Positions 1 through 64,000 of a stretch of 64,000 nt of DNA are shown here, one piece after another. Made by a program: the position numbers and the translations under genes. The stretch lies in assembly GCA_947462925.1 (NCBI GenBank), contig CANHQP010000012.1:1-64000 (forward strand), given 5' to 3'. This stretch comes from Flavobacteriia bacterium (GTDB taxonomy: Bacteria > Bacteroidota > Bacteroidia > Flavobacteriales_D > Crocinitomicaceae). A model generated the notes under the pieces. It was not told where the DNA came from and searched no databases. It saw only the letters and a list, made by a program, of their open reading frames with translations. Position 1 is the stretch's first letter. The number at the start of each line of letters is the position of its first letter.

Positions 1-25
1 AAAGTCTCAAAAGTCTTACCGTTTT

Positions 26-135
<110 letters not shown>

Positions 136-141
136 TTTTAT

Positions 142-178
142 AAATCCCGTACAGTAAATTGTACGGGATTTTTTTTTA
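142..178 (+). terminator. rho-independent terminator of the rRNA operon
   Basis: An 11-bp perfect stem (AAATCCCGTAC at 142-152, GTACGGGATTT at 161-171) with an 8-base loop runs straight into a T tract. It lies six bases after the 5S gene, so it most likely ends the rRNA operon. Confidence 0.92.
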
Positions 179-241
179 CCCATTATTTTTTTGAAAATCA
201 AAACGACGTCGCTTCTATGTGCAAACGAATCTTGTTTATAC

Positions 242-249
242 TATCTTTG
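242..249 (+). promoter_or_regulatory. -7 promoter element of the pseudouridine synthase gene
   Basis: TATCTTTG matches the Bacteroidota -7 consensus TAnnTTTG exactly and ends only four bases before the ATG at 254, so the mRNA would be leaderless or nearly so. No clear -33 TTTG is seen at the usual spacing. Confidence 0.6.
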
Positions 250-253
250 AAGC

Positions 254-1141
254 ATGATAATTATTGCAACTCATAACGTTTTAAGTATTTCTGAAAGACA
301 ACGACTTTCTGATTATTTGATAGGCAAATTTGAAGAAATTCCAACCAGAAAAGGAATCAAAAAAGCCATTTTGAATAATCAGGTTTTAGTAAATGATAAA
401 CTTGGAATTACTGCTCAATGGGTAAATTTAGGGGACAATATTCAATTGATTGAAAAAAAATCAACGCCACCACAGGATTTTGATATAGATCTTGAAATCC
501 CATTTGAAGATGATTTTCTTGCAGTCGTTGTTAAACCAGCAGGAATTCCAGTTAGCGGCAATCTTTTTAAAACTCTATACAATGCTTTAGGAGAAAATTT
601 GAAACAATCTTCACAGCAAGATAAACTCAGATGGCCATTACCAATTCATCGCTTAGATACTGCAACTTCTGGTTTAGTGATTATCGCGAAAACACATTCT
701 GTGCGCGTTGAATTGGGTAGGATGTTGGAACATAAAACTATTCAAAAAAGATATCGAGCAATTCTCCAAGGAACATTAATAGGAAAGGGAATTATTGAAT
801 CTCCCATTAGAGAAAAAACTGCGGTTTCAAAATTTGAAGTTGTTGAAAATATCACAACCTTGAAGGATACATCTTTAACGCTTGTTGACTTTTATCCCAT
901 CACCGGTCGTACGCATCAATTAAGAATTCACGCAAGTTCTATTGGACATCCAATTGTTGGAGATAAATTGTATAAAGAAGATACTGCCATGAAAACCGAT
1001 AAAGGACTTTTTCTTTGTGCAGTCGAAGTTCAATTTATACATCCAGTAACCCAAGAACTTTTAAAAGTTGAAATTGCTCAACCGGCTAAATTTGAAAGTT
1101 ATCTCGAAAGAGAAAAACGCCGTGTAAAAAAGTATAGTTGA
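254..1141 (+). CDS. RluA-family RNA pseudouridine synthase
   Basis: Isomerises specific uridines in structured RNA (rRNA or tRNA) to pseudouridine in the cytoplasm. An S4-like RNA-binding region lies at about residues 15-65, followed by the RluA catalytic domain. The signature IHRLDTATSGL is at 131-141, with the catalytic Asp at D135; a second core block (GRTHQLRIHA) lies near residue 218. At 295 residues it is slightly short but complete for the family. The start is fixed by the promoter element that ends four bases upstream. It ends exactly where the convergent decarboxylase gene ends. The target uridine (RluA-, RluC- or RluD-type) cannot be told from sequence alone. Confidence 0.92.
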   Translation: MIIIATHNVLSISERQRLSDYLIGKFEEIPTRKGIKKAILNNQVLVNDKLGITAQWVNLGDNIQLIEKKSTPPQDFDIDLEIPFEDDFLAVVVKPAGIPVSGNLFKTLYNALGENLKQSSQQDKLRWPLPIHRLDTATSGLVIIAKTHSVRVELGRMLEHKTIQKRYRAILQGTLIGKGIIESPIREKTAVSKFEVVENITTLKDTSLTLVDFYPITGRTHQLRIHASSIGHPIVGDKLYKEDTAMKTDKGLFLCAVEVQFIHPVTQELLKVEIAQPAKFESYLEREKRRVKKYS

Positions 1142-2149
1142 TTATAGGAATAATTTCTTGTCTAATTTCAACCATTCCAAAGTTGCATTTGCGAACAAAT
1201 CTTCTTGCACTTGGGGAGACAAATCACTTTCTTCAATAAATTTACCGATTTCTAAATCTCCCAAAGGAAATGGATAGTCTGTACCAAAACAAATCTTTGA
1301 ACTGCCTTGCATCTTTAAAAGATATTTAAGCAAATCGATATCGTGCGTAATACTATCGACCCAAAATTTACCAACGTAATCTCTAGGATTAATAGGATTG
1401 TCTATCGCAACTAAATCAGGTCTGCAATTAAATCCATGTTCTACACGTCCTAAGGTGGTCAAAAATGAACCTCCAGCGTGTGAAAAACAAACACGAAGAT
1501 TCGGCAACCTTTCCAATATTCCTCCAAAAATCATTGAACAAGCCGCTCTAGAAGTTTCTGCTGGCATTCCAACCAACCAAGGCAACCAATATTTTCTCAT
1601 ACTGTCTTCGCCCATCATTTGCCAAGGATGAACCATCACTGCCATTCCTAATCGCTCGCAAGCTTCAAAAATCGGGAAAAATTCTGGCTCATTTAAGTTT
1701 TTATCATTGATGTTACTTCCAATTTGAATTCCAACCAATCCGATAGATTTACATCTTTCCAATTCTTGAATAGCTAACTCAGTATCTTGCATCGGAATCG
1801 TACCTAAACCAATGTAGTTTTTTGGATATTTCGCAACTAAATCCGCAATGTGATCATTTAAAAATTCGGAAATCTCTAAACCATCTTTTGCTTTTGCCCA
1901 ATAAGAAAATAGCACTGGAATAGTACAAACAACTTGAGTTTGCGTTGCAAAATTTTGATATTCCTCAACTCGAATGTTTTCGTCCCAACAGTTTTCAATA
2001 ATGCGTCTAAAAAACTTTCCTCCTTGCATCATGTCTGCTGATTTATCTTCATTGTGATTCAAAAAGATAAAGTCACCATATCCAAACTTTTTTGTCCAAT
2101 CTGGTAAGTGTTTTGGGATGATGTGGGAGTGCATATCGATTTTAAGCAT
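1142..2149 (-). CDS. amidohydrolase, 2-amino-3-carboxymuconate-6-semialdehyde decarboxylase (ACMSD) type
   Basis: Predicted metal-dependent decarboxylase of the ACMSD family, which diverts the kynurenine/tryptophan degradation intermediate ACMS toward 2-aminomuconate semialdehyde. The metal site is intact: HxH at H7/H9 in KIDMHSH, H174 in VMVHPW, H224 in FSHAGG and D291 in GTDYPFP, all at spacings typical of ACMSD. An ATG ten codons further upstream is open, but a -7-like element (2167-2174) lies between the two ATGs and the family starts at M-x-K-I-D-x-H-x-H, so 2149 is preferred. No other kynurenine-pathway gene is nearby. A related amidohydrolase decarboxylase with another substrate is possible. 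Confidence 0.85.
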   Translation of the reverse strand: MLKIDMHSHIIPKHLPDWTKKFGYGDFIFLNHNEDKSADMMQGGKFFRRIIENCWDENIRVEEYQNFATQTQVVCTIPVLFSYWAKAKDGLEISEFLNDHIADLVAKYPKNYIGLGTIPMQDTELAIQELERCKSIGLVGIQIGSNINDKNLNEPEFFPIFEACERLGMAVMVHPWQMMGEDSMRKYWLPWLVGMPAETSRAACSMIFGGILERLPNLRVCFSHAGGSFLTTLGRVEHGFNCRPDLVAIDNPINPRDYVGKFWVDSITHDIDLLKYLLKMQGSSKICFGTDYPFPLGDLEIGKFIEESDLSPQVQEDLFANATLEWLKLDKKLFL

Positions 2150-2166
2150 AGCAATTAGTTTTTGCG

Positions 2167-2174
2167 CGAAGATA
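2167..2174 (-). promoter_or_regulatory. -7-like promoter element for the ACMSD-type gene
   Basis: On the minus strand the sequence reads TATCTTCG, one mismatch from TAnnTTTG, and ends 17 bases before the ATG at 2149. It supports that start over the ATG at 2179. Confidence 0.45.
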
Positions 2175-2241
2175 AGCATTTGTTAGTTTATTCCCTGCAT
2201 TTAATTCGTCTTTGAGATTGATTCTACTTCGCTACTTTTCG

Positions 2242-2249
2242 TATCTTTG
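2242..2249 (+). promoter_or_regulatory. -7 promoter element of hisS
   Basis: TATCTTTG, an exact TAnnTTTG match, ends 14 bases before the first ATG of hisS. A TTG at 2218-2220 may be the -33 element, at a slightly long spacing of 21 bases. Confidence 0.6.
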
Positions 2250-2263
2250 CAACCTAAAATTCA

Positions 2264-3643
2264 ATGCAAATGGCGCAGAAACCATCGATTCCTAAAGGAA
2301 CCAGAGATTTTTTACCAAAAGAAGTAGCTCGAAGATCTTATATTTTTGATACAATTAGAAACGTGTTCAAAAAATATGGTTTTTCACCCATTGAAACCCC
2401 TTCGTTTGAATTATCACAAACGCTTTTGGGGAAATATGGAGAAGAAGGAGATCGTTTGATTTTTAGAATCCTAAATTCAGGAGAAAAACTAAAGAAAGCG
2501 GATCTGGATGCTTTGGCAAGCGAAAACTTACCTCGATTTGCAAATTCTTTGGCTGAAAAAGCGTTGCGTTACGACTTAACAGTTCCTTTTGCACGTTTTG
2601 TTGTGCAACATCAGAATGAAATTTCATTTCCTTTCAAAAGATATCAAATTCAGCCAGTTTGGAGAGCAGATCGTCCGCAACACGGTAGATACCAAGAATT
2701 TTATCAATGTGATGCAGATGTAGTAGGAAGTAAATCTTTGCTTTATGAAGTTGATTTCGTGCAAATTTTCGACGAAGTTTTGACCTCTTTCCAAATTCCA
2801 AGCTTTACCATCTTAATCAATAATCGCAAAATATTGTCTGGAATCGCAGAGGTTTCTGGTCAACAAGATAAATTGATCGAGATCACAGTTGCTATCGATA
2901 AATTGGACAAAATCGGTCAGGAAGGCGTTGAAAAAGAATTGCTTGAAAAGGGAATTTCTGAATCAGCGATTGAAATCATTCGTCCACTTTTCAATTTAAC
3001 GGGAAACAATGAGGAAAACCTGGTTCAAATGTCTCAGTTTTTAGCATCTAGCGAAATAGGCTTGAAAGGAATCGAAGAATTGAAATTCGTACTTGACCAA
3101 ACAATTGAATTAGGATTAGAAAAAGCAGAATTGAAATTTGACGTCACCTTAGCAAGAGGTTTGAATTATTACACAGGTGCCATTTTTGAAGTCAAAGTAA
3201 ACGACATCAAAATGGGAAGTATTTGCGGCGGTGGAAGATATGACGACTTAACTGGATTATTCGGCATGCCTGATGTTTCCGGTGTTGGAATTTCTTTCGG
3301 TGCTGATCGCATTTATGATGTGCTGACTGAATTAGAATTGTTTCCAACTGATACAGACAAAGGATTGAAATTGTTGTTTGTGAACTTTGGAGAAAAGGAA
3401 CAATTGCACTGCATGAAATTGGTCAAAGAAATTCGTCAAAATGGAATTGATTGTGAGTTGTATCCGACAGCTGCGAAAATGCAAAAGCAAATGAAATATG
3501 CAAATGATATTCGTGTTCAATATGTGGCATTAGTTGGCGAAAATGAAATGAATGAAAACCTGATTCAATTGAAAAATATGGAGTCAGGCGAACAAGAAGA
3601 AATGAGTTTAGAAGAGGTGATTTTTCACCTTGGTCAAAAATAG
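2264..3643 (+). CDS. hisS: histidine--tRNA ligase
   Basis: Class II aminoacyl-tRNA synthetase that charges tRNA-His with histidine. Recognisable parts are the N-terminal KGTRDFLP block (11-18), motif 2 around [20 protein letters not shown] (127-146), the HisA histidine-binding motif [10 protein letters not shown] (296-305), GGGRYDDL (322-329), motif 3 [11 protein letters not shown] (340-350), and a C-terminal anticodon-binding domain from about 365. At 459 residues it is somewhat longer than the roughly 420-residue E. coli type, as is common in Bacteroidota. Translation may start at ATG 2264 or at ATG 2270 two codons later. hutH follows 47 bases downstream on the same strand with no visible terminator between. 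Confidence 0.97.
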
Positions 3644-3690
3644 TTGCGAGTTGATTCAAATTATCAACAGCAAATAAAAAGCATTACACT

Positions 3691-5181
3691 ATGAGTACAT
3701 TTACGATTACAAGCGAGTGGATTTCATTGGAAACACTTGAACACATTTTAGACAATAACTTGAAATTAGAATTGTCTGAAAATTCGAAAAAGCAAATATT
3801 GAATTGCCGTCAGTATTTAGATGACGTCATGAAAAATGAAGATAGAATTATCTATGGAATCAATACAGGTTTTGGATCGTTGTGTGATACTGTAATTCCG
3901 AAGTCGGATTTAGAACAATTGCAAACTAATCTCGTGCTTTCACATGCATGTGGTGCAGGAGAAGAAGTCCCTTTACATTTGGTTAAACGCATGTTATTAT
4001 TGAAAGTGTTGGGACTTTCACACGGTCATTCTGGTGTACAACTTGAAACTGTTGAGCGATTGATATTCTTTTTTAACAACGAAATTCTTCCGGTTGTTTA
4101 TCAACAAGGAAGTTTGGGCGCATCTGGTGATTTGGCTCCATTGGCACATCTTTCTTTGCCATTGATTGGTGAAGGAGAAGTTTATTTTGAAGGTTCGAAA
4201 ATCGCTGGAAAAGACTTGGTGCAAAAATTCAATATCAAACCTATTGTTTTGCAATCTAAAGAAGGTTTGGCTTTGTTGAATGGAACGCAATTCATGAGTA
4301 GTTATGGTTCATACGCTGTTGCTGCCTCACGTAAATTATGGAAGCAGTTTAACCAGGTGGCGGCGATTTCTTTGGAAGGTTATGACGGCAGAATTGAACC
4401 TTTCAGTGTATCTGTTAATGAAATTCGCAAGCAAAAAGGACAAATCAAAACTGCAGAAATCATGCGTGGTTTATTGGCAGGAAGTGAAATTGTCGCGCAA
4501 GTAAAAGCGCATGTGCAAGATCCTTATTCTTTCCGTTGCATTCCGCAAGTACACGGTGCAAGTTATGATGCAATCGAATATTCTGCAGGAATCATTGAAA
4601 ATGAAATCAATGCAGTAACGGATAACCCAACGGTTTTTCCAGACGAGGACTTGGTTGTTTCAGCGGGAAATTTTCACGGTCAACCTTTGGCGATTACGAT
4701 GGATTTCTTGGCAATTGCCATGGCTGAAATGGGTTCTATTTCTGAACGAAGAGTGTATAAATTGATTTCAGGAACAAGGGGTTTGCCAGCATTTTTAGTC
4801 GCTAAACCTGGATTGAATTCTGGTTTCATGATACCACAATATACTGCCGCATCTATTGTCAGTCAAAACAAACAATTGTGTATGCCAGCAAGTGTTGATA
4901 CGATTGATTCATCGAATGGCCAAGAAGATCACGTGAGTATGGGTTCAAATGCAGGAACAAAATTATACCGAGTACTTGAAAATTGTTTCACGATTCAAGG
5001 AATTGAATTAATGAATGCTTGTCAAGCGATTGAATTTAGAAAACCTTTGAAAACCAGTAGTCAATTACAAGAAATAATTACTGAATATCGAAAAATTGTT
5101 CCTTACTTTGAACAAGATTGTTACCTTCATCCGCACATAAGTGCAAGTAAATCGTTTGTTAAAACCGCATCATGGAAATAG
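3691..5181 (+). CDS. hutH: histidine ammonia-lyase
   Basis: Deaminates L-histidine to trans-urocanate, the first step of histidine degradation. The MIO prosthetic group forms from Ala144-Ser145-Gly146 in GSLGASGDLAPLAHL. The catalytic Tyr is Y56 (YGINTGFG), and the SH pair at 84-85 (LVLSHACG) is the HAL-type selectivity residue set rather than the Phe/Tyr-lyase type. The 496-residue length is normal. Spacing and strand suggest read-through from hisS; no exact -7 element is seen in the 47-base gap. No hutU, hutI or hutG is nearby. The stop overlaps the next gene by 10 bases. Confidence 0.95.
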   Translation: MSTFTITSEWISLETLEHILDNNLKLELSENSKKQILNCRQYLDDVMKNEDRIIYGINTGFGSLCDTVIPKSDLEQLQTNLVLSHACGAGEEVPLHLVKRMLLLKVLGLSHGHSGVQLETVERLIFFFNNEILPVVYQQGSLGASGDLAPLAHLSLPLIGEGEVYFEGSKIAGKDLVQKFNIKPIVLQSKEGLALLNGTQFMSSYGSYAVAASRKLWKQFNQVAAISLEGYDGRIEPFSVSVNEIRKQKGQIKTAEIMRGLLAGSEIVAQVKAHVQDPYSFRCIPQVHGASYDAIEYSAGIIENEINAVTDNPTVFPDEDLVVSAGNFHGQPLAITMDFLAIAMAEMGSISERRVYKLISGTRGLPAFLVAKPGLNSGFMIPQYTAASIVSQNKQLCMPASVDTIDSSNGQEDHVSMGSNAGTKLYRVLENCFTIQGIELMNACQAIEFRKPLKTSSQLQEIITEYRKIVPYFEQDCYLHPHISASKSFVKTASWK

Positions 5182-5678
5182 AGAATCAGAATGAACCTGT
5201 GATGAAACGACCAACTTTTTTAGTTGTACTTTCGGTATTTAGCTTAATTTCTATTTCATCAGGTTTATTGAGTAGCATTTTAGGATTGATTTCAGGCCCA
5301 TTGCAAGAATATCAAGTTGATGAGATCATTGCTCAAAATATGTCTGGAGTAACCCAATTACAAGAAATGGGAGAAGTGTATTGGTCGGAAATTACATTGA
5401 AAATCTTAAATCTCATTAAATATACAAACGCTAATTTCTATATGGATCGATTGATTAACTTCGGTGCATATGCTATTGGTTTAAACGGTGTCATTTTTAT
5501 GTGGAAAGGCAGAAAATTAGGTTTTCATTTGTACATAGTTTATAATTTAATTGCGTTAATAAGCATTTACGCGAGCGCTCCGGCCAGCGAAATTCCTAGT
5601 TTTTATTTTATCCTATTTGGAATTATTTCTTCGCTCTTCATTTTCATGTACAGCCGAAATTTAAGATTCATGAAATAA
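5172..5678 (+). CDS. hypothetical four-helix membrane protein
   Basis: A 168-residue protein with no recognised family. Hydrophobic segments at about residues 17-42, 93-110, 118-136 and 142-160 suggest four transmembrane helices; a 50-residue polar stretch after the first would form a loop. Its ATG lies inside the end of hutH (10-base overlap), so it is probably translationally coupled to hutH. A link to histidine use is possible but is based on position only. Confidence 0.8.
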   Translation: MEIENQNEPVMKRPTFLVVLSVFSLISISSGLLSSILGLISGPLQEYQVDEIIAQNMSGVTQLQEMGEVYWSEITLKILNLIKYTNANFYMDRLINFGAYAIGLNGVIFMWKGRKLGFHLYIVYNLIALISIYASAPASEIPSFYFILFGIISSLFIFMYSRNLRFMK

Positions 5679-5696
5679 TCTACTTCTGTAGATTAT
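5675..5696. terminator. AT-rich hairpin between convergent genes
   Basis: A 9-bp perfect inverted repeat (ATAATCTAC / GTAGATTAT) with a TTCT loop straddles the stop codon at 5676-5678 and separates the hutH-side genes from the convergent dehydratase gene. There is no strong T tract on either side, so termination is only suggested. Confidence 0.4.
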
Positions 5697-5699
5697 AAA

Positions 5700-5972
5700 C
5701 TATAACAAATCAATTTCCTGCGCGAGTTGTAAATCCAATTCTGTTACCGCGTTTTGATCATGAGTTTCTAAGCTAATATGTACTTTGTTGTAGGTATTTG
5801 TCCATGTAGGATGGTGGTTCATCTTGTCACAAATCATTGCTACCTTGGTCATGAAATCAAAAGCGGTTTTGAAATCTACAAATTGAAAAGTCTTTTCAAT
5901 CGAATTGTCTTTTAATTTCCATGAAATCAACTTTTCTGAAATCTCTTCGGTACTTATTATTCTTGCTTTCAT
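5700..5972 (-). CDS. pterin-4a-carbinolamine dehydratase
   Basis: Small cytoplasmic enzyme that dehydrates 4a-hydroxytetrahydropterin, regenerating the cofactor of aromatic amino-acid hydroxylases. The family signature HHPTWTNTYNKV with following LETHD lies at about residues 52-71, and the conserved C-terminal T-x-x-D-x-x-LA ending is present (TELDLQLAQ). At 90 residues it has the standard length. No phenylalanine hydroxylase is visible in the window, so its partner must be elsewhere or its role is in other pterin chemistry. Confidence 0.93.
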   Translation of the reverse strand: MKARIISTEEISEKLISWKLKDNSIEKTFQFVDFKTAFDFMTKVAMICDKMNHHPTWTNTYNKVHISLETHDQNAVTELDLQLAQEIDLL

Positions 5973-6076
5973 CTCTTTTTATTTTAAAGGTACTTTTTAT
6001 TGATTTAGCTTTTACTTGAACGCAAAAAAGAACTTCTTTTTTATATGTTTTTAGCGAAAGTTGTTACTTTTAGTTT

Positions 6077-6667
6077 TTGTTGCATTTAAACTACAAAAGA
6101 TCGAAATTGTTTAGTAAAAAGAAAAATAAAAGTGTCTATTCTGAAAGTGAATTGATCGAACTTTCAAAAAGCAATCAGCAATATTTTGGTGCGCTTTACG
6201 AAAATTATTTTGATACCATTTTTCGATTTGTTTTCAAACGTTTGGGCGGCGATGAAACTGTTTCTGGAGACCTGACCCAACAAACTTTCATGAAGGCAAT
6301 GGTCAATATTCAAAAATATGAAGATCGCGGTTTTCCATTTAGTTCTTGGCTTTTTAGAATTGCTCAAAACGAAGTCAATTTATATTTCAGGAGTCAAAAG
6401 AACAACAAAACAATTGACATTAATGAAAATCAATTAAAATCGGTTTTTGAAGAAATGGATGTGTCTTCAAACATGAGTCTCGAAAATCAAGAAAAACTCA
6501 TTCAATGCATCAATAGTTTAGAGCCTGATCAAATGGATTTAATTGAATTGCGTTTTTTTCAAGATATGAGTTTCAAAGAAATTGGTGATATTTATGATAT
6601 TTCTGAGGCCAACGCAAAAATGCGCATTTATCGTTTGTTGGAAAAGATTCAAAAAAATTGGAAGTAA
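6077..6667 (+). CDS. ECF-type RNA polymerase sigma factor
   Basis: Alternative sigma-70-family factor with region 2 (about 45-110, including the LTQQTFMKA block) and region 4 (about 140-193, helix-turn-helix MSFKEIGDIYDISEANAKMR). No additional domain is seen. No ATG lies upstream in frame; the start could be TTG at 6077, 6080 or 6107, the last being better placed for an ECF factor, so the N-terminus is uncertain. A 66-residue single-span protein follows after 3 bases, then PorP/SprF and PorE-like genes. ECF factors such as SigP control T9SS genes in Porphyromonas, so a link to the neighbours is plausible but inferred. Confidence 0.88.
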   Translation: MLHLNYKRSKLFSKKKNKSVYSESELIELSKSNQQYFGALYENYFDTIFRFVFKRLGGDETVSGDLTQQTFMKAMVNIQKYEDRGFPFSSWLFRIAQNEVNLYFRSQKNNKTIDINENQLKSVFEEMDVSSNMSLENQEKLIQCINSLEPDQMDLIELRFFQDMSFKEIGDIYDISEANAKMRIYRLLEKIQKNWK

Positions 6668-6670
6668 AAA

Positions 6671-6871
6671 ATGAGAAAGTTTAAAATCAATACGAATAAA
6701 TCAAATCTTGAACCGACACAGGAACAAATCTTGCGTTACAAGAACTTCAGTGCACTATCTCAAAACCACAAAAAAATATCGAAAAGACCTAAAAAACCGT
6801 TGTATAAAGATCCAAAAATGTTTTTATTCATCATTTTAATCGGACTCATTGCACTTCTTTTATTTAGTTAA
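6671..6871 (+). CDS. small tail-anchored membrane protein downstream of an ECF sigma factor
   Basis: A 66-residue protein: a lysine-rich soluble part (1-49) followed by one hydrophobic helix at 50-66 that ends the chain. It starts 3 bases after the sigma factor stop, so the two are almost certainly one operon. By position it could be a minimal membrane anti-sigma factor, but it lacks any recognisable anti-sigma domain. No homologue is recognised. Confidence 0.7.
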   Translation: MRKFKINTNKSNLEPTQEQILRYKNFSALSQNHKKISKRPKKPLYKDPKMFLFIILIGLIALLLFS

Positions 6872-6931
6872 TTCAATGCTAAAATTGATTTTCAAATGTT
6901 TTTTTATATCTTCATAATCTAAAAACTCGCT

Positions 6932-7933
6932 GTGAAGATTTATTGGTTGCTTTCATTATGTTTATTTGGCGCATTTTCGACATTTGCGCAAGATATTCAT
7001 TGGTCGCAATTTAACGACAATCCAATCTTTCAAAATCCTGCAAATAGTGGGCGATTCAAAGGTGATTATCGAATTCACGGAAATTACAGAGATCAATGGC
7101 GAAGTGTTACCGTTCCATTCAGTACTTTTTCTTTTTCAGGCGATACCAAGTTTGCAAAAATTCCGCAATTAGGTCTTGGAGCACTGTTTTTTCACGATCA
7201 AGCAGGTGATGGTAAGTTCAAAACGATAGAATTGCAAATTTCACCTTCTTACCAAATTAACTTAACCAACGATTCTGTCCACACGCTTCGTGCTGGTTTG
7301 CAAATCGGAATGAACCATCGCCAAGTGAACATGGATAAATTTTCTTTTGATGCGCAATTTGATGGTACAATTTACAATCCTAGTTTACCTACAAACGAAA
7401 TTTTTCAAAATCAAAAGAACACCAATTTTTCTCTTGGAACAGGCTTGGTTTATGAGTGGTTCAAAAGCGAAAGAAAACGCATCAGTGGTGGTTTGGCACT
7501 ATTCAATTTAAACAAACCAAATCAAGGTTTTTTTGGTCAAACTGTTCAACGTGATATGCGCTTAAATCTATTTGCCAAAGGTCAGTTTGAAATCAATTAT
7601 GACTGGGATTTATTGCCTACTTTTCAATTGAATTTCCAAGGAAAGTACAAAGAAATCATATTAGGATCCAGTGCACGATATATTTTAATTGATCGGCTTG
7701 GCGAATACCGTGCAGTTTATTTTGGTGCATTTTACCGCAACAAAGATGCTGGATATTTGACTGCTGGAATGGATTACCAAAACTGGTTTGCTGGTATAAG
7801 TTATGATATCAATTTTTCAAAATTAACACCAGCTAGTAATGTTCGAGGAGGAATTGAATTGAGTGTCCGATATATCATTACCCGTTTCAAACCCAAAAAA
7901 GTACTACACCGAGTATGTCCAGATTTTATATAA
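6932..7933 (+). CDS. PorP/SprF family type IX secretion membrane protein
   Basis: Outer-membrane beta-barrel protein of the PorP/SprF family, which attaches T9SS-associated surface proteins. The start is GTG, giving a signal peptide that ends near residue 20 (FSTFAQ). The family opening DIHWSQFNDNPIFQNPAN follows directly after the signal peptide, then repeated amphipathic strands typical of the roughly 300-340 residue barrels. The last 19 bases overlap the start of the PorE-like gene, a classic PorP/SprF plus OmpA-domain pair. It may serve a dedicated cargo rather than the core gliding or secretion machine. Confidence 0.92.
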   Translation: MKIYWLLSLCLFGAFSTFAQDIHWSQFNDNPIFQNPANSGRFKGDYRIHGNYRDQWRSVTVPFSTFSFSGDTKFAKIPQLGLGALFFHDQAGDGKFKTIELQISPSYQINLTNDSVHTLRAGLQIGMNHRQVNMDKFSFDAQFDGTIYNPSLPTNEIFQNQKNTNFSLGTGLVYEWFKSERKRISGGLALFNLNKPNQGFFGQTVQRDMRLNLFAKGQFEINYDWDLLPTFQLNFQGKYKEIILGSSARYILIDRLGEYRAVYFGAFYRNKDAGYLTAGMDYQNWFAGISYDINFSKLTPASNVRGGIELSVRYIITRFKPKKVLHRVCPDFI

Positions 7934-10155
7934 TTTTTGCATTTGTTTTCGTGTCCCTTTTTTCATTTGGACAAAATGACCTATCAAATTATTTGAAATT
8001 TGCTGAAGCGCAATATAAAAAGGGTGACTATGTTTATGCTTTAGAATACTACCAAAAGGCATTGGTATTAGATTCTCAAACGGTCAACATTTTGTGGAAT
8101 TATGCAGAGACCTTGCGTGCATACAAAGATTACCGCAAAGCTGAATATTATTACGAAAAAGTATACGCAAAAGAAGAAGCATCGCTTTTTCCTGCCAGTT
8201 TGATGCAATTGGGATTAATGCAAAAACAAAATGGAAAATACGATATGGCCATTGAAACATTTAAAAAAGCCAAAAAGAAATATACGAAGGACAAAAAAGG
8301 TTATTTGTATTTGAAATCAAAACGTGAATTGGAATCTTGCCTTTGGGCAAAAACAGCGATCAAAGATTCTACTGATTATTTAATCAACCAACTTCCAACT
8401 ACAGTAAACTCGCCTAATTCCGAATTTGGACACAATATTTACAATGGAAAACTTCTATTTTCATCTCTCAGAGGTGATTCAATTCACAGTAACGAAGAAG
8501 TTTATTCAACAGAATACAAAACGAGACTTTACTCCTCTAAGTATGAAAATCAGAATTACGCTAAAAATGAAATCATCAAAGATTTGATTGTAGAGAAATT
8601 TAATACTGGAAATGGATCATTTTCATTGGATGGCAATCGATTTTATTTCAGTTTGTGCCAAGATGAAGGCTATAATTACAAGTGTAAAATTGCGGTTGCA
8701 AATTATAAAAATGGTAAATGGTCTTCTATCGATACACTTGGTGATGTTATCAATCAGCAAGGTGCAAACACAAGTATGCCTTCAATTGGGAAAATTGACG
8801 GAGAAGAGGTTTTATTTTTCTCTTCTGATCGCAATGGAGGCGAAGGAGGAATGGATATTTATTACAGTTTTATCAAAAATGGAAATCAATTTGGCAAAGT
8901 GCAGGCATATAAAGTGGGAAATTCACCAGATAATGAATTAAGTCCATTTTATGACGAAAAATCAAAAAATCTATATTTTTCTTCCTCATGGCATGATGGT
9001 TTTGGTGGGTATGATGTTTTTGCAGCAAAATTAGTCAATGGGAAATTTGACAAACCAGTAAACCTAGGATTGCCAACGAATAGTCCTGCAAATGACACTT
9101 ATTTCTTTGTTCATGGTGATACAAACTATGTGTCAAGTAATAGATTGGGCGTCTTTTACAGTAAAAATCCAACATGCTGCAGTGATGTTTTTTCTTTGAC
9201 AAAGCCAATTAAAATTATACCTCCAACACCTAAAGAAACATTAGCAGAATTGAATAAAAGATTGCCTGTCACTTTATACTTTCACAATGATTGGCCAGAT
9301 CCAAAAACGCTAGCAACCACAACTAAAATAAATTACATTGACAATTACCATGATTACATTGCGTTAATTCCAACCTACAAAAAGGAATACGCCAATGGTT
9401 TGTCTGGAAATAGGGCGGAAGACGCTCAAGAGGATATTGAAAGTTTTTTTACTGAATATGTGGATCAAGGAGTCAAAGATTTGGAATTGTTTAGAGACTT
9501 GATGTTGGAAGAATTGCAAAAAGGAACGTCTTTGGAGTTGACAATCAAAGGCTTTGCAAGTCCTTTAGCCAAAACAGAATACAATGTAAATTTGACAAAA
9601 CGTAGAATTGCATCTTTGGTAAATTATTTATCAGAATATGAGAATGGCGTTTTTAAACCATATTTAAATGCGAAGGCAAGTAATGGTGCTAAAATTTCTA
9701 TCAAGGAAGTTCCATTTGGAGAATATACCGCTGATAAATTGGTGAGCGATAATCCGAATGATCAAAAAAATTCAGTTTATTCTCGAGCTGCATCTTTGGA
9801 AAGAAAAATCGAAATTCAAAGTATTAGCATCTTATCTCAAGATTCTGTTAGTGTTGTAAAAGCTGATTTACAAATTCAAGATTTGGGCAAAATCAATGCG
9901 AATGCTATTCAAATTCGACTATTCAAAGTGAGAAATACAAGTGGTAAAGTTGTACAATTTTTGGCTAGTGATATTCCTTGCAGTTGTAACAAAGTAGAGA
10001 TTTCTAAAAACACTTTACAACCTGGCGAGACTGCAGATGTAAAGGTTTCTTTTGACCCAAAAGGTTATTCTGGAAAAGTGGTGAAATCTATTTATTTAAA
10101 CACCAAAGAATCTATTCAAAAAACCAGACTGGTGTTGACTGCTGAAGTTTATTAA
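7915..10155 (+). CDS. PorE-like protein: TPR, PD40 propeller, OmpA-like domain and C-terminal DUF1573
   Basis: A 746-residue envelope protein with a signal peptide to about residue 20 (SLFSFGQ), TPR repeats (about 24-110), a beta-propeller of PD40/WD40-like repeats (about 160-430, with LLFSSLRGD, LFFSSDRNGGEGGMDIY and LYFSSSWHDGFGGYDVF) and an OmpA_C-like segment (about 538-620, IKGFASPL then NVNLTKRRIASLVNYL). The C-terminal 90 residues fit DUF1573 (CSCNKVEI followed by LQPGETADVKVSFDP). PorE proteins tether T9SS to peptidoglycan through this TPR-propeller-OmpA order; the DUF1573 addition is unusual. It is translationally coupled to PorP/SprF by a 19-base overlap. Confidence 0.88.
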   Translation: MSRFYIIFAFVFVSLFSFGQNDLSNYLKFAEAQYKKGDYVYALEYYQKALVLDSQTVNILWNYAETLRAYKDYRKAEYYYEKVYAKEEASLFPASLMQLGLMQKQNGKYDMAIETFKKAKKKYTKDKKGYLYLKSKRELESCLWAKTAIKDSTDYLINQLPTTVNSPNSEFGHNIYNGKLLFSSLRGDSIHSNEEVYSTEYKTRLYSSKYENQNYAKNEIIKDLIVEKFNTGNGSFSLDGNRFYFSLCQDEGYNYKCKIAVANYKNGKWSSIDTLGDVINQQGANTSMPSIGKIDGEEVLFFSSDRNGGEGGMDIYYSFIKNGNQFGKVQAYKVGNSPDNELSPFYDEKSKNLYFSSSWHDGFGGYDVFAAKLVNGKFDKPVNLGLPTNSPANDTYFFVHGDTNYVSSNRLGVFYSKNPTCCSDVFSLTKPIKIIPPTPKETLAELNKRLPVTLYFHNDWPDPKTLATTTKINYIDNYHDYIALIPTYKKEYANGLSGNRAEDAQEDIESFFTEYVDQGVKDLELFRDLMLEELQKGTSLELTIKGFASPLAKTEYNVNLTKRRIASLVNYLSEYENGVFKPYLNAKASNGAKISIKEVPFGEYTADKLVSDNPNDQKNSVYSRAASLERKIEIQSISILSQDSVSVVKADLQIQDLGKINANAIQIRLFKVRNTSGKVVQFLASDIPCSCNKVEISKNTLQPGETADVKVSFDPKGYSGKVVKSIYLNTKESIQKTRLVLTAEVY

Positions 10156-10168
10156 ACTAAATTGCCCG

Positions 10169-10573
10169 TTGTTGAAGCAATATTTTTTCATCATTTTTTT
10201 AATTTTTTCAATTGGTATTTTTGCACAGAATGCTGAATGCGAAAAAATTCACGAAGCAGAAAATCTAACGAAAGAAGCAGTCTTTTCAGGTTCTAATTCT
10301 CAATTTATGAAATTAATGATGGACAGTGTTTTTTGTGATTTAAAAACAACAGAATACGGAATGATGCCAACCCGATTTAATGCAAAAGTAACGATTGATT
10401 CTAAAGGTAAAATAATCGAAAGTTTGATATTAACAGAAGAAATTGAAACTAAATATAAAGAACAAATCAATGAGAACTTATTGAAATTGGATAATTGGTT
10501 GCCAGCAGAAATTGATGGACATAAAGTTTGTTCCTATTATTATATTGTTGTTAGTTTTATACTTTGGAATTAG
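10169..10573 (+). CDS. secreted protein with TonB C-terminal-like domain
   Basis: A 134-residue protein starting at TTG 10169 or TTG 10172. Residues 2-20 are a signal peptide (IFSIGIFAQ). The last 75 residues resemble the TonB C-terminal fold: a VTIDSKGKIIESLIL strand pair, a helix, then LDNWLPAEIDGHKVCSYYYI. There is no transmembrane anchor or proline-rich linker, so it is not a working TonB; related stand-alone domains are common in Bacteroidota and of unknown role. It sits 13 bases after the PorE-like gene and may share its transcript. Confidence 0.75.
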   Translation: MLKQYFFIIFLIFSIGIFAQNAECEKIHEAENLTKEAVFSGSNSQFMKLMMDSVFCDLKTTEYGMMPTRFNAKVTIDSKGKIIESLILTEEIETKYKEQINENLLKLDNWLPAEIDGHKVCSYYYIVVSFILWN

Positions 10574-10652
10574 TTTTTTTGAGAAATGTTTCAATTATTA
10601 ATTCAATTTCATTTTTCTGTTAAATATTTCATAAGACTAATAAATAATTAAA

Positions 10653-10660
10653 TATCTTTG
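10653..10660 (+). promoter_or_regulatory. -7 promoter element of the T9SS cargo gene
   Basis: TATCTTTG, an exact TAnnTTTG match, lies 40 bases before ATG 10701. An open TTG at 10662 immediately after it is too close to the promoter to be the start. Confidence 0.6.
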
Positions 10661-10700
10661 TTTGAAACAAAATAAAACTCAAGCTATTAATTTCGTGTCC

Positions 10701-13266
10701 ATGAAAAAATTAATACTCTCATTTATTGCCATTATCAATTTTGTATTTATCGGTAACACAACTGTTTGTCCAAGTGCTGAAGTAATACCTGGAGCACCAG
10801 CATTGCCTTATACACAGTCTTTGATCTGTGGATCAACCAATGACATAACTTCAGCAAATTCTGCTGCAGGTACAGGTGGAAACTATTTGGGTGGTCAGGA
10901 ATCAGTTTATACTTGGACACCGACTTCAAGTTATTCGGGAGTTACGATTGCTTATACTGGTCAAACTTGGTCTGGGATTTTTCTTTATTCAGGATGTCCA
11001 ACTTCTGGTGGAGCGTTAGTTGGATTTGTAACGTCAAGCGCAAGTTCAAAAACGCTTACTGTTACTGGAAATATTAATTCAGGAACCACTTACTATATCG
11101 TTTTTGATACCTGGCCAACTCCAAATAGTCCATGTGCTGGTTCTTTTATCTTTAAATGGAACTGAATTGCCTTATTGTGCGGGAATTCCTTCATCGGGAA
11201 ATACATTGTCTACTGTAACATCTGCTTGTCCCACGATACCATTCACCTTGTCTTTAGAAAATTCTCCAGCATTAAGTGGCTTTTCTTTCCAATGGCAAAT
11301 TTCGACTGATGGTGTATCTTATACTGATATCGCTGGTGCAAATAGTTCAACTTATTTAGCAAATCAATCTGCAAGTAATTTTTATCAATGTATTGTTACT
11401 TGTATTTCAGACGGAACTCCTGTTGTTTCTACCCCTGTCCAAGTTGGAATTAATGGATTCATCAGTTGTTATTGCACACCAGCACCTACAAGTACAGATG
11501 GTTTAGGAATTACCAATGTTGTTTATGGAACAGTAAGTAACCCAACTGCAGGCGAACCTGGAGGTTACTTCGATTATTCAAATCTTTCATCTGATTTTAG
11601 TCAAAATGATGTTGTAAATTTGGATTTGACATACGCTACAGGTTATACTTACAATACAAAAATTTGGGTTGATTGGAATAATAACGGTTCTTTTTTAGAT
11701 GCTGGTGAAGAAATGTACACGGGCGTTTCTACTAATGCAAATCCAACAACTTTAAATACGTCCTTTACAATTCCTGCCAATGCAACCGCGGGTACTCACA
11801 GAATGAGAATTGGAGGATGTGACATTGCTACACCAATACCATGTTATACTGATTCTTGGGGGACATATGAAGATTATTCATTGAATATTTTACCAAGTTG
11901 CAGTCCAATAAGTATTGTTAACCCAGGAAGTCAATCTGTTTGTTCTTCTTATTCATTGCCAGCAATTGCAGAAGTCACTCCTTCTGGCAATGCGGATTTA
12001 ATAATGAATTATTACGATGGTCCAAATGGTACTGGAAATATTGTGTCAGGTCCAATTACATCTACACAAACAATTTATGCGTTTGGAACTGCTGCATTAG
12101 GTGCTTGCACCGACGACGAAGTTTTTACAATTACAGTAAATTTCCCAAATAGTGGCATTGACGTGCAACATGCTTGCGGTCCTTACACTTGGATTAATGG
12201 CGTTACTTATACTTCAAGCAACAATACAGCAACCAACACTTTAACTAATGCCGCTGGTTGTGATTCCACAGTAACTTTAAATCTGACAATGGGTGCTCCA
12301 AATACTGGAGTTGATGTACAACATTCCTGCGGTCCATACACTTGGATTAACGGGGTGACATATTCAACTAGTAATAGCACAGCATCCCATACTTTAACGA
12401 ACGTTTCAGGTTGTGATTCAATCGTAACTTTAAATTTGACAGTAGCATCAGCTTCAATAAGCGCAAACGGAAATACAACTTTTTGCCAAAATCAAAGCGT
12501 AGTATTGACTTCTTCAGCGAGTACTGGTAACCTTTGGTCAAATAGTGCGAATTCTCCTTCCATAACAGTTATTACCTCTGGAAATTATTCAGTTACAATC
12601 ACTGATGCATTTGGATGTGTCACTACCTCAAATTCTATCAATGTAGTCGTAAACTCAATTCCTGTTGTTTCAGGAGGGGCAGACCAAACGTTTTGCAGTG
12701 GAATGCCAATTACCCTATCAGGAAGTGGTGCACAAAACTACAGTTGGAATAACGGTATTTCTGATGGGCAGGCTTTTACTCCCGCATCAACACTTAACTG
12801 TATTGTGACAGGTACGGATGCAAACGGTTGTTCAAATACAGATACTGTCTTAATTACAGTAAACCAACCCACATATTTCACCATTATTGGTTCCGCTATT
12901 AATTCATTTTCATTAAATGGTCAGACATACGATCAAACAGGTGTTTACACCCAAACAATACCAAATGCTGCGGGTTGTGATTCAATAATTACCTTAGATT
13001 TATACATGGATTATTTAGGGTTATCTGAAAATGAGCAAGTTTCATTCAGTGTTTATCCAAATCCAACGAACGACGTTTTAAACATTCAGTTCATTGGAGA
13101 TATTCCAAATTCTAATTTCATTATTGTTGATTTACAAGGTAGAGTTGTACTTGAAGGAACTTTGTTTACACCAAATTCTATTATTGATTTAAATGACATT
13201 GATGCTGGAATTTACTACTTGAAGTTAGGAGTATCAAATAAGAAGATTCAATTTTTGAAACTGTGA
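10701..13266 (+). pseudogene. frameshifted T9SS cargo protein with GEVED domain and sorting domain
   Basis: One gene in two frames: residues encoded from ATG 10701 to the stop at 11163-11165, then continuing one base out of frame to 13266. Joined, it gives about 855 residues: signal peptide (MKKLILSF...), a jelly-roll-like domain ending at DTWPTPNSPCAGS, an Ig-like segment, a GEVED domain (about 11,460-11,900, with WVDWNNNGSFLDAGEE), cysteine-containing repeats, Ig/PKD-like segments and a type A T9SS sorting domain (SVYPNPTNDVLNIQF). The shift falls near 11,141-11,152, where removing one T from the TTTT run restores one frame (GSLSLNGTELPYC). Assembly error, real frameshift or slippage cannot be told apart here. 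A promoter precedes it and a terminator follows. Confidence 0.82.
12160..12444 (+). repeat. tandem 51-codon repeat inside the T9SS cargo gene
   Basis: Two units starting at 12,160 and 12,313 (153 bases apart) encode near-identical CGPYTWINGVTY ... GCDS-VTLNLT modules. A third, degenerate unit at about 12,868-13,005 keeps SLNGQTYDQTG and AAGCDSIITLDL. This is the common Bacteroidota surface-protein repeat that ends GCDS-TL-L. Confidence 0.85.
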
Positions 13267-13295
13267 CAAAAGGTTTTATATACATTTTGGAAGAA

Positions 13296-13324
13296 GGGTG
13301 CCGCATTAGGCATCCTTTTTTTTT
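13296..13324 (+). terminator. rho-independent terminator after the T9SS cargo gene
   Basis: GGGTGCC (13,296-13,302) pairs with GGCATCC (13,309-13,315) around a six-base loop and is followed by nine T residues. Confidence 0.9.
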
Positions 13325-13376
13325 GAATAATTTTAACAAGTCTTCATATTATTAGAATTTTCAACTGATTTTCTTG

Positions 13377-13384
13377 TAATTTTA
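13377..13384 (+). promoter_or_regulatory. possible -7 element (TAATTTTA)
   Basis: TAATTTTA differs from TAnnTTTG only at the last base and lies nine bases before ATG 13,394. The same variant precedes the genes at 29,655 and 41,383, so it is probably used in this genome. Confidence 0.4.
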
Positions 13385-13393
13385 CAATTCAAT

Positions 13394-14788
13394 ATGGAAA
13401 AGCCAAAAAGAATTTTATTTTTAGACTTGATGCGTGTTTTGGCGCTATTCATGATGATTCAAGGTCATACTACCTATGATTTTTTAGACTTATCAATTAG
13501 AGAAGGAGGCAGTGCTGGTATCAAGCTCTGGACGAGTTTCAGAGGTTACACTGCACCATTTTTTATGCTAGTTTCAGGAGCCGTTTTTACTTTTTTAATG
13601 CTTTCACAAGAAAAACCAGATGGATCAAATCCAAGGGTAAAAGCTGGCGCAAAAAGAATCGTAACGTTGCTGTTTTGGGGGTACTTTTTAAATTTTCCTA
13701 TTTATGTAGTTGGTAAAATTTTCACCAAAGATGGTCTTGATCAATTTTTGAATGTAGGCATAGCAGAGACATTAACGACCATATTTGGAGTTTCTATTTT
13801 ACTTTTGATTTACAAGTCACTTACTGCTGAAAAGGAAGCGACTCGTCAAAGTTTGCTAAAGCGTATTTTTAAGGAAGGAGCATTAAAACACACCAATTTT
13901 AGAGAATCCCTATTTAACAAAGAATTTTTTCAAGAAGAAGAACGTAAGAAACGCCTTTATTCTTCATTTTTCTATGGCGTACTAATTAGTATTCCTTTCT
14001 TAGTGATTTCAAATTTGTTGACAATTGAGGAAAAACAACGTGCACTTCGTGTAGATGTTTTACACATCATTGCTGTTGGACTGCTGACGGTAATGTTTGT
14101 TTATTTTATTTCTCGACACATCAAAGGTGTAATGGCTTTTTTATTTTTCGTTTTGATGATTGTGATCATTACTTCTTATCCGATGTTACATAACGTTGAT
14201 TTATCTGAACTGCCTATTTTTGTAGCACCTTTCCTAAACGATTTTGGAACGAAATCCATGTTTCCTCTGACTCCATGGTTGGCTTATATTTTTGGTGGCG
14301 GTTTACTGGGCATATGGCTTTCTGTTGAAATTAATAAGGAACATTTCCAGCAAGTAATTGGATTTAAACTTGGTGCTATTGGTTTGGGTTTTTTGCTTTT
14401 ATCTCGTTTAGGCAATCAATTTGAAATTTATTTATATGGTAGAAGTTATTTTTGGCATGATAGTCCAAATTTAATTTACCATAGAATTGGAGTTGTTTTA
14501 TGTGTTGGAGCTGTGATGGCTTTTCTAAGTTTGGTGGTTAAGGATTTACCTAAATTTATGAAACAAATGAGTCGAAATACGCTTTGGTTGTATGTAGGTC
14601 ATTTAATTGTTATTTATCAAATAGTGAAGCCAATTATAGGTTATAGCACGCGTTTTAGCTTACCGATTACAATTTTATGTGTCGTGATTATGTTTATACT
14701 CATGTATTTGCAGACCAGGATAATTATTTTTATACAAAGCAAAGGTGGTTACTTAGCATGGTTTAAAACTTGGGTTAAAAGGGTATAA
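13394..14788 (+). CDS. polytopic membrane acyltransferase (DUF1624/HGSNAT or acyltransferase-3 type)
   Basis: A 464-residue inner-membrane protein with about ten hydrophobic helices. The N-terminal block FLDLMRVLALFMMIQGHTTY places an Arg and a His in the first helix as in membrane acetyl/acyltransferases that modify sugars (heparan-glucosaminide acetyltransferase-like and OafA-like families). A cytoplasmic basic segment at about 135-195 interrupts the helices. It stands alone between a terminator and a glycosyltransferase gene. Substrate is unknown; cell-surface glycan acylation is a reasonable inference. Confidence 0.75.
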   Translation: MEKPKRILFLDLMRVLALFMMIQGHTTYDFLDLSIREGGSAGIKLWTSFRGYTAPFFMLVSGAVFTFLMLSQEKPDGSNPRVKAGAKRIVTLLFWGYFLNFPIYVVGKIFTKDGLDQFLNVGIAETLTTIFGVSILLLIYKSLTAEKEATRQSLLKRIFKEGALKHTNFRESLFNKEFFQEEERKKRLYSSFFYGVLISIPFLVISNLLTIEEKQRALRVDVLHIIAVGLLTVMFVYFISRHIKGVMAFLFFVLMIVIITSYPMLHNVDLSELPIFVAPFLNDFGTKSMFPLTPWLAYIFGGGLLGIWLSVEINKEHFQQVIGFKLGAIGLGFLLLSRLGNQFEIYLYGRSYFWHDSPNLIYHRIGVVLCVGAVMAFLSLVVKDLPKFMKQMSRNTLWLYVGHLIVIYQIVKPIIGYSTRFSLPITILCVVIMFILMYLQTRIIIFIQSKGGYLAWFKTWVKRV

Positions 14789-14851
14789 AATAGTTTTACA
14801 TTTAATTACTGAAGATCAATCATTTATATCCCCTAAACAAATAGTATTTTA

Positions 14852-15823
14852 GTGAAAAAATTTCTAGTTATTCAAACAGCTTTCTTAGGAGATGTAATCT
14901 TGGCAACGCCTGTTGTTTCTGAGTTAGCTAGACTTTTTCCCGGATGCAGTATTGATATTTTAGTTCGAAAAGGCAATGAAACTTTACTTTCAAATAATCA
15001 AAAGATTAATGAAGTTCTGGTTTTAGACAAAAAAGCACCTAAGTTTTCAACGTTAGTGCTTTTACTAAAAAAAATTCGAGCCAATAGATATGATGAAGTA
15101 ATCAATCTACATCGCTTCGCAAGTACAGGGATTTTGACAGCATTTTCAGGTGCAAAACACAAAGTGGGATTTGATAAAAATCCTTTTTCCTTTGCGTACT
15201 CAATAAAAATTAAGCACAAATTGACCGGAGAGCACGAAGTGCAAAGAAATTTGGCATGTATTGCACATCTTGGAGCAGTATCAATGGTGAATCCAGAATT
15301 ATTTCCAAGTGAAATTGATTTTCAGAAAGTGAAGCCATTCATGGAAGAAAAGTATTACTGTTTAGCTCCAGCTTCTGTTTGGTTCACAAAGCAATTGCCT
15401 CTTTCGAAGTGGATTGAATTGGCTAGAATCCTTTCCAGCATGGGAAAAGTATATTTTATTGGTGGGCCAGGGGATAGAGGTTTGTGTGATTCAATTATTG
15501 AAAAAGTAGAGTGTGACAATTGCGAAAATGTCGCAGGAAATTTTTCTTTTTTGGAATCCGCAGTACTTATGCAAAATGCCCAGAGAAATTATGTAAATGA
15601 CTCTGGACCAATGCATATTTGTTCAGCAATGAATGCTGCGACAACTGCTTTTTATTGTTCAACAATTCCCAGTTTTGGTTTCGGTCCGCTAGCTGATGAT
15701 GCTGAGATTAAAGAAACTAATTTAGATTTGAGTTGCAGGCCGTGTGGTTTACATGGATTCAAAACTTGTCCTAAAAGCCATTTTAATTGCGGAAATTCTG
15801 TTAATTTGAATGTTAAATTTTAA
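14852..15823 (+). CDS. glycosyltransferase family 9 (heptosyltransferase-like)
   Basis: A 323-residue GT-B enzyme of the lipopolysaccharide heptosyltransferase family, starting at GTG 14,852. The N-terminus VIQTAFLGDVILATPVV is the family signature, with the catalytic Asp in FLGD. The C-terminal donor-site block NDSGPMHICSA and the earlier LAPASVWFTKQLP match GT9. It presumably adds a sugar to the lipopolysaccharide core on the cytoplasmic face of the inner membrane. The precise donor sugar is unknown. It ends 165 bases before the exopolysaccharide operon. Confidence 0.9.
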   Translation: MKKFLVIQTAFLGDVILATPVVSELARLFPGCSIDILVRKGNETLLSNNQKINEVLVLDKKAPKFSTLVLLLKKIRANRYDEVINLHRFASTGILTAFSGAKHKVGFDKNPFSFAYSIKIKHKLTGEHEVQRNLACIAHLGAVSMVNPELFPSEIDFQKVKPFMEEKYYCLAPASVWFTKQLPLSKWIELARILSSMGKVYFIGGPGDRGLCDSIIEKVECDNCENVAGNFSFLESAVLMQNAQRNYVNDSGPMHICSAMNAATTAFYCSTIPSFGFGPLADDAEIKETNLDLSCRPCGLHGFKTCPKSHFNCGNSVNLNVKF

Positions 15824-15937
15824 TTTATTAACAATTTTATTGACAAATTTTACATATAAAATACACATTGTTAGAATTTTACATTTGTTGTCTTGTCATT
15901 GTCCTGAAAAAATGAAATCTTGAGTACCTTAATTGCG

Positions 15938-15945
15938 TAAATTTG
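15938..15945 (+). promoter_or_regulatory. -7 promoter element of the exopolysaccharide operon
   Basis: TAAATTTG, an exact TAnnTTTG match, lies 43 bases before the first start codon of the four-gene operon. The 15,824-15,937 stretch before it is AT-rich and holds nothing else I recognise. Confidence 0.55.
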
Positions 15946-15988
15946 CAAACATTTAAAATTACGCTCTATCAAAAATTTTAAGATATAC

Positions 15989-18055
15989 TTGTTACTGATG
16001 TTGCTCTCGCAGGCTAATTTTTTGTTTGCACAACCTCAAAACGAGCAGAAAGTTGCTGCTACGATCAAGACCCTTCAAAAGATATTTGAAAATGAGGAAT
16101 CGAGGCTTAGCCAAGAAAAACCAATTTCTCGGGATTCTTCTGTAATTACCTTTTTAAGTAAGTTGACTATTCAACAAAAAGATTCTTCATATAGTTATGA
16201 TAATTATTATGACGCGTATGAAAAATTGTTGAAAAAGCAAACTGGTTTAGCTATCAGCGGTGATGCAATTCAAAACTTCAATCAATCGCAAGTCGATCCG
16301 GAAGAAGGGATGCTTTTTAACAGAAGATATTCTGCTGGACTCGAATGGAACATCTTGAAAGATGGTTTTTTTGATTCTCGTTCACAGTTGAAAACACTTC
16401 CAGCAGAAAGAAATTATTTTAACCATTTGGCTAGCAATGAATCTAAAGATGATTTTGGGGTTAAAATTAATGAATGTATTTATTGGTTTAATGAGCATAA
16501 AAAGAGTCTTTTAGTTGAAAGAGAAAGAATTCTTAATAGACAAATTAAATACCTAGAAGATTTATACTTTGCGAAAAAAATTGATAAGGAACAATTGTTG
16601 CGTTCACAAACTAGAATAGCCGAAATCAATGGGATGAAAGGAATTTTTAATTCCTACAACCAACACATCGATTCAAAATTTGACAGTACCTTATTGGCAG
16701 CTGAAGTGCCATTATTTGATTTGAATTATGATTACTTTTTTGGGATTTTGAACTCTCAAGAACTGGCTGATTCAATGCGTTTGTTTTTAGAGGAAAATCT
16801 TTCACGTCAAAATGCTTGGTACAATGAAGTGAGATTAAAAACGTACGCAAAATATAATGTTTTCGATTTGTTAACTGCTGATCCTGCATACAGAAGATTT
16901 TTTAGTGTTGGTGTATCAGTTGGAATTCCAATTCCTTTCACAAATAAAGAACAAACAGCAGTAAATAAGTATAAATCACAGAAACAACTTTACACTCTTG
17001 ATTCAGATCTTAAAAATCAAAGGATTGAACTTCTGAATTTAGCTTATGAATTCAGATATCAATTAAAACAATACATTGTTTTTCATCAAAAAAGAGTTTT
17101 GGCGAACGAAGCAATTCGCAGAGAACGCGTAAAAGCAAAAATGTTAGATGCTGATTTTAATCCCCTACATGGTTTAGAGTTGATTGACAATTTACTTCAA
17201 ATTGACATTGAGCTATTGGATTTGAAACAAAATCTGTACATCAAATTGTTGAGAATTCACTCTAAACAAAATGATTTGCCTCTAGATTCAATGATTGTTC
17301 AATTGGATTTACCAAATTACTTTGATTTTGAAGATGAAACCCAAAGAGGAGTTTATGTTTGGAGTAAAGTATTTGAAACTCAAAATCCTTCTTTTATCCA
17401 TGAATATATTGTTTATAATCAGTTTGATGAGGCATACATTGCAGTTTCCGAAAACGATAAGTTAATCGCTTCTAAGACCGCTTTGGTTAAGGCTTTAAAC
17501 AAAAGTGAGGTTGATGTTTATCCAATGATCGGTCAAAACAAATTGTTAGATTCGGACGATTTCAAAGGCGATTTAGAAGACCTTTTGAAACCTTTTAATG
17601 GATGGAAAGTGGCTGGAATTCATTTAGATATTGAACCACATGTTAGAGCTGATTGGAAAACAAATAAAGCAGAATTGATGACTAGATATTCGCAAATAAT
17701 AGATCAAGCTAAAGTTATTTGTGAAGCAAAAGGATGGAAATTGTCAATTGATATTCCAATCAACATGGATACAGCACATGTAAATGCAATGTTCCCGAAA
17801 GTGGATATGATTAGGTTTATGTGCTACGAAAATGTCAAACAAGATTATTTGGTAAGAAAGTTAAGCGCATTTGCAGCAAACAATAACAAAGCCATGATCG
17901 ATTTAAGAACTGAAGATTTCAAATCTAGAGATGAAATGGAACTTTTTGCTAAAGCTTTATACAAGGAAACAGGAATCAAAGCTTTCGGTTTTCACGATTT
18001 GTATAGGTTGATTGAGTTGGATAAAAAAACAATGATGGAAGATGAAAAACATTAA
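15989..18055 (+). CDS. TolC-like outer-membrane protein fused to a glycosidase-like TIM barrel
   Basis: A 688-residue exported protein. The hydrophobic leader ends at FLFAQ (residue 15); the start is TTG 15,989 or ATG 15,998, and no in-frame start with a charged n-region is seen. Residues about 20-425 are helical with heptad-like stretches and a strand-rich segment around 300-320 (FFSVGVSVGIPIPF), as in outer-membrane efflux proteins. Residues about 454-675 look like a TIM barrel, with VAGIHLDIEP (D547, E549 as candidate catalytic acids), LSIDIPINMD, MIRFMCYEN and IKAFGFHDLY at strand ends. The gene overlaps the adaptor gene by 14 bases. Probable role: export and trimming of the polymer made by the linked synthase (inference). 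Confidence 0.7.
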   Translation: MLLMLLSQANFLFAQPQNEQKVAATIKTLQKIFENEESRLSQEKPISRDSSVITFLSKLTIQQKDSSYSYDNYYDAYEKLLKKQTGLAISGDAIQNFNQSQVDPEEGMLFNRRYSAGLEWNILKDGFFDSRSQLKTLPAERNYFNHLASNESKDDFGVKINECIYWFNEHKKSLLVERERILNRQIKYLEDLYFAKKIDKEQLLRSQTRIAEINGMKGIFNSYNQHIDSKFDSTLLAAEVPLFDLNYDYFFGILNSQELADSMRLFLEENLSRQNAWYNEVRLKTYAKYNVFDLLTADPAYRRFFSVGVSVGIPIPFTNKEQTAVNKYKSQKQLYTLDSDLKNQRIELLNLAYEFRYQLKQYIVFHQKRVLANEAIRRERVKAKMLDADFNPLHGLELIDNLLQIDIELLDLKQNLYIKLLRIHSKQNDLPLDSMIVQLDLPNYFDFEDETQRGVYVWSKVFETQNPSFIHEYIVYNQFDEAYIAVSENDKLIASKTALVKALNKSEVDVYPMIGQNKLLDSDDFKGDLEDLLKPFNGWKVAGIHLDIEPHVRADWKTNKAELMTRYSQIIDQAKVICEAKGWKLSIDIPINMDTAHVNAMFPKVDMIRFMCYENVKQDYLVRKLSAFAANNNKAMIDLRTEDFKSRDEMELFAKALYKETGIKAFGFHDLYRLIELDKKTMMEDEKH

Positions 18056-19136
18056 CTTCAAAAGAAACGAATCAGTACTTAAAGGTCTTGAAATACAGAC
18101 TAAAGGTAAAACAAAGGGTAAAATCAATTGGGATAGAATAATCTATTTTGCCTTGTTGCTAGTTGTTTTATTTTTCTTTTTCAGGTATTTGATTAACGAA
18201 ATGTTTTTTGTTGAAGGCAATGGACAAGTTCGTTTTGAAAATATTTCTATTAGAAATACCGATGATTGTAGGATAGTAGATATTTTTGTCACGGAAGGTG
18301 ATGAAGTTAAAATTGGAGATTCTCTTTTTAGCTACATACCAGACGATGAAAATGCAGATGATAACAACGGCAGCGGTTATGGTTCTGCTGGTTTTGCCTT
18401 AAACTCTAAAAAGCAAGGCGACATTTCATGGTCTGAAAAAGAAATTTTCAAAGTGCGGGAAGAAATTAAAGTGAATAATTTTCTAATTGCGGAAAAAGTT
18501 AAACTCAAAAATTTATATTCGGCCGAGCTTCAAAGAATTAGAAATGAAGTAATGTTAGATGTTTTGCCAAGAAATAAATTAGATGATCAATTGGCAAAAA
18601 TCAATCAACTCAATTTTGACATTCAATCTTTAAGAGGAAAAACTTCTATGCTTTCTGCAAGTATGAATCAATTGGAGGGAATGAAAAGAGATTTAAGTGC
18701 AACCACTACATACGCTGGAAAAGGTGTTGCTGGTGGCGGTGATGATTCAGGTCAGAAAGTTTTTTATTCTCCACTAACAGGAACCGTTACGACTATCATG
18801 AAGAACGAATTTGAAGTAGCTCTGAAAAGTGAGGAGATCATGTCAATTCACAGACCTGAAAACATTTCTGTTAGAGGTTTCTTTCAACAAGAAGATTTGG
18901 CTTCATTGAAGATTGGCGATAGAGTAGATCTTCATTTCCCAGACGGATCAGAGGGTCGTGGAATTATCAAAAGATTTTATTTTGCAACTTATAGATTACC
19001 AGAAGAATTTCAAAAGAAATATGAACCAACGACTAGATCATTGACCGTTGATATTTATCCAGAGACAAAACATGATTTGAAACTTTGGAAAACATATTGG
19101 AAAATGGCAGTTAAAATCACTAAAACTAAATATTAA
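18042..19136 (+). CDS. HlyD-family periplasmic adaptor, Alg44-like without PilZ
   Basis: A 364-residue membrane-fusion protein: a short basic cytoplasmic N-terminus, one transmembrane helix (33-52), a split lipoyl-like domain (60-100 and 241-270, with VTEGDEVKIGDSLF and YSPLTGTVTTIMKN), a helical hairpin (about 130-215) and a beta-barrel domain (275-340). It would bridge the inner-membrane glycosyltransferase to the TolC-like outer-membrane protein encoded just upstream. Unlike Alg44 it has no PilZ domain, so any second-messenger control would come from another subunit. The stop overlaps the next ATG by one base (TAATG). Confidence 0.88.
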   Translation: MKNINFKRNESVLKGLEIQTKGKTKGKINWDRIIYFALLLVVLFFFFRYLINEMFFVEGNGQVRFENISIRNTDDCRIVDIFVTEGDEVKIGDSLFSYIPDDENADDNNGSGYGSAGFALNSKKQGDISWSEKEIFKVREEIKVNNFLIAEKVKLKNLYSAELQRIRNEVMLDVLPRNKLDDQLAKINQLNFDIQSLRGKTSMLSASMNQLEGMKRDLSATTTYAGKGVAGGGDDSGQKVFYSPLTGTVTTIMKNEFEVALKSEEIMSIHRPENISVRGFFQQEDLASLKIGDRVDLHFPDGSEGRGIIKRFYFATYRLPEEFQKKYEPTTRSLTVDIYPETKHDLKLWKTYWKMAVKITKTKY

Positions 19137-20554
19137 TGGCCTTAGAGAACGTAAAAATAAATGCATTGAAGGGTACAATTAAGTATTCTAGCAGAACTTA
19201 TGTTTATATTTCGGCAAGTCGAAAAATAAAGCTAGATAGTTCATCAACTTATGCTGGTATTATTATCGAAGGTAGAAATGTTGAGTTTGTGAGAATGGTC
19301 TTGAGAAGAATTCGTGGGAGTCATAATCCAGACGTTTACTTGAAGCCAGTATTTTTGATGAATGGTAATGCACACAAAGATCCCTTGGTGGCTAAATTGA
19401 TTGATGGTATTCTAAATTCATTCGATCAAATTCCATTAATACACGATATTACGGAAGCAATCAATCAGCGAAAAACAGAATTGACTTTCATTAATTCAAT
19501 TTCATTTGAAGCTCAAGTACTTTCGAAATTGATGTGCTACATGTACACCCGTGACGAGAAAGAATTAGAGCCTGTGCCTTACGCACTTTCAAGTACAAAC
19601 TATTCATTTCCTTTTTTGGCTTGTAATTACGAGCCACACGATGAGTTTCAAATATTTGATTTGTTGCAAGTTGCTGTTAATGAAGGACTATTTTCTGCTG
19701 AATATTCAGATCGAGTTTATTTGTGTGCCAATTGTAAATCTTCACACCTAAGTTATAGAGAAACTTGCACCAAATGTAATTCTACAAACACAGATTCATT
19801 TGATATTGTTCATCACTTTCCTTGTGCTTATGTGGGTCCAATGACAGATTTTACCAATGATTTAGATGATAAATTAAACTGCCCAAAGTGTTCTAAAACT
19901 TTGAAGCACATTGGTATTGATTACGATAAACCATCTGTGCTGCACATTTGTAAGAATTGTAATCACCGATTCCAAGATTTCAATGTTCGCGCTAAATGTA
20001 TGAGTTGTACACATGACAATCCAGTGGAACAACTTGTTGCGAAAGAGATTTTTACATATACTCTTAGTAAAAAAGGTGAGGATGTTGCACTCAGAGGATA
20101 TTCTTCCACACCGAAAGATATTGAAGAAATCATTGGCACAGTCAAATTTGACACCTACAAAACAGTAGTTAAATATGAGGTTGAGCGTATCAGACAAACT
20201 GAAGGAAGTTCTAATATTGTTGCCGTTAATATTGTCAATGCGGGACAATTTTATGCCAAAGTTGGAAGCAATGGTCAGCAAGCTTTTTTACGTGATATTG
20301 TGAACGAAATTCGCTCTTCAATTCGCTCCTCAGATATGATCACTTTTTACTCTTCAGAAATCATTTTGATTACAATGAATGATATTCCAAGTAAAATTGT
20401 AAATCGTATCTTGAATGATATTCTGGATTTATTGAGGAAACTAATTGAAAATAATTTCAGTGATTTAGCACTTGATATCAATGGTAAAGCCTTGCAATTG
20501 AATTTGGAAACTACCTCTGAGCTTCAAATTAATGAATTGATTAATAGCTTGTAA
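19136..20554 (+). CDS. TackOD1 zinc-ribbon protein with degenerate GGDEF domain
   Basis: A 472-residue cytoplasmic protein in three parts. Residues about 1-110 look like a receiver-like alpha/beta domain. Residues about 165-295 carry five CxxC pairs (197/200, 211/214, 249/252, 272/275, 288/291) plus HHFPC at 226-230, fitting the TackOD1 output domain. Residues about 345-445 resemble a GGDEF fold, but the GGDEF loop reads FYSSE (404-408), so cyclase activity is unlikely. By analogy with PelD and BcsE it may bind c-di-GMP or sense metal to control the linked synthase (inference). It has one-base TAATG overlaps on both sides. Confidence 0.72.
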   Translation: MALENVKINALKGTIKYSSRTYVYISASRKIKLDSSSTYAGIIIEGRNVEFVRMVLRRIRGSHNPDVYLKPVFLMNGNAHKDPLVAKLIDGILNSFDQIPLIHDITEAINQRKTELTFINSISFEAQVLSKLMCYMYTRDEKELEPVPYALSSTNYSFPFLACNYEPHDEFQIFDLLQVAVNEGLFSAEYSDRVYLCANCKSSHLSYRETCTKCNSTNTDSFDIVHHFPCAYVGPMTDFTNDLDDKLNCPKCSKTLKHIGIDYDKPSVLHICKNCNHRFQDFNVRAKCMSCTHDNPVEQLVAKEIFTYTLSKKGEDVALRGYSSTPKDIEEIIGTVKFDTYKTVVKYEVERIRQTEGSSNIVAVNIVNAGQFYAKVGSNGQQAFLRDIVNEIRSSIRSSDMITFYSSEIILITMNDIPSKIVNRILNDILDLLRKLIENNFSDLALDINGKALQLNLETTSELQINELINSL

Positions 20555-21858
20555 TGAGTGTAAACGAATTCTTTGAGTATTTGCAAGCAATGGGGTTTGC
20601 CCGTTTTGCTAGGGTATTCTGGTTTTTCGTATTTTTTGAACTTGTTCGATATGTGATAGTAGATTTTATTTCCTTAAATTCAGCGTTTATGAAAAAACGC
20701 TTCACGAGAAGTTTAAGAGAGGAAGCAACATATAGAATGAATTTGGAGCAACCGCTTGTTTCTGTTATTATTCCCGGAAAGAATGAGGGTAAACATATCT
20801 ACAAATTGGTGATGTCTTTGCGAGAGCAGACTTACCAAAATATTGAAATCATTGTGGTAGATGATGGATCGGATGACGATACACCCTTAATTGGAAAAGA
20901 CATGGAAAAAAATGGATTCATTGATAAGTTTATTAGAAATGAATTCAGAGGAGGAAAAGCTTCAGCAGCCAATTTAGCTTTGCGTTTTTCGTCTGGAAAG
21001 TTTGTAGTGCATATGGATGCCGATTGCAGTTACAATAGAGATGCCATTTTCGAAATTATTGTTCCTTTTTATGAAGATGATAGAATCGGTGCAATTGGAG
21101 GAAATGTTATGGTTAAGAATTACAAAGATTCGTTAGTAACCACGCTTCAAGCAATTGAATACTATGATACGATTTCCATAGGAAGAATTGTTACAAGTCA
21201 CTTAGGCATTTATCGTGTTATTTCAGGAGCATTTGGTGCTTTTAAAATGGAAGCCATGCAACAAATTCAAGGTTGGGATATTGGACCTGGATTGGATGGT
21301 GATATTACGGTGAAAATTCGTAAAGTTGGCTACCGAATTAAATTTGCTCCGGATGCTGTATGCTTGACAAATGCGCCAAACACTTTTAAAAAACTGGCCA
21401 AACAAAGATTGCGTTGGGATAAAAGTTTGATTCGATTCAGATTGAGAAAGCATAAAGATGTATTTTTTCCCAATCAACATTTTAGTTTTTCAAGTTTTAT
21501 CTCCTTCGTGGAAAACATTACATACAATTTGATTTTGAACGTAAAATGGTATGTATACGTGATTGACATGGTAGTAAATTTTCCATCGGAGCTTAAATTT
21601 GTGATCTATACCAACATTTTATTGTACACCACTGTAAACTACCTGAAATTTTTGGTTTTTTCATTGTTCAGAAGGTACAAAAATGCGCCAGTGAGCTACT
21701 TTTTAATTTACATTCCATTGATGGTAGTTTATTTTGGTTATTTTTTGAGGTTCGTAAGATCAATCGCTTACATTCAGGAAATCTTCTTTAAAAAGTCTTA
21801 TGATGACCCTTGGAATCCACCCAAATCTTCTTCTCAAGCAAAAAAATTGGGAATATAG
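20554..21858 (+). CDS. processive membrane glycosyltransferase family 2 (exopolysaccharide synthase)
   Basis: A 434-residue inner-membrane enzyme that should polymerise a nucleotide sugar and push the chain across the membrane. One hydrophobic helix at 18-42 precedes the GT2 domain with DDG (103-105), DAD (155-157), the acceptor-site GLDGD (246-250) and the processive-synthase motif QRLRW (284-288). Hydrophobic segments at about 322-350 and 355-415 form the C-terminal channel. No PilZ domain is present. It is the last gene of the four-gene operon. The polymer is unknown; alginate-, hyaluronan- and PNAG-type synthases share this layout. Confidence 0.88.
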   Translation: MSVNEFFEYLQAMGFARFARVFWFFVFFELVRYVIVDFISLNSAFMKKRFTRSLREEATYRMNLEQPLVSVIIPGKNEGKHIYKLVMSLREQTYQNIEIIVVDDGSDDDTPLIGKDMEKNGFIDKFIRNEFRGGKASAANLALRFSSGKFVVHMDADCSYNRDAIFEIIVPFYEDDRIGAIGGNVMVKNYKDSLVTTLQAIEYYDTISIGRIVTSHLGIYRVISGAFGAFKMEAMQQIQGWDIGPGLDGDITVKIRKVGYRIKFAPDAVCLTNAPNTFKKLAKQRLRWDKSLIRFRLRKHKDVFFPNQHFSFSSFISFVENITYNLILNVKWYVYVIDMVVNFPSELKFVIYTNILLYTTVNYLKFLVFSLFRRYKNAPVSYFLIYIPLMVVYFGYFLRFVRSIAYIQEIFFKKSYDDPWNPPKSSSQAKKLGI

Positions 21859-21881
21859 TTTTGATTTTGAATTAAATGGGT

Positions 21882-21889
21882 TAATTTTG
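21882..21889 (+). promoter_or_regulatory. promoter of the CotH-domain gene (near-leaderless)
   Basis: TAATTTTG (exact TAnnTTTG) is preceded at 18 bases by TTG (21,861-21,863), close to the Bacteroidota -33/-7 consensus. It ends five bases before the ATG, so the mRNA would have almost no leader. The CotH gene can therefore be expressed separately from the operon before it. Confidence 0.65.
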
Positions 21890-21894
21890 CATAC

Positions 21895-24800
21895 ATGAAA
21901 TTACTTTTTACTTTACTATTGATTCTTTTTACTGCTGGTATGTCATTTTCTCAATTGAGAATCAACGAAGTATTATTCAAGCAAACCGGTTTGTATTTTG
22001 ACTTTGAGTCAGATTGTTATCCAATGGTTGAATTAATCAATACTTCAACCAATACGATAAATGTTTCTGATTATTATTTGTCTGATAATGAAATTGAATT
22101 GACCAAATGGCAACTGCCAAATATCAATCTTGTTGCAAATGGTAAATTAATCATCTACTTGAGTGGAAAAGGACTTTATGTTCCTGAAAATCATACTAGT
22201 TTTAAAGTTGGGAATGAAGAATCTTTGGTTTTATCTAATGCTGGAGGAATTGTAAGTCAAGTTTCGTCTGAAAATCAACATTTAAACTATAGTTATTCCA
22301 GATTTCCAGATGCTACAGGGAACTTTGTGTACTCAGTGCCCTCCATGAATGCAAACAATAATAATGGACTTTCAACTTTTCCGTCTACGCCAAGCGTTAA
22401 TCTAGTTTCTGGTGTTTATCCAGTCAATACAGTAATAACCTTTGGATCAAATCCACTGCCAATTAAATACACTTTAAATGGCAAGGAAGTAGAGAATAAT
22501 TCTCCAACTGCCCCTGCTTCTATTACTTTGACAAATCCCAACCTAAGACCAAATAAGTTTTCAGAGATCCCAACAAATCCAGGCATGAATTATCCAATGG
22601 GTGATTACAGTCAATCACGTGCCGATAATCGTGGATGGGTTGAGCCTTATGGTAATGTGCCAAAGGCATTTGTTCTAAGAATGAAAACTTTTTCAACTAA
22701 TGGCGTTGAATCAGAAGAAAAAGCATACACTTATTTCACATCACTGCCAGCTTATAATCTTCCTATCATGTCTATCATAACTGATAGCATTGGTTATTTT
22801 GATGACGAAACGGGAATTTACGTTTATGGTGATTCACCTTTGGGAAATTATGAGTTTCTTGGAAGAAGATATGAACGACCAGCGATAGTGCAATTTTTTG
22901 ATACTGCAGGGGTTTTTGAAAGAGAAATAGTGCTCGGGACTAGAATCCATGGAAATGGTTCAAGGCACGCTGCACAAAAAGCATTGAGGCTATACAATCG
23001 TTTTGATTATGATGAAACTAGTCTTGAATTACCTAATGGTGATAGAACTGAAGTCGCTGTTTTACGCGGTGGAGGTCACCGACTTGATTGTATTGGACGT
23101 GATTACCTATCAAATAAATTTGTTGGTGATATGAAAATGGATCACGTAAAACCTTTTTTATATGCGGTTTATTTGAATGGCGAGTTTTGGGGGATACATG
23201 ATTTAAGAGAAAGATTAGAAGCGGATGCTTTTGCTGAAAGATATGGCTTGGACAATGACCATGTTGGTGTTGTAGATCATACCTATTTGTTGACTGATGG
23301 CTATATTCCTGTTGCCAACGAATTTGAACAAATTACTTTGTTCGCAGAAAACAATGATCTTTCTGTCCCACAGAATTATGAATACATTGCCAGCAAGGTC
23401 GATATCGGATTGTTAATGGATTTATTCTGTTCTGAAATCTTTTTAGGGAATGCTGACTTTCCTCAAACGAATATTTCTTTTTGGAAATACCAAGATGATA
23501 AAATTGATACTAAATGGAGACATTTTATTTTTGATCTTGACGCAGCTTTTGGTGGCTCGTGTGATACAGTGTACAAATCATTCAATGCTTTAGAGTATTT
23601 TTTACAAGAAACTGACAATGGTTGGTTAAAAGCAAATAGATTGTTGAGAAATTTATTGGAAAATAATGATTTCAAAGTGATGTTTATCAATAGAATGGCT
23701 GATTTATTAAATACTGAGTTCAAAGCAGAAGTGTTGATGCCGATTTTTAATGAATACAAAGCAGATATTTTGAATACCAGAACAGATCATGTAAACCGTT
23801 GGAGATATCCTTCTATGAGTTCAACACTCGCAGAAAGAATGTTAGAAACGCCAACTTTGACAAAATGGAACAATTTAGATGCAGGTTTTTCAAATTATTT
23901 TATTGATAGACAGCGCAGTGTTAGAAATCATTTCAATGCGAAATTTAGTATAGCAGATAGTGTTAGGATAACTTTAAATGTAAATACTATAAATCGTGGT
24001 TTGATAAAAATCAATGATTTATACATATCGAAAGCAGTCTCAGGTGTAAACGATTTAGCTCCGTTTCCATGGAAAGGTCAGTATTTTGCAGCAATTCCTT
24101 TTCCAGTAACTGCCATTTCTAAAAGAGGATTTAAATTTGAAAGTTGGTCGAATGTTCCATCAACTACTTATGCTGGAACAGTTTCTACAAGTGCTGATTT
24201 GGTCATTTCTGCCAATTTTGTTGCTGATCCAAACTTTATTGAACCAATGATTAATGAGGTTTTGATAAGAAATGAATACAACTGGGCGGATGAATTCGGA
24301 CAATTTGAAGATTGGATCGAAATCTACAATAAAAATAATTACCCAATTACTTTAGAAGAGTACTTCTTGACTGACGACATTGCAAATCCGACTAAATATC
24401 GCTTGAAACCAAAGAATGAAAGTGTAATTCCTGCTAACGGTTACCAATTGTTTTTTGCTTCAGAGGAAAGAAATCGTGGTGCAAATCACACCAATTTCAA
24501 ATTGAGTGCTGGAGAGACTTTGTACTTGTATGCGCCTGATAGCACAACAATCATAGATGAAATTGATTTACCAGATTTAGATGTTGATTTTTCATATGGA
24601 AGTTCTCCAAATGGAAGTTCGACTAGAGTAGTTTTTGATAGCCCAACTCCTTTAAATAACAATGATTTGTCAGAAGTTTTAGAGTTGGAAAAAATCAAGA
24701 AAACATTTACGGTTTATCCCAATCCAAATGATGGTTCTTTGGTGTACACTTCCATTTCAAATGATTACAGTGTATACAACATGCAAGGTTCTTTGATTTT

Positions 24801-24906
24801 GAAGACTTCAAATACAAATCAATTGTCTATTGGAGGATTGCAAAGTGGAACATATTTGGTGATAAACAAAGAAGGTTCTACACAGCTATTGGTCGTTGCC
24901 AAATAG
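21895..24906 (+). CDS. secreted CotH-kinase protein with lamin-tail domains and T9SS sorting domain
   Basis: A 1003-residue surface protein. In order: signal peptide to about residue 20 (GMSFSQ), a lamin-tail domain (about 21-145), a chitobiase-C-terminal-like segment (about 165-260, IKYTLNGKEVENNSP), a CotH kinase domain (about 285-690, with HGNGSR at 352-357, FWGIHDLRERLEADAFAERY near 431-450 and HFIFDLDAAFG at 543-553), a second lamin-tail domain (from 783) and a type A sorting domain (about 930-1003, TVYPNPNDGS). CotH proteins are secreted, atypical protein kinases. The gene follows the exopolysaccharide synthase by 36 bases with its own promoter; a functional link is only suggested. Confidence 0.88.
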   Translation: MKLLFTLLLILFTAGMSFSQLRINEVLFKQTGLYFDFESDCYPMVELINTSTNTINVSDYYLSDNEIELTKWQLPNINLVANGKLIIYLSGKGLYVPENHTSFKVGNEESLVLSNAGGIVSQVSSENQHLNYSYSRFPDATGNFVYSVPSMNANNNNGLSTFPSTPSVNLVSGVYPVNTVITFGSNPLPIKYTLNGKEVENNSPTAPASITLTNPNLRPNKFSEIPTNPGMNYPMGDYSQSRADNRGWVEPYGNVPKAFVLRMKTFSTNGVESEEKAYTYFTSLPAYNLPIMSIITDSIGYFDDETGIYVYGDSPLGNYEFLGRRYERPAIVQFFDTAGVFEREIVLGTRIHGNGSRHAAQKALRLYNRFDYDETSLELPNGDRTEVAVLRGGGHRLDCIGRDYLSNKFVGDMKMDHVKPFLYAVYLNGEFWGIHDLRERLEADAFAERYGLDNDHVGVVDHTYLLTDGYIPVANEFEQITLFAENNDLSVPQNYEYIASKVDIGLLMDLFCSEIFLGNADFPQTNISFWKYQDDKIDTKWRHFIFDLDAAFGGSCDTVYKSFNALEYFLQETDNGWLKANRLLRNLLENNDFKVMFINRMADLLNTEFKAEVLMPIFNEYKADILNTRTDHVNRWRYPSMSSTLAERMLETPTLTKWNNLDAGFSNYFIDRQRSVRNHFNAKFSIADSVRITLNVNTINRGLIKINDLYISKAVSGVNDLAPFPWKGQYFAAIPFPVTAISKRGFKFESWSNVPSTTYAGTVSTSADLVISANFVADPNFIEPMINEVLIRNEYNWADEFGQFEDWIEIYNKNNYPITLEEYFLTDDIANPTKYRLKPKNESVIPANGYQLFFASEERNRGANHTNFKLSAGETLYLYAPDSTTIIDEIDLPDLDVDFSYGSSPNGSSTRVVFDSPTPLNNNDLSEVLELEKIKKTFTVYPNPNDGSLVYTSISNDYSVYNMQGSLILKTSNTNQLSIGGLQSGTYLVINKEGSTQLLVVAK

Positions 24907-26631
<1,725 letters not shown>

Positions 26632-26649
26632 TCATTTACATATTTGTTG

Positions 26650-27315
26650 ATGAAGGGATTTGAAGAGTTTTTGGCACCAACAAGTTTTTTAGATTTTAAT
26701 GCAACCATCTTTGATGGATTTTTTGAGAATGTTCCTGAACATTTTAACTCAAAAGAAATTGCAGTATGGTTATATAATCGGATTCGAGATGGGTTTATTT
26801 ATGATCCATATCACTTAGATCTAAAATCTGAAAGTCTAAAAGCAAGTTTTATTTACACAAAGAACAGGGCTTGGTGTGTTGAAAAATCAATTCTTTTAGC
26901 TGCACTTGCAAGGAAAATAAATATTCCTTCAAGACTAGGGTTTGCCATTGTGACAAACCACATTGGCGTTGATAGATTAACAACCTATTTGAAGAGACCT
27001 GAAATTGTCTTTCATGGCTTTGTTTCACTATATATCGAAGGTAAATGGGTAAAATGTACGCCAGCATTTGACCAAAGAATCTGCAGAATCTCTCAAGTAA
27101 CTCCCTTGGAATTTGACGGTGAAAATGATTCACTCTTTCAAGCTTTTGAAGGGGTAAGTAAATTCATGGAATACAATCATTTTTATGGAGAATTCCAAGA
27201 TTTACCAATTCAATTGATGCATTTGGAAATGAAAAAGTATTATCCTCATTTGTTTGAAATTCAATATGATTCAAGGGCTTTTTCTTTCAAGTATGATTCT
27301 AATTATTTGCTTTAA
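26650..27315 (+). CDS. transglutaminase-like cysteine peptidase superfamily protein
   Basis: A 221-residue cytoplasmic protein with the transglutaminase-core triad in order: Cys76 in RAWCVEKSILLAALAR, His122 in FHGFVSLY and Asp141 in CTPAFDQRI. The region before it (VWLYNRIRDGFIYDPYHLD) matches the core's N-terminal helices. Such bacterial proteins may be proteases or amidases rather than true transglutaminases. ATG 26,650 is preferred over the two TTG codons just before it. It lies 18 bases after the ABC-F gene with no terminator between, so the two are probably co-transcribed. Confidence 0.88.
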   Translation: MKGFEEFLAPTSFLDFNATIFDGFFENVPEHFNSKEIAVWLYNRIRDGFIYDPYHLDLKSESLKASFIYTKNRAWCVEKSILLAALARKINIPSRLGFAIVTNHIGVDRLTTYLKRPEIVFHGFVSLYIEGKWVKCTPAFDQRICRISQVTPLEFDGENDSLFQAFEGVSKFMEYNHFYGEFQDLPIQLMHLEMKKYYPHLFEIQYDSRAFSFKYDSNYLL

Positions 27316-27462
27316 ATTAAGTTAACTAGTTTCTTAAGTACTTTGAATGAAAGCTTTTGAAAATTATTAGTAATTCAATGACTTGCAAAGTAAAAAGGTT
27401 TTTAAATAGACCTAAAGCATTCATTTTGATTTGAAATTGTGATCTTCAAACTTTTTAGAACG

Positions 27463-27480
27463 GGAATATCGCAATATTCC
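27463..27480. terminator. short perfect hairpin in a 3'-to-3' gap
   Basis: GGAATAT and ATATTCC flank a CGCA loop in the 239-base gap between two convergent genes. There is no T tract, so a terminator role is weakly supported. The rest of the gap holds nothing I recognise. Confidence 0.3.
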
Positions 27481-27554
27481 GATTTGGAAAATCTCATCTA
27501 ACTATTTATGGATGTGCTAACAAAGTTTTATTAATCGAAAACTAGGTAATAAGA

Positions 27555-29489
27555 TTACGCAAGGTTCACCAGTCTGTTATCAAAGAAAAAAAGAATTCCT
27601 AGATGTTGTTTTTCTAACATTTCTTTCCAACAACGATACATCGTGTCCAAGGCCATTTCATTTGACATTCTAGGCAACATATCAATTTGGCTTAAAAATT
27701 TCTCCCAATTTTCAGTAGCTAGTAGTTCATTTTTGAGTCGTTCAGAAATTAGTATAGTTGGGTGAGTAATGACTGTCCCATTTTCATTGAGAAATGACAT
27801 TTTACTAGAGTTTTGAATAAGTAAACCTTGTTTTCCGTCAACAAATAGCTGGTTATCTTGCAAAGAAATGAATGAAAATGAAAGTTTGGTAGTATCAATT
27901 AATGGTTGATTTTCTACGATTTGAATAATTGTTTTCTCATCAGTTTTAGTTCCAATTGCTTCTACAAAATAATTTTTCAGTATATAATTTTCCAAATTTG
28001 AAAGTGGGGTTTCCCAAAAAATATAGTTGTCGTTGCTTAGTCTTAGAAATTGAAATTCACCTATTGAATTGAAAACATTTGCTTTAATTTCAAAAGTATT
28101 TATTGAATTTTTGTTGTGGTTATTTTTTTGAATAAAGTCTTCTAGTTCTTGCCATTTTTGGTCTCTTAATTTTAATTTTGAAGCAGTTTCGTCAAATTCT
28201 TTTTCAGTAATAAGTTTTGCGTTTTGCTTATTTTTTCGCGCGTTTTGAAGGAAATAGAAAGTGATCATTAAGGCAACGATTATTGTAAATGTGATAACAA
28301 TGATTTTTCCTCTATCTTTTTCTACAGTTACTTTATTTTGGATTTTATCTTCGCGTTTTTTCTGTTTCAGAATTTGTTCTTCACGTTCCATTTCATAAAT
28401 AGTTCGCTGCATATCAGTTTCATTCGCTTGATTTCTTTTGTAATTTTTAGCTTCCTCTTCTTGGAATTTTTTCGCAAATTGCAATGCATTTTTATAATCA
28501 CCTTTTGCCTCATAACTCATGGAGATTTTGTCGTAAGCGTCCGCAATTTCTCGATGTAAATTGTTTTTTGAAGCTACTCCTAATGACAATTGATAATATT
28601 TTAAAGCTTCATCAAAACGATCTTGGTAAAAGTTCCAATCCCCCAAATTATAATAACTCTCTGAAATTTCTTTGGGTCTGTTTATCTTAATCCTAAGATC
28701 AAGTGCTAGTTTAAAATAATGAAAGGATAGATCGAGTTTTCCTGTTTCAAAATGTGCAATGGCAATGTTATTAAAAGCGGAAGCACGACTCATATAAGAT
28801 TTATCTTTCATTGCAAGTTTGAGTGATTTCTCGTAATAGTAGATGGTCAAATCCATATTGTCTCTTTGCATATTTATTTTCGCCAAAAAGTCGTATCCCT
28901 TTTTTAAACCATTGATAGCTTTTATCTTTTTGCATTTTTCAATGTATGCCAAAACTTCTGCTTCTGCCAGGTCAAGTTTGTCTTCGCGGATGTATACCTC
29001 ACTTAAATTAAGTTGAGCAATAAATGCCTCATTATTCTCATCAAGTTTGTCCGCATTTTTAATTGACTTTACAAAGGAATTGGCAGCTTTGTTGTAGTCT
29101 CCAGAATAAATATAAGCAATACCTAACATATTTTGTGCATCTGCCAACCGCTCATAGTCACCTCTTTTTTGATAATACAGCTCACATTCTTTAAGCATTT
29201 TAATACTGCTTTCTGTCTTGCCATTTAAATTATTGTAGGAGGAAAGAATGATTTTTCCATACATTAAAACTGGCACATCATCCTCTTCTATACCTTGTTT
29301 AATCAAGTATGTTCCCAAAGTAAATAAAGAATCTGTTGAAAAGTCCACATAGTGATCCCTTAATTTTGCTGCATTCTGAATTCTTGTTTTAGGATTTTCT
29401 TTTAACTCCTTTTGTATTTTGCCTATGTTTTGCCCAAAGGAAAAATGAAAGGAAATGACGATAATAATAGAAAGTATAAGTCTTTGCAC
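27555..29489 (-). CDS. TPR-repeat membrane protein with uncharacterised C-terminal domain
   Basis: A 644-residue protein starting at GTG 29,489, which gives a clean signal peptide (ILSIIIVISFHFSFGQ); the reading frame is open 18 codons further. Residues about 60-345 are tetratricopeptide repeats, a lysine/glutamate-rich coiled coil (about 345-390) follows, then one transmembrane helix (about 395-414) and a roughly 215-residue domain that should be cytoplasmic. That topology is the one used by Bacteroidota TPR sensor kinases and SpoIIE-type phosphatases, but I find neither a histidine-kinase H-box nor phosphatase aspartates in the last domain. It is probably a signalling protein of unknown output. 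Confidence 0.72.
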   Translation of the reverse strand: MQRLILSIIIVISFHFSFGQNIGKIQKELKENPKTRIQNAAKLRDHYVDFSTDSLFTLGTYLIKQGIEEDDVPVLMYGKIILSSYNNLNGKTESSIKMLKECELYYQKRGDYERLADAQNMLGIAYIYSGDYNKAANSFVKSIKNADKLDENNEAFIAQLNLSEVYIREDKLDLAEAEVLAYIEKCKKIKAINGLKKGYDFLAKINMQRDNMDLTIYYYEKSLKLAMKDKSYMSRASAFNNIAIAHFETGKLDLSFHYFKLALDLRIKINRPKEISESYYNLGDWNFYQDRFDEALKYYQLSLGVASKNNLHREIADAYDKISMSYEAKGDYKNALQFAKKFQEEEAKNYKRNQANETDMQRTIYEMEREEQILKQKKREDKIQNKVTVEKDRGKIIVITFTIIVALMITFYFLQNARKNKQNAKLITEKEFDETASKLKLRDQKWQELEDFIQKNNHNKNSINTFEIKANVFNSIGEFQFLRLSNDNYIFWETPLSNLENYILKNYFVEAIGTKTDEKTIIQIVENQPLIDTTKLSFSFISLQDNQLFVDGKQGLLIQNSSKMSFLNENGTVITHPTILISERLKNELLATENWEKFLSQIDMLPRMSNEMALDTMYRCWKEMLEKQHLGILFFFDNRLVNLA

Positions 29490-29629
29490 GTTAAAAGTTT
29501 TTGTCAAAATAGCAATGATAATTGAATTGTGCAAATTTAGCATTTAAAATACAGTTCTCTAGCACAATAGATTAGCAAAGTTTATTTTTTTTGACAGCTG
29601 TTTTACTCTTATGCCTCATTTAATTTCAT

Positions 29630-29637
29630 TAATTTTA
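29630..29637 (+). promoter_or_regulatory. possible -7 element (TAATTTTA) of pruA
   Basis: TAATTTTA, one mismatch from TAnnTTTG, ends 17 bases before the pruA start codon. Confidence 0.4.
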
Positions 29638-29654
29638 CGCCAAAATTATTAATT

Positions 29655-31283
29655 ATGTCAAATTCGATTTCAACAGTTCCTGTTGCGGTGAATGAGCCAG
29701 TAAAAGCTTACGCTGCTGGTTCTCCGGAACGTGATTCTTTATTGTCAACTTATAAACAAATGTATAATCAGGCACCTATTGACATTCCAATGTATATCGG
29801 TGCAGAAAAAGTCTATACTGCTAATAAAAAATCATTGAACCCACCGCATGAAATTTCAAAAGTGTTGGGGACTTATAATCAAGGTGATAAATCACATGTT
29901 GAAAAAGCAATAGAAGCGGCTTTGAATGCAAAAGAAGCATGGGCGAATTTGCCTTGGGAAGATAGAGCTGCTGTATTTTTGCGAGCAGCGGATTTGTTAG
30001 CAGGACCTTTCAGAGCAAGAATGAATGCCGCGACTATGTTGGCACAATCGAAAAATGTTTTTCAAGCTGAAATTGATGCTGCTTGCGAATTGATCGATTT
30101 CTTTAGATTCAATGTTCAATACATGACACAAATCTATAAAGAACAACCTGAATCTTTGCCTGGAATGTGGAATCGCTTGCAATATCGTCCATTGGAAGGT
30201 TTTGTTTTTGCATTGACTCCTTTTAATTTTACTTCCATTGCTGCCAATCTTTCTGCTGCTCCAGCGATGATGGGAAATGTAGTGGTATGGAAGCCTGCGG
30301 AAACACAAATTTATTCAGCACAAGTAATCATGGAATTGTTTCAAGCTGCAGGTTTGCCTGACGGTGTAATCAATATGGTCACAGTGAGTGGAAAAGATGC
30401 GGGAGAGGTAATTTTTAAACACAAGGATTTCGCAGGACTTCACTTCACTGGTTCTACAGGTGTTTTCCGCGATTTGTGGAAAGGAATTGCAAATAATATC
30501 GAAAATTTCAAAAGTTATCCTAGAATTGTTGGTGAAACTGGCGGAAAAGATTTCATCATGGTTCACGAATCAGCAAATGCTGCTGAAGTTGCGACAGCAA
30601 TGACACGTGGTGCTTTCGAATTCCAAGGACAAAAATGTTCTGCTGCTTCTCGTGCTTACATTCCTTCAAATCTTTGGAATGATGTAAAGAGAATTGCTGT
30701 TGAACAAGTAAATTCGATGAAAATGGGTTCTCCTGAAGATACTAGTAATTTTGTTAATGCGGTTATTAGCGAGAGAGCTTTTGATAGAATTGCAGCGTAT
30801 ATTGATGGTATCAAAGCTTCTTCAGATGCGGAAATTATTGCAGGAGGAAATTATGATAAATCTAAAGGTTATTTCATTGAGCCAACTTTGGTTGTAACGA
30901 CTAATCCAAAATTCAAAACGATGTGTGAAGAGATTTTTGGACCAGTTTTGACAATTTATGTATACGAACCAAAAGATTTCGAAGCTACTTTGACCATTTT
31001 GGATCAAACTTCAGATTATGCTTTGACAGGTTCAATTATCGCGAATGACCGATATGCAATTAATTTGGCCACTAAAAAATTAGAGAATAGTGCTGGTAAC
31101 TTCTATATCAATGACAAACCAACTGGAGCTGTTGTGGGTCAACAACCATTTGGTGGTGCAAGAGGTTCAGGAACGAACGATAAAGCGGGTGCTTCGATGA
31201 ATTTGTTGCGTTGGGTTTCAGCACGTACAATCAAGGAAACGTTTGTACCAGCGACTGATTATAGATATCCATTCTTAGGATAA
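29655..31283 (+). CDS. pruA: L-glutamate gamma-semialdehyde dehydrogenase
   Basis: NAD-dependent aldehyde dehydrogenase that oxidises glutamate semialdehyde (from proline or ornithine breakdown) to glutamate. The catalytic Cys is C328 in GQKCSAASR, the general base Glu is E294 in VGETGGKDF, and Asn191 in LTPFNFTS stabilises the oxyanion. The 542-residue length is that of the single-function P5C dehydrogenase with its longer N-terminus, not the fused PutA. No proline dehydrogenase gene is nearby. A strong terminator follows. Confidence 0.95.
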   Translation: MSNSISTVPVAVNEPVKAYAAGSPERDSLLSTYKQMYNQAPIDIPMYIGAEKVYTANKKSLNPPHEISKVLGTYNQGDKSHVEKAIEAALNAKEAWANLPWEDRAAVFLRAADLLAGPFRARMNAATMLAQSKNVFQAEIDAACELIDFFRFNVQYMTQIYKEQPESLPGMWNRLQYRPLEGFVFALTPFNFTSIAANLSAAPAMMGNVVVWKPAETQIYSAQVIMELFQAAGLPDGVINMVTVSGKDAGEVIFKHKDFAGLHFTGSTGVFRDLWKGIANNIENFKSYPRIVGETGGKDFIMVHESANAAEVATAMTRGAFEFQGQKCSAASRAYIPSNLWNDVKRIAVEQVNSMKMGSPEDTSNFVNAVISERAFDRIAAYIDGIKASSDAEIIAGGNYDKSKGYFIEPTLVVTTNPKFKTMCEEIFGPVLTIYVYEPKDFEATLTILDQTSDYALTGSIIANDRYAINLATKKLENSAGNFYINDKPTGAVVGQQPFGGARGSGTNDKAGASMNLLRWVSARTIKETFVPATDYRYPFLG

Positions 31284-31302
31284 AAAGAATATTTTTTTTG
31301 AG

Positions 31303-31335
31303 AGCCAAGTTTCAATTTTGAAGCTTGGCTTTTTT
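31303..31335 (+). terminator. rho-independent terminator after pruA
   Basis: AGCCAAG (31,303-31,309) pairs with CTTGGCT (31,324-31,330); TTTCAA and TTGAA inside can extend the stem. A T tract follows. Confidence 0.88.
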
Positions 31336-31374
31336 GTTTTCAAAATTTTCTGCTGAAATCAAATTTTTATTACA

Positions 31375-31382
31375 TAAATTTG
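31375..31382 (+). promoter_or_regulatory. -7 promoter element of the riboswitch transcript
   Basis: TAAATTTG, an exact TAnnTTTG match, ends three bases before the first paired base of the TPP aptamer, so transcription would begin right at the riboswitch. Confidence 0.6.
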
Positions 31383-31385
31383 TAC

Positions 31386-31463
31386 CATCTCTAAGGGGTG
31401 CCTCAAAAGGGCTGAGATTATACCCATTGAACCTGTCAGGATAATGCCTGCGTAGGGAAGATG
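31386..31463 (+). promoter_or_regulatory. TPP (thiamine pyrophosphate) riboswitch aptamer
   Basis: All conserved THI-element blocks are present: AAGGGGTGCC (31,393-31,402), CTGAGA (31,412-31,417), ACCC, GAACCTG and CAGGATAATGCCTGCG through GTAGGGAA. P1 forms between CATCT (31,386-31,390) and AGATG (31,459-31,463). The downstream 73 bases before the ATG contain a GCTAATT/AATTAGC hairpin followed by CCCCTTA, which could form the expression platform. It should reduce expression of the adjacent outer-membrane receptor when TPP is plentiful. Confidence 0.95.
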
Positions 31464-31536
31464 ATACTTTAATGTTAATTGCTAATTATTCACAATCAGA
31501 GAATTAGCCCCTTATTCTTGTTAAATTTTTAAAAAA

Positions 31537-34035
31537 ATGAAAACAAGGATTACAAAAATCACCACGTTACTCGCACTGGTAACATCATTCAGTGCATTTA
31601 GTCAACACAATTTAAAGGGAAAAGTCACCAATCAGGATGGAAATCCTATCGTTGGCGCTAAAATCAGTATCGAGCAATCATATAACAGTTCGACCACTGG
31701 TAAAGAAGGGTTTTATCTTTTGAAAGGAATCAAAGATGATTCGATTCAGGTTGTCGTTTCATCTTTTGGATATGAAACCCAATCATTGAAACTCTTGGTA
31801 AAAGGAAGTGATGTTGAAAAAAATTGGATTTTAGTTCCTTCAGCATTCATGATTGAGGAAGTACAAGTTGCAGCTGTGAGGGCGGATTCAAAAACTCCAA
31901 CAACTTATACAAATTTGAATGAAAAAGAAATCCAGCAAAACAATTTTGGACAAGATTTGCCTTATTTGTTGCAATCCACGCCTTCAACTGTTGTGACATC
32001 GGATGCAGGAGCAGGAGTTGGCTACACTGGAATAAGAATTCGTGGTGTTGATCCAACGCGAACAAATGTAACGGTGAATGGAATTCCATTAAACGATGCT
32101 GAATCACATGGTGTTTTTTGGGTAAATATGCCAGATTTTGCTTCGTCTTCAGACAATATCCAAGTGCAAAGAGGGGTAGGAACATCGTCCAATGGTGCGG
32201 CAGCTTTTGGTTCAAGTATTAATATCAAATCGGATAATATTCGCAAAGAAGCCTACGTGGAATTGGACAATTCAGCAGGTTCTTTCAGTACTTTAAGAAA
32301 TACAGCGAAAGTAGGAACAGGTTTGATAAATAACCATTTTGTGGTCGACGCGAGATTGTCACGCATTGTTTCCGATGGCTATGTAGATCGTTCAAGTTCA
32401 AATTTAAAATCCTTTTACCTTTCAGGAGCTTGGATTGGAAAAAAATCTATTTTAAAAGCCATTGTTTTTGGTGGTAAAGAATCAACTTATCAAGCTTGGA
32501 ACGGAATTCCCGAAGCAAAATTGAAAGGAAACCAAGATAGTTTATTGTCTCATTTTTACAATAACTATTATCCAGGTGGAACTTATCAAACCACGCAAGA
32601 TTCTTTGAATTTGTTTAATTCAGATCCAAGAAAATACAACTATTACACCTATCAAAATGAAACTGATAATTACCAGCAAGATCATTATCAATTGCATTTT
32701 TCTCATGTTTTTAATCCTAAATTGACTTTGAATACCGCCGCACATTTAACGCGTGGTGCGGGATATTATGAACAATACAGATTGAATCAGAAATTTTCAA
32801 CTTATGGATTGACACCAGTTATTTACGGAAGTGATACGATTTCAACCACCGATTTAATTCGCAGAAGATGGCTAGACAATGATTTCTATGGGGCCATTTT
32901 TTCATTAACCTATAACAATTTAAAAAATTTCAAAATGATTGTTGGTGGAGGAGCCAATCAGTATGATGGAAAGCATTTTGGCGAAATCATTTGGGCTCGA
33001 ACGGCTTCACAAAGTGAAATCAATCAACATTATTATGATAATCAAGCAAGTAAGTTTGAAGCAAGTGCTTATGCAAAAGCGAATTATCAGTTGAAAAGAT
33101 TCAACTTTTTTGTGGATCTTCAAATTCGTCACATTGACTATAAATACGATGGTAACGATCAATATTATGGCGATTTGATTCCCTTGACTCAAAATGTGGC
33201 TTTCACATTCTTTAATCCAAAAGTTGGATTATCTTACGATTTGAATAACAAAAACAATTTATATGCATCCTTCAGTGTTGCGAATCGTGAGCCTGTCAGG
33301 GATGATTTTGTGCAGAGCTCAATCTACAGTAGACCAAAACCAGAGCAACTGCAAAATTTGGAAGTTGGCTACAGATTTCACGCAAGAAAAATCTTCGTGA
33401 ACGCAAATTATTATTTGATGAATTACAAAGATCAATTGATTTTGACAGGACAAATCAACGATGTCGGGGCTTACAATCGTGCCAATGTCGCAAAAAGTTA
33501 CCGCTCAGGTGTCGAAATTGAAGCGGGATATTTGATAACGAAAAAAATTAGTCTGACAGGTAATTTTACTTTGAGCATGAATAAAATTCAAAACTTCACT
33601 GAATATGTAGACAATTACGACAATTATGATGCGAATGGAAACATGATACAGACTGAAATCCAGCATTCAAACACCGACATCGCTTTTTCGCCAAATGTAA
33701 TTGCAGCATTGGGAATACAATATGAACCGATAAAAAATTTGACTTTCAATTGGCAAGCGAAATATGTTGGGAAGCAATATTTGGATAATACTTCCAACGA
33801 ATTAAAAAGCATCGATGCCTATTTTACTAATAATTTGATGGTAAACTACAGTTTTAAGTTCAAAGGAGTTAAAGAAATCAATTTGGGAATATTAGCAAAT
33901 AATGTTTTAAATGCATTATATGAAAACAACGGATACACTTTCGGCTATATTTCTGGAGGAAAACGCATCAATGAAAACTATTATTTTCCTCAAGCAGGAA
34001 GAAATTTCTTAGTAAGATTAACTATAAAAATATAA
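31537..34035 (+). CDS. TonB-dependent receptor, predicted thiamine-compound importer
   Basis: An 832-residue outer-membrane transporter. Signal peptide to about residue 22 (SFSAFSQ), a carboxypeptidase-regulatory-like domain (about 24-105, LKGKVTNQDGNPIVGAKISI), a plug domain (about 115-230, with GIRIRGVDPTRTNVTVNGIP and QVQRGVGTSSNGAAAFG) and a 22-strand barrel to the terminal Phe-containing strand (NFLVRLTIKI). The TPP riboswitch in its leader makes thiamine or a precursor the likely substrate, in line with the thiamine-regulated receptors predicted in Bacteroidetes. No cytoplasmic-membrane thiamine transporter is next to it. Confidence 0.93.
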   Translation: MKTRITKITTLLALVTSFSAFSQHNLKGKVTNQDGNPIVGAKISIEQSYNSSTTGKEGFYLLKGIKDDSIQVVVSSFGYETQSLKLLVKGSDVEKNWILVPSAFMIEEVQVAAVRADSKTPTTYTNLNEKEIQQNNFGQDLPYLLQSTPSTVVTSDAGAGVGYTGIRIRGVDPTRTNVTVNGIPLNDAESHGVFWVNMPDFASSSDNIQVQRGVGTSSNGAAAFGSSINIKSDNIRKEAYVELDNSAGSFSTLRNTAKVGTGLINNHFVVDARLSRIVSDGYVDRSSSNLKSFYLSGAWIGKKSILKAIVFGGKESTYQAWNGIPEAKLKGNQDSLLSHFYNNYYPGGTYQTTQDSLNLFNSDPRKYNYYTYQNETDNYQQDHYQLHFSHVFNPKLTLNTAAHLTRGAGYYEQYRLNQKFSTYGLTPVIYGSDTISTTDLIRRRWLDNDFYGAIFSLTYNNLKNFKMIVGGGANQYDGKHFGEIIWARTASQSEINQHYYDNQASKFEASAYAKANYQLKRFNFFVDLQIRHIDYKYDGNDQYYGDLIPLTQNVAFTFFNPKVGLSYDLNNKNNLYASFSVANREPVRDDFVQSSIYSRPKPEQLQNLEVGYRFHARKIFVNANYYLMNYKDQLILTGQINDVGAYNRANVAKSYRSGVEIEAGYLITKKISLTGNFTLSMNKIQNFTEYVDNYDNYDANGNMIQTEIQHSNTDIAFSPNVIAALGIQYEPIKNLTFNWQAKYVGKQYLDNTSNELKSIDAYFTNNLMVNYSFKFKGVKEINLGILANNVLNALYENNGYTFGYISGGKRINENYYFPQAGRNFLVRLTIKI

Positions 34036-34056
34036 TCTGAAACGGCATAAATACTG

Positions 34057-34086
34057 AAAGTCGGGATGAATTCGTTCCGACTTTTT
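34057..34086 (+). terminator. rho-independent terminator after the receptor gene
   Basis: AAAGTCGGGA (34,057-34,066) pairs with TTCCGACTTT (34,075-34,084), with one G-T pair, and runs into Ts. Confidence 0.85.
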
Positions 34087-34202
34087 AGTTTTATTTAATT
34101 TTTTAGTTAAAAATTGTTTTATTTTATAAAAAACTGAAAATCTATTGATTAAAGTTATTTTGTGTTGAAATAATTTGTACCTTTCACTAGAAATAAATTG
34201 TT

Positions 34203-35699
34203 ATGGATCAAGAAATCAACCCATATCTACTAGAAAATCTGATACGTCCATTCAAGGAATCTTTGATGATTATTGATCGTCACGGAAAAATTCTTTTTGT
34301 TACTGATCATTCAAAAAAAGTCTTTAGGGAAAAGGAATTGATCGGAAAAAATTTCACCCAATTTATTTTTGAGGAAGAAAATCAATTTAAAGATTGGTTA
34401 GGAATAGTTCAAAGTTTTCAGTCCGATGTTTTTAGATTCAATATCAAGCGAGGCAATCATCTTTTTCCCATCGTTCTCAATGCATTGTCTTATCTCGGTG
34501 CGGATGGTGAATTGTTGGTGTTGCTTTCCATGAAAGACGATTTAGAGCTTCAAAAGACAAAACGCGACATACTTAAGAAGACATTAGCGATTGAACATTT
34601 TTCAAAGTCAAGGAAAATTAGAGATGGAAACCTTCATGAAGCTATTTTTGAGATACTAGAAATGTCTGCCAAAGCAATGGAAACAAAACGCGTGAATGTT
34701 TGGCGAATAGATGAGAATCAAGATAGAATTGATTGCATTGGAAATTTCGATGAATCAGCTCACATTCCATTTACGCAAGAAAGTTTACCGAGGATTTCTA
34801 TGCCAGAATATTTTAAGTTATTTGAAAATGAGACAATCATTGTTACAAATAATGCCATGGAAAATCCATTGACAAATGAATTGAAAGAGCAATATTTGAT
34901 CCCACATAATATTCATGCAATGATGGACGTACCTATACGAATAGAGGGAGATATTATCGGAGTAATATGTTTTGAAAATGTGGGTGAAGAAAAAAAATGG
35001 ACTTTACAAGATCAAAAATTCGGTTTGATTGCAGCTCAAATGGTTTCTCTTGCAATCGAAACCTATGAACGGAAGAAAGCACAAACCAATTTAGAAGTTG
35101 CTTTACGTGAACTGCAAAATTTATTCAGAGAATCGAATCACCGAATCAAGAATAATTTGGCGATTATCTCGAGCTTAATACATTTAGAAGCGCATAATAG
35201 CAAAGATAAAATTCAAGAGAATTTATTTGTGAATCTTCAAAATCGTGTGCTTTCAATCATTTCTTTACATGATTTATTGAACAAAAGCAGAACGTTCGAG
35301 AAAATTAATTTCAAAGAATACATCGATGAAATTTTGACAAAATTACACGATTCATTTGCACATTCACATCAAAATATCACGATCAATAAACACATTGAGG
35401 AGATTGAGATCTCTGCATCTAAAGCCATTCCTTTGGGTTTAATTGTCAATGAAATCATCACCAATTGCTACAAACATGCTTTCAAAGCAGGACACAAAGG
35501 AATTATCGATATAGAGATTTTAAAGAGAGAAAATCAATTGTTGATGATGATCAAAGACAATGGAAAAGGGTTTGATTTTGCAAGTAAGAAAGAAACTTTT
35601 GGCATCGAAATTTTAAAAGATTTGGTCAATCAGTTAGATGGAAAATTAAGTTTCAATGCGCTTGGTGGAGCTAATTTTTCAATTGAAGCAGTTTTGTAA
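34203..35699 (+). CDS. PAS-GAF sensor histidine kinase of the HisKA_2 type
   Basis: A 498-residue soluble kinase with no membrane segment. A PAS-like domain (about 10-110), a GAF domain (about 140-290), a HisKA_2 dimerisation/phosphoacceptor domain with His313 in SNHRIKNNL, and an ATPase domain with NEIITNCYKHAF (N box) and DNGKGFD (G box). It would sense a cytoplasmic signal through PAS/GAF and pass phosphate to a response regulator that is not encoded nearby. A -7-like TACCTTTC lies at 34,178-34,185. Confidence 0.9.
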   Translation: MDQEINPYLLENLIRPFKESLMIIDRHGKILFVTDHSKKVFREKELIGKNFTQFIFEEENQFKDWLGIVQSFQSDVFRFNIKRGNHLFPIVLNALSYLGADGELLVLLSMKDDLELQKTKRDILKKTLAIEHFSKSRKIRDGNLHEAIFEILEMSAKAMETKRVNVWRIDENQDRIDCIGNFDESAHIPFTQESLPRISMPEYFKLFENETIIVTNNAMENPLTNELKEQYLIPHNIHAMMDVPIRIEGDIIGVICFENVGEEKKWTLQDQKFGLIAAQMVSLAIETYERKKAQTNLEVALRELQNLFRESNHRIKNNLAIISSLIHLEAHNSKDKIQENLFVNLQNRVLSIISLHDLLNKSRTFEKINFKEYIDEILTKLHDSFAHSHQNITINKHIEEIEISASKAIPLGLIVNEIITNCYKHAFKAGHKGIIDIEILKRENQLLMMIKDNGKGFDFASKKETFGIEILKDLVNQLDGKLSFNALGGANFSIEAVL

Positions 35700-35713
35700 T
35701 TATTGGAAATAAA

Positions 35714-35740
35714 AAAGCCGACTCCTAAGAATCGGCTTTG
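35714..35740 (-). terminator. rho-independent terminator of dnaK
   Basis: On the minus strand AAAGCCGA and TCGGCTTT form an 8-bp stem followed by a T tract (35,711-35,716 complement), 18 bases after the dnaK stop. It can also slow transcripts from the convergent kinase gene. Confidence 0.85.
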
Positions 35741-35757
35741 CTCTAGATTAATCTAGA

Positions 35758-37659
35758 TTATTTTTTCTCATCCACTTCTTCGAAGTCAACATCAGTCACT
35801 TCATCCGCTGGATTACCTTCTGCTTGTTGACCAGCACCAGCGTCACCTCCTTGAGGATTAGCTGCGTTATACATGTCTTGAGAAGCTGCTTGGAAAACAT
35901 TGTTTAATTTATCCATTGCTGCGTCCATGTTTGCCATGTCTTTTGCTTCAAAAACAACTTTCAATTCAGCCAAAGCATCTTCGATTGGTTGTTTTTTATC
36001 TGCTGGGATTTTATCTCCGTATTCTTTCAATTGACGTTCAGTTTGGAAAATCAAAGAATCTGCTTTGTTGATTTTTTCAACTTCTTCCATTTTCTTTTTG
36101 TCCGCATCTGCATTCGCTTCAGCTTCAGCACGCATCCTTTTGATATCCTCATCACTCAATCCTGAAGAAGCTTCAATTTTGATTGATTGCTCTCTTCCAG
36201 TTCCTTTGTCTTTCGCTGAAATGTGCATGATACCATTTGCATCGATGTCAAAAGTTACTTCGATTTGTGGAACACCTCTTTGTGCTGGTGGAATGTCTGT
36301 CAATTGGAAACGACCCAAAGATTTGTTGTCATTTGCCATTGGACGTTCACCTTGAATCACATGAATATCAACTGAAGGTTGATTATCAGATGCTGTAGAG
36401 AAAGTCTCAGATTTTTTGGTTGGAATTGTCGTGTTTGCTTCGATCAATTTAGTCATTACACCACCCATTGTTTCGATACCAACAGACAATGGAATAACGT
36501 CTAATAACAATACGTCTTTCACTTCACCTGTTAAAACTCCACCTTGAATTGCTGCACCAACTGCAACCACTTCATCAGGATTTACACCTTTAGAAGGCGC
36601 TTTTCCGAAGAAACGCTCAACTGCATCTTGAATCACTGGAATTCTTGTAGAACCACCAACCAAAATTACTTCGTCGATATCGCTTGTAGATAAACCAGCA
36701 TTTTTCAAAGCTGAACGACAAGGAGCTATTGTTCTTTCAACGATTGTAGAAATTAATTGCTCGAATTTTGAACGTTGCAAAGTTCTCACCAAGTGTTTTG
36801 GAATTCCATTCACTGGCATGATGTAAGGCAAGTTGATTTCAGAAGAAGTTGTTGAAGAAAGTTCGATTTTCGCTTTCTCAGCTGCTTCTTTCAATCTTTG
36901 TAATGCCATTGGATCTTGACGTAAATCAATTCCTTCGTCATTTTTGAACTCGTCAGCTAACCAATCAATGATTGTATTGTCAACATCATCACCACCTAAG
37001 TGTGTGTCTCCGTCTGTAGCCAATACTTCAAATACGCCATCACCTAATTCTAAGATAGAAACGTCATGTGTTCCACCACCGAAGTCGAAAACAACGATTT
37101 TTTGGTCAATTCCTTTTTTATCTAAACCGTAAGCCAAAGCTGCTGCTGTAGGCTCGTTGATGATTCTTTTAATTGTTAAACCAGCGATTTCACCAGCTTC
37201 TTTAGTAGCCTGACGTTGAGAATCGTTGAAATATGCTGGAACAGTTACAACAGCTTCAGTTACTTCTTGTCCCAAATAATCTTCAGCTGTTTTCTTCATT
37301 TTTTGAAGAATCATTGCAGAAATTTCTTGAGGCGTATAAGTTCTGTCGTCAATTTTTACTCTTGGAGTATTGTTGTCGCCTTTTACTATTTCGTAAGGAA
37401 CTCTTCCAGCTTCAGTTTTCATGTCATCAAAAGATGAACCCATGAAACGTTTGATAGAGTTAATTGTTTTTGTTGGGTTGGTGATCGCTTGTCTTTTGGC
37501 AGGATCTCCAACTTTACGCTCACCTCCTTCAACAAATGCCACGATAGATGGCGTTGTTCTTTTTCCTTCTGAGTTAGCAATTACAACTGGTTCGTTTCCT
37601 TCCATTACAGAAACACAAGAGTTTGTAGTTCCTAAGTCGATACCGATAATCTTTCCCAT
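35758..37659 (-). CDS. dnaK: molecular chaperone DnaK (Hsp70)
   Basis: The 633-residue ATP-dependent chaperone is complete. Signature blocks are [17 protein letters not shown] at the N-terminus, [33 protein letters not shown], the substrate-binding domain from about 390 ([20 protein letters not shown]) and a Gly/Gln-rich tail ending [12 protein letters not shown]. dnaJ and grpE are not adjacent. I see no CIRCE inverted repeat and no clear TAnnTTTG before it; the closest is TGACTTTG about 40 bases upstream. Confidence 0.98.
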
Positions 37660-37882
37660 ATTGTTTATTATTTAATTTTCAATTTGATTTCCCTCTCAAA
37701 GTCAATTTTTGTGCCGATGAAAAAAAATGCCGCAATTATGACAAAATGGAAAGGTGTAGCCAATTATTTTATTGAATAAATGACGGAATGTCAGTTTTTG
37801 TATGACAAAAGGATTTTGAAAGATTAGAAAATAAATTTCTTGCTTAATAAATCGATTCAATCTCCATTTAGAATTTACTTTC

Positions 37883-37890
37883 TATTTTTA
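37883..37890 (+). promoter_or_regulatory. possible -7 element (TATTTTTA)
   Basis: TATTTTTA, one mismatch from TAnnTTTG, ends four bases before ATG 37,895, again a near-leaderless arrangement. Confidence 0.4.
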
Positions 37891-37894
37891 CAGC

Positions 37895-39037
37895 ATGAAT
37901 GTTTTTGATGTAGCGGTAATTGGCAGTGGACCATCTGGTGGAATGGCGGCTTATGAGTTGGCGAAACATGGATTTTCGGTTGCAATATTAGATAAAGAAT
38001 CTTTGCCAAGATATAAAACTTGCGGCGGTGGTTTGGTGGAACGCGGAAGAAAATTAATTCCTTTCGACATTTCAAGTGCGATTGAAGCCGAATTTTTTGC
38101 TGTCGATACATTCTTTCAAAAAAAGAACCTCAAACTGACTACTCAAAGAGAAACGCCCATTATTTCAATGGTGATGCGTGATACTTTTGATTTTTTGATA
38201 GTCGAAAAAGCAGTTGAAAATGGTGCTAAATTGCTCCAAAATCATAAAGTTACTTCGATTGAACTAGGAGAAGTAAATCAAATTAATACTGAAAAAGGAA
38301 TCGTTCAAGCCAAATTTATCATTGCTGCTGACGGTGCTTTGAGTGCGACGGCAAAAATGTTGGGTTGGAAAGAGACACGAAATGTTATTCCTGCATTGGA
38401 ATATGAAGTGGAAGTTTCACCAGCCGATTTTGAAAGACTTTCGAAAGATGTAAGATTTGACATCGACGCTGTTCCTGGAGGATATGGATGGTGTTTTCCG
38501 AAGAAAAATCATTTGTCGATTGGAGTAGGGGTTTTGAGAAAAACCAAAGACAATTTGAATTTAAAAGCATTTTATCAAGCCTATTTGAAAACATTAGGTA
38601 TCGAAAATATCATTTCGGAAGATGCGCATGGTTTTGTGATTCCGGTTTCTCCTAGAACGGATTATTTTGTGAAAAACAAGGTTTTCTTGACTGGTGATAC
38701 TGCTGGCTTTGCAGATCCAATTGTTGCGGAAGGATTGTCAAACGCTATTTTGAGCGGTAAACTTTGTGCTGAAGCTTTGATTGAAAGCAATTTGGATGAA
38801 GCAAAATCTGAAGAACTTTACAACCAAAAGTTGAATAAAAACCTTTTACCAGAATTAAAAACAGGCGTACTAATCGCCAAAATGTTTTACGAAAGTCAAA
38901 CCATTCGAAACATGTTGCTTTCCAAATACGGTCAACTGTTTGCAGAAGCGATGACAGATGTTTTTACTGGAAAAAGAACTTATCCAGCAGACTACAAAAA
39001 AGCTTTGCGTCAAAAGTTTAAAAAAATGATTTTCTAA
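37895..39037 (+). CDS. geranylgeranyl-reductase-family flavoprotein
   Basis: A 380-residue FAD-dependent oxidoreductase. The dinucleotide-binding motif is VIGSGPSGGMAAYELAKHG at 8-26, followed by the KTCGGGLV block of the geranylgeranyl reductase family, and the second FAD contact is GDTAGFADPIVAEGLSNAI (about 264-282). In Bacteroidota such enzymes may saturate isoprenoid chains or act on menaquinone or carotenoid precursors; the substrate cannot be deduced here. It ends one base before a convergent gene. Confidence 0.85.
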   Translation: MNVFDVAVIGSGPSGGMAAYELAKHGFSVAILDKESLPRYKTCGGGLVERGRKLIPFDISSAIEAEFFAVDTFFQKKNLKLTTQRETPIISMVMRDTFDFLIVEKAVENGAKLLQNHKVTSIELGEVNQINTEKGIVQAKFIIAADGALSATAKMLGWKETRNVIPALEYEVEVSPADFERLSKDVRFDIDAVPGGYGWCFPKKNHLSIGVGVLRKTKDNLNLKAFYQAYLKTLGIENIISEDAHGFVIPVSPRTDYFVKNKVFLTGDTAGFADPIVAEGLSNAILSGKLCAEALIESNLDEAKSEELYNQKLNKNLLPELKTGVLIAKMFYESQTIRNMLLSKYGQLFAEAMTDVFTGKRTYPADYKKALRQKFKKMIF

Positions 39038-40285
39038 TCACGCCACAAACCAGTGAAAAAGAGGTTTTGAAAGTGGTAAGTTTTTTAAATCAATCTTTTC
39101 TGTTTTGAGTTCAAAATAATATCGAGCTGGTTTTTTATCGACTAATTCTATTTCCTCCCAAGTGAAAAAATAATTGTGATTTTCTGCGTGAATATGCACT
39201 TCCACTTTACTGTTTTTTGTGTTCACTATCCAAGAATTCTTGGTTTCATTGAAAGCTATCGGAAAATCCTTGAAATGTTCATCCTGAAATTGCAAGATTA
39301 AATAACCCCTGCGATGAATGAAAATTCTTTTAATAGAATCAATTTTCCCGAAATATTTTGAATCTGTTTTGTAAGCGATAGAGGTCAATCCAAAGTTTGA
39401 TTTTACTTGATAAGCGCCGTGAAATTTAGGTCTAGGTGTTAAATCATCGTTGTAAATATTGTTTTCTGCGAAAAAATACAAGGATTCAAAAAGCATGGCT
39501 GCAATTAAAACTGCCTTGAAAAGTTTTTGAAAGCGATTTTTGATTGGATTGTCATTTTCAAATGTAGGTCGAGTAAATTTTTCAGCTTGATTCAAAAAAA
39601 TTGAAAAAAGACTTTTTGCATAAGGTAAAATGAGAATTAGCGCTAAAATCAAAAGGTAAGAACTCAAGATTTTGACTGAAATATCAAAACTAAAATTGAT
39701 TATCAACACATGTAACATCACTCCAAAGGCGATAAATGCGCCTAGTAATCTTGTTTTCCTATTGAGTAATAACAGTGCGGGAATGATTTCCAAAACACCT
39801 GAAATCAGGGAATAACTGTAGGATGAACCAACAGTTGACCAAAATAAAATGTCTTTCGACAAATAACCAAGCGGCGTGAAAAGTGTATTTGGTTCAGGAA
39901 AATAGAATTGAACTTTGAATATTTTGTCAACGCCATATTTCAACAGAAAAAACGCTAAAATATAACTTGCTGAAACTTGGAAGAAATACAAAATTTGATT
40001 CTCAGAAAATCGCAAAAACCATTTGGACCAGACAAAACCTAACAACAATGAAATGAGCAACAAATGAAAGCAATGAATGTAAAGTCCCAACGAATCTGAT
40101 TCAATATTGGAGATGAACTTAAAGTTTACACCAAATATGTGCGTCGCTGTAAATTCATTGATCGATTGAAAAAAGTCGCTGACAAAAAATCCCATCGAAG
40201 GAAAAAAATGCAAAGGAAAGGGTAGTGTGATTGCAAACAGTACAATAAACACCAACAGACTTCGATTGATTGTTTTTTCAATCAT
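39038..40285 (-). CDS. DoxX-like polytopic membrane protein
   Basis: A 415-residue protein with about eight hydrophobic helices in the first 310 residues and a soluble, beta-rich C-terminal part of about 110 residues. The helical region (YILAFFLLKYGVDKIFKVQF and the following LISGVLEIIPALLLL) is reminiscent of DoxX/HTTM-type quinone- or vitamin-K-related membrane proteins, but I cannot assign a function. It starts five bases after the stop of the upstream small exported protein, so the three minus-strand genes here form an operon. Confidence 0.7.
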   Translation of the reverse strand: MIEKTINRSLLVFIVLFAITLPFPLHFFPSMGFFVSDFFQSINEFTATHIFGVNFKFISNIESDSLGLYIHCFHLLLISLLLGFVWSKWFLRFSENQILYFFQVSASYILAFFLLKYGVDKIFKVQFYFPEPNTLFTPLGYLSKDILFWSTVGSSYSYSLISGVLEIIPALLLLNRKTRLLGAFIAFGVMLHVLIINFSFDISVKILSSYLLILALILILPYAKSLFSIFLNQAEKFTRPTFENDNPIKNRFQKLFKAVLIAAMLFESLYFFAENNIYNDDLTPRPKFHGAYQVKSNFGLTSIAYKTDSKYFGKIDSIKRIFIHRRGYLILQFQDEHFKDFPIAFNETKNSWIVNTKNSKVEVHIHAENHNYFFTWEEIELVDKKPARYYFELKTEKIDLKNLPLSKPLFHWFVA

Positions 40286-40290
40286 TTCAA

Positions 40291-40782
40291 TTAATTTTCC
40301 GTCTCAGGTTTTTTGAATAATTGAATGATAAAGGGTGTTAAACTTCCGCCTAAAATCAGATACAATAGCCACAAATTATTGGTTTTTGTTTTACTTTTTT
40401 TCTTGATTTTTTTATCACTTTCATAATGCTTGAAAACAGTAGATGAGGGATAATTTTCTTTGATGATTTTGGTGTCAATTCTGTAATTTGGCGAAATCAA
40501 ATTAGTGTCTCTGTTATAAAAGTATTTTCTTGATGTATCCTCAATAGTACCCAAATATTGATGATGCCAAACTTCGACGAATTGACTGTCAGATATTACT
40601 TTCACAGTGTCAAAAATTTTGATCATGCGCATCTCAGGAAAGTCTCCAAAATTGTCATTTTCTAAAGTGGCATCAAAATCAGCCGAATTTCCTGAATGAC
40701 TTTTAAAAGCAATGATTTTCGTTTGTGCAAATCCATGATTGAAAATCAAAATCAGAAATAAAGAAAGTGTTAAATGTTTCAT
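40291..40782 (-). CDS. small exported membrane-anchored protein, copy 2 of a tandem family
   Basis: A 163-residue protein: signal peptide to about residue 19 (NHGFAQ), an extracytoplasmic part that opens with TKIIAFKSHSGNSADFD, a lysine-rich stretch (about 121-135) and a C-terminal transmembrane helix (about 136-155). It shares the TKIIA-KSHSG-S opening, general size and C-terminal anchor with the product of the gene just upstream, so the two are diverged tandem paralogues. No family recognised. Confidence 0.75.
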   Translation of the reverse strand: MKHLTLSLFLILIFNHGFAQTKIIAFKSHSGNSADFDATLENDNFGDFPEMRMIKIFDTVKVISDSQFVEVWHHQYLGTIEDTSRKYFYNRDTNLISPNYRIDTKIIKENYPSSTVFKHYESDKKIKKKSKTKTNNLWLLYLILGGSLTPFIIQLFKKPETEN

Positions 40783-40800
40783 TTTTATAAGTTTAATGTT

Positions 40801-41223
40801 TTAGCAATATTTTTTTCTCCATTGTGAAATCAAAACCCCAACCATAAGAATTCCAAACAAATATAAGCTTCCTTTGCGTGGTTTGGTTTTGAGTCCATTT
40901 GATTCTTTCCAATCTTTTTCAAAACCAACAAATTTGATTCTTGGATATTGTTTTTTAAGTTCATCCAAAGTAATGTTTGGATTCAAAAAAGCAGGATGTT
41001 CGTATACTGTATCTCTGCCGCCATAATTATCGATTTCGACGATGCATTTTGGTCCAATTTTTACCACAGAATCAAGTCTTGTTGGAGCAATTCCGAAATT
41101 TCCATCAGACTCAAAATTGATTGATTCCGAATCACCACTGTGACTTTTCAAGGCGATAATTTTTGTTTGTCCAAAAATGGAAAGATTCAAAGTGATAAAT
41201 GTGATTAAAAGAAAGTTTTTCAT
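40801..41223 (-). CDS. small exported membrane-anchored protein, copy 1 of a tandem family
   Basis: A 140-residue protein from ATG 41,223 (the frame is open 14 codons earlier, but this ATG begins a normal signal peptide MKNFLLITFITLNLSIFGQ). The mature protein opens with TKIIALKSHSGDSESIN, then a roughly 80-residue soluble part, a basic stretch and a transmembrane helix (about 118-133) ending RKKYC. It is the first gene of the three-gene minus-strand operon. Function unknown. Confidence 0.75.
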   Translation of the reverse strand: MKNFLLITFITLNLSIFGQTKIIALKSHSGDSESINFESDGNFGIAPTRLDSVVKIGPKCIVEIDNYGGRDTVYEHPAFLNPNITLDELKKQYPRIKFVGFEKDWKESNGLKTKPRKGSLYLFGILMVGVLISQWRKKYC

Positions 41224-41354
41224 TTGAGTTCGTTTTTTGTTGAATTGGAATACAGCCACGTTCAATATTCGTTCAAAAAAAAGAAAAATTTGTAATTAAC
41301 AACCCAACAATGATAAAATAACATCTTGCCGCAAAATCGAGTGCTAATTGAAAG

Positions 41355-41362
41355 TAATTTTA
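41355..41362 (+). promoter_or_regulatory. possible -7 element (TAATTTTA) of lpxD
   Basis: TAATTTTA ends 20 bases before ATG 41,383. It supports that start over an open TTG at 41,326. Confidence 0.35.
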
Positions 41363-41382
41363 TACAATTAGAATTGATTGGA

Positions 41383-42297
41383 ATGAAATTAAAACAACTA
41401 CATACAGTTGCTGAAATTGCTAAGTTGATTGATGTTCCATTTATTGGTGATGGCAATCAATTGGTTACAGGGATAAATGAAATTCACAGGGTTGAAATTG
41501 GTGATTTGGTTTTTGTAGATCATCCAAAGTATTATCAAAAAGCATTAAAAAGTGCGGCCACAATTATTTTGATTGACCAGCCAGTGGAATGTCCAGAAGG
41601 TAAATCCTTATTGATTTCTAAAAATCCTTTTGATGATTACAATCGCTTGACCAAATATTTTTCTCCATTCAAGCCTCAATTTACAATGATGGGAGAAGAT
41701 TGTGAAATTGACGATTCAGCATTGATTTATCCCAACGTTTTTGTTGGTCATCGGGTGAAAATTGGAGCGAATGTTACCATTCATCCGGGCTGTTACATAG
41801 GCGATGATACGGTAATTGAAGAAAATGTGATTATCGGTCCAAATTCAGTGTTGGGACATTATGCATTTTACTACAAGCAGAAAACAGAAGGTAGAGAGCG
41901 CATGCATTCTTGCGGGAATGTTTGGATAGAAAGAGATGTAGAAATTGGCGCATTGTGCTCCATTGATGCAGGAGTTTCTTCGACAACTAGAATTGGTGCA
42001 GGAACCAAAATTGACAATCAAGTGCATATTGGACATGATACGATTGTCGGTAAAAACTGCTTGATGGCAGGACATACAGGTGTGGCAGGTTGCGTGACGA
42101 TGGAAGACAATGTTATTTTGTGGGGCCAAGTCGGCGTTGCGAGTGATGTTGTTTTGGGCCAAGGTTCTGTAGTTTTGGCTCAATCTGGAATTTCGAAAGA
42201 TTTAAAACCAGGCGTGACCTATTTTGGAAGTCCAGCAGGTGAAGTAAAAGAAAAGTTTAAAGAAATGGCAGTAATTCGTCAGTTGGCTAAGAAGTAA
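41383..42297 (+). CDS. lpxD: UDP-3-O-acylglucosamine N-acyltransferase
   Basis: Lipid A biosynthesis enzyme that transfers a 3-hydroxyacyl chain from ACP to the amine of UDP-3-O-acylglucosamine. The N-terminal uridine-binding domain (about 1-95) is followed by left-handed beta-helix hexapeptide repeats (IGANVTIHPGCYIGDDTVIE onward). The catalytic His is H231 in MAGHTGVAGCVTM. The start is chosen at MKLKQLHTVAEIA, which fits the family N-terminus. At 304 residues it is slightly short of the E. coli enzyme. The next gene begins three bases after the stop. Confidence 0.92.
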   Translation: MKLKQLHTVAEIAKLIDVPFIGDGNQLVTGINEIHRVEIGDLVFVDHPKYYQKALKSAATIILIDQPVECPEGKSLLISKNPFDDYNRLTKYFSPFKPQFTMMGEDCEIDDSALIYPNVFVGHRVKIGANVTIHPGCYIGDDTVIEENVIIGPNSVLGHYAFYYKQKTEGRERMHSCGNVWIERDVEIGALCSIDAGVSSTTRIGAGTKIDNQVHIGHDTIVGKNCLMAGHTGVAGCVTMEDNVILWGQVGVASDVVLGQGSVVLAQSGISKDLKPGVTYFGSPAGEVKEKFKEMAVIRQLAKK

Positions 42298-42300
42298 AGC

Positions 42301-43533
42301 ATGCAAGAAAAACTGATTCAACATTTAGAGCATCAAATTTCGCTGCAAGAGTTTAAATTAAACTCCTTGTTGGAAATTACGAACGCTATAAATACGAATC
42401 AACCAGTTGATCAATTGACTAGGATTTTGGGATATATTCTCAAAGAACAATTGGGTTTTGACAAATTTGTATTGTTCCACAAGCAAGACGAATGGCTGAG
42501 TTTGCTGAAGGTTGGATTTAAAGGCAAAGTAAAAGATATCAACGTCAAAGAAGATTTATCTCGTTTCAAAGAAATTACGGTAATTGAATCGTCTCCATCC
42601 AAAATTATTGATGAATTTGATGTGGTTGTGCCCGTTTTTCATAAAAATGAACCGTTGGCTTATTTGCTGGTAGCTGGTTTAGAACACGAAAAATTAAGGT
42701 TGACTGAAACGTTGACAAATATGACGTTTATTCAAACGTTGGCCAATATCATTGTCGTTGCGGTGGAAAACAAACGAATGACCAAATTAGGAATCATTCA
42801 AGAGCGAATCAAAAAGGAGTTGGAAGTTGCTTCGGAAATGCAGAAATTGCTTTTTCCTTCGGATTTGCCTTCCAATCGTAAAATGGACATTTCAGCAAAA
42901 TATACGCCACGACATGAAGTTGGTGGGGATTATTATGATTTTATTCCTCTGGGCGAGTATGAATATATTATTTGCATTGCAGACGTTTCAGGAAAAGGAA
43001 TCAGTGCTGCAATGTTGATGGCCAATTTTCAAGCAACAATTCGAACTTTGTTCAGTTATCAGCGATTTGAGCTTGATTTTTTGGTGGAAGAGTTGAATAA
43101 AAAGGTGATTCGAAGTGCCAAAGGCGAAAAATTTATTACCTTTTTTGTGGCGCATTACAATGCATCAACTCGCAAGTTGAATTACATAAACGCAGGTCAC
43201 AATCATCCGTTTATTACCAATGGCAAAAAAGTGCAGATGTTGGACCAAGGTTCCATTGGTTTGGGAATGTTAGAAGAATTGCCTTTTATCAATCAGGGAA
43301 GTTTGGAGTTGGGACCAAATACAACTTTGGTGATGTACACAGATGGAATTATTGAATTGGAAAACGAAAAAAATGAATTTTTTGAGTTGGAACGATTAAT
43401 CAAATTGGTTCACAGTTATTACCCATTAAAAATGGAAGACATGAACAATTTGATTTTTTCCAAGCTTGACGAGTGGCGTGCCGCAAGGAATTTGGTAGAT
43501 GATACTGCGATTTTTTCTTGTAGGTTCTTTTAA
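42301..43533 (+). CDS. GAF-domain SpoIIE-type PP2C phosphatase
   Basis: A 410-residue soluble protein: an N-terminal helical and GAF-like region (about 20-165), a coiled linker (IIQERIKKELEVASEMQKLL) and a SpoIIE/RsbU PP2C domain (about 195-410). The metal-binding acids sit in VGGDYYDF, IADVSGKGISAAMLMA, YTDGIIE and VDDTAIF; GHNHP is the usual histidine block. Such phosphatases act on anti-sigma-factor antagonists in partner-switching. It lies three bases after lpxD, so expression is tied to lipid A synthesis; a target is not encoded here. Confidence 0.92.
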   Translation: MQEKLIQHLEHQISLQEFKLNSLLEITNAINTNQPVDQLTRILGYILKEQLGFDKFVLFHKQDEWLSLLKVGFKGKVKDINVKEDLSRFKEITVIESSPSKIIDEFDVVVPVFHKNEPLAYLLVAGLEHEKLRLTETLTNMTFIQTLANIIVVAVENKRMTKLGIIQERIKKELEVASEMQKLLFPSDLPSNRKMDISAKYTPRHEVGGDYYDFIPLGEYEYIICIADVSGKGISAAMLMANFQATIRTLFSYQRFELDFLVEELNKKVIRSAKGEKFITFFVAHYNASTRKLNYINAGHNHPFITNGKKVQMLDQGSIGLGMLEELPFINQGSLELGPNTTLVMYTDGIIELENEKNEFFELERLIKLVHSYYPLKMEDMNNLIFSKLDEWRAARNLVDDTAIFSCRFF

Positions 43534-43576
43534 TTTCGCTTTGTGTTTAAATCAAATTTAAAATCAATAGTTTTAT

Positions 43577-43584
43577 TAACTTTG
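43577..43584 (+). promoter_or_regulatory. -7 promoter element at the start of the surface-polysaccharide cluster
   Basis: TAACTTTG, an exact TAnnTTTG match, ends 22 bases before ATG 43,607. Confidence 0.55.
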
Positions 43585-43606
43585 AAAATTGACAATTTAG
43601 AACAGT

Positions 43607-45025
43607 ATGGATAGAATATCCTTTTCATTTTTTGTATTTAATGATACAGCCAAAAGGCTTACTTTTTTTACAATTATTGATTTTGCTATTTTATTCATTT
43701 GGCTAATTTTAATTCTAGGGTTTGCTTTATACAAAGTATCAAAAAACAGTGGAAAAGAGTATTACAAAGATTATTTAAAACACCTGTTCTATAAAATTGG
43801 GTTTGCGATCATATTTTCATTGTATTATATTTTCTACGTGAAGGGTGGCGATTCAATTGCTTTTTACGACATGGCAGGCTGTATGAATAAATTGTTCTTG
43901 AAATCGCCGGATTTATATTTGAATAATCTTTTGAATGATTTCAATTCACCTGACTTTATGAATGCCTACGATTTAAATACTGGCTTACCGCCAAGGTGGA
44001 TTATGACTGAGAAAGAATCTTTTTTTGTTGGAAAGGTAGTTTCGTTATTTTCTTTTATAGCAGGGAATAGTTTTTTAACAATATCTGTTCTTTTTGCGAC
44101 AATTACAGCCAATGTAACATGGCGATTTTATGAATTGATATTGAAAATTTTTCCAGATTCAAATCGTTGGGTCACTTATTCTATTTTATTTATCCCATCA
44201 TTAAGTTTCTGGTGTACAGGGATTTCTAAAGATACTTTAGTTGTAATTTCGATTTTTTCAATTGTTACTCACGTTTTTAGTCTTCTATTGGGATTTCAAA
44301 AATCAAAATTAATAAGTTATTTTTTGATAATCTTTCATGTTTGGATGATGTATCATTTAAGGTCTGTAGTCTTGATTTCTTTGATGTTGCCTATTTTTAT
44401 TGCTTTAAGTTCAAGGATTTCCAATCGATTTCGAGAGTTTGCATTTTTCAGAAGATTTGTGCAATTGCTAATCGGATTAGTGAGTATTGGAGGATTTTTT
44501 ATTGGAATCCAATCATATGGAGATGAAGTTTCAGTGGAGAAATACATCAAAGAAGCTGAGGTTCAAACCAAGGATTTTAACGAAAATAAATTATATACGG
44601 GAAAGAAATACACCATAGAGGTAACAGATTATTCTCCAGTCGGTTTAATTAAAGTTTTTCCTCAAGCAATTTTGGCAGGTTTGTTTAGACCTTACATTTG
44701 GGAAGCACTTTCTGTTTCATTGTTTTTAAATGGTCTTGAAAGTACAATTTTGATTTATTTTGTCGTAAAATTTTTTACAAATAATAGAAAACGAAGAATT
44801 AAAATGGTTCGTGAAAATGAATTTTTACTTTTTAGTTTCTTTTTCATTTTGATATTTGGTTTTATCACTGGTTTTTCTTCTATTATTTTTGGGGTTCTTG
44901 TGCGATTGAGAGCTCCTTTGTTGCCTTTTTTTGCTCTACTTCTTGTAGTTGAACCTAAGAATGAAATAGATGTAGATGAAATAATTGTTGTTGAATCGGA
45001 AGAAGAATTTATAAAAATAATTTAA
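43607..45025 (+). CDS. polytopic membrane protein, possible polysaccharide polymerase or GT-C enzyme
   Basis: A 472-residue protein with about eleven hydrophobic helices. An acidic GGDSIAFYDMAG loop near 80-92 after the second helix, a large loop to about 145 and SLSFWCTGISKDTLV near 200-215 resemble O-antigen polymerase-like or GT-C-like proteins. A charged extracytoplasmic loop lies at about 306-345. It opens the surface-polysaccharide cluster and has its own promoter. No family can be named with certainty, and ABC-exported polymers do not normally need a Wzy, so a glycosyltransferase role should be kept open. Confidence 0.6.
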   Translation: MDRISFSFFVFNDTAKRLTFFTIIDFAILFIWLILILGFALYKVSKNSGKEYYKDYLKHLFYKIGFAIIFSLYYIFYVKGGDSIAFYDMAGCMNKLFLKSPDLYLNNLLNDFNSPDFMNAYDLNTGLPPRWIMTEKESFFVGKVVSLFSFIAGNSFLTISVLFATITANVTWRFYELILKIFPDSNRWVTYSILFIPSLSFWCTGISKDTLVVISIFSIVTHVFSLLLGFQKSKLISYFLIIFHVWMMYHLRSVVLISLMLPIFIALSSRISNRFREFAFFRRFVQLLIGLVSIGGFFIGIQSYGDEVSVEKYIKEAEVQTKDFNENKLYTGKKYTIEVTDYSPVGLIKVFPQAILAGLFRPYIWEALSVSLFLNGLESTILIYFVVKFFTNNRKRRIKMVRENEFLLFSFFFILIFGFITGFSSIIFGVLVRLRAPLLPFFALLLVVEPKNEIDVDEIIVVESEEEFIKII

Positions 45026-45091
45026 TTTATTGGCCAATAAATAATTGTGTTGAATCAGTTTGCATTAATAAAGCCGTTTTAACGCATGTGA

Positions 45092-45219
45092 TAAAAAAGT
45101 CTATTTTTGTTCTTATTTCAATAAACTAGATTTTTTGAGATCATCAGATAAAATAACACTGTAGAAATAAATTAGTTTGATAAAATGGTATTAGAAAAGT
45201 AAGATTAAAAATGAAAATT
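45092..45219 (+). repeat. leader repeat copy A (promoter and 5' untranslated region)
   Basis: Matches 51,017-51,144 in two blocks: 45,092-45,140 (TCTATTTTTGTTC ... TTTGAGA) and 45,164-45,219 (AATTAGTTTGA-AAAAT-G-ATTAGAAAAGTA ... ATGAAAATT), with a more variable middle. It includes TATTTTTG at 45,102-45,109, an exact TAnnTTTG element. Here the leader is not followed by an open wzm gene. Confidence 0.75.
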
Positions 45220-45767
45220 TTGCAATTTAATGGTTGGTTTTACAATCATTAGAAAAGGATAAACTGCTACGTTTAGTCAATGAAAGGATTTGTTAAACAA
45301 TAATTCATCTACATTAAATAATTATTTTAATTCAATTGGGGTTCTGTCCTTTTTGAGAATTTCGCAATATTATCAGCTTTAATTAATAATGTAGCGAAAG
45401 CTATAATATCCATATTGTTAAACAATGAATGGTCCCTGAAGTCCAATCATATTTAAAAAAAAATAAAATAGAATGCAAATGAAAAAAAAGTTTTTACTTT
45501 TAGTGTTTTATAAATGAAAAGTATTGTTGTTAACTTTTCTGAAATTGGGTATACCAAAATAATAGATGTTTAACTATTCTTCAGATTATAAAAATGAAAA
45601 AATTAGTGACTGCTTTAATTTTACAAATTTTAGTAATACGTTCCAGGATGTTTTCCCTAAAGGTTTAATTGAAATTAAGATGAGGAATTATTTACGTTAG
45701 TTTCTTATTTTGTTGAAAATAGAATTGTCTTATTAAAGCATACTTTAGAATAGTTGAAAAACCAAAA

Positions 45768-45775
45768 TATATTTG
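45768..45775 (+). promoter_or_regulatory. -7 promoter element of wecD copy 1
   Basis: TATATTTG, an exact TAnnTTTG match, ends 37 bases before ATG 45,813. Confidence 0.5.
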
Positions 45776-45812
45776 CATTATATAAAGAAACACCAACAAA
45801 AACAATAAAATA

Positions 45813-46517
45813 ATGTTTGAAATTATAAAACTAGATTGGGATTCGAATTTTTTTAATTTCGAGGTTGGAAAGTTGCTTATTCCCAAAAATAGTAATTTTG
45901 AATTTTCCATGATAGCTAGGAATGATTTCAAATTAGTATATCTTTTTTCTGAGGAACCTTTGTCGGATCATCAAATAGAAAGTTCTGGAGCAAAATTTTT
46001 AGATGTAAAAGTAGAATTAGCTCAAAATACCGCATTATTTTCTAGTAATTTGAAGCAGAAGTGTACTTACGAAGTTAAACCAATTTTAGAATTATCTGGA
46101 TCCTTAATTAGTTTGGTACTAGAAAGTGGGGTTTATTCTCGATTTAATTTAGATCAAAATTTTATTCAAAATGAATTTGAAAGATTGTACATTGCTTGGA
46201 TTCAAAAAGCACTATATGAATCGAGTTCAATGGTTTATGGAGCTTACTTAGGTAATCAATTATTGGGTTTTATATCTGTTAGCTTTAAATCTGGCATTAC
46301 CGATATTGGTTTAATTGCTGTTAATGAAACAGCAAGAGGGATGGATGTCGGAAAGATTTTATTAAATGAAGCAAATAATTATGCAAACTTTAATAACAGT
46401 TCTATTATCACAGTTGTTACTCAGGAAAAGAACGAAAGAGCGATGGCTTTTTACTTAAAGAATGGTTTTAATGTCAAAAATAGAACCTACATCTATCACC
46501 TTTGGAAAAAAAAATAA
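45813..46517 (+). CDS. wecD: GNAT acyltransferase, WecD/RffC-like, copy 1
   Basis: A 234-residue enzyme predicted to N-acetylate a nucleotide-linked 4-amino-4,6-dideoxyhexose. It opens with the WecD-type LDWDSNFFNFEVGKL and has a C-terminal GNAT domain with the acetyl-CoA loop ETARGMDVGKILLNEA (about 176-191) and VVTQEKNERAMAFYLKNGF (about 203-221). It is a clear paralogue of the gene at 53,667, sharing long identical runs. A wecE-type transaminase follows after 293 AT-rich bases, giving the aminosugar pair of dTDP-Fuc4NAc-like synthesis. The exact sugar (Fuc4N or a relative) is inferred. Confidence 0.85.
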   Translation: MFEIIKLDWDSNFFNFEVGKLLIPKNSNFEFSMIARNDFKLVYLFSEEPLSDHQIESSGAKFLDVKVELAQNTALFSSNLKQKCTYEVKPILELSGSLISLVLESGVYSRFNLDQNFIQNEFERLYIAWIQKALYESSSMVYGAYLGNQLLGFISVSFKSGITDIGLIAVNETARGMDVGKILLNEANNYANFNNSSIITVVTQEKNERAMAFYLKNGFNVKNRTYIYHLWKKK

Positions 46518-46810
46518 TTAATTAACTTACAATAAAGTAATTAATGTTTTTTAATCAAACTTAGTTTACAAATTAAGCAGTAGATATTTTTTGATAAACT
46601 TCTATATCGATTTGTTTTGCCGTAAGTTTCTGTTTTCAAAAAAAACATCAGTAATTTTGAGATTAATTAATTATTGTTCCTAATTTAGCATCAAAATTGT
46701 GGAACGGCAAAATAATATGGCCATTTACAGTAAGATCCTAATGTGTTAAATACAAGTATTTCAGTTAATTAGGTATTCTTAATTTATAAATCAGAAATAA
46801 CACTTCATGC

Positions 46811-47962
46811 ATGGCTTTAAATAAGATTACATTTAATAAGCCCTATTTTACGGGAAATGAAACAAAATACATTGAAGAAGCGGTTCATTCTATGAAAATA
46901 TCCGGTGACGGTATGTTTACAAAAAAATGTCACAGTTTTTTTGAAGAAAAATATGGTTTTCACCATTGTCTGCTTACAACTTCCTGCACAGATGCACTTG
47001 AAATGGCGGCAATACTTATAGATATCAATGCTGGAGATGAGGTAATCGTGCCGTCTTATACATTTGTTTCTACTGCAAATGCTTTTGTTTTGAGAGGGGC
47101 AAAAATTGTATTTGCAGATTCTTTACCAGACCATCCAAACATGGATACTTCCAAAATCGAAGCTTTAATTACTCCCAAAACCAAAGCAATTGTTCCTGTT
47201 CACTATGGTGGCGTTGCTTGTGATATGGATGAAATTATGTCTTTAGCAGTTAAATACAGTCTTTATGTAATTGAAGATGCTGCTCAAGCAATCGATTCTT
47301 TTTACAATGGAAAACCGCTTGGGGGAATTGGGCATTTAGCGGCTTTCTCTTTTCACGAGACTAAAAATATCATTTCTGGTGAAGGAGGAATGCTAGTTGT
47401 TAATGATAGAAAATTTGTAGAAAGGGCAGAGATAATACGCGAGAAAGGAACAAATAGATCGCAATTTTTTCGAGGTGAAATTGATAAATATGGGTGGGTT
47501 GATTTAGGTAGTTCTTTTTTACCATCGGATATTATAGCCGCTTTTTTATTCGCTCAATTAGAAAATATAGATAAAATTCAAGCAAAACGGAAAGCTATTT
47601 GGAATTCTTACTATGATATGTTAAAACCCTTAACTATTAAAAATCATTTCAAATTGTTAGAATTAAATAAAAGCCAGACGAATAACGGACATTTGTTTGC
47701 TTTGATAATGAATAGTATAGAAGAGCGAACAGCATTGATTGAGTTTATGAAAAATAACGGTATTATGCCTGTTTTTCATTATTTGGGTTTACACAAAAGC
47801 TACTTTTATCAAGATAAACACGATGGAAGAAATTTGCTCAATTGTGATAAGTTCACAGATACTTTATTGCGATTGCCGTTTTATTATGAGCTTACAACAT
47901 CTGAAATAGAATTTATTTGTTCAACAATATTCAAATTTTATGATTTACAACAAGGTCGATGA
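46811..47962 (+). CDS. wecE: dTDP-4-amino-4,6-dideoxygalactose transaminase, WecE/RffA-like, copy 1
   Basis: A 383-residue PLP-dependent sugar aminotransferase of the DegT/DnrJ/EryC1/StrS group. The internal-aldimine Lys is K185 in SFHETKNIISGEGG; PSYTFVSTANAFVLRGAKIV and EDAAQAIDSFY are shared with enterobacterial RffA. It would aminate C4 of dTDP-4-keto-6-deoxyglucose to give the substrate of the upstream WecD. The copy at 54,661 is very similar over the whole length. The 293-base gap before it has a -7-like TAATTTAG at 46,681-46,688 and a long leader. Genes for making dTDP-4-keto-6-deoxyglucose (rmlA, rmlB) are not in the window. Confidence 0.9.
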   Translation: MALNKITFNKPYFTGNETKYIEEAVHSMKISGDGMFTKKCHSFFEEKYGFHHCLLTTSCTDALEMAAILIDINAGDEVIVPSYTFVSTANAFVLRGAKIVFADSLPDHPNMDTSKIEALITPKTKAIVPVHYGGVACDMDEIMSLAVKYSLYVIEDAAQAIDSFYNGKPLGGIGHLAAFSFHETKNIISGEGGMLVVNDRKFVERAEIIREKGTNRSQFFRGEIDKYGWVDLGSSFLPSDIIAAFLFAQLENIDKIQAKRKAIWNSYYDMLKPLTIKNHFKLLELNKSQTNNGHLFALIMNSIEERTALIEFMKNNGIMPVFHYLGLHKSYFYQDKHDGRNLLNCDKFTDTLLRLPFYYELTTSEIEFICSTIFKFYDLQQGR

Positions 47963-47985
47963 TTTCAATGTTTTATAATTCCTTT

Positions 47986-47993
47986 TATCTTTG
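47986..47993 (+). promoter_or_regulatory. -7 promoter element of the GtrB-like gene
   Basis: TATCTTTG, an exact TAnnTTTG match, lies 119 bases before ATG 48,113, implying a leader of roughly 110 bases. Confidence 0.5.
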
Positions 47994-48112
47994 CTTGCTT
48001 TTAACAAAAATAAAGTAATTTTAGGATTCGCTTTATAGTAAAAGACAAGTAAAAGATTATAAAATTCAAAATTAAGTTTTTTATAATTTCTTTTTTTAAT
48101 AAACTAAGGTAT

Positions 48113-49057
48113 ATGGTTGAAAAATCAAATTTAGAATTAAGTATTGTTACTACATTATATCATTCAAGACCTTTTTTAGAGGATTATTTGAAGCAGGTTT
48201 TGTTTGAAGTTAATAAATCTCAGATAAATAATTTCGAGCTACTTTTCGTAAATGATGGTTCGCCTGATGATTCACTAGAATTTCTTCTAATTCAAAAAAA
48301 AAACATTCCTCAAATAAAAGTAATTGATTTATCTAGAAATTTTGGGCATCACCTTGCTATTCAAGAAGGGTTGATTCAAGCAAAAGGAGATCTTATTTTT
48401 CTGATTGATAATGATTTAGAGACACCGTCTACTGTTATATCTCAATTTATTGAAATAATGCGGAATGACGAAAAATTGGATGTGATATTCGGTTTTCAAG
48501 AAAATCGCAAAGGCAATTTATTTGAACGAATTAGTGGAGGATTGTTCTGGAAAATATTTAACCTTTTATCTGACACTAAACTCCCGAATAATATAGTTAC
48601 CGAAAGATTGATGAAAAGAAAATATGTTACAGAGTTGATGAGACTGGGTGATGCCAATTTATTTATTTTCGGAATGTTTCATTGGGTTGGTTTTAATCAG
48701 AAAGGGGTTTCTGTAAAAAAAGGACAAAGACAAGGTAAAAGCACTTACACTAGGAAAAAGAAAATGGATTTGATGATTCATGCTATCACCTCTTTTTCTG
48801 GAAAGCCCTTAGAATGGTTGTTTTATTTTGGATTAACAGTTTCTTTGCTAAGTGTAATTGTTATTTTTATTCTAATACTTCATAAACTAATTTACATGAA
48901 TGAGGTTAAGTTAGGATGGACATCACTTATTGCAGTCAACATATTCATTCTTGGAATTTTATCAACTTTCTTAGGGGTGATTGGGATGTATGTAAATAAA
49001 ATATTCAGACAAGTTCAAGCAAGACCTAATGTAATCATAAGATCTATTTACGATTGA
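48113..49057 (+). CDS. polyprenyl-phosphate glycosyltransferase, GtrB/ArnC-like (GT2)
   Basis: A 314-residue enzyme with an N-terminal GT2 domain (IVTTLYHSRPFLEDY, VNDGSPDDS, LIDNDLETP at about 99-107) and two C-terminal transmembrane helices (about 236-258 and 270-292), the layout of GtrB, ArnC and DPM1. It should load a sugar onto undecaprenyl phosphate at the cytoplasmic face. The next gene encodes a GT-C-like membrane protein that could use that lipid-linked sugar outside, as in phage-type O-antigen glucosylation (inference from order and topology). Confidence 0.87.
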   Translation: MVEKSNLELSIVTTLYHSRPFLEDYLKQVLFEVNKSQINNFELLFVNDGSPDDSLEFLLIQKKNIPQIKVIDLSRNFGHHLAIQEGLIQAKGDLIFLIDNDLETPSTVISQFIEIMRNDEKLDVIFGFQENRKGNLFERISGGLFWKIFNLLSDTKLPNNIVTERLMKRKYVTELMRLGDANLFIFGMFHWVGFNQKGVSVKKGQRQGKSTYTRKKKMDLMIHAITSFSGKPLEWLFYFGLTVSLLSVIVIFILILHKLIYMNEVKLGWTSLIAVNIFILGILSTFLGVIGMYVNKIFRQVQARPNVIIRSIYD

Positions 49058-49211
49058 AAATAAAACAATTTTAACGGCTATTAGCAGTTAAAAAACACTA
49101 AATAAACTTTCATTATCGGTTAAAATAGTTAAAGTAACAAAAAAATAGCAGTGATAAGTAATTTTTCAAGAAAAATACACGACAAAATTCAAACAAAAAA
49201 ATTTCCTCTAA

Positions 49212-50789
49212 ATGAGAATATTAAAAGATTATATGTTTAAGTACGATAAAAAAAATGTTTATTTTTTGTTTATTATTTTATTATTTTCGAACATAGTGTT
49301 TCTAGTTATTGGGTTAGAACCCAATGGACTTTCCTTAAATAAACCATTTAAAATTGAAGGTGACACAAAAGAGTATATTAGTTCTTCTGAAAATTTAATA
49401 TGCGGAAAAGGATATACTTTTTATAAAGTGTCAAATGACATTGAATTTGTGTCAAATATTTCAAATAAAAAAGAGAATGAAAAAGCCATTTTTTATAGTT
49501 TTCGTTCCCCAGGATTTGCATTTTTCTACGTTACTTTTCGTTTTTTTTTAAATCAGCAAAATGCATTGATTACGTTCATTATTTTTCAAACAATTTTAAA
49601 TGCTTTTGCTAAACTTATTATAGCATTAATGATTTACAATTTCACTAAAAATAAGTTTCTCTTCATTTTATCTGTTTTCATTTTAGGTACTGTACCTTTT
49701 TTCTCACAGTATAATAACCTCATTTTGACGGATTCATTAGGGTTGTCATTTCTAATCTTTGCCTTTTATTTTTTCATTAAAGCAATAGAGAAAAATTTTA
49801 AATTTAAAACACTAATTTTATCTGGCTTTCTTTTTACTATTGCTGTTTTTTTACGACCCTTTTTATTTCTTCCCTTTGCACTTGCTGCATTTTTGCTATT
49901 AAATCTCTTATTTTCACAAACTAATTTTAAAAACATTATTGTAACATTGCTGTGCTTCGGTTTTTCCTTTATAATAATTGACTCAATTTGGATAATTAGA
50001 AATTATTATTACACTGAGAAATTTATTCCGTTGGCTTCAACTTTACATTTTCAGGACCACAAGCATTCATCATTTCAAGAAATTAAAAAAATATCAGGCT
50101 CTTTGGGTTATTCCAATAATTGGTGGGATATTGAATCACCTGTTCATTGGTTTTATAACAAAAGCGATAATAGAAAAGTAAATGTAATTTTTTCGGAGGA
50201 AGAGATTAGTATTGCGAACCAAAATAAAATACTGAAATCAAGAAATTACATGTTTAATTCCATAGAAAAAAAAATAAAACTTGAAGAAAGAATTTTTTTA
50301 GAAAAAAAATCTGAAAAGCTTCTTAAAGAAATCAATCTAGATTTTAGACAAAATAATTTTTTTAATACTCGAATAAAAAATCGTTTATCAATACTTGTAA
50401 AGTTCATTAATCAACCGATTCAACGAGATTTCCATAGTGTAAGATACCCCTTCAATGTTACTCTTGTTTTTTATAACCACTTGGTTGTCAATTCAATTCT
50501 TTGGATAGGTTTTTTTGCGAGTGTATTGTTTTTGTTTGGGAATCAAATGATTGGCGTCAAATACCTTTCATTTTGCACCTTGATTATAATCTTATTCTTC
50601 ACTTTTGTGCTTTTGTCGTACGAGTATCGTGAAATTTACACGATGATGGGCTTTCTTGTAATTTCATCTTTCATTTTGTTGAATAAACTTAAGACCAGTC
50701 ATTTTTTATTAAAAACATCAATAATCGCTATCGTGATTTTAGCTTTTGTTCAGTCTTTTTATCAAACTTTGTTTGAAATAAATTGGTAA
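49212..50789 (+). CDS. GT-C-type membrane glycosyltransferase (GT39-like)
   Basis: A 525-residue protein with about eleven transmembrane helices. The first extracytoplasmic loop contains EGDTKEYI (about 49-56), whose acidic residues sit where GT-C enzymes have their catalytic acid, followed by FYSFRSPGFAFFY. A long soluble loop runs from about 275 to 400. It most likely transfers a sugar from polyprenyl phosphate, made by the GtrB-like neighbour, to the growing glycan on the periplasmic side. Acceptor and sugar are unknown. Start ATG 49,212. Confidence 0.7.
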   Translation: MRILKDYMFKYDKKNVYFLFIILLFSNIVFLVIGLEPNGLSLNKPFKIEGDTKEYISSSENLICGKGYTFYKVSNDIEFVSNISNKKENEKAIFYSFRSPGFAFFYVTFRFFLNQQNALITFIIFQTILNAFAKLIIALMIYNFTKNKFLFILSVFILGTVPFFSQYNNLILTDSLGLSFLIFAFYFFIKAIEKNFKFKTLILSGFLFTIAVFLRPFLFLPFALAAFLLLNLLFSQTNFKNIIVTLLCFGFSFIIIDSIWIIRNYYYTEKFIPLASTLHFQDHKHSSFQEIKKISGSLGYSNNWWDIESPVHWFYNKSDNRKVNVIFSEEEISIANQNKILKSRNYMFNSIEKKIKLEERIFLEKKSEKLLKEINLDFRQNNFFNTRIKNRLSILVKFINQPIQRDFHSVRYPFNVTLVFYNHLVVNSILWIGFFASVLFLFGNQMIGVKYLSFCTLIIILFFTFVLLSYEYREIYTMMGFLVISSFILLNKLKTSHFLLKTSIIAIVILAFVQSFYQTLFEINW

Positions 50790-51125
50790 TTTATAGAACC
50801 TTCTTAGTAGATGTTTTTTTGAGCTTAGATGCCTATAAAACTGTTTACCTAATGTTCTTCCTATGTTCAGAAATTTAATGTTTGATGAGTAAATTTAAAA
50901 TTATTTTTGACCTTTCCATTAATTTCAGGTTTAATAATGAGCATTTTCGGAGTCAGGCTAAGATTAACATGTTATCTTAGTCCATTTTTAGGATTATTTT
51001 TATTAGTTGGAATTAAAAAAAAAATCTATTTTTGTTCATAATTCAACAAATTAGATTCTTTGAGAATATTACTTTCTTTAAAGTGATAAAAATGAATTAG
51101 TTTGACAAAATAGGATTAGAAAAGT
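50790..51125. other. 336-base gap carrying the wzm leader
   Basis: No gene is seen. The second half is the leader repeat described at 51,017-51,144; the first half is AT-rich sequence without recognisable signals. Confidence 0.6.
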
Positions 51126-51144
51126 ATGAGTAAGGATGAAAATT
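51017..51144 (+). repeat. leader repeat copy B (wzm promoter, 5' UTR and first codons)
   Basis: The partner of 45,092-45,219. It holds TATTTTTG at 51,027-51,034 (exact TAnnTTTG), about 90 bases of leader and the first six codons of wzm. The tight match in the two blocks against a diverged centre suggests that both ends are under constraint or were copied recently. Confidence 0.75.
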
Positions 51145-51977
51145 GGTCGGAAATAATTAGACCTAAGCGACATTGGTTAGATATTAATTTAAAGGAACTA
51201 TGGAGATATAGAGATCTAATCATGCTTTTTGTAAGAAGAGATTTTGTTTCCATATATAAACAAACTGTGCTTGGTCCATTGTGGCTTTTCATTCAACCAC
51301 TTTTTACAACAATTACTTTTTATTTTGTTTTTAGTAGAATCGCTAAAATCCCGACCGATAACGTGGATCCAATTTTATTTTATCTTTCTGGGATTACGCT
51401 TTGGAATTATTTTTCAGATTGTTTTAGTAAGACGTCTAACACTTTTGTTGCAAATGCAGGTATTTTTGGAAAAGTATATTTCCCAAGGCTGGCAACACCA
51501 ATTTCAATCGTAATATCAAATCTGATTAAATTAGGCATTCAGGTCCTGCTTTTTATTGGAATCGCTGTTTATCGTGTTTATTTTCACGGCGCACATATTA
51601 ATATCAACGAAACTATTTTGTTATTACCTGTTTTAATATTATTGATGGCCATTATGGGATTAGGTTTAGGAATCATTTTTTCTGCATTAACAACCAAATA
51701 CCGAGATTTAAGCTTCTTGTTGACTTTTGGTATTCAACTATTAATGTATGCCACGCCAATTATTTATCCTTTGAGTTTTACCTCAGGGAAATTGCATCAA
51801 ATTCTATCCTACAACCCTTTAACTCCAATCATTGAAAATTTCAGATATGCATTTTTTGGAATTGGTTATTTAGATATTTCTGGCTTGATTTACACAACTG
51901 TCTTTTCTATAGTAGTATTGATTTTTGGGGTCATTATTTTTAATCGAGTAGAAAAAAACTTCATGGATACTGTTTGA
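51126..51977 (+). CDS. wzm: ABC-2 type polysaccharide export permease
   Basis: A 283-residue inner-membrane permease that forms the channel for lipid-linked O-antigen or capsule export. It opens with WLDINLKELWRYRDLI and DFVSIYKQTVLGPLW, the conserved amphipathic entry of Wzm-type permeases, and has six hydrophobic helices. It pairs with the ATPase gene 35 bases downstream. Its leader is a repeat also found at 45.1 kb. Confidence 0.93.
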   Translation: MSKDENWSEIIRPKRHWLDINLKELWRYRDLIMLFVRRDFVSIYKQTVLGPLWLFIQPLFTTITFYFVFSRIAKIPTDNVDPILFYLSGITLWNYFSDCFSKTSNTFVANAGIFGKVYFPRLATPISIVISNLIKLGIQVLLFIGIAVYRVYFHGAHININETILLLPVLILLMAIMGLGLGIIFSALTTKYRDLSFLLTFGIQLLMYATPIIYPLSFTSGKLHQILSYNPLTPIIENFRYAFFGIGYLDISGLIYTTVFSIVVLIFGVIIFNRVEKNFMDTV

Positions 51978-52012
51978 TATACAGCTTTCCAGAACATTTA
52001 AATATTAAGAAG

Positions 52013-53263
52013 ATGCCAGCCATCAAAGTAGAGAATTTATATAAGCAATATCAATTAGGTCAGGTTAGTACAGGCACTGTTGCACATGACTTCAACCGTT
52101 GGTTGCACAAGATTAGAGGCAAAGAGGATCCTTATGAAAAAATTACTGGCGAAAATTCTCGCGAGGAAAAAGGGAATTCGAAATATGTCTGGGCAATCGA
52201 AGACATTAATTTTGAAGCAAGACAAGGAGAAGTTTTAGGAATTATCGGAAGAAACGGTGCTGGAAAAAGTACACTACTTAAGATTTTGTCTAAAGTGACT
52301 TCACCCACAAAAGGTGAAATAAAAATTAAGGGGAGGATTGCCTCTTTGCTTGAGGTAGGTACAGGTTTTCATCCTGAATTGACAGGGAGAGAAAACATCT
52401 TTTTGAATGGAGCTATTTTAGGAATGACCAAAGCAGAAATCCGTTCCAAATTCGATGAAATCGTTGCTTTTTCGGGGGTAGAGAAGTACATAGATACTCC
52501 AGTTAAAAGATATTCTTCAGGAATGTATGTCCGCTTGGCTTTTGCTGTAGCAGCGCATTTGGAGCCTGAGATTTTAATTGTGGATGAGGTACTAGCAGTT
52601 GGTGATGCTGAATTTCAAAAGAAATGCTTAGGCAAAATGAAAGATGTCAGCAGTCAAGGTAGGACAGTTCTTTTTGTTAGTCACAACATGGCGGCTGTAA
52701 AATCTCTTTGTAGCAGAGGAATTTTGATGGAGCGCGGAAAAATTTCTTTTGCTGGAGGTGCAGATGAGACTGTTGAACATTATATGCGGGTAAATGCCCA
52801 AAATTTAAAACCAAAAGTTGAATTTAATAGTCCTGAGTTGGCTGAAGGCAATGAATTTGTCAAGATAAAATCAATAGAGGTTGTTCCTGAGAATCCTTTT
52901 ATTACCCATGATATTTATTTAAAATTTTCTTTTTGGAATTTTACTAGTACAAAGCAAATAAATTTAGCCATTGATTTTCTAGACTTAAGTGAGAATATAA
53001 TTTTTGGAACGATTCACAATTTCAAAACTAATGAAAATAATCTTTGCGTTGGAACTTGTAAAATTCCGGCTAATTTACTAAATGATGGTGTATATTCCTT
53101 GAATCTATATTTCTTGAATATAGAAATGAGTATGCTATATCGAAAGGAAGGGATAATCAACTTTGAAGTAGAAGATATGGAACGGAAAAATGCTTATTTT
53201 GGTAAAATAAATGGAGCTGTAAGGCCTATTCTAGAATGGAAAGACAATTTAGAAAATTTTTAG
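52013..53263 (+). CDS. wzt: ABC transporter ATPase with carbohydrate-binding C-terminus
   Basis: A 416-residue ATPase partner of Wzm. The start is ATG 52,013 (MPAIKVENLYKQYQLG), inside a longer open frame. Walker A is IGRNGAGKST (residues 78-87), the signature YSSGM (167-171), Walker B LIVDEVLAVGD, and the switch His follows in VSHNMAAVK. Residues about 270-405 form an extra beta-rich domain as in Wzt proteins that recognise the terminal modification of the O-chain before export. Chain length here may therefore be set by a capping enzyme encoded in the cluster. Confidence 0.92.
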   Translation: MPAIKVENLYKQYQLGQVSTGTVAHDFNRWLHKIRGKEDPYEKITGENSREEKGNSKYVWAIEDINFEARQGEVLGIIGRNGAGKSTLLKILSKVTSPTKGEIKIKGRIASLLEVGTGFHPELTGRENIFLNGAILGMTKAEIRSKFDEIVAFSGVEKYIDTPVKRYSSGMYVRLAFAVAAHLEPEILIVDEVLAVGDAEFQKKCLGKMKDVSSQGRTVLFVSHNMAAVKSLCSRGILMERGKISFAGGADETVEHYMRVNAQNLKPKVEFNSPELAEGNEFVKIKSIEVVPENPFITHDIYLKFSFWNFTSTKQINLAIDFLDLSENIIFGTIHNFKTNENNLCVGTCKIPANLLNDGVYSLNLYFLNIEMSMLYRKEGIINFEVEDMERKNAYFGKINGAVRPILEWKDNLENF

Positions 53264-53666
53264 TACTGAAATATAAAAAGTTGAATTTTTAGAATGTGAT
53301 TAAATTAAATAGTATTGGTTTTAAGTTTGTTAAGGCTTGATAAATTTCAATTTGTTTATTTTAATTTTTTCATAAATTAAAGATTGTTAAAACTTAAAAG
53401 CTAATGTTTTTTACAAATTTCAGCATTTAATCTCAGAAAAATGCGAGTAGATTTTTTCAAGAATATAATGAAATTAAGTAGTAGATTTACATCGGGAAAG
53501 TTTTTTTTGCATAGTTGTTTATGTTTCTGCTGTTGTTTTTTTTATTTTTAGGTTTGTATCGGTATTTCATTTCATGAAAACTTGTAATGACCTCAATCTA
53601 TACCTCCAGCTTATAACAAAATACCGAAAGATACTTATATGATTTTAAAAGAATAGCAGTAAAAAA
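53264..53666. other. 403-base AT-rich gap before wecD copy 2
   Basis: No open frame with a recognisable product is seen on either strand. TATTTTTA at 53,543-53,550 is one mismatch from the -7 consensus. The rest is very AT-rich. Confidence 0.4.
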
Positions 53667-54374
53667 ATGTGTAAAATTATTCAGCTAGAGTGGGACTCTA
53701 ATTTTTTTGACTATGAGGTTGGAAAGTTATATATTCCCAAAAATGGTCATTTTGAAATATCCGTGTTGCCTGAGAATGAGTTCAAATTAATATATCTGTT
53801 CTCTGAAGAACCCTTGTCGGATCATAAATTAAAAAGTTTGGGAGCACAATTAGTTGATGTAAAAGTTGAACTAGCTAAAAGCACTGCAATTATGCCACTC
53901 AATTTCAACGATAAAAATACTTATGAAGTTAAACCAATTAATGAATTATCTAATTCTTTGATTAGTTTGGTTCTAGAAAGTGGGGTTTATTCTCGCTTTA
54001 AGTTAGATCAGAATTTTATTCAAAATGAATATGAAAGATTATATATTGCTTGGATTAAAAAAGCATTAGAAGAAACAAATTCAAAAGTGTATGGTGCATA
54101 TTTAGATACTCAATTATTGGGTTTTATAAGTTTAAGCATGAAATCAGGTATTGCTGATATTGGTTTAATTGCTGTTTATGAAAAAGCAAGAGGAATGCAT
54201 ATTGGAAAAATTTTATTACACGAAGCCAATAATTATGCAAATAATAATGATAGTTCTGCTATAACAGTTGTTACTCAAGAAAAAAATGAACAAGCGATGG
54301 CTTTTTATATAAAAAATGGTTTTAGTGTTCAGAATAAAACCTACACTTATCACTTATGGAAAAAAAATCAGTAA
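53667..54374 (+). CDS. wecD: GNAT acyltransferase, WecD/RffC-like, copy 2
   Basis: A 235-residue paralogue of the gene at 45,813, with the same opening (LEWDSNFFDYEVGKL), identical blocks such as YLFSEEPLSDH and SLISLVLESGVYSRF, and the acetyl-CoA loop KARGMHIGKILLHEA. The function should be the same or closely related: N-acetylation of a 4-amino-dideoxyhexose nucleotide. It is followed by a wecE paralogue after 286 bases. Confidence 0.85.
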   Translation: MCKIIQLEWDSNFFDYEVGKLYIPKNGHFEISVLPENEFKLIYLFSEEPLSDHKLKSLGAQLVDVKVELAKSTAIMPLNFNDKNTYEVKPINELSNSLISLVLESGVYSRFKLDQNFIQNEYERLYIAWIKKALEETNSKVYGAYLDTQLLGFISLSMKSGIADIGLIAVYEKARGMHIGKILLHEANNYANNNDSSAITVVTQEKNEQAMAFYIKNGFSVQNKTYTYHLWKKNQ

Positions 54375-54401
54375 TTGTTTTTGATTTTTTTTTTTTTTTT
54401 T
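54361..54401 (+). terminator. A/T hairpin and 17-base T tract after wecD copy 2
   Basis: AAAAAAATCA (54,361-54,370, overlapping the end of the gene) can pair with TGATTTTTTT (54,382-54,391), and 17 Ts run from 54,385 to 54,401. The stem has only two G-C pairs, so it may be a weak terminator or simply a homopolymer prone to slippage. Confidence 0.35.
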
Positions 54402-54501
54402 GAACTGCAGATTAATTAATTTGTGTGTGTTTTTTTTTGATTTTGTTTAATTCTTTTATGTTTACTTCGATTTACTCAGGACAAAGTCAAAATATTTTTC
54501 C

Positions 54502-54509
54502 TAATTTTG
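54502..54509 (+). promoter_or_regulatory. -7 promoter element of wecE copy 2
   Basis: TAATTTTG, an exact TAnnTTTG match, lies 151 bases before ATG 54,661. The corresponding place before wecE copy 1 reads TAATTTAG, and the bases after it are similar, so the leader was duplicated with the genes. Confidence 0.5.
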
Positions 54510-54660
54510 AGATGAAAATTTTATAATGGACAAAGTCACTAGTTCGAATTTGGTAAATAAACATTTATTGGGCATAAATCATTCTTTAATTAGGATTTTT
54601 CTAAAATACTTATGACTATTTATAAATTAGGAATAATTTTTCACACTTTGATAAAATGAT

Positions 54661-55797
54661 ATGGAGAAAATAACATTTAATAAGCCTTATTTTACAGGAA
54701 ACGAAACAAGATATATCGAAGAAGCAGTGAAATCGATGAAAATTTCTGGTGACGGTATTTACACAAAAAAATGTCACGATTTTTTCGAACAGAAGTATAG
54801 TTTTAAAAAATGCTTGTTGACTACTTCATGCACTGACGCGCTTGAGATGGCAGCAATTTTGATCAATACGAAAGAAGGAGATGAAATTATCATGCCTTCT
54901 TATACATTTGTTTCCACTTCAAATGCTTTTGTTTTAAGGGGTGCAAAAATTGTTTTTGCAGATTCAAAATCAGACCACCCGAATATTGATGTTTCAAAAA
55001 TCGAAGCTTTAATTACACCAAAAACCAAGGCAATCGTACCAGTTCATTATGGTGGTTTGGCTTGCGACATGGATGAAATTATGGCATTGGCTAAAAAATA
55101 TGATTTGTTTGTAATCGAAGATGCTGCACAAGCAATTGATTCATTTTATAAAGGTAGGCCGCTTGGGAGCATTGGTCATTTATCCGCTTTTTCTTTTCAT
55201 GAAACCAAAAATATTATTTCTGGGGAAGGAGGTATGTTAGTAATTAACGACGATCAATTTTTTGACCGTGCTGAAATAATTAGAGAAAAAGGCACCAATC
55301 GCAGTAAATTTTACCGTGGTGAAGTGGATAAATATGGTTGGATTGATATCGGTTCTTCGTTTTTACCGTCCGATATTATAGCAGCATTTTTATTTGCCCA
55401 ATTGGAGAATTTAGATAGAATCCAAGAAAAAAGGAAACAGATTTGGAATTCATTTTATGAAAAACTAGCGGATTCAAAAAATAAGGGAAATTTTAGATAT
55501 TTAGAAATAAATGAAAATCAAACAAACAATGGACATTTATTTGCTTTGATTCTGAATAGTTTGGAGGAACGCACAGCATTGATTGACTTTATGAGAAAAG
55601 ACGAAGTGATGCCTGTTTTTCATTATTTAAGTTTGCACAAAAGTCCTTATTACCAAGATAAACATGATGGACGAGCGCTTGAAAATTGTGATAGATTTGC
55701 TGATACCTTGTTGCGATTGCCTTTTTACCATGATTTAACAATAGAAGATATTGAAAAAATTACCTCATTAGTCAACTGTTTTTTTGATGGAAAATAA
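54661..55797 (+). CDS. wecE: dTDP-4-amino-4,6-dideoxygalactose transaminase, WecE/RffA-like, copy 2
   Basis: A 378-residue paralogue of the gene at 46,811 with matching residues throughout, including ITFNKPYFTGNET, SFHETKNIISGEGGMLV (PLP lysine) and SSFLPSDIIAAFLFAQLEN. It is either a second enzyme for the same sugar or one that has drifted to another keto-sugar. The stop overlaps the next gene by 11 bases, beginning a run of closely spaced glycan genes. Confidence 0.9.
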   Translation: MEKITFNKPYFTGNETRYIEEAVKSMKISGDGIYTKKCHDFFEQKYSFKKCLLTTSCTDALEMAAILINTKEGDEIIMPSYTFVSTSNAFVLRGAKIVFADSKSDHPNIDVSKIEALITPKTKAIVPVHYGGLACDMDEIMALAKKYDLFVIEDAAQAIDSFYKGRPLGSIGHLSAFSFHETKNIISGEGGMLVINDDQFFDRAEIIREKGTNRSKFYRGEVDKYGWIDIGSSFLPSDIIAAFLFAQLENLDRIQEKRKQIWNSFYEKLADSKNKGNFRYLEINENQTNNGHLFALILNSLEERTALIDFMRKDEVMPVFHYLSLHKSPYYQDKHDGRALENCDRFADTLLRLPFYHDLTIEDIEKITSLVNCFFDGK

Positions 55798-56932
55798 AGC
55801 TAAAATATTATTTATTGTTTCTGATTTTTATCAATCAGGAGCCAATAGATATGCATATGAAATTGATAAATCCATTAATAAAAACAAAATTGATTTGTCA
55901 ATTTTATCGTGGCATCCACTGAACTATAGTGATATTTGGGACGATCATTATTATTCAAAACATCAAGCATTAGGTACCCCGATTTTTTTTGAAAATGAAA
56001 TTAATCAATTAACTGTTCCCTCTATCAAGGAAAGGTTTGCAAAAAAGTTATTTAACAAACCATTTCCCAATGAAAGGCAGATGTTTCATGATTTTTTAGC
56101 TCCTTATTCGAAGATAATTGTAGTTGGTGAATATTTGTATCCTTTTGTTGCAAGGTTTATGAATAAAAAGGAATTAAAAAAAACTTATATTTGTGTTCAA
56201 AACTCCATTTTTCAGCACAAAGAAAATTATGATCGTTATGATAAAAAGCAGTTTTTTCAATTTATTACTTGTTTCAAAGATGGAATGTATCAAAATGAAT
56301 TACATTCTTTTGGGAATTACAGCCACGTTTTTTTTCCATTGGCGATCAATATTGAAAATCCAGTTTTTAAGTCTAATTATGAATTGAAAGAACCAATAAA
56401 AATTGGAATTTTCACAAGACTTTCACACACTAAACCACTAGATCCTTTTTTATATGCTTTTCAATTGATTGTTGAGAAGTATCCTACTGCAGAATTTCAT
56501 GTGTATGGAACTGGTGACCCTGAAAAAGAAGGAGTAATGAGAATTGTAAAACAGCTAGATTTAGAAAAAAATGTATTTTTCAGAGGGCATCAACAAGATT
56601 TAATTGCTTCAGCTTTGGTTGATAATCTCAATTTAATCTGGTTACATGGATATTATGGGGTACCTGGTGGTTTTGCTGGGTTTGATATTTGTACCACTAA
56701 AATCCCCCAGGTTTTTTGGGATTTCAGTGTTTCAAGCGATCAATTCAGTGATGAAAGATTTCCGATGTTTCACAGTTTATCCAAGTTTGTAGCCAAATCA
56801 TTGGAAATTATTGAAGATGCTGTCAAAGCTAAAGAATTAGCAGAAGTTCAATATAAATATATTGATGACGAGAGAAATATTCAAAAATTTATTCATATAT
56901 TGGAAACTCTTTTTGAAGAAAAAACTAAATGA
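55787..56932 (+). CDS. glycosyltransferase, GT4-like
   Basis: A 381-residue GT-B enzyme. The N-terminal Rossmann half opens KILFIVSDFYQSGANRYAYEI; the C-terminal half has IKIGIFTRLSHTKPLDPFLYA, AEFHVYGTGDPEKEG and VFFRGHQQDL. The usual GT4 donor-site E-x7-E is not clear: the equivalent region reads GYYGVPGGFAGFDIC. ATG 55,787 is preferred over the TTG one codon earlier. It overlaps wecE copy 2 by 11 bases. The sugar transferred is unknown. Confidence 0.75.
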   Translation: MENKAKILFIVSDFYQSGANRYAYEIDKSINKNKIDLSILSWHPLNYSDIWDDHYYSKHQALGTPIFFENEINQLTVPSIKERFAKKLFNKPFPNERQMFHDFLAPYSKIIVVGEYLYPFVARFMNKKELKKTYICVQNSIFQHKENYDRYDKKQFFQFITCFKDGMYQNELHSFGNYSHVFFPLAINIENPVFKSNYELKEPIKIGIFTRLSHTKPLDPFLYAFQLIVEKYPTAEFHVYGTGDPEKEGVMRIVKQLDLEKNVFFRGHQQDLIASALVDNLNLIWLHGYYGVPGGFAGFDICTTKIPQVFWDFSVSSDQFSDERFPMFHSLSKFVAKSLEIIEDAVKAKELAEVQYKYIDDERNIQKFIHILETLFEEKTK

Positions 56933-56939
56933 AAATGGA

Positions 56940-57745
56940 ATGAATGTAAAGTATAAATTAGGTGGTAAGGAAATTGAACTTGAGTTGAATGGTTCTACTT
57001 TTGTTGGTTCTGATGAGGTCTTATTGTTACAAGATGAAAATTTAATTGAAAATACAGATTGGAAAGAAATTGTCGATTTTTTGATTGAAGCTGATTTCGT
57101 AAAAATTAAAGACGGTTCAAAATCGATTATCGGTGATTTAATTCTTGAAGCTGGCGGACAAATTGATGAAAATTTTGAGCTTGAAAATTACCATCTATAT
57201 GTGAACAATGAAATTCACTTAAATTTGCAAAAATGATTCAGTGGGGGTGGAATGTAAGTCAATTTCCGGTGGATTTTAAGTTGATTAATGAACGCATTTC
57301 AGAAGTTCTTGGTCTAGAGGTATCCTCTAAAGCAAAACATGCTGATATAAATAATTTTTTCTTGAGAATTGTAAGACCTCAAAATTTTCAAGACAACAAT
57401 CCCCCTCAAAGAGATGTTTGGTTGGATTGACTTAGAAATGCGGTCAATATTTATGCTCCAATTTGCGGAAGTAATTCCGAAAGCTCACTAGGCTTAATTG
57501 CTGGAAGTCATTTTTTAATGGAGTCAGAAATTGAACGAACTGTTGATGGAGCAATATTAAACGGAACTTCATATACTGTTCCTTGTGTTATTTCGGTCAA
57601 AGGAGAACAGCCGATGTTAGAAAGGCCAGACCCGAAAGAAAATCAAGTGATGCTTTTCTCTCCTTATTTGGTTCATGGTGGTGGATATAATTTTAATGAA
57701 AATACAACAAGAATGTCTCTAGAATTGAGATTTTGGAAAAATTAA
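56940..57745 (+). pseudogene. broken phytanoyl-CoA-dioxygenase-like (PhyH) gene
   Basis: Three open pieces form one protein of about 268 residues: 56,940-57,236, then 57,233-57,430, then on in the same frame to 57,745. The first junction is at an AAAAA run (about 57,230-57,234); one more A would fuse NLQK to MIQWGWNVSQF. The second break is an in-frame TGA at 57,428-57,430 in DVWLD-stop-LRNAVNIYAP, where CGA (Arg) by a C-to-T change is likely. The end (VMLFSPYLVHGGGYNFN, TRMSLELRFW) fits PhyH-type 2-oxoglutarate/Fe oxygenases. The place expected for the first Fe-binding HxD reads QRD. It is probably inactive. Confidence 0.75.
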
Positions 57746-57750
57746 GAAAA

Positions 57751-58680
57751 ATGAAAGTATTAATTACAGGAGGTGCAGGTTTTATTGGAAGTCATTTAAC
57801 TGCTTATTTAGCTGAACAAGGAGATGAAGTAATTGTACTAGATAACTTATTGAGAGGAAATAAAATTGAAGATTACATCTTAAGCAAGATTACTTTTGTT
57901 GAAGGAGATGTAAGAGATCAAGATTTGGTAATGAAACTTTCAGAAAATTGCGATCAGATTTATCATTTGGCTGCGATTTTGGGAGTAGATATTGTTGCTG
58001 ACAATCCTGTTGAAACAATGGAAACCGAAGTTGAAGGCACAAAAAACGTTGTTTATGCTGCTCTGAAACATGGTGTTAAGAAAGTTATTTATGCTTCCAC
58101 GAGTGGAGTTTATGGTCATTCTGCAATAGAAAAAAGCGTCGATGAAGACATCATGATTGATCCTAGAACGAGTTATGCCATGGCGAAACGATATAATGAA
58201 ATTTATCTAAAGGCAGTTTACGAAGAAAGAGGTCTTGAGTCTATTTCATTGCGTTTTTTCAATGTATATGGTCCTCGACAAGATGACAGAATGGTGATTC
58301 CTCGTTTTTTTGAACAAGCACTCAAAAATGAACCAATCACTGTTTTCGGAAGTGGAAAACAAACGAGAGACTTTACAAGTGTCGAAGAAACAATAATTTC
58401 GTTGGTTAAATTATCAGAAGTTTCAACAGGAGCTGAAATCTACAATATAGCAAATGAAACAGAATTAAATATCTTGGAGTTAGCAGAGTACATCAAAGAA
58501 ATTACAAAGTCAGACTCTGAAATTAAATTAATTGAGTCTCCTGCTAATAGATATGATTATGAGGTTGAAAGACGAGTTGGAAGTTCTGAAAAGTTACTAA
58601 AAGCGGTTGGATTCAAACCAAATACTAATATTCGATTAGGTTTAAAGAAATTACAAGAAAGTTTGTATCAAATTAATTAA
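57751..58680 (+). CDS. NAD-dependent sugar epimerase/dehydratase (extended SDR)
   Basis: A 309-residue nucleotide-sugar-modifying enzyme from ATG 57,751. The NAD-binding GGAGFIG is at 7-13, a Ser/Thr catalytic block in YASTSGVYG, and the YxxxK pair is Y142/K146 (SYAMAKRYNE). SLRFFNVYGPRQ and GSGKQTRDFTSVEE are shared with UDP-glucose 4-epimerase and UDP-glucuronate decarboxylase relatives. It may make UDP-galactose, UDP-xylose or another sugar for the cluster; the specific reaction cannot be set from sequence alone. It starts five bases after the broken dioxygenase. Confidence 0.88.
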   Translation: MKVLITGGAGFIGSHLTAYLAEQGDEVIVLDNLLRGNKIEDYILSKITFVEGDVRDQDLVMKLSENCDQIYHLAAILGVDIVADNPVETMETEVEGTKNVVYAALKHGVKKVIYASTSGVYGHSAIEKSVDEDIMIDPRTSYAMAKRYNEIYLKAVYEERGLESISLRFFNVYGPRQDDRMVIPRFFEQALKNEPITVFGSGKQTRDFTSVEETIISLVKLSEVSTGAEIYNIANETELNILELAEYIKEITKSDSEIKLIESPANRYDYEVERRVGSSEKLLKAVGFKPNTNIRLGLKKLQESLYQIN

Positions 58681-58686
58681 TCTTGC

Positions 58687-59817
58687 ATGGCTAGCAAACA
58701 AAAAGTATTAGTTTTATTGCCCTTATTTGATTTAGGAGGTGCTGAAAAACAAGGTGTATACATTGCACGATCTATGCAAGAGAGTGGTAAGTATGAAGTT
58801 GAAGTTTGGGCTATTGGAAAAGGAACAGGAAAGCTTTGTGTTTTATTGGATGATTTAGGATTGAAATACAAGTGTTTAAACAAATCATTTGACTCATTTT
58901 ATAATGTTAAAAGTCGAATAAAATTATATTTTAATTTTAGGTATTCTATACAAAAATCTAAAATAGAAATACTTATTCCTTTTACATATCATTGTAATGT
59001 ATTAGCAGCTTCAACTTTTAGATTTTCGAGAGTGAAAAAATGTGTATGGTTCCAAATTGCGATGGAATATCAGTTCTCCTACAGTAGTTTTGAAAAAATT
59101 GCTTCGAAATTTAAACCAGTTTATGCTGCAAATTCTTTGGCTGCTGCTAAGTTTATTTCAGAAAAACACAAGATTGAGTTATCGTCTGTATCATTTATAC
59201 CAAATCCATTCGAATTTATTTCACCAAAGGAATCAAGAAATAGTTGGCGAGAAAAATTGAATATCAAATCAGACGAGTTGATGTTTTTTATTGCTGCTAA
59301 TTTTTACCCAGAGAAAGACCATGAGACTTTGCTAAATGGATTTAGCAAAGCAAAGAAAAAACATAAAAATGCCAAGTTAGTTCTAGCTGGGAGTAAAGAA
59401 TATTTGCCCGCTTTAAATAATTTGAAAGCCTTATCTTTTGATTTATCATTATCTTTTGAAGATGTTTTATTTATAGGTACTAGCGATGACGTTCCTGGTC
59501 TAATTGAGGCTTCAGACATTTGTTTTTTGACTAGTATAAGTGAAGGAAGTCCGAATGCGTTAATAGAATACATGGGCTATGGAAAGCCAATAATTGCATC
59601 TTCAATACCTCCAATTGTTGAATTATTAAACTCAAGTTATCCTTATTTATTTGAAAAAGGTAATTCTGACGATTTGGCATTGAAAATTGATTTATTAATT
59701 TCGGAAATAAATTTCCCTAAAGTACATGATTTGACTGAAGTAAATAGAGAAAAAATTTTAACACAATATACAATAGAGTCTAATTTCAATGCTTTTCACA
59801 AAATAATTTCACAATGA
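58687..59817 (+). CDS. glycosyltransferase family 4
   Basis: A 376-residue GT-B enzyme. It opens VLVLLPLFDLGGAEKQGVYIA with the acceptor-side Gly-rich loop; the donor side carries FIAANFYPEKDHETLLNGF, AKLVLAGSKEY, VLFIGTSDDVPGLIEASDIC and the GT4 motif SISEGSPNALIEYMGYGKP with the E-x7-E glutamates. It is six bases after the epimerase gene and overlaps the next glycosyltransferase by four bases, so it belongs to the same operon. Acceptor and sugar are unknown. Confidence 0.9.
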   Translation: MASKQKVLVLLPLFDLGGAEKQGVYIARSMQESGKYEVEVWAIGKGTGKLCVLLDDLGLKYKCLNKSFDSFYNVKSRIKLYFNFRYSIQKSKIEILIPFTYHCNVLAASTFRFSRVKKCVWFQIAMEYQFSYSSFEKIASKFKPVYAANSLAAAKFISEKHKIELSSVSFIPNPFEFISPKESRNSWREKLNIKSDELMFFIAANFYPEKDHETLLNGFSKAKKKHKNAKLVLAGSKEYLPALNNLKALSFDLSLSFEDVLFIGTSDDVPGLIEASDICFLTSISEGSPNALIEYMGYGKPIIASSIPPIVELLNSSYPYLFEKGNSDDLALKIDLLISEINFPKVHDLTEVNREKILTQYTIESNFNAFHKIISQ

Positions 59818-60611
59818 AACCGCTTATTTCATTTATCGTTCCATATTTTAATGCTGGAACTACGATTCAAGATACGATTGATTCAATTTTCAATCAATCT
59901 TATGATAATTTTGAAATATGGATTATTGATGATGGAAGTGATGATTTATTGTCAATTGAAAAATTGAAAGATTTTTTGAATATTGATAAAATCAAGATTC
60001 TACATCAAGAAAATCAAGGTCCTAGTTCAGCAAGGAATAATGCAATCACAAAGTCCAAAGCTGATTTTTTTGTGTTTTTAGATTCAGATGATTTGATTGA
60101 AGCAGAAACTTTAATTTTTGCGCTTGAAAACATAAAAATGAATGATGTTTTGTTTGGAGACTGCCTTTATTTTGGTGGCAGAACTGATGTTAAAAAACAA
60201 TTATTGCCAACAAAAGAACAAATATTAGTGGGCAATCCTATAGCAATTTGCGCATTGATCCGCGCTGAGACATTTAAACAAATACTTTTTGATACCCACC
60301 TTGATAAGTTAGGATTAGAAGATTGGGAATTGTGGATTAATTTGTTCTCTAGAGATTTTAAATTCATTTATTTTGAAAAGATTTTATTCAAAATTAGAGT
60401 GAATGAAAATTCAAGAACATTTAAAGTTGCCAATCAGAAACATTCAATTATTAAAAAATATATTTTTAACAAGCATTCAGAATTTCTGTACAATCAATAT
60501 TTAAATGTATTTGAAGAAAAAAAAGAATTGTCAACTTTAATTGATTTTAAAATTGGTAAATTGGTGCTTTATCCATATAGAATGCTCAAACAAATATTTA
60601 AGAAAAAATGA
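59814..60611 (+). CDS. glycosyltransferase family 2
   Basis: A 265-residue cytoplasmic GT-A enzyme: FIVPYFNAGTTIQDTIDSIF, IIDDGSDD (about 38-45), QGPSSARNNAI and the metal-binding FLDSDD (about 88-93). No membrane helix is present. The ATG overlaps the preceding stop (ATGA) and its own stop overlaps the following ATG by four bases, so the three genes are translationally coupled. Confidence 0.9.
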   Translation: MKPLISFIVPYFNAGTTIQDTIDSIFNQSYDNFEIWIIDDGSDDLLSIEKLKDFLNIDKIKILHQENQGPSSARNNAITKSKADFFVFLDSDDLIEAETLIFALENIKMNDVLFGDCLYFGGRTDVKKQLLPTKEQILVGNPIAICALIRAETFKQILFDTHLDKLGLEDWELWINLFSRDFKFIYFEKILFKIRVNENSRTFKVANQKHSIIKKYIFNKHSEFLYNQYLNVFEEKKELSTLIDFKIGKLVLYPYRMLKQIFKKK

Positions 60612-61474
60612 AAAATTATCTAAAGCAAGATGAAGCTAGTTTTATTCAACTAGGTAAAGATAAACACGAAGAGTATATCACTGCAAGCCCATTTCCAAGC
60701 GGTTATTTTGAAAATTTTTTCGATGAAAAAATGTTAGATGAGATTTTAGATGAATTTCCGGATTTAAAATCTAAAGCAGATTATAATTTTAAAAATGCAA
60801 ATGAAAATAAATTAGCTACCAAAGGCGAATACAAATTATCTCCAAAAGCTAGAGATTTTATTCGATTTTTAAATTCTCAGGTTTTCTTGGATTTTTTATC
60901 AAATCTTACCGGCATAGAAAATTTAATACCAGATCCAACACTTGCTGGCGGCGGATACCATGAATTGAAGCCTGGTGGATTCTTGAAAATTCATAGTGAT
61001 TTCAATAAGCATCCTGACAATAAGTTAGATAGAAGAATTAACGTGTTGGTTTATTTGAATAAAAATTGGAAGACTGAATACGGTGGTCAGTTTGAATTAT
61101 GGAATGAATCCATGACAGAATGTGTTAAAAAAATCGAACCAAATTTCAATACTATGGCTATTTTCTCAACTACCAGTAAATCTTATCACGGTAATCCTAG
61201 AATTATAAAATGCGATGAAGGAAATAGTAGAAAATCAATCGCAATGTATTACTATACAAATGGTCGACCTCAGCACGAAGTGGAGGAGTTTTTGGAAGAC
61301 CATTCAACGATTTTTAAAGCGAGAGAAAATTTGGACGATTTGAAAGAAACAGAAAAGTATCTTCAAGAAAAATTAGTGAGGGCGAAAAAGGAAAAAAACA
61401 GAATTCTAATTATTCATTTTTTCAAAAATATTGCACCACCATTTATTTGGAGTCTTGTCAAGAGAAGGAAATAA
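60608..61474 (+). CDS. 2-oxoglutarate/Fe(II) oxygenase, prolyl-4-hydroxylase-like
   Basis: A 288-residue oxygenase. The iron site is complete: H129 and D131 in LKIHSDFN and H194 in KSYHGNP, with R208 (NSRKSIAMYYYT) for 2-oxoglutarate. The fold is that of the P4H-like family found in O-antigen clusters, where substrates may be sugars, lipids or proteins. It overlaps the GT2 gene by four bases. The last 50 residues are charged and helical. The true substrate is unknown. Confidence 0.85.
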   Translation: MKNYLKQDEASFIQLGKDKHEEYITASPFPSGYFENFFDEKMLDEILDEFPDLKSKADYNFKNANENKLATKGEYKLSPKARDFIRFLNSQVFLDFLSNLTGIENLIPDPTLAGGGYHELKPGGFLKIHSDFNKHPDNKLDRRINVLVYLNKNWKTEYGGQFELWNESMTECVKKIEPNFNTMAIFSTTSKSYHGNPRIIKCDEGNSRKSIAMYYYTNGRPQHEVEEFLEDHSTIFKARENLDDLKETEKYLQEKLVRAKKEKNRILIIHFFKNIAPPFIWSLVKRRK

Positions 61475-61506
61475 AATAAAATTAGAAGGAAATTATTGAG
61501 TTTATA

Positions 61507-61514
61507 TAATTTTG
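61507..61514 (+). promoter_or_regulatory. -7 promoter element of the second half of the cluster
   Basis: TAATTTTG, an exact TAnnTTTG match, lies in the 117-base gap after the oxygenase gene and 77 bases before the next ATG. It suggests a new transcript starts here. Confidence 0.5.
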
Positions 61515-61591
61515 TCCTTGTTTAAAAAAAAATAATTCAATGGGGTGAATTTTTTACAAAAAAAGTATAATTTAATCTATGAATTAAATTG

Positions 61592-62530
61592 ATGGAAACA
61601 TATAAAATAAGAAAACTAAAACAGGATATAGTCGGTGATTTAATTTCAATTTACAAGAATGCTTTTGATGTTGATGTTGATGAAGATTTTTTAAACAAGA
61701 AGCAACAAGTTCGTTTTCTTAATCAGAATTACGTGGGATTTATCGCATACGACCAAAACAATTTGCCAGCTGCGTTTTATGGCGTATACGCTTGCTTGTT
61801 ATCATACAATGGAAAAACATTTTTGGGAGCCCAATCAGGCGATACCATGACACACAGTGACCATAAAGGAAAGGGGTTATTTACCATGTTGGCGTTGGAA
61901 ACTTATCAATATTGTAAAGAAAATGGTTTTCATTGTGTTTTTGGTTTTCCAAACGAAAATTCGTTCCCAGGGTTTATAAAGCGGCTTGGATGGTCACATT
62001 TTGATGACTTGGTTCCATACTTAATTAGGGTAAAGTGCGTTCCTTGGATAAGATTGAAAAACACATTCAAGTTACCCCAAAAAATGCATAATAGTTGGTG
62101 CCGATTTATTTTAAAAAGTGCGAAAAAGGGTTCATCATTTCAAAGTTCTTGTTTGGAAAACGATACTTCTGTTGTAGATCATTCTGCTGACTTTTTCCAA
62201 TATAAAACTTATGGAGAAAATTATTTGATTGAAGTTTGTGGAATAAATATTTGGATAAAATTTGATGATACATTTTTATTTATTGGTGATCTTGAGAAAT
62301 GTGATGAAGATAAATTCGTCATGGTGATCAAAGGATTAAAAAGACTCGCATTCAAAATGGGTTTGCCGCATTTGCGATTTCATGCTAGTTCACAAACTTG
62401 GGGCAGTGAAATGTTTCAAAAATATGGTGTTCCAATGGAAGTTAAGTATCCAGTTGGAGGAATTAGTTTCACAGATGAGATTCCAATAAAAAAAATGAAG
62501 TTTACAGGTGCAGACAATGATACTTTTTAG
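61592..62530 (+). CDS. GNAT-family acetyltransferase
   Basis: A 312-residue protein with a GNAT core in the first half: FLGAQSGDTMTHSDHKGKGLFTMLA, where HKGKGLF is the acetyl-CoA pyrophosphate loop, then FGFPNENSFPGFIKRLGW. The second half is an additional domain of unknown type. ATG 61,592 is chosen over the TTG directly before it. In this setting it may acetylate an amino sugar of the exported polymer. Confidence 0.82.
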   Translation: METYKIRKLKQDIVGDLISIYKNAFDVDVDEDFLNKKQQVRFLNQNYVGFIAYDQNNLPAAFYGVYACLLSYNGKTFLGAQSGDTMTHSDHKGKGLFTMLALETYQYCKENGFHCVFGFPNENSFPGFIKRLGWSHFDDLVPYLIRVKCVPWIRLKNTFKLPQKMHNSWCRFILKSAKKGSSFQSSCLENDTSVVDHSADFFQYKTYGENYLIEVCGINIWIKFDDTFLFIGDLEKCDEDKFVMVIKGLKRLAFKMGLPHLRFHASSQTWGSEMFQKYGVPMEVKYPVGGISFTDEIPIKKMKFTGADNDTF

Positions 62531-62548
62531 AAAAGTTTAATTAATAAT

Positions 62549-63598
62549 ATGATTAAAAACAACGTTTATTTACCAAATGTAACTTTCTTTAGATTTATAG
62601 CAGCGTTGTGGATTGTTTTTTTCCATTTTGGAACTACAGCAACCACAAATATTAATAATCCAATTATAACTAGAGTCGTTAGTAATGGATTTCAGGCTGT
62701 ATCATTCTTTTATGTTTTGTCTGGTTTCATAATGGCTTACCTTTATTATTCGTCGTTCCTAGATAATCAATTTCAACTGTTTAAATTTTGGAAAGCTCGA
62801 TTTGCACGTATATATCCGGCCTACTTTGTGGCACTATTATTTTGTTTCTTATTTTATTTATATTGGGGGACAGATTTAAGGTTAGTAGATTCTATCGTAG
62901 AGTTGTTATGTCTTCAAACTTGGAAATGCAGTTCTTTTCCCGGCTATAATTACCCAGATTGGAGTATATCAGTAGAATTCTTTTTCTACTTAATTTTTCC
63001 GTTTGTTATTAAAAAGTTCGTTTTCTTAAGTACGAAACTGATTGCTTTGATCGTCCTTGTTTTTTGGTTTACAACGCAATACCTGTATAATGTGATAGAT
63101 TTGGACAGTCAAAAGATTTTTGAAGATTTCCCGTTATTTCACGTTTCATCTTTTATTTTTGGCGTATTTGGTGGAGTATTATTTTTTAGGTACAATTCCT
63201 TTTTGATTAACCTGAACTTTGTTAAAATTTTCAGCACTTTAATAGCTATTTCGGGAATTTTATTTACTTGTCATTTCTTGTTCGGAGTAAAGGAAAACAT
63301 TGGTTTTTATTCCCCTGTTTTTTTGTTGCTGATTTTTGTTTTTGTTCTAGACAGAACTTATTTTTCTGTTCTTTTCGCAAATAGATTTGCTGATTATTTG
63401 GGAGAAATCAGCTATAGTATTTACATTTTCCAATACCCTGTGTATATTCTAGCGAAGATTTTTGCCAATAAATTGCATATCAATGTTGACAGTTTGTTTT
63501 TTCTATTTTCCTTTGTTTGTTTGTTGATTGGCGTATCAATGTTGACACATAAGTTTATTGAAAAGAAAATCAGAAAATTAATTTTAGAGAGACTTTGA
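62549..63598 (+). CDS. acyltransferase-3 family membrane O-acetyltransferase
   Basis: A 349-residue integral membrane protein with about ten helices, of the OafA/Oac type that O-acetylates surface polysaccharides. The N-terminal signature RFIAALWIVFFHFG gives the conserved Arg and catalytic-type His; SFFYVLSGFIMAY and FWKARFARIYPAYFVAL complete the family pattern, and DWSISVEFFFYLIFP is the second conserved block. It begins 18 bases after the GNAT gene and ends one base before the deacetylase. Confidence 0.9.
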   Translation: MIKNNVYLPNVTFFRFIAALWIVFFHFGTTATTNINNPIITRVVSNGFQAVSFFYVLSGFIMAYLYYSSFLDNQFQLFKFWKARFARIYPAYFVALLFCFLFYLYWGTDLRLVDSIVELLCLQTWKCSSFPGYNYPDWSISVEFFFYLIFPFVIKKFVFLSTKLIALIVLVFWFTTQYLYNVIDLDSQKIFEDFPLFHVSSFIFGVFGGVLFFRYNSFLINLNFVKIFSTLIAISGILFTCHFLFGVKENIGFYSPVFLLLIFVFVLDRTYFSVLFANRFADYLGEISYSIYIFQYPVYILAKIFANKLHINVDSLFFLFSFVCLLIGVSMLTHKFIEKKIRKLILERL

Positions 63599-63599
63599 G

Positions 63600-64000
63600 A
63601 TGAATTGGTTTGAACAAAAAATATTGGGCTTATTCGTAAAAACACGAGGCAGACTTTCTAAGCCAATTTTGGCAGGGAAGGGATTGATATTCATGTTACA
63701 CAGGGTTTTGCCCGAAAACGAAAGAGAACAATACACATTAAACAGAGATTTGGCGATTAGTCCTGATAAACTTGAAGAATATATTCTATTCTTCAAGCAG
63801 CAAGACTATGACTTTATTTCTTTAGATGAACTATCAAATTGGTTGGATGGTAAAATCAAACTTCACAAAAAATTCGTTTGTTTGACTTTTGATGATGGCT
63901 ATCGAGACAATTTAATCCATGGATTACCGATTTTAAAAAAGCACCAAGTACCAGCTACGATCTATGTAACCAATTGTTTGCCTAATGGCATAGGCTTGTT
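63600..64000 (+). CDS. polysaccharide deacetylase (NodB-type), 5' part only
   Basis: The gene runs off the window: 133 codons from ATG 63,600 (MNWFEQKILGLFVKTRGRL) are visible. The carbohydrate-esterase 4 opening motif TFDDGYRDN (metal and catalytic Asp pair) is present, preceded by FMLHRVLP. Such enzymes remove N- or O-acetyl groups from glycans. No signal peptide is seen, so it may act on a cytoplasmic lipid-linked precursor. It sits one base after the O-acetyltransferase stop and is clearly co-transcribed. Confidence 0.88.
   Translation, partial: MNWFEQKILGLFVKTRGRLSKPILAGKGLIFMLHRVLPENEREQYTLNRDLAISPDKLEEYILFFKQQDYDFISLDELSNWLDGKIKLHKKFVCLTFDDGYRDNLIHGLPILKKHQVPATIYVTNCLPNGIGL

Follow-up and report, generated by a model that had tools for sequence, protein, structure and literature searches.

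Do the four overlapping genes in the 64,000-nucleotide stretch of DNA analyzed here (the window) encode a machine that makes and secretes a polysaccharide and, if so, what switches it on? The successive open reading frames overlap by 14, 1, and 1 bases (Table 1), in exact agreement with the overlaps given in an initial annotation. That annotation had suggested searching other genomes for the four-gene order, and the order TolC-like, HlyD, TackOD1, GT2 on one strand was found in all 32 other Bacteroidota loci examined, down to ~20–30% identity. The four genes are a real, conserved unit; since order and strand are the same in 32/32 related loci, the synteny is more than chance. Across 395 Bacteroidota genomes, TackOD1 scored over its cut-off at 13 loci: the window and 12 others, all of which lie within the same block. 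Distribution of the block is sporadic. Gene 1 was matched in 20 genomes among 99 relatives sampled, one being the window's own and one a weak match where the block is absent. Genome contigs queried with one protein gave only four close loci. The first listed start of gene 1 is TTG 15989, and a good ATG is absent; the true start may be a nearby upstream non-ATG codon. Among the flanking genes, the CotH/Lamin Tail/T9SS gene lies 3' of gene 4 in 7/33 Bacteroidota loci (window counted), and a GT9 heptosyltransferase-like gene lies upstream in many loci of family f1 and is missing from distant ones.

Table 1. Features of the four-gene block and its downstream neighbor (positions in the window)
Feature	Position	Strand	Length or residues	Basis or remark
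Gene 1 ORF	15989-18055	+	688 aa	
Gene 1 N-terminal part: TolC/OEP-like outer-membrane channel domain preceded by a signal-like N-terminus	15989-17335	+		OEP in relatives
Gene 1 C-terminal GH18-like TIM barrel	17336-18055	+	450-688	AlphaFold, Foldseek, Pfam in relatives, Methylocystis homologue
GIHLDIEPH motif	17615-17641	+	543-551	H545, D547, E549 invariant; presumed DxE catalytic pair
MCY motif	17819-17827	+		M611, Y613 invariant; equivalent of GH18 MxY strand
Gene 2 ORF, HlyD-type periplasmic adaptor	18042-19136	+	364 aa	Pfam; hydropathy (one N-terminal TM helix, residues 33-51)
Gene 3 ORF	19136-20554	+	472 aa	
Gene 3 N-terminal REC-like (pseudo-receiver) domain	19136-19489	+	1-118	Profile matches to response regulators 2qxy, 3b2n
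Gene 3 TackOD1 zinc-ribbon domain	19508-20065	+		PF18551
Gene 3 degenerate GGDEF-fold domain	20132-20500	+		Foldseek; PDB profile
RSSD at I-site position	20324-20335	+	397-400	Alignment; five residues ahead of SSEII
Gene 4 ORF, processive-type GT2 polysaccharide synthase	20554-21858	+	434 aa	Pfam, NCBIfam, motifs, tree
DAD, nucleotide-sugar/metal-binding motif	21016-21024	+	155-157	
DGD, presumed acceptor-base motif	21295-21303	+	248-250	
QRLRW, QxxRW of processive synthases	21403-21417	+	284-288	
CotH kinase, Lamin Tail Domain, and T9SS sorting signal gene	21895-24906	+		Optional downstream neighbor

Judged by its motifs, gene 4 has the set typical of processive membrane GT2 enzymes: D, DxD, (T/x)(E/x)D, and QxxRW. 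It matched Pfam Glycos_transf_2 at 95.9 bits, and D103/D104, DAD, DGD, and QRLRW are conserved in a family with 94 invariant residues in 32 members. The best NCBIfam match was PgaC/IcaA, covering nearly the full family length; the score (167 bits, under the cut-off of 422) and a separate position in the tree rule out a true PgaC. In that tree the TackOD1-linked GT2s form one clade (support 97/96) excluding all references, PgaC/IcaA, NodC, and BcsA/BgsA among them; the OpgH, ArnC, NodC, and XrtG branches are long, and only this clade, not the order of the references, was used. The block GT2 scored 494–975 bits in the genomes searched, versus ~40–70 for the next paralogue. Matches of the GT2 profile in the PDB were largely led by enzymes that make HexNAc polymers (chondroitin, hyaluronan, heparosan, and chitin synthases), and the product perhaps contains N-acetylhexosamine. 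Counting against the secretion of a polymer, clear membrane segments in gene 4 number just ~4, short of the count in hyaluronan synthase; unless a partner helix is supplied, the enzyme would thus be non-translocating.

Gene 3 matched TackOD1 at 171.5 bits (174.4 in a second search) against a gathering cut-off of 32, and the Cys/His set of this domain is invariant in the family alignment. Its C-terminal domain resembled GGDEF domains in Foldseek (TMt ~0.7), with DgcR among the PDB profile matches; the Pfam GGDEF match was weak (13.9 bits, under cut-off), and SSEII replaces the signature. The initial annotation had read gene 3 in this way, as TackOD1 joined to a degenerate GGDEF domain, and had likewise recognized gene 4 as a processive-type GT2; both assignments stand.

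The window's gene 1 by itself matched no Pfam or NCBIfam family, and a PDB search with it alone returned only spike-protein noise and nothing meaningful. Its relatives were more informative: 11/21 family members matched OEP (outer-membrane efflux, PF02321), and the L066 homologue scored 44.5 bits (cut-off 22). The C-terminal domain is modeled by AlphaFold as a TIM barrel (pLDDT 94.6), which together with the OEP matches bears out the earlier claim of a barrel fused to a TolC-like channel. Foldseek placed GH18 chitinase 4wiw first, and generic TIM barrels match the fold too. As GH18 characters we took a TIM barrel, DxxDxDxE on strand 4, MxY on strand 6, and a Pfam score over cut-off. Glyco_hydro_18 was matched by just 2/21 family members, below cut-off (L066 barrel, 23.9 bits against 29.6). 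From sequence and model, the fused barrel, with its invariant HxDxE and MxY, is best described as GH18-like. It is unusual for a TolC-type channel to bear a glycosidase-like domain in the same protein. Gene 2 matched HlyD_3 over cut-off (32 bits), and HlyD and TolC-like genes, a periplasmic and outer-membrane conduit, are co-encoded in 32/32 Bacteroidota loci.

We propose that the four genes probably encode a synthase-dependent polysaccharide secretion machine with a barrel-bearing channel and gene 3 as its switch, the latter, in Bacteroidota, more likely driven by phosphorelay or receiver input than by c-di-GMP. Gene 4 would polymerize sugar from a cytoplasmic nucleotide-sugar and pass the chain through the inner membrane; gene 2 would span the periplasm to a TolC-type trimer of gene 1. 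Each gene 1 subunit would, by TolC topology, hold its barrel on the periplasmic side, where it may trim or clear polymer in the manner of the PgaB, BcsZ, or PelA hydrolase. Gene 3, predicted to be cytoplasmic, would switch the synthase through its pseudo-receiver, zinc-ribbon, and GGDEF-fold domains, possibly by direct control of gene 4. The span from cytoplasm to outer membrane claimed at the outset is supported by an inner-membrane synthase, an HlyD adaptor, and a TolC-like channel. The accompanying statement that the system has no separate hydrolase needs amending: the channel itself carries a GH18-like domain as a fusion, and in Methylocystis the barrel homologue is a separate gene, between HlyD and TolC, with a Tat-like signal.

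The same machine could instead be switched on by c-di-GMP bound to gene 3, which retains an RxxD I-site; such control is reported for MxdA of Shewanella, which binds c-di-GMP (PMC7666153; PMC11395469). In the aligned loci from the window's own order, R(S/T)(S/A)D falls exactly where an I-site is expected, and RDTD does so in the gammaproteobacterial relatives Plesiomonas, Photobacterium, and Aeromonas. D400 is invariant; R397, retained in own-order loci and gammaproteobacterial relatives, is nonetheless lost in the loci of family f35. By the standard of the Pel, alginate, and Bcs systems, a receptor is a PilZ domain, or a degenerate GGDEF domain with an I-site, in a cell that signals through c-di-GMP. 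RxxD was found in part of the family; such a cell was not, since a search of 29 carrier genomes detected its controls and recovered no EAL protein, gene 3 itself being the only GGDEF match. On these grounds the idea that gene 3 serves as a c-di-GMP receptor was set aside for Bacteroidota. An active diguanylate cyclase was likewise rejected, GG(D/E)EF being degenerate throughout the alignment. The c-di-GMP logic of Pel, Bcs, and alginate systems invoked by the initial annotation is therefore unsupported in the carriers, given the degeneracy of the GGDEF-like domain and the lack of any other GGDEF or any EAL protein in the 29 genomes, and we consider c-di-GMP switching improbable. Most Bacteroidota f35 loci have a true REC domain in place of the pseudo-receiver, and in Roseibium and Palleronia a receiver is fused to the TackOD1 protein with Hpt/kinase genes adjoining. 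Fused receivers and neighboring Hpt/kinase genes suggest a phosphorelay input to gene 3, and in Bacteroidota such receiver-based drive is more likely than c-di-GMP.

Another alternative is that the GT2 lacks processivity and makes either a glycolipid or a sugar linked to lipid, while the HlyD-TolC genes serve efflux or type I secretion and share the operon by chance. HlyD and TolC families are indeed mostly exporters, and the GT9 gene upstream in many f1 loci would suit such a role; distant loci, however, dispense with GT9. QxxRW is present in every full-length sequence, and the PgaC/IcaA match extends over nearly the whole family. Furthermore, no transporter gene (ABC, MFS, or RND) was recognized in the block, which leaves the GT2 as its sole multi-helix membrane protein. 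We regard this explanation, too, as improbable. The barrel, for its part, may be a binding-only or structural domain in an otherwise unchanged machine. His replaces the second Asp of GH18 DxxDxDxE, and five loci have lost or degenerated the barrel and kept the rest of the block. Against this, D547, E549, Y613, R640, D643, and D670 are invariant in 28/28 barrels, an active-site pattern, and the separate Methylocystis protein retains HxDxE and MxY. A barrel devoid of enzyme activity thus appears unlikely, though it deserves more weight than the other two alternatives.

The proposed secretion machine would be a new variant of a plan that is not wholly undescribed. The core TackOD1-GT2-HlyD also occurs on alpha- and gammaproteobacterial plasmids, where the best GT2 relatives mostly adjoin TackOD1 with HlyD next, so that the system, first presented as one of Bacteroidota, is conserved there and has a layout that extends beyond them. 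Plesiomonas and Photobacterium loci run TackOD1/GGDEF-like, GT2, HlyD. This matches the published effector-GT2-adaptor order of Shewanella oneidensis mxdABCD, a likeness in published layout; a plasmid search with a gammaproteobacterial TackOD1 protein gave no Shewanella record among the matches listed. The initial label of an undescribed system therefore holds only partly, as mxdABCD is a characterized biofilm locus with that layout (PMC3691769; PMC7666153). It comprises MxdA, a c-di-GMP-binding effector, MxdB, a GT2, MxdC, an efflux-pump homologue, and MxdD; it is needed for three-dimensional biofilm and thought to produce exopolysaccharide (PMC3691769; PMC7666153). MxdA binds CheY3, a stand-alone receiver (PMC3691769; PMC7666153), whereas the receiver is fused in Roseibium, Palleronia, and most Bacteroidota f35 loci. 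By that published layout the Bacteroidota gene set appears to be the same but rearranged (channel-adaptor-regulator-synthase), collinearity being confined to proteobacterial loci, and the Bacteroidota operon itself encodes TolC, with its fused barrel. MxdA binds c-di-GMP, whereas the 29 Bacteroidota carriers searched yielded no c-di-GMP enzymes. Since the machine looks Mxd-like and its carrier genomes have no detectable c-di-GMP enzymes, the switch is open to study apart from that messenger.

Other systems share parts of the plan. PgaABCD/IcaADBC (PNAG) contains the nearest characterized synthase family for gene 4, and PgaB has a periplasmic glycoside hydrolase domain reminiscent of the barrel. 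Its porin, PgaA, is of the TPR/beta-barrel type, and PgaB combines deacetylase and hydrolase; HlyD, TolC, and TackOD1 are absent, and gene 4 falls outside the PgaC/IcaA clade. The cyanobacterial XcsAB-TolC cellulose model likewise combines GT2, HlyD, TolC, and a glycosidase partner, but XcsA, a cellulose-making enzyme, bears a PilZ or PCR domain (PMC12430437), whereas the window's operon lacks PilZ. The Thermosynechococcus model places the TolC gene elsewhere, unlike the single operon here, and a 2025 review notes of the cyanobacterial model that experiments have yet to validate it and that no single operon holds its parts (PMC12430437). An operon that co-encodes synthase, HlyD, and TolC bears on the open question of whether GT2 polymers exit via HlyD-TolC conduits. 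Rhizobial BgsBA (mixed-linkage glucan) also pairs GT2 and an HlyD-domain protein in one operon, but there c-di-GMP is bound by the C-terminus of BgsA itself, and the operon as described has no TackOD1 gene (PMC9495663). BgsA groups with BcsA in our tree. Archaeal TackOD1 response regulators share the zinc-ribbon (PF18551), also receiver-attached, but belong to type IV pilus loci or act as REC outputs rather than accompanying a polysaccharide synthase; a 2018 paper described what TackOD1 does as obscure (PMC5847659). The present loci give the domain a concrete candidate role, control of such a synthase.

More tentatively, and with slightly less than an even chance in our view, these loci may constitute a separate class of secretion machine across Bacteroidota and Proteobacteria. 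A distinct GT2 clade would have TackOD1 as its own dedicated clutch, which could respond to c-di-GMP in certain lineages and solely to phosphorelay in the rest, and the Bacteroidota channel would be a TolC-type trimer with a ring of periplasmic GH18-like domains. If so, export and trimming would be combined in one protein in Bacteroidota. In favor of the proposed polysaccharide machine, one of the clusters without the barrel (L062) contains a UDP-glucose/GDP-mannose dehydrogenase-family gene (Pfam), and three others (L060, L063, and L064) have open reading frames that match it in size and place.

The four open reading frames of the block lie where the initial annotation placed them, and the overlaps of 14, 1 and 1 bases between them were confirmed. 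In a Pfam scan, gene 2 matched HlyD_3, gene 3 matched TackOD1 (171.5 bits) and, weakly, GGDEF, and gene 4 matched Glycos_transf_2; the window's gene 1, scanned on its own, gave no Pfam match. The initial annotation had treated the four genes as a unit, and this unit recurs in other Bacteroidota. Gene 1 was matched in 20 of 99 relatives, one being the window's own genome and another matching weakly over part of the gene, with the block absent. An independent TackOD1 search of 395 genomes across the phylum gave 13 loci over the cut-off in 12 genomes, one of them the window. With two more loci added from the genome collection, 32 loci besides the window were read. The order gene 1-2-3-4 on a single strand is kept in all 32, few-base overlaps are common, and the flanking sequences vary from family to family. 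In distant loci, genes 1–3 fall to ~20–30% identity while gene 4 still retains 47–58%. In Bacteroidota, the block represents a genuine and widely conserved machine that is uncharacterised. It is best read as synthase-dependent polysaccharide secretion, apparently Mxd-like, with a channel fused to a glycosidase-like barrel in one protein and a switch that is probably c-di-GMP independent.

Coordinates of the block and of other features (L0xx, related loci read for comparison)
Feature	Location	Strand
Gene 1, TolC-like channel with TIM barrel	window 15989-18055	+
Gene 2, HlyD adaptor	window 18042-19136	+
Gene 3, TackOD1 regulator	window 19136-20554	+
Gene 4, GT2 synthase	window 20554-21858	+
GT9 heptosyltransferase-like gene	window 14852-15823	
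CotH kinase/Lamin Tail Domain gene	window 21895-24906	
Tandem repeat	L024:12825-13740	
Haloarchaeal TackOD1 gene	L087:8836-9813	
Sinorhizobium medicae genes	L091:3863-7562	

Every full-length gene 4 homologue keeps the GT2 signature motifs and QxxRW. The top NCBIfam match is PgaC/IcaA, whose score of 167 bits lies below the cut-off of 422. Among the PDB hits of a gene 4 profile, chondroitin synthase came first, and hyaluronan, heparosan and chitin synthases also matched, which points to, but does not show, a product containing N-acetylhexosamine. Hydropathy indicates one membrane segment near the N-terminus and about three near the C-terminus, so few that gene 4 may need a partner helix, perhaps supplied by HlyD. 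When 72,556 plasmid records were searched with gene 4, the top-ranked GT2 matches were those adjoining a TackOD1 gene, the latter found independently in a separate search with gene 3. The order TackOD1 protein, GT2, HlyD-like occurs in Roseibium, Methylocystis, Plesiomonas, Alisedimentitalea, Phyllobacterium, Palleronia, Aminobacter and Photobacterium (two loci). An Aeromonas plasmid record ends after TackOD1 and GT2, and a Sinorhizobium medicae plasmid, whose record is unannotated, consecutively encodes a GT2, an HlyD-like protein and a small TackOD1-type zinc-ribbon protein. All TackOD1-linked GT2s form one clade in a maximum-likelihood tree (support 97/96), with E. coli PgaC, IcaA, NodC, BcsA, BgsA, OpgH and ArnC outside it. 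Across eight carrier genomes, no other GT2 paralogue scores above ~68 bits, versus 494–975 for gene 4. TackOD1 proteins are also encoded on haloarchaeal plasmids; on the one read, response regulators and HalOD1 proteins are encoded near the gene, but no GT2.

Three-dimensional biofilm in Shewanella requires mxdABCD, a cluster believed to produce exopolysaccharide and encoding a GT2 (MxdB) and an efflux-pump-like protein (MxdC) (PMC3691769). The mxdABCD layout, compared by published description, is common to the gammaproteobacterial TackOD1-GT2-HlyD loci found here. Membership in the Mxd family should be taken as a strong lead rather than a result. The cyanobacterial XcsAB-TolC model, which awaits validation, has the same three envelope parts but, unlike here, they are not in a common operon (PMC12430437). 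BgsBA shares the GT2 and HlyD pairing, but c-di-GMP is sensed by the synthase itself (PMC9495663).

The initial annotation borrowed c-di-GMP control from Pel and Bcs. MxdA binds c-di-GMP and also interacts with CheY3, a receiver protein, and PdgA, a cyclase (PMC7666153, PMC11395469). Gene 3 has a REC-like N-terminus, a TackOD1 middle with invariant Cys/His and a C-terminal GGDEF fold in the predicted structure. The GGDEF signature is degenerate in all sequences examined. In 29 carriers searched, GGDEF matched solely within gene 3 itself and no EAL was found (controls including E. coli and Caulobacter were positive). The RxxD I-site is retained in loci of the window's taxonomic order and in gammaproteobacteria, and absent in the f35 loci, which come from another class within Bacteroidota. 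Control by c-di-GMP is therefore unsupported in these Bacteroidota; it may hold in the proteobacterial relatives. In most f35 loci the N-terminus resembles a true receiver domain, scoring 78 bits in L066, the only such locus scanned, and gene 3 is preceded by a further small gene akin to the N-terminal domain of the window's gene 3. In Roseibium and Palleronia a receiver is fused to the TackOD1 protein, and Hpt and histidine-kinase genes adjoin.

An OEP match was obtained for half of the gene 1 family members tested. The last 239 residues of gene 1 are predicted with high confidence to fold as a TIM barrel. Foldseek ranks a GH18 chitinase domain first and places several GH18 entries near the top, although other TIM barrels score nearly as high. 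Two motifs on separate strands, HxDxEP and MxY, are invariant in the family alignment and appear to correspond in position to the DxE pair and MxY of GH18. GH18 enzymes use substrate-assisted catalysis on N-acetylated substrates, and the barrel would do likewise if this alignment is right. In Methylocystis, the barrel is a separate protein with a Tat-like signal, encoded between HlyD and TolC (OEP, 160 bits), which argues for barrel and channel being parts of a single system and for a periplasmic role of the barrel. In five Bacteroidota loci the barrel is lost or eroded. One without it, L062, carries a UDP-glucose/GDP-mannose dehydrogenase-family gene (Pfam) within the cluster, plausibly for precursor supply; L060, L063 and L064, also without it, have a same-size ORF (~455 aa) at the same place, matched by size and place. 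The dehydrogenase family of the L062 gene hints at a polymer with uronic acid in these relatives. L062 also encodes a DUF4114 protein.

The GT9 gene just upstream of gene 1 is also present in L022, L024, L025, L027, L029 and L031-L037. It occurs in many loci of the window's own family (and one other) and is absent from distant loci, and is therefore probably a neighbour, not part of the system. Directly after gene 4 lies a CotH kinase and Lamin Tail Domain gene with a T9SS sorting signal, as in 7 of the 33 Bacteroidota loci (window, L022, L023, L028, L030, L038 and L075); its product may partner the polymer at the surface. In L024, a tandem repeat (146-base unit, 6.3 copies) between genes 3 and 4 interrupts an operon that is tight elsewhere. 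L060 and L061 are divergent cluster copies ~15 kb apart in one genome, and the adaptor of one copy ends in a SPOR domain. L074, from a MAG labelled Chitinophaga pinensis, is probably mislabelled, since it is the locus nearest to the window's genus (gene 4, 73% identity).
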